Shown: one piece after another, positions 1-12,278 of the stretch
Numbering within the stretch: the stretch's first letter is position 1
Layout of the letters: the number at the start of each line of letters is the position of its first letter
Origin: Planctomycetaceae bacterium
Lineage (GTDB): Bacteria > Planctomycetota > Planctomycetia > Pirellulales > Thermoguttaceae
NCBI GenBank assembly: GCA_031266315.1
Contig: JAISBG010000495.1
Coordinates: forward strand, 1 to 12,278
Direction of reading: 5' to 3'
DNA length: 12,278 bases
The notes under the pieces: model-generated
Seen by the model: only the letters and a program-made list of their open reading frames with translations
Databases searched by the model: none
Told to the model about the DNA's origin: nothing
Position numbers and translations under genes: made by a program

Positions 1-166
1 TTATAAACGCGGAGGTTTAAATGACATTGATTAATAATACACAATATCCTTTCTCTCAAGAACAACGAAATTATTGACAAACTAATTACCAGCGATTCGT
101 AACCGTTCACGAAAAGTCAAAGTAAAGGTGAAGATATTATTATTCGTTTATTCGTTCATGATTCCT
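1..166. other. Left-edge stretch without a recognisable gene
   Basis: No convincing coding region lies here. Two plus-strand frames are open from the left edge and close within the first 34 bases; one reads YKRGGLNDID before a TAA at 32-34. Either could be the last residues of a gene that starts outside the window, but this is too short to judge. The rest is AT-rich, with TTATTCG repeated around 143-155. Confidence 0.3.
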
Positions 167-258
167 AAGTCCGTAGGACTTTAACATGGATAACCCCGTG
201 CAATCGCAACGCAGCACGGGATTAGGCAACCACCACAACCGGAACTACGTAGTAGTTC
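167..258. repeat. Cluster of three palindromes, two with GTA loops
   Basis: Three perfect hairpins lie in a row. AAGTCC (167-172) pairs with GGACTT (176-181) around a GTA loop. CCCGTGC (195-201) pairs with GCACGGG (214-220) around a 12-base loop. GAACTAC (242-248) pairs with GTAGTTC (252-258), again around GTA. No T-tract follows any of them, so a simple terminator is unlikely. The block has the look of an intergenic palindromic repeat, but it occurs once in this window, so repetition elsewhere is inference. Confidence 0.6.
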
Positions 259-268
259 AACAGAGAAA

Positions 269-294
269 ATTTCTGATTCTACCGTATTAGGTGT
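269..294 (-). repeat. Fragment of the beta-type repeat flank
   Basis: These 26 bases are identical to 11951-11976. At 11951 they begin the flank that leads into a hairpin-repeat unit; here the sequence stops after GTGT and no hairpin follows. The reverse complement of the same flank, in diverged form, lies beyond the hairpin pairs at 504-566 and 2274-2331. This looks like a decayed or truncated copy of the repeat family. Confidence 0.65.
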
Positions 295-360
295 TTCCTC
301 GAAATAGTAAAATCATTGGTAATATTTCAGCAGAATTTTCATTAAAAGTAAGCAATCATC

Positions 361-566
361 AGGTGAGCGATGTTTTGCTAAAACATCGCCGTCGGCATTA
401 GCCGACTGTGAATCAGATTAATGATGGCAAATGGTATTGCCAACCGTTTGGAGTCGAGTAAAACTCAACTGGCGCAACCGCCCAGCGGGCGGATTGCCCA
501 CCTCTTTCCGTGAATTTTCGTGTTTAAAACTTTTCAATGCTTGGATACCTAATCCGGTTGAATCAG
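361..566. repeat. Hairpin-repeat pair 1 (alpha unit + beta unit, inverted)
   Basis: Two related hairpin units face each other. The plus-oriented alpha unit starts AGGTGAGCGA at 361. Its first hairpin pairs GCGATGTTTT (367-376) with AAAACATCGC (380-389) around GCT. A second hairpin follows at 391-406 (GTCGGC, loop ATTA, GCCGAC), then a GAATCAGATTAATGATGGCA tail. The minus-oriented beta unit has its hairpin at 474-497, GCAACCGCCC with GGGCGG and TTGC, one unpaired base and an AGC loop (GCT on the other strand), ending GCCCACCT at 503. A beta flank reaches 566. The open frames across this element are not credible proteins. Confidence 0.85.
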
Positions 567-590
567 CAATTTTCGATAATTGACCTTTTT

Positions 591-635
591 TAAAAAACAA
601 CAACTCCCGACGCGGATAAACATGTCGGGAGTTGT
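591..635 (-). terminator. Rho-independent terminator of the DUF1559 gene
   Basis: Read on the minus strand, a perfect 12-bp stem forms between ACAACTCCCGAC (from 635 down to 624) and GTCGGGAGTTGT (611 down to 600), with a 12-base loop. It is followed by TG and a run of six T. It lies about 60 bases beyond the stop codon of the DUF1559 gene on the same strand, the expected place for an intrinsic terminator. Confidence 0.9.
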
Positions 636-696
636 CAAACTATTATCAGTCGTAAAACTGTACGACCAATCTATTTATTTTACACCTACACTTACT

Positions 697-1902
697 TTAT
701 TGAAGCGAAGCAGTTTCACCGCCGTTGCGGGTTCCTAATGCGCCCCAAATGCCGTGTCGTGATTTACCTGAAGTTAAAACACTATCATTCGTTGCTGCAG
801 TAGTATCCGGTTGAGTTGATGCATCAACTGTTTCTGAAATGAACCTAACAGGTCCATCTGCAAAAACTGCATTCACTCCGCCGGGATGGAACGAACTTGG
901 CGTAATAATTGCAGAATATAGTATATTTGTTGTTGAGTTGACACAAGAAGGAGCATTAGGCGGAAGAATCGTTACAAAACCGGTGTAAATTAATGCACCA
1001 TCCTGCCAACGCTTTCCAGATTCACCACTGATATCAGCATCAGCTACACCAGTAGTAATATTTGCACCTGTACCCTTAAAAGCAAGACAACCCGAAATTC
1101 CCGTAACACCGCTTGAAGCAGTAACAACGGCATCAGTTGAGATTCCCGCTACTCCTGCCGATGTACCGACGATACCTTGCCGAACTTGCCTGTTGTTTGT
1201 AGCAATACAACGTTCACTGGCAAGAATCGTGTTGGAAAGACCGTCTGTCAAACTGTGGAAACCATTCCACGCATGAATCGCAAACGCCCCACGATTCGCA
1301 TTGCAAATATTACCAGTAGCAGCTCCTACTGTTGGAATAGGGACATTAGTCAATACAGACGAATGCACCGGATAATCTCCGTAACACATACGATAATTGT
1401 TACGTGATACGTCATTTGATCCTTTTGACTTTCCACCGCCATCCGAAGGACAGAGCCATGGATCAAGCGAAGTTGCCATGTAAGAGGTAGAGGCAATAGT
1501 ATTAGCATCGCCTCCTGTACCCGCTGCAGTACCTGTCGTTAACGTTGTCGTGTTAAAGGTGAAGTAAAATCTTCCCGACGTCAACGAGTTGTACAATGCG
1601 GGTTGCTCAATAAAGGGCAACATCGCAATGAACCCGGAAATACGTCTACCAGTAGCACCAGTATTATCCGTTGCAGTTGCAACAAAGTCTTGTGCACCTG
1701 CCGGAATGGCACTGATGTAGGTATCGTGGTAATTGTGAACGGCGATACCAATTTGTTTAAGTTTGTTGATACACTGCATTCTACGTGCAGCTTCACGAGC
1801 CGCCTGAACGGCGGGGAGCAGTAACGCGATCAATACACCAATGATCGCAATCACCACAAGGAGTTCAACTAACGTGAACCCACGAAATTGTCTAATTTTC
1901 AT
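697..1902 (-). CDS. DUF1559 family type II/IV pseudopilin-like protein
   Basis: A 401-residue protein with a prepilin-type N terminus: a short basic leader MKIRQFRG, then [20 protein letters not shown]. The expected peptidase cut is after Gly8, leaving Phe9 at +1 and Glu13 at +5 of the mature protein; the hydrophobic helix leads into the DUF1559 hallmark [12 protein letters not shown]. The C-terminal part has the family signatures [12 protein letters not shown] (His339 onward) and [13 protein letters not shown] at the end. The frame is open further upstream to 1998, but the start at 1902 is preferred: it begins the leader directly and has AGGAG at a good distance. The family is very abundant in Planctomycetes; most members have no proven function and are thought to be surface or secretion-associated pseudopilins. 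Transcription ends at the terminator at 591-635. Confidence 0.95.
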
Positions 1903-1910
1903 TTTTTTTT

Positions 1911-1915
1911 CTCCT
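1911..1915 (-). promoter_or_regulatory. Ribosome binding site AGGAG for the DUF1559 gene
   Basis: On the minus strand AGGAG is followed by eight A residues and then the ATG at 1902. It is the only clear Shine-Dalgarno sequence in front of a gene in this window, and it decides for the 1902 start over the longer frame from 1998. Confidence 0.8.
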
Positions 1916-2135
1916 AATAGGTTAAAGTTAAAACTAGAAACAATTGCAATAAAATATGAAAAACCTAATAAGACCCCATTGTAATCGAACATCGCCAAAA
2001 AAGAAACAGGAAAACCTGAATTTTTTCCAAAATTTTACCTTTTTTTTCATTTTTCCGAAAAAAAATCCCCAATACACCGGAAATTACCCCAAGAATTGGG
2101 TGCAATCCTTGCTACAAACAATACCAAGACGACAA

Positions 2136-2331
2136 AAGGTGGGCAACCTTTTGTAGGTGGGCGACCTTTCGCTGAAAGGTCGCGTCGGCGTACTCGCCGA
2201 CAGTGAATCAGATTAATGATGGCAAAGTGAAGACTCAACCGGCGCGACCGCCCAGCGGGCGGATCGCCCACCTCTTTTCGCGTTTAAAACCAACTTTGTC
2301 AATGCTTGGACACCTAATACGGGAGAATCAG
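2136..2331. repeat. Hairpin-repeat pair 2 (alpha unit + beta unit, inverted)
   Basis: This is the best preserved pair. It is bounded by AGGTGGGCGA (2155-2164) and its exact reverse complement TCGCCCACCT (2264-2273). In the alpha unit GCGACCTTTC (2161-2170) pairs with GAAAGGTCGC (2174-2183) around GCT. A second hairpin abuts it at 2184-2201 (GTCGGCG, loop TACT, CGCCGAC), followed by the GAATCAGATTAATGATGGCA tail. The beta unit hairpin is at 2244-2267, with the same single-base bulge as in pair 1, and the beta flank runs to 2331. A partial extra start (AGGTGGGCAACC) at about 2137 looks like a local duplication. The element sits in the divergent gap between the DUF1559 and GH106 genes. Confidence 0.88.
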
Positions 2332-2483
2332 GATATGTAGCCCCTTGCAATTCTACTGGTTGTTGATATTGCTTAATTGTAATAACTTGGTAAAGTTAAG
2401 ATTTGGTAAAAGTGAGATTTGCCAAATATTTTCCATGATTAACTATTCACTTACAAAAATCCCCTCAACCCCTTTATTTTGCC

Positions 2484-5400
2484 ATGAAAGTAAAATTACT
2501 GTTGTTTGTCGTTGCTGTTTTGTTCTTGTTCAACATTCAGGTTTTAGCCCAAGATTCAAAACTCAATCCGATTACAAATCCGACATTGGACGAGTTGCGG
2601 AAAAATTTTGAGAATCCGCATCGTGATTTTAGTACGGGACCGCTTTGGACTTGGAATGACCGGTTGACCGACGAGCAAGTTCGCGGCACGCTTCGCGATC
2701 TCGCCGGTCAACATGTGAAACAAGTTTGGGTTCACCCGCGACCCGGTTTGATGACACCGTATCTTTCGGACGAATGGTTTGCACGTTGGAAAACGGCATT
2801 GGACGAAGCGGAAAAACTTGATATGAATGTTTGGATTTATGACGAAAATTCGTATCCGAGCGGATTTGCCGGCGGTTTTGTTCCAGAAGCGTTGCCGGAT
2901 TCTCGCGGAATGGGATTGAAATTTGAGGAAGTTGAAAAACTTGATCAATGGGATAAAAATATCTGGTACGTTTTTTGTCCGCAAGATATTTTACATAATA
3001 TTTTACAAAATATTTTACAAGAAAATTCGCAAGAGAATCCGCAGGACAAAGATTTTTCGTATAAAAATATTACCGCCGAATCCAAAGCTGCCGAAAAACT
3101 CGAACCTCTACCCAACGGCAAAAAATATCTGCTCGCAAAAATTCAATACACACCGCAAGGCGGTTGGTTCGGCGGGAAATGGTATGTTGACCTTTTGAAA
3201 AAAGGTGTTACGGAAAAGTTTCTTGATATTACGTTGGACGTTTATAAAAATGTGCCGGAAATTCAGAAACAATTCGGTAAACGTGTTCCCGGAATTTTTA
3301 CCGACGAACCACATCCCGCCGGTTCTTATGTCGGAACGTGGATTACTTGGAACGAGGAAATACCGGAGTTGTTTGAAAAACGTTTCGGTTATTCCCTGAT
3401 TGATAATCTGCCGTCGTTGTCAAAAAATATCGGCGACTGGAAGAAAATACGTCACAATTATCATCAATTGATTCTCGACTTGTTTGTTGAACGTTGGGCG
3501 AAACCGTATTTTGAACGTTGCGAAAAATACGGTCTGGAATTTACGGGACATTATTGGGAACACGGTTGGCCCAACACATCGCACGGTCCCGACAATATGG
3601 CAATGTACGCTTGGCATCAACGTCCGGCGATTGGTTTGTTGATGAATAATTACAACGATAATTCACCAAACGCCCAATTCGGTAACGTCCGCAGTGTGAA
3701 GGAGTTGGCATCGATTGCGAATCAAATGGGACATTCGCGGACACTTTCGGAGAATTACGGAGCGGGCGGTTGGGATATTCGTTTTGAAGATTTAAAACGG
3801 CTCGGCGATTGGTCTTACGCGTTGGGCGTCAACACGAACAACGAGCATTTATCTTACGTAACAATTAAAGGCGCACGAAAACGCGACCACCCGCAATCAT
3901 TTTCGTATCACGCTTCATGGTTTGAAGGCTATCATGTTCTTGCGGATTATTTCACGAGATTATCGTACATGCTTTCTCAAGGTCGGCAAAAAAGCCGTGT
4001 TGTAATTATTGAACCGACAACAACCGCATGGATGTATCAAGGCGATCCGAAACTCAATGAAATTGGTCAATCATTCACCGATTTTTTAACATCAATGGAA
4101 AGAGTCCGGTCTGTCCATCATGCCAAACCCGAATACGATCTTGCTTCGGAAGATATTATTAAACGTTTCGGAAAAGTGGACGGAAAATATTTTATCATCG
4201 GTCAGGCAATCTATGAAAAAGTGATCTTGCCGCCAATGATGGAAAACCTGAATCAGTCAACTTTGGATATTTTGGCACAGTATAGTGAAAGTGATGGTAC
4301 AATAATTTGTACGGGAACTGTTCCAACATATATTGACGGTTGTAAAGTAAACAATAAATCTGACTCTAAAAATGCAACACTTATTAAAAAATTATCGGAA
4401 CGTTACGGCTCAGTTAAAAAAACAGTTTCTGAGGTAGTTGCAGAGGTCAGTGTTTTATCTGAACAACGGCGTGATGATTATTTTCGATTGAGGACAGACG
4501 ACGAATCTGCTTCGTCGGTTTTCTTTCATCGCCGACAACTAGATGATTGCGATATTGTTTTTATTTGTAATACAAATCTCACGAAGACGGCAAAAGGTGA
4601 TATTGATGTTATTCACAATCAAATTGAAGAATGGGATTTAGTGACAGGCGAAATAAGACCGCTCAATTTGTCGTTAGGAGGATTGGTCCGTATGCCCCAT
4701 ATTCACTATTTTTATAAATTTGAACTACCTCCGGCAGGAAGTGTTCTTTTGGTGCTTTCAGAAAAAACCGGTATAAAAAGGAAAGAAATCGAAACAAATA
4801 AAGACGAGAAATCTTCACCAATATCGAAAGAAGTTAAACCGCCGACGAACCCATTAAAGCAGCAACGGTTTGATTCTTTGATTATTAAAGATAATTTTGA
4901 TGCAAAAACTCAAAAAAACATCACTCCAATACCTGCGTTGAATTCTGAAACGAAAGTTCGTCGTCTTGAGGACAATGTTTTGACGTTGGATTATGTTGAT
5001 GTGAAGGTTGGCGATGAGGAGCGGAAAGATATTTACGCTTGGGCGGCAAACCGTTTTGTGTTTCAAAAACATGGCATGACAGCCGGCAATCCTTGGGATA
5101 ATCAAGTTCAGTTTAAAGATGAATTGATTACGAAAAAATTCCCGGAAAAGAGCGGTTTTGAAGCAGCCTATCATTTTACGTTGCGTGAATCAATTCCAAA
5201 TAATCTTGCAATTGTGATTGAACGTCCCGATTTGTACAAAATTTATTGTAATGACAAAGAAGTCAACGCAATTTCGGGCGCGTGGTGGCTTGATAAATCG
5301 TTTGGTAAAATTGATTTGTCCGGTGTTGCGAAAATCGGTGAGAACAACGTCAAAATTGTTGCGCAATCGATGACGATTGAACATGAACTTGAACCGGCTT

Positions 5401-6482
5401 ATTTGCTTGGCGATTTTTCGTTGCAAAATGCGGAAAAGGGATTTATTGTAGTTCCTCCGCAGGAATTGTCAATAAATTCGTCTGAAGTTTCCAAAACTTC
5501 CCGTCACAACGAAGAACTTGAACGTGTTGCGTGGCTTTCGGCGGGAGTTGGTTTTCGTCCCAATAAACCGGCAATGGCTGATCGTTCACCGACATTGGAA
5601 TTTGATTTTGGTCGGGAACAAAAAGTTGATGCGATTCGGATTTGGAATTATAACGAACAAAATTTGAAACAACGCGGTGTGAAAACGGTTGAGATTAGCG
5701 GTCTCGGTAAAGTTGATTTACCGATAGGCGACGGTTCGTCTCATGAATTATCGTTTCCGTCTCCGCAAACGTTAAAAACAATTTCGTTCAAAATTCTCTC
5801 AAATCATAACGGCGTAACCTATCCGATTCCCGAAAACGTCCAACCGAAAGACAATGGTTTTGTCGGACTGGCGGAAGTTCAATTTTTGACGAAGGAAAAC
5901 GGTGAACTTACGTTGATTAATAATGTTATCGCCAATGCGTCGAGCGAGTTGGTGATTGATTCTCACAACCGCAAGGCGATATATCTTATTGACAATAGCG
6001 GTTTCGATTCGATCAAATCGGCGTGGAATCAACAAGGGATGCCGTTTTATTCGGGCAAGGTTGAATATTCAAAGACGTTTGAAATTGAGAAAATTGATTC
6101 GTCGAAAAAATATATGGTACAAATTTCAGCAAAATTTCCGTACACTAAGATAAATTCGGGCTGGTACGGTTCGACGGCACAAATTGTGGTCAATGGTCAA
6201 TCGGCAGGATTTGCGATTTCCACACCGTATGGTGCTGACATTACGAAATTTATCAAGAGCGGGAAAAATGAGGTTGCGGTAATTATTTATGGAACGCCGA
6301 AAAATCTATTGGGTCCGCATCACGCCGGAACATTGCGCGGCAGTGCGTGGCCCAACGCCTTCCACCGCGCCCCCGAACACCAACCAAACGGCGCAGCCTA
6401 TGATACAATCGGTTACGGGTTATTTGAACCGTCCGGATTGTTTTGTTGGGAATTAGAAGAGGTTGTGGGGTTTGGATTTTAG
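2484..6482 (+). CDS. Secreted GH106-type alpha-L-rhamnosidase-like glycoside hydrolase
   Basis: A 1332-residue exported protein. Residues 1-22 form a signal peptide (Lys2, Lys4, a Leu/Val/Phe core, VLA before Gln23). The catalytic part opens with PLWTWNDRLTDEQV (from Pro53), then a strand ending VWVHPRPG and NVWIYDENSYPSG (Asp120, Glu121), the pattern of GH106 enzymes, which remove alpha-L-rhamnose from plant or algal polysaccharides and glycosides. Candidate acidic catalytic residues are Glu275 in FTDEPHP and Glu423 in LSENYGAGG; this is inferred from strand position, not alignment. A Lys/Glu/Pro-rich linker covers about 762-795. Beta-sandwich regions follow, ending in a GH2-like jelly-roll (about 1190-1300) with WYGSTAQIVVNG. 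It is somewhat long for the family, partly through an insert of 12-bp repeats near residue 170. No clear Shine-Dalgarno precedes the ATG. The family assignment is firmer than the exact substrate. Confidence 0.8.
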   Translation: MKVKLLLFVVAVLFLFNIQVLAQDSKLNPITNPTLDELRKNFENPHRDFSTGPLWTWNDRLTDEQVRGTLRDLAGQHVKQVWVHPRPGLMTPYLSDEWFARWKTALDEAEKLDMNVWIYDENSYPSGFAGGFVPEALPDSRGMGLKFEEVEKLDQWDKNIWYVFCPQDILHNILQNILQENSQENPQDKDFSYKNITAESKAAEKLEPLPNGKKYLLAKIQYTPQGGWFGGKWYVDLLKKGVTEKFLDITLDVYKNVPEIQKQFGKRVPGIFTDEPHPAGSYVGTWITWNEEIPELFEKRFGYSLIDNLPSLSKNIGDWKKIRHNYHQLILDLFVERWAKPYFERCEKYGLEFTGHYWEHGWPNTSHGPDNMAMYAWHQRPAIGLLMNNYNDNSPNAQFGNVRSVKELASIANQMGHSRTLSENYGAGGWDIRFEDLKRLGDWSYALGVNTNNEHLSYVTIKGARKRDHPQSFSYHASWFEGYHVLADYFTRLSYMLSQGRQKSRVVIIEPTTTAWMYQGDPKLNEIGQSFTDFLTSMERVRSVHHAKPEYDLASEDIIKRFGKVDGKYFIIGQAIYEKVILPPMMENLNQSTLDILAQYSESDGTIICTGTVPTYIDGCKVNNKSDSKNATLIKKLSERYGSVKKTVSEVVAEVSVLSEQRRDDYFRLRTDDESASSVFFHRRQLDDCDIVFICNTNLTKTAKGDIDVIHNQIEEWDLVTGEIRPLNLSLGGLVRMPHIHYFYKFELPPAGSVLLVLSEKTGIKRKEIETNKDEKSSPISKEVKPPTNPLKQQRFDSLIIKDNFDAKTQKNITPIPALNSETKVRRLEDNVLTLDYVDVKVGDEERKDIYAWAANRFVFQKHGMTAGNPWDNQVQFKDELITKKFPEKSGFEAAYHFTLRESIPNNLAIVIERPDLYKIYCNDKEVNAISGAWWLDKSFGKIDLSGVAKIGENNVKIVAQSMTIEHELEPAYLLGDFSLQNAEKGFIVVPPQELSINSSEVSKTSRHNEELERVAWLSAGVGFRPNKPAMADRSPTLEFDFGREQKVDAIRIWNYNEQNLKQRGVKTVEISGLGKVDLPIGDGSSHELSFPSPQTLKTISFKILSNHNGVTYPIPENVQPKDNGFVGLAEVQFLTKENGELTLINNVIANASSELVIDSHNRKAIYLIDNSGFDSIKSAWNQQGMPFYSGKVEYSKTFEIEKIDSSKKYMVQISAKFPYTKINSGWYGSTAQIVVNGQSAGFAISTPYGADITKFIKSGKNEVAVIIYGTPKNLLGPHHAGTLRGSAWPNAFHRAPEHQPNGAAYDTIGYGLFEPSGLFCWELEEVVGFGF
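2974..3045 (+). repeat. In-frame 12-bp tandem repeat within the GH106-like gene
   Basis: Six consecutive 12-base units: TTTGTCCGCAAG, ATATTTTACATA, ATATTTTACAAA, ATATTTTACAAG, AAAATTCGCAAG and AGAATCCGCAGG. The middle three are nearly identical; the outer ones have diverged. Because the period is a multiple of three, the frame is kept, and the product is the low-complexity stretch ILHNILQNILQENSQENPQ. It probably forms a surface loop insertion between structural elements of the catalytic part. Confidence 0.85.
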
Positions 6483-6555
6483 GCAATTATACTATGTTAG
6501 GGTTTTATTCGGTATTTTTTCAAGTTTCTAAATAATTATTTTCTGGATTGATCTG

Positions 6556-6770
6556 AAAAACCGAATAGCCCGACAACATGGTTTTATTTTCGTAACCGCA
6601 GGTCTTTGACCTGCGGTTACAAACCAATGAAACCATTGCCCGAAGAGCAGGATTTTAAGCCGTTGCCGTGTTAAGTTCTGCCTTTCAGGCAGTCGGCTGT
6701 TTAGTGTTACACCGCAGGACAAAGACCTGCGGTTATGAAAATTAAACCCTATCGGGCTATTCCGCTTTTT
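6556..6770. repeat. Palindromic MITE-like block between convergent genes
   Basis: GAATAGCCCGA at 6563-6573 has its exact reverse complement at 6752-6762, with A-rich sequence outside the left end and T-rich outside the right. Inside each end lies a second inverted match. The left copy is itself a perfect hairpin: GTAACCGCAGGTC (6592-6604), loop TTT, GACCTGCGGTTAC (6608-6620). The right copy is a shorter one, ACCGCAGG (6711-6718) with CCTGCGGT (6726-6733). A third hairpin, CTGCCT / TTC / AGGCAG, lies at 6678-6692. The ends therefore form an imperfect terminal inverted repeat of nearly 60 bases around a core with no gene. It may also stop transcription from both sides. Confidence 0.7.
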
Positions 6771-6895
6771 GTACCTATTAAGTAAAAGTAAATAGTTATG
6801 ACAACTTTTAACAAAAATTACACTGAATCGTTATAAAAATACCAATTTTATGACTAACACAGTATAATAACCGCCCCAAAGGTTGGCAATCATTA

Positions 6896-7309
6896 TCAAA
6901 AAATCAGTACAAATGTTCCCAATGTTATCAAAATTCCTCCGATAATTGTTTTCACAGTTATTGTTTCTTTCAGCACAACGAAAGCCAAAATCATACCGAT
7001 AACGATACTGAATTTATCAATTGGTATTACTTTTGACGCTTCGCCAATCTGCAACGCTTTGTAATAGCAAAGCCATGATAATCCGGTTGTTATGCCGGAC
7101 AAGATTAAAAATAGTAAACTTTTGTAACCGATATTTGTGATCTCATAATGTTTTCCTGTTGCAAAAACAACCGCACAGGTCATTATCAAAACAACACCGG
7201 TACGAATTGCGGTTGCCAGATTTGAGTTTACGTTCTCAATACCGATTTTCGCCAATATGGAAGTCAATGCCGCAAATAACGCAGAAAGTAATGCCAATAA
7301 TGCCCACAT
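6896..7309 (-). CDS. Half-size EamA/DMT family transporter
   Basis: A 137-residue, almost wholly hydrophobic inner-membrane protein matching one EamA domain. Five membrane segments can be placed at about 2-21, 33-50, 63-86, 96-114 and 117-137. The family pattern is seen in GLSWLCYYKALQIGEASKV (from about residue 76) and PIDKFSIVIGMILAFVVLKE (from Pro96). Most EamA transporters are about 300 residues with two such domains in tandem; single-domain members of about 140 residues are known and are expected to pair up in the membrane. The family exports metabolites such as amino acids or related compounds, but the substrate cannot be read from this sequence. No Shine-Dalgarno is visible. It is convergent with the GH106-like gene and divergent from the dehydratase-like gene, so context gives no hint of its cargo. 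Confidence 0.87.
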   Translation of the reverse strand: MWALLALLSALFAALTSILAKIGIENVNSNLATAIRTGVVLIMTCAVVFATGKHYEITNIGYKSLLFLILSGITTGLSWLCYYKALQIGEASKVIPIDKFSIVIGMILAFVVLKETITVKTIIGGILITLGTFVLIF

Positions 7310-7444
7310 GATTTTATTTTAGTAATTTTAATTAAACTGATCACGTAAAAAATGGTTTCGCGAAATTTCATGTTATTTCTTTGTAATTATTCAGTAGAAT
7401 TTTCATATTTTAATACGAAAAATTGGTAGGCAATTTATCAAAAA

Positions 7445-7490
7445 CTTCGCTGAAGAGTCGCGCCGATTGACTCGGCATTGACACGAGAAT
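7445..7490 (+). repeat. Degenerate hairpin-repeat unit
   Basis: CTTC (7445-7448), loop GCT, GAAG (7452-7455) is followed by GAGTCGC and a second hairpin, GCCGA (7462-7466), loop TTGAC, TCGGC (7472-7476), then GAATCAC. This is the two-hairpin order of the alpha units with a shortened first stem. The sequence before it (about 7387-7442, CAGTAGAATTTTCAT and GGCAATTTATCA) resembles 328-360, which lies before the alpha unit at 361. It fills the gap between the EamA gene and the divergent dehydratase-like gene; nothing else recognisable lies between 7310 and 7659. Confidence 0.55.
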
Positions 7491-7659
7491 CACTATAACA
7501 CGGTGTCCGGTTTTTATCAATATATTGTTGATATTCTTGACATGTTATCGGATATTGATAAGATTGTATAATCACCGTTTGGGCGGTTGTATGAGCGATA
7601 CTTAATCGTGACGTTATCAATTATTCTTTTCAATTTCCGTTCAAGATTTATTTGAGTTT

Positions 7660-8940
7660 ATGCCGATTCTTATTGATCAACCGGTTGTTAAGCAGCCGCA
7701 CCGAACACCGGAATTTACCGCACACGATAAGGAGATTCGAACAATTCTATGTCCGCAGATGGCTCCAATTCATTTTGCGTTGTTTCAGGCAGTTTTTGAG
7801 AATCATGGTTGTCGTTTTGAAGTGTTGCCTGAAGTTGATCGCGGAGCAGTCGAAGAAGGTTTGCGGTACGTTAATAATGATGTTTGCTATCCCGCAATTG
7901 TTGTTGTCGGGCAACTAATTCAGGCTTTGAAATCAGGAAAATATGACCCTGACCGAACTGCTTTAATGATCTCGCAAACATGCGGCGGTTGCCGGTCAAC
8001 AAACTACGCCACCTTCCTGAAAATTGCCGCTGCCAAAGCAGGATTTCATCATGTACCGGTTATTCCGTTCAGTGTTGACATTGCCAACGGCAACACCAAA
8101 GGAATTAACGTTAATTACAAAATGCTGAAAAAGATGTTTCTTGCATTTTTGTACGGTGATTTATTACAAAAACTTTCCAACTCTTGCCGTCCTTACGAAA
8201 CAGTTCGCGGGTCTGTCAACGCTTTGGTTGAAATTTGGATCAACCGGTTGCGGAAGGCAATACTGAGTAACGAAAAACATCATGTTGCAGATTTCGCCGC
8301 TCGGATTGTTCATGATTTTGATACCATCGAACTGACCGGAGAACGAACACGTCCACAAGTGGGAATTGTCGGTGAAATTCTTGTCAAATATCATCCCGGA
8401 GCCAATAACCATTTAATTTCCCTGATTGAACAGGAAGGCGGTGAAGTTGTTGTTCCGAATATTCTTGATTTTATGTTATACTGTTTGACTTCTGATGAGC
8501 AACGAAAACGGTATTCGCATGTTCCTTTTCTTGCCGGATTGAAAAGTTCTGCCGGAGTTTGGCTGATTGAACGTCAACGAAATAAGATTCGAAACATTCT
8601 CCAAAAGAGCCGTCGATTTGCTCCAATGGGAACGATTCGACATCTGATTCAGTTAGCCGAACCGATTGTTTCGACATGCAATCACACCGGCGAAGGTTGG
8701 CTTCTGACTGCCGAAATGGTCGAACTGATTGAAGAAGGTATTCCTAATATTGTTTGTGTTCAACCCTTCGGCTGCCTGCCGAATCATGTTACGGGAAAAG
8801 GCGTTCTGAAAGAATTACGTTCTCGTTACGCCAATGCAAATATCACGACAATCGACTATGACCCCGGTTCAACAGAAGTCAATCAACTCAACCGAATCAA
8901 ACTGCTCATGGCAGTTGCGTTGCGGAATTTGCCGAAATGA
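7660..8940 (+). CDS. 2-hydroxyacyl-CoA dehydratase-like / CoA-enzyme activase-related protein (COG3581-type)
   Basis: A 426-residue soluble protein that resembles the C-terminal third of the very large acyl-CoA dehydratase activase-related proteins, and the stand-alone COG3581 proteins related to 2-hydroxyglutaryl-CoA dehydratase subunits. It opens after about 25 residues with ILCPQMAPIHFALFQ (Cys31). Then come NNDVCYPAIVVVGQ (Cys76), ISQTCGGCRSTNY (Cys108, Cys111), a CNHTGEGWLLTAEM segment (Cys340) and VCVQPFGCLPNHVTGKG (Cys366, Cys372), ending in IDYDPGSTEVNQLNRIK. Several of these cysteines are good candidates for an iron-sulfur cluster, as in the dehydratases. The related enzymes need an ATP-driven activase; none lies in this window, so a partner, if needed, must be encoded elsewhere. 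The biochemical role of this subgroup is not established. No strong Shine-Dalgarno; only GAG lies just upstream of the ATG. Confidence 0.85.
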   Translation: MPILIDQPVVKQPHRTPEFTAHDKEIRTILCPQMAPIHFALFQAVFENHGCRFEVLPEVDRGAVEEGLRYVNNDVCYPAIVVVGQLIQALKSGKYDPDRTALMISQTCGGCRSTNYATFLKIAAAKAGFHHVPVIPFSVDIANGNTKGINVNYKMLKKMFLAFLYGDLLQKLSNSCRPYETVRGSVNALVEIWINRLRKAILSNEKHHVADFAARIVHDFDTIELTGERTRPQVGIVGEILVKYHPGANNHLISLIEQEGGEVVVPNILDFMLYCLTSDEQRKRYSHVPFLAGLKSSAGVWLIERQRNKIRNILQKSRRFAPMGTIRHLIQLAEPIVSTCNHTGEGWLLTAEMVELIEEGIPNIVCVQPFGCLPNHVTGKGVLKELRSRYANANITTIDYDPGSTEVNQLNRIKLLMAVALRNLPK

Positions 8941-9044
8941 AAACAAAAAAACGATTCTCATTTACGTTCGGAATAACCTGTCAGCAAAGTTTTTAATGAA
9001 TTGCCGACATCTTTTCGTGTATTAAGGCATATAAGACAATCATA

Positions 9045-9119
9045 AGGTGGGCAACCGTTCGCTGAACGGTTGCGTCGGCGTACTCGCCGACTGGGAATCA
9101 GATTAACGATGGCAAATGG
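9045..9119 (+). repeat. Single alpha-type hairpin-repeat unit
   Basis: It begins AGGTGGGCAA. GCAACCGTTC (9051-9060) pairs perfectly with GAACGGTTGC (9064-9073) around GCT. The second hairpin, GTCGGCG / TACT / CGCCGAC, abuts it at 9074-9091 and is identical to that at 2184-2201. The tail GAATCAGATTAACGATGGCA follows. There is no beta partner; GGAGTCAATGCC at about 9139 may be a remnant of one, cut short by the end of hisF. It lies between the convergent dehydratase-like and hisF genes, but no T-tract follows, so it is not an obvious terminator. Confidence 0.85.
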
Positions 9120-9153
9120 TGTTTTTTCCTTCCGTTTTGGAGTCAATGCCTTG

Positions 9154-9933
9154 TCAACGATGAATCCTTACGGGAACATTTAATTTGAATAAATGTTTTT
9201 TGAGTTCTGGAATTGTCGTTAATCCTGTGTGCAAAATTCCGGCAACAATGGCAGCATCAGCATGAGCAAGAACAAAAGCATCACGAAGATGTTCCGCAGA
9301 GCCTGCTCCTCCTGACGCGACAACCGGAACTCCAACCGCTTTGGCAATTCGCCCCGTAATCTCCAACTCAAAACCTGTTCGCGTTCCGTCCGCATCAACC
9401 GAATTGACTACAATCTCTCCCACTCCTAAATCAACCGCCCGCTTCGCCCATTCAACAGCGTCCAGACCGCTTCGTTCCCGAAAACCATGCGTCGTAACTT
9501 CATAACCGCTAGGAAAGTTCAACAAATCAGTTGTCGCAATCGGGTCCATTCCAAGAACAATACATTGCCGACCAAAAGCTTTGGCTCCTTCGGTAATTAT
9601 TGCCGGATTCCTGACCGCAAGCGAATTGACAGAAATTTTTTCCGCACCGGCATTGAGTACGTGTTCCATGTCCGCGAGCGAGGAAACCCCGCCACCCACC
9701 GCAAACGGAATCCGAACCGCCTCCGCCACACTCCGAACCATCTCAATATCAATCGGACGACGTTCCGCTGACGCCGTAATATCATAAACAACCAATTCGT
9801 CCGCCCCATCTTCATAATATTGATACGCCATCTCCACCGGATCACCTAAATCAATATTGTTCTTAAATTTGACCCCCTTCGTTACACGACGCTTTATCAC
9901 GTCAAGACAGGGAATAATACGGCATTTCAACAT
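9154..9933 (-). CDS. hisF: Imidazole glycerol phosphate synthase, cyclase subunit HisF
   Basis: A 259-residue (beta/alpha)8 barrel of normal HisF length. With the glutaminase HisH it converts PRFAR plus ammonia into imidazole glycerol phosphate and AICAR, a central step of histidine synthesis in the cytoplasm that also feeds purine synthesis. The sequence opens MLKCRIIPCLDV with the catalytic Asp11; Asp130 in VLGMDP is the second catalytic aspartate. Also present are the family motifs GADELVVYDITAS, FAVGGGV, NSVDADGT (Asp180) and VVASGGAG (to about 211), which form the phosphate and substrate sites. Small departures from common versions are LGMDP and VVNSVD. No other his gene is nearby, so HisH and HisA must be encoded elsewhere. 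No Shine-Dalgarno is visible before the ATG. It is divergent from the phosphohexomutase-like gene across a 600-base gap. Confidence 0.96.
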   Translation of the reverse strand: MLKCRIIPCLDVIKRRVTKGVKFKNNIDLGDPVEMAYQYYEDGADELVVYDITASAERRPIDIEMVRSVAEAVRIPFAVGGGVSSLADMEHVLNAGAEKISVNSLAVRNPAIITEGAKAFGRQCIVLGMDPIATTDLLNFPSGYEVTTHGFRERSGLDAVEWAKRAVDLGVGEIVVNSVDADGTRTGFELEITGRIAKAVGVPVVASGGAGSAEHLRDAFVLAHADAAIVAGILHTGLTTIPELKKHLFKLNVPVRIHR

Positions 9934-10094
9934 GGTCGGAATTATGGAAAATCAGCAGACATTACAACTTTCAAACAAAACAAAAATATTGGATTATTTT
10001 CCGTTTTCTGCTTACTTTGTCAAGGGAACTCTCTGTAGGATTTATTTTATTTAGATGAATCATGAAGGTGAGTTATTTATCAAAAGAATCAAAA

Positions 10095-10245
10095 GACCCG
10101 CGGGGCGGTCGCGCCGGTTGAGTCGTTATTGACTCCAACAGGCAATGTCTTACCTTTTTTGATAGCAGAATATTTATGAAGGACATACCGATTGGAGTCA
10201 ATAACGACTCAACCGGCGCAACCCTTCAGCGAAGGGATTGCCCAC
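10095..10245. repeat. Hairpin-repeat pair 3 with a 28-bp perfect inverted repeat
   Basis: Two beta-type units face each other. Positions 10111-10138 are the exact reverse complement of 10192-10219, 28 bases each with 53 bases between. The right unit keeps the full hairpin: GCAACCCTTC (10218-10227), AGC loop, GAAGGG, one unpaired A, TTGC (to 10241), ending GCCCAC at 10245. The left unit has lost the outer arm; only GACC / GGTC (10095-10110) remains. Each arm also contains the small GAGTC / GTTATT / GACTC hairpin (10120-10135 in the left unit). The element lies in the divergent gap between hisF and the phosphohexomutase-like gene. No other feature was recognised between 9934 and 10094. Confidence 0.85.
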
Positions 10246-10371
10246 GCGGTGGGTTGTTACACATTGCCCCTAAAGGGACGGAAGAAAAACTTGTAATCTT
10301 ACGTAGGGAAGTCTTGTTTTTTGGTTCGATACGCATAAAATTAAAAACTTGAAAAATTTGTAGTTCGTATT

Positions 10372-10507
10372 GTATCCGGTTAATTGCCTATTTTCCTGCT
10401 TACTATTCCTAAACCCTGAACTCTAAATCCAATCCCCAACCAACACAGACCACCGAAAAAAAAATGAAATTCCGCCAAACGTAAAATGAAAATGATTAAC
10501 CGGATAC
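10372..10507. repeat. 136-base stretch with 13-bp perfect inverted ends
   Basis: GTATCCGGTTAAT (10372-10384) and its exact reverse complement (10495-10507) bound an AT-rich core without an open frame of note. CGTAT occurs just outside each end (10366-10370 and 10508-10512), which could be a target duplication, although one base separates the left copy from the repeat. This is compatible with a small non-autonomous transposon inserted shortly upstream of the phosphohexomutase-like gene, or with a long-range operator-like inverted repeat. Only one copy is seen. Confidence 0.45.
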
Positions 10508-10540
10508 CGTATAACTATTGTTCCTAACGACAGCAGTAAT

Positions 10541-11944
10541 ATGATGCAAAGTTCGAATCCGAGTCTTTATCGTGATGAATTTATTCTTGGTCTTGTAGAA
10601 AGCGAATTGAATGAAACGCTTTACAAATCATGGGGGCAATCTCTTGCTCGAATGTTGCCGGCGGGTTCAAAATTCCTTGTTACGTCGGATTTTCGCCAAA
10701 GTTCGGAGTTGTTCAAAACGGCATTAGTGGATGGGTTGCTTTCAAACGGCATGGACGTCTTTGATTTGGGCAATGTTCCAACCAATCTGGCTTCTTATGC
10801 CATTGATTTAGTTCCGGCGAACGCTTCCGCCAGTGTAACCGGCGGCAACTTCGCTTCTGTCTGGAATGGGTTACGCTGGATCATTCCTAATTGTTCCTCT
10901 TCCATTGCCATGCAGATTGACCAACTTCGCGATGAAATGAAATCGCCTCCCGAATCTTTCGTAACAACTCGCGGAAATTACCGGACGAATAACATCGTAC
11001 CAACATGGTGTCGTTTTTTGAAGGATGTTTGGTACGATACACAACAAATTCCTTTGAAAATTATTCTCGATCCGATGTACGGCAATTGGGCTCCTTTCGC
11101 ACAAGAAGCGTTACAGACTTGCTTTTCGCAAACGTCTTTCGAATCAATTCATAACGAACCCAAAGAAGATTTCGGCGGAATGATTCCGGCATCACGACGT
11201 TGGAAATCATTATCGACGTTGTGTTCCGAAGTTGTTCGCCGCCGTGCCGATCTGGGAATCGCCCTTGAAGCCGACGCTTTTTCTTTTGCACTTGTCGATA
11301 ATCTCGGTCAACCGTTGCTTTACGAAGAAATCACTTGGATCGTATTACATTATTTGCTTGGAGAGGCAATAAACGGAGAAGTTTTTCTTCACGATGTCAA
11401 TTGTTCGGAAAAAATTATCGCCGAAGGTATTCGGTTGGGGGCTTCGCCTTGTATCGTCAAAAATTCCCATCTTGCGTTTCTTTCCAAAATGCAGGAAACC
11501 AATGCGTTAATTGGATTTGGTTTTGACGGGAGTATTTATTTTCGTGGTGTTCGCGGAAGACGTATTGTCGTATTTGCGATTTGTTGGTTCCTCGATTATT
11601 TCACAAGCCTCAAAATGCCCCTTTCGGAATGGCGAAAACGATTTCCGGCATTTTACGCAACTCCAGAACTTCGTACACCGCTGGTTTCTTTAGAAGAAAT
11701 AATTCCGCGTCTTTCCGCGGCATGGTCATGTTCTCCGTCTTCGACATTGGAAGGAGTTCGGTTTGTTGTTCCCGGCGGGCGTATCCATGTTCGTCTTATT
11801 TCGGATTTCGCCCAATTAGGTTTTCATTTCGAAACAGACCACCGATCAAGTTTACACCGAATCTTTTCAGAATGTTGCCGTGCTTTGGAAGGTCTGGATC
11901 ACCTCTCCTTTTTCCTAAAAGAAGGATTGGCAAACTGGCGGTAA
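10541..11944 (+). CDS. Degenerate phosphohexomutase-family protein (probable pseudoenzyme)
   Basis: A 467-residue protein with the length and four-domain order of the phosphomannomutase/phosphoglucomutase/phosphoglucosamine mutase superfamily. Retained features: the domain I strand and turn FLVTSDFRQSS (Asp50, Arg52) with GMDVFDLGNVPT; domain II LKIILDPMYGN (Asp177); a domain III fold ending in ALVDNLGQ; and a C-terminal domain with GVRFVVPGGRIHVR. The active-site motifs are altered. The phosphoserine loop TASHNP reads TGGNFA (Thr100-Ala105), with Gly102 at the serine position. The metal loop DGDADR reads EADAFS (243-248). The sugar motif GGExSGH reads GFGFDGS (325-331). The phosphate loop RxSxTEP reads RLISDFA (418-424). 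The frame is intact and well supplied with conserved structure, so it does not look like a decaying gene. A binding, regulatory or structural role is possible. No Shine-Dalgarno; two ATGs stand in tandem at the start. Confidence 0.8.
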   Translation: MMQSSNPSLYRDEFILGLVESELNETLYKSWGQSLARMLPAGSKFLVTSDFRQSSELFKTALVDGLLSNGMDVFDLGNVPTNLASYAIDLVPANASASVTGGNFASVWNGLRWIIPNCSSSIAMQIDQLRDEMKSPPESFVTTRGNYRTNNIVPTWCRFLKDVWYDTQQIPLKIILDPMYGNWAPFAQEALQTCFSQTSFESIHNEPKEDFGGMIPASRRWKSLSTLCSEVVRRRADLGIALEADAFSFALVDNLGQPLLYEEITWIVLHYLLGEAINGEVFLHDVNCSEKIIAEGIRLGASPCIVKNSHLAFLSKMQETNALIGFGFDGSIYFRGVRGRRIVVFAICWFLDYFTSLKMPLSEWRKRFPAFYATPELRTPLVSLEEIIPRLSAAWSCSPSSTLEGVRFVVPGGRIHVRLISDFAQLGFHFETDHRSSLHRIFSECCRALEGLDHLSFFLKEGLANWR

Positions 11945-11950
11945 AAAAAT

Positions 11951-12054
11951 ATTTCTGATTCTACCGTATTAGGTGTCCAAGCATTGACAAGTTCGTTTTA
12001 AACACGCAACACACGAAAAATCGTGAAAGAGGTGGGCGATCCGTCCGTTGGACG
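11951..12054 (+). repeat. Beta-type hairpin-repeat unit, truncated
   Basis: The beta flank begins just after the stop codon of the phosphohexomutase-like gene; its first 26 bases equal 269-294. It leads to AGGTGGGCGA at 12030-12039 and a hairpin CGTCC / GTT / GGACG (about 12042-12054). Here the loop is GTT rather than GCT, and the outer arm of the stem (expected TCGC) is missing. This confirms that the flank and the hairpin travel together as one element. Confidence 0.75.
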
Positions 12055-12074
12055 CAAAAGTATCTACACATTTT

Positions 12075-12278
12075 TTACAAAGTTTGGCAAGCATTTTTTT
12101 TAGTAGGGAGCGTAGTTTTGTGATTTGGTTTTAGGTCGCCTCCTCTGGAATCCAGATAATCGAGTATTTGTAGTAACAAAAATAATCCCGAAAGCAATAT
12201 CCCCGCGGTTGGTGGTCTGCCGCGTTTTCGGCTTTTGCCGCTTAGTTGTGTCAATACTTTTTTGAGTTCTTCCGCTTC
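12075..12278 (-). CDS. C-terminal end of an unidentified protein (start beyond the window)
   Basis: A minus-strand frame is open from the right edge and stops with TAA at 12077-12075, giving 67 residues. It starts EAEELKKVLTQLSGKS, continues with a basic SRKRGRPP stretch that resembles an AT-hook-like or nuclear-style basic motif, then a hydrophobic run GILLSGLFLLLQILDYL that could be one membrane segment, and ends in a polar tail ...KKNACQTL. I do not recognise the family. The strand fits the strict alternation of gene directions in this window, but an open frame of this length could also occur by chance. Confidence 0.35.
   Translation of the reverse strand, partial: EAEELKKVLTQLSGKSRKRGRPPTAGILLSGLFLLLQILDYLDSRGGDLKPNHKTTLPTKKNACQTL

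Follow-up and report, generated by a model that had tools for sequence, protein, structure and literature searches.

A degenerate phosphohexomutase homologue with altered active-site loops is maintained under purifying selection in a planctomycete genus

A maintained pseudo-phosphohexomutase

The window, by which we mean the whole stretch of 12,278 nucleotides of planctomycete DNA analysed here, encodes on its forward strand (10541..11944) a degenerate pseudo-PMM/PGM of 467 aa, hereafter the pseudo-mutase. The gene is maintained under purifying selection and is not decaying. It is probable, with room for doubt that extends to the binding role itself, that this pseudo-phosphohexomutase is kept as a non-catalytic protein that binds a partner. 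The second ATG, at 10544, is likely to be the true start of the gene. By descent, and by its predicted fold, the window protein falls within the alpha-D-phosphohexomutase superfamily: in profile searches it matches PF02878 and PF02879 above cut-off and PMM/PGM with an E of 1.7e-25. The same kind of search gave no match to PF02880 or PF00408 in the window protein, and the NCBIfam PgmG profile scores it at 101.9 bits against a cut-off of 600. Its structure is predicted at pLDDT 93 with four domains in the standard order, from an alignment of 31 rows of which 12 came from outside the clade and may bias the model towards the canonical fold. An earlier, sequence-only reading had noted preserved length, domain order and structural motifs and had proposed structure prediction as a check; the four-domain fold is indeed predicted intact.

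Distribution and phylogeny

Thirteen of the 21 genomes of the genus carry the gene, seven in subclade A, to which the window belongs, and six in subclade B. The six other A copies are 74-80% identical to the window protein and the B copies 39-42%. No match was found in the other 8 of the 21 genomes (69-87% complete), so that the genus does not strictly require the pseudo-mutase; the weak matches in two genomes (G006 and G004) are of the GlmM type. The subclade-A MAGs are presumably of termite-gut origin, judging from their isolate codes. Twelve additional clade members were found among further proteins (P0003, P0008 and P0010-P0019), and the scored set amounts to 25 distinct sequences: 12 of A (with P0012), 6 of B and 7 of M. 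Each of the 25 retains only 2-4 of the 17 key residues. Orthologues with the same losses, which the sequence-only reading had suggested looking for, thus occur both in genomes of the genus and among further proteins. Orthologues with canonical motifs, which it had named as a sign that this copy alone is decaying, are absent from the genus genomes searched.

On the tree, A, B and M share one branch (25 rows, support 100/100). The first tree was built without P0002, P0004-P0007 and P0009, which are copies of genome rows. A protein from another genus (G137) joins the clade with support 100/99 and keeps 5/17 key residues; one from a third genus (G083), very divergent and on a long branch, joins less surely (94/85), keeps 4/17, and falls in an unresolved fork once the active-site columns are removed. 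The tree with these two proteins used a chosen subset of rows, and that without active-site columns omitted 10 of the 66 aligned rows. A profile search for degenerate relatives, with the best 8000 candidates scored, returned 112 proteins at E up to 0.001, of which 69 were new; among the 24 of these whose motifs were read, P0071, from a B genome, is a further clade member, and additional members may exist beyond the candidates scored.

Active-site loops

Phosphohexomutases have four functional loops, which hold the phosphoserine, the three metal Asp, the sugar Glu/Ser and the phosphate Arg/Ser/Asn/Thr (PMC6443537, excerpt), and Ser108, the Mg residues 242-246 and Lys285 of AlgC are named in an excerpt of PMC3369874. 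Just three of the 17 key residues are kept in the window protein, Asp245, His310 and Arg418. The remaining AlgC numbers used here (R20, H329, R421 and others) follow the usual AlgC numbering or PDB titles and were placed by alignment.

All sites below lie on the forward strand. Leu16 (10586..10588) stands at the place of AlgC Arg20, and Leu is found in 21 of the 22 members that reach this column. In the former phosphoserine loop (i), residues 99-106 (VTGGNFAS; 10835..10858), the Ser108 position is occupied by Gly102 (10844-10846). The former metal loop (ii), residues 243-248 (EADAFS; 11267..11284), has kept Asp245, which is present in 25/25 members, and has lost the third Asp, as have all the others. 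Asn287 (11399..11401) aligns with AlgC Lys285. In the former sugar loop (iii), residues 326-331 (FGFDGS; 11516..11533), the Ser327 position is acidic, being Asp or Glu in 23/25 members, and the His329 position is Ser in the window protein. Further on, the clade-specific Arg341-Ile342-Val343 (11561..11569) replaces, by alignment, the canonical Asp-Asp-Gly/Ala of domain 3; position 341 is R in 25/25 clade members, and D in 25 of 27 sister rows and in 12/12 AlgC-type rows. The former phosphate loop (iv), residues 418-422 (RLISD; 11792..11806), reads Arg418, Ile420, Ser421 and Asp422, with Asp422 at the Thr425 position. Across the clade the Ser423 position is Ile in 21/25 members and the Thr425 position Asp in 19/25 and Glu in 1/25, while Arg418 is present in 24/25 and an Arg or His at the second phosphate Arg position in 25/25. 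His310 is present in 10 of the 12 subclade-A members. The alterations first read from the window's letters (Gly102; Glu243, Asp245 and Phe247; Gly327 and Asp329; Arg418 as the sole phosphate-loop ligand left) are therefore real by alignment.

The losses are common to the whole clade. None of the 25 members has the third Asp, Arg247, the Glu, Ser or His of the sugar loop, Lys285, or the Ser or Thr of the phosphate loop. The catalytic Ser column holds Ser in only one of the 24 members covering it (G012), where the Ser aligned at 102 is followed by Asn-His instead of His-Asn; the His-Asn-Pro context is found in none. At most loop positions the residues of subclade A are not those of subclade B. 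The clade has invariants of its own, W108, F249, G336, R341, W349 and D352 among others, and its invariant polar residues include R335, R341, D352, W364-R365 and D245.

A migrated nucleophile was considered. P0012 and P0016 have TGGSHSP, with Ser one column later, and no such column extends through the clade: from column 97 to 108, Ser occurs in at most 15 of the 24 members covering the loop at any column. Column 98 holds it in 12/12 A, 1/6 B and 2/6 M members and column 106 in 10/12 A, 3/6 B and 2/6 M, so there is no clade-wide replacement; a replacement Ser confined to subclade A may exist. A Ser elsewhere in the pocket, which the sequence-only reading had said would, together with a full DxDxD site, overturn it, therefore does not appear in loop (i) as a column common to the clade.

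A pseudoenzyme is defined by the absence of conserved catalytic motifs in sequence analysis (PMC10211241, excerpt), and in the alignment such motifs are missing from the clade. Because the nucleophile and the metal and phosphate ligands are lost, the phosphoserine cycle should, on the established mechanism, be impossible; judged from its residues, the window protein almost certainly cannot run the phosphoserine/bisphosphate mutase cycle.

Other mutases in the same genomes

Each of the 21 genus genomes has two to four further PF02878 matches besides the pseudo-mutase. A PGM type was detected in every carrier but G008 (12 of 13), a GlmM type in all except G012 and G014 (11), and a third type in all except the window's own genome (12), which is 66% complete. 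Best match served to assign the PGM types of the carriers and eight of the GlmM types, and frame length the other three GlmM types. In the window's genome both the PGM type, truncated by a contig end, and the GlmM type have canonical motifs. The third-type mutase is present in 16 of the 21 genomes as a divergent protein with frames of 510-557 aa, and its 16 proteins have the motifs TGSH and DGDxDR, a sugar loop EANGG and a phosphate loop RxSGNAPE. Since PGM, GlmM and third types are present in most carriers, the pathway need not depend on the pseudo-mutase. The separate mutases that the sequence-only reading had proposed to look for are thus encoded elsewhere in the carrier genomes.

Selection and constraint

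The frame is open, with zero internal stops, in all 13 carrier genomes. By the Nei-Gojobori method, with synonymous differences unsaturated (median pS 0.54 and 0.60), dN/dS has a median of 0.148 in subclade A (0.113-0.187, 21 pairs) and 0.209 in subclade B (0.157-0.299, 15 pairs). For the third mutase the corresponding values are 0.087 in A (15 pairs, the window's genome excluded) and 0.098 in B (15 pairs). The constraint on the pseudo-mutase is thus weaker, its dN/dS being 1.7-2.1 times that of the third mutase, and identity between A and B is 40% for the pseudo-mutase versus 66% for the third mutase. The earlier proposal of a retained pseudoenzyme rather than debris holds up well: the losses are common to orthologues, dN/dS is 0.11-0.19 over the 21 subclade-A pairs, and the fold is predicted intact.

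What is conserved is not the former active site. In the clade the mean entropy is 1.46 bits over the 17 key columns versus 1.38 over the rest, as against 0.04 versus 1.16 in 19 intact members of the sister clade described below and 0.05 versus 1.54 in 12 AlgC types. For a wider set of 32 columns versus the rest, the values are 1.21 versus 1.40 in the clade, 0.05 versus 1.20 in the intact sisters and 0.19 versus 1.58 in the AlgC types. The 17 key columns of the clade are no better conserved than the rest, and constraint therefore acts on something else.

Sister clade and repeated loss

Outside the genus, members of a sister clade are encoded in 20 genomes of the family and in metagenomes. Twenty-seven rows were scored, G030, which is split over two contigs, being left out. 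Seventeen rows have 17/17 key residues, the partial P0075 has 14/14 and G021 has 15/17, whereas six lineages (8 rows) keep 9-12 and are called eroded here, under a threshold of at most 12/17 that we chose ourselves. They are G031 and G065 (one genus), G022 (9/16), P0020, P0021 and P0023 (91% identical to one another), G060 and G072. The five eroded rows with DNA have open frames ending in a stop, the start of G022 being missing at a contig end. Because the catalytic Ser is retained in 7 of the 8 rows, eroded sisters may be partly active. Their key columns are relaxed too (entropy 1.12 versus 1.00 bits for the rest), and dN/dS is 0.17 for the eroded pair G031-G065, 0.13-0.26 for four pairs of intact sisters and 0.19-0.34 for three mixed pairs.

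On the tree without active-site columns, the eroded/intact label changes 7 times on the best tree and 7-8 times in bootstraps; the strongly supported branches force only 3 changes, and 20 of the 53 inner branches are open. Judged from these alignments, loss of catalytic residues is not a single event, and other lineages of the family appear to have lost residues separately. Repeated loss with retention of the protein suggests that the binding role is older than the loss, since a non-catalytic function that the protein already had would explain why it was kept. A wider account, to which we give slightly less than even chances, is that catalysis has been eroded about seven separate times in a mutase orthologue of one planctomycete family, and the protein retained each time, because of an older non-catalytic function shared with the still-active forms. 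The window's clade would then be the fully released form, with a rebuilt cleft in which acidic side chains stand where sugar and phosphate ligands were and the Asp-Asp pair of domain 3 has an invariant Arg for its first Asp; Arg341 might pair with these new acidic residues.

Gene neighbourhood

In the window the gene is preceded by hisF, which is divergently transcribed (9154..9933, reverse strand) and adjoins the orthologue in 5 of the 7 subclade-A genomes; G014 has its hisF on a separate contig, and no hisF turned up in G013. Between hisF and the pseudo-mutase lies an inverted repeat (10107-10138 / 10192-10223) with 32-nt arms, 97% complementary and 53 nt apart, and no such pair is visible in the alignment of three orthologous intergenic regions. 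The stretch just 5' of the start codon is conserved in four aligned subclade-A orthologues (window about 10524-10544; L040 about 4445-4466), and is palindrome-like in L040. Elsewhere in the window, 7660-8940 encodes a protein with a weak match, below cut-off, to PF09989, a CoA-activase-associated domain.

Subclade B has other neighbours. A UbiA-type prenyltransferase and a BRCT-MerR-TPR gene lie upstream of the pseudo-mutase in five genomes (L047 10028-12473), and in G019 this pair is on a different contig. UbiA is found in 6 of the 21 genomes of the genus, and these are precisely the carriers of subclade B, a pattern that descent explains; the BRCT-MerR-TPR gene is also present in genomes that lack the pseudo-mutase. 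The neighbours in G137 and G083 differ again from those in A and B. With no neighbour common to the loci of A, B, G137 and G083, these loci give no common pointer to a binding partner, and the neighbourhood was set aside as a guide to function.

Around the sister mutase, an FGGY sugar kinase lies directly upstream in G034, G029 and, in pieces, G068 (L049 10479-11966, L052 8439-9905, L141 1054-1446). Downstream, at 12 loci (L037 384-1865, L054 4304-5809 and others), is a protein with an N-terminal zinc ribbon and a hydrophobic C-terminal part; in G031 one gene intervenes. Co-occurrence with the zinc-ribbon family is uninformative, because profile matches (E up to 0.001, many partial) are found in 119/119 family genomes.

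Possible functions

Catalysis and classical ligand binding fail to explain the purifying selection, which leaves a protein-binding role as the best remaining reading. With moderate likelihood, the pseudo-mutase would be a protein-binding module, acting as a structural or regulatory subunit, and the catalytic ancestor would, with similar likelihood, already have had this binding role; catalysis could then be lost several times and the protein kept, because binding pre-dated the loss.

The narrower idea that it serves as a regulatory subunit in a mixed oligomer with an active mutase from the same cell, most plausibly the third mutase, seems improbable to us. The third mutase does occur in 12/13 carriers versus 4/8 non-carriers of the genus, but the numbers are small and the genomes incomplete, and genome size confounds the comparison since the four non-carriers without it are small assemblies (2.5-3.6 Mb). 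The pseudo-mutase and the other mutase genes are moreover on different contigs, and the P. aeruginosa relative is monomeric. Slow decay, in which a dispensable relic is becoming a pseudogene, would account for a protein that evolves faster than the third mutase, has no special constraint on its former active site and is without a match in 8/21 genomes; it is nevertheless very improbable, given open frames in 13/13 carriers, dN/dS far below 1 in 36/36 within-subclade pairs (0.11-0.30), a fold predicted at pLDDT 93 and a clade that dates back at least to the A/B split, with identity down to about 40%.

The sequence-only reading had suggested a sugar-phosphate sensor, in which the cleft would still bind a sugar phosphate or a related metabolite and signal to a partner. 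The predicted four-domain fold would still form a cleft, and Arg418 (24/25), the Arg/His at the second phosphate Arg position (25/25), Asp245 and His310 (10/12 A) are kept; PGM5, an inactive relative, still binds glucose-1-phosphate (PMC7761743, excerpt). PGM5, unlike the clade, retains its binding residues, whereas here Ser423, Glu325, Arg247 and His329 are absent in 25/25, Ser327 has become Asp or Glu in 23/25 and the Thr425 position is acidic in 20/25. Acidic residues in the former phosphate pocket should, lacking Mg, repel phosphate. With the phosphate-binding Ser/Thr and sugar-binding Glu/Ser gone and two of these places acidic, the sensor idea is disfavoured and in our view unlikely, if less so than the other alternatives. 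A re-made active site that catalyses a different reaction in the old fold is about as improbable as the mixed oligomer. The invariant polar residues of the clade (R335, R341, D352, W364-R365, D245) would fit it, and Slr1334, a bacterial superfamily member, makes Glc-1,6-bisphosphate (PMC9426568, excerpt). Yet within the clade the old key columns show no extra conservation (1.46 vs 1.38 bits for the rest), loop (i) has no Ser, Cys or His column common to the subclades, A and B disagree at most of the loop positions, and the mechanism of the superfamily is described as requiring a conserved seryl residue that is phosphorylated (PMC9426568, excerpt), which is absent here.

Comparison with known systems

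Catalytic loss with selection retained in this planctomycete group suggests a second, non-enzymatic job. Repeated, parallel loss of catalysis in a protein whose scaffold persists would amount to a natural experiment in which the enzymatic and the second role are told apart; whether structural or regulatory functions are common in bacterial mutases, as in GlmM, would then be directly testable. The name phosphomannomutase, applied by one source to several clade proteins, appears to be wrong for the clade. Among the matches listed in the open-licence literature, covering titles and the starts of abstracts, there was no bacterial pseudoenzyme of the superfamily; the clear non-catalytic case among them is PGM5, from vertebrates. 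Herring PGM5 (aciculin) keeps a phosphorylatable Ser, the metal site and glucose-1-phosphate binding, its inactivity being ascribed to subtler changes (PMC7761743, excerpt), whereas the clade has lost nearly all of these. The pseudo-mutase is thus not a PGM5-like inactive protein with intact substrate and metal binding residues, since its binding residues are replaced. Parafusin pp63 of Paramecium (PDB 1kfi) and PRP1 of Toxoplasma are mutase-like, secretion-linked and both eukaryotic; PRP1 is termed a phosphoglucomutase orthologue, and its deletion is dispensable for the lytic cycle (PMC5705807, excerpt). The Glc-1,6-bisphosphate synthase Slr1334 is a bacterial superfamily member that carries out another reaction, but is catalytic (PMC9426568, excerpt).

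From AlgC/PgmG-type PMM/PGM the window protein differs in that all four functional loops are changed. GlmM, unlike the pseudo-mutase, is an active enzyme. In Bacillus subtilis its mutase scaffold binds and blocks the c-di-AMP cyclase CdaA (PMC8573169, excerpt), a precedent for the mechanism proposed here.
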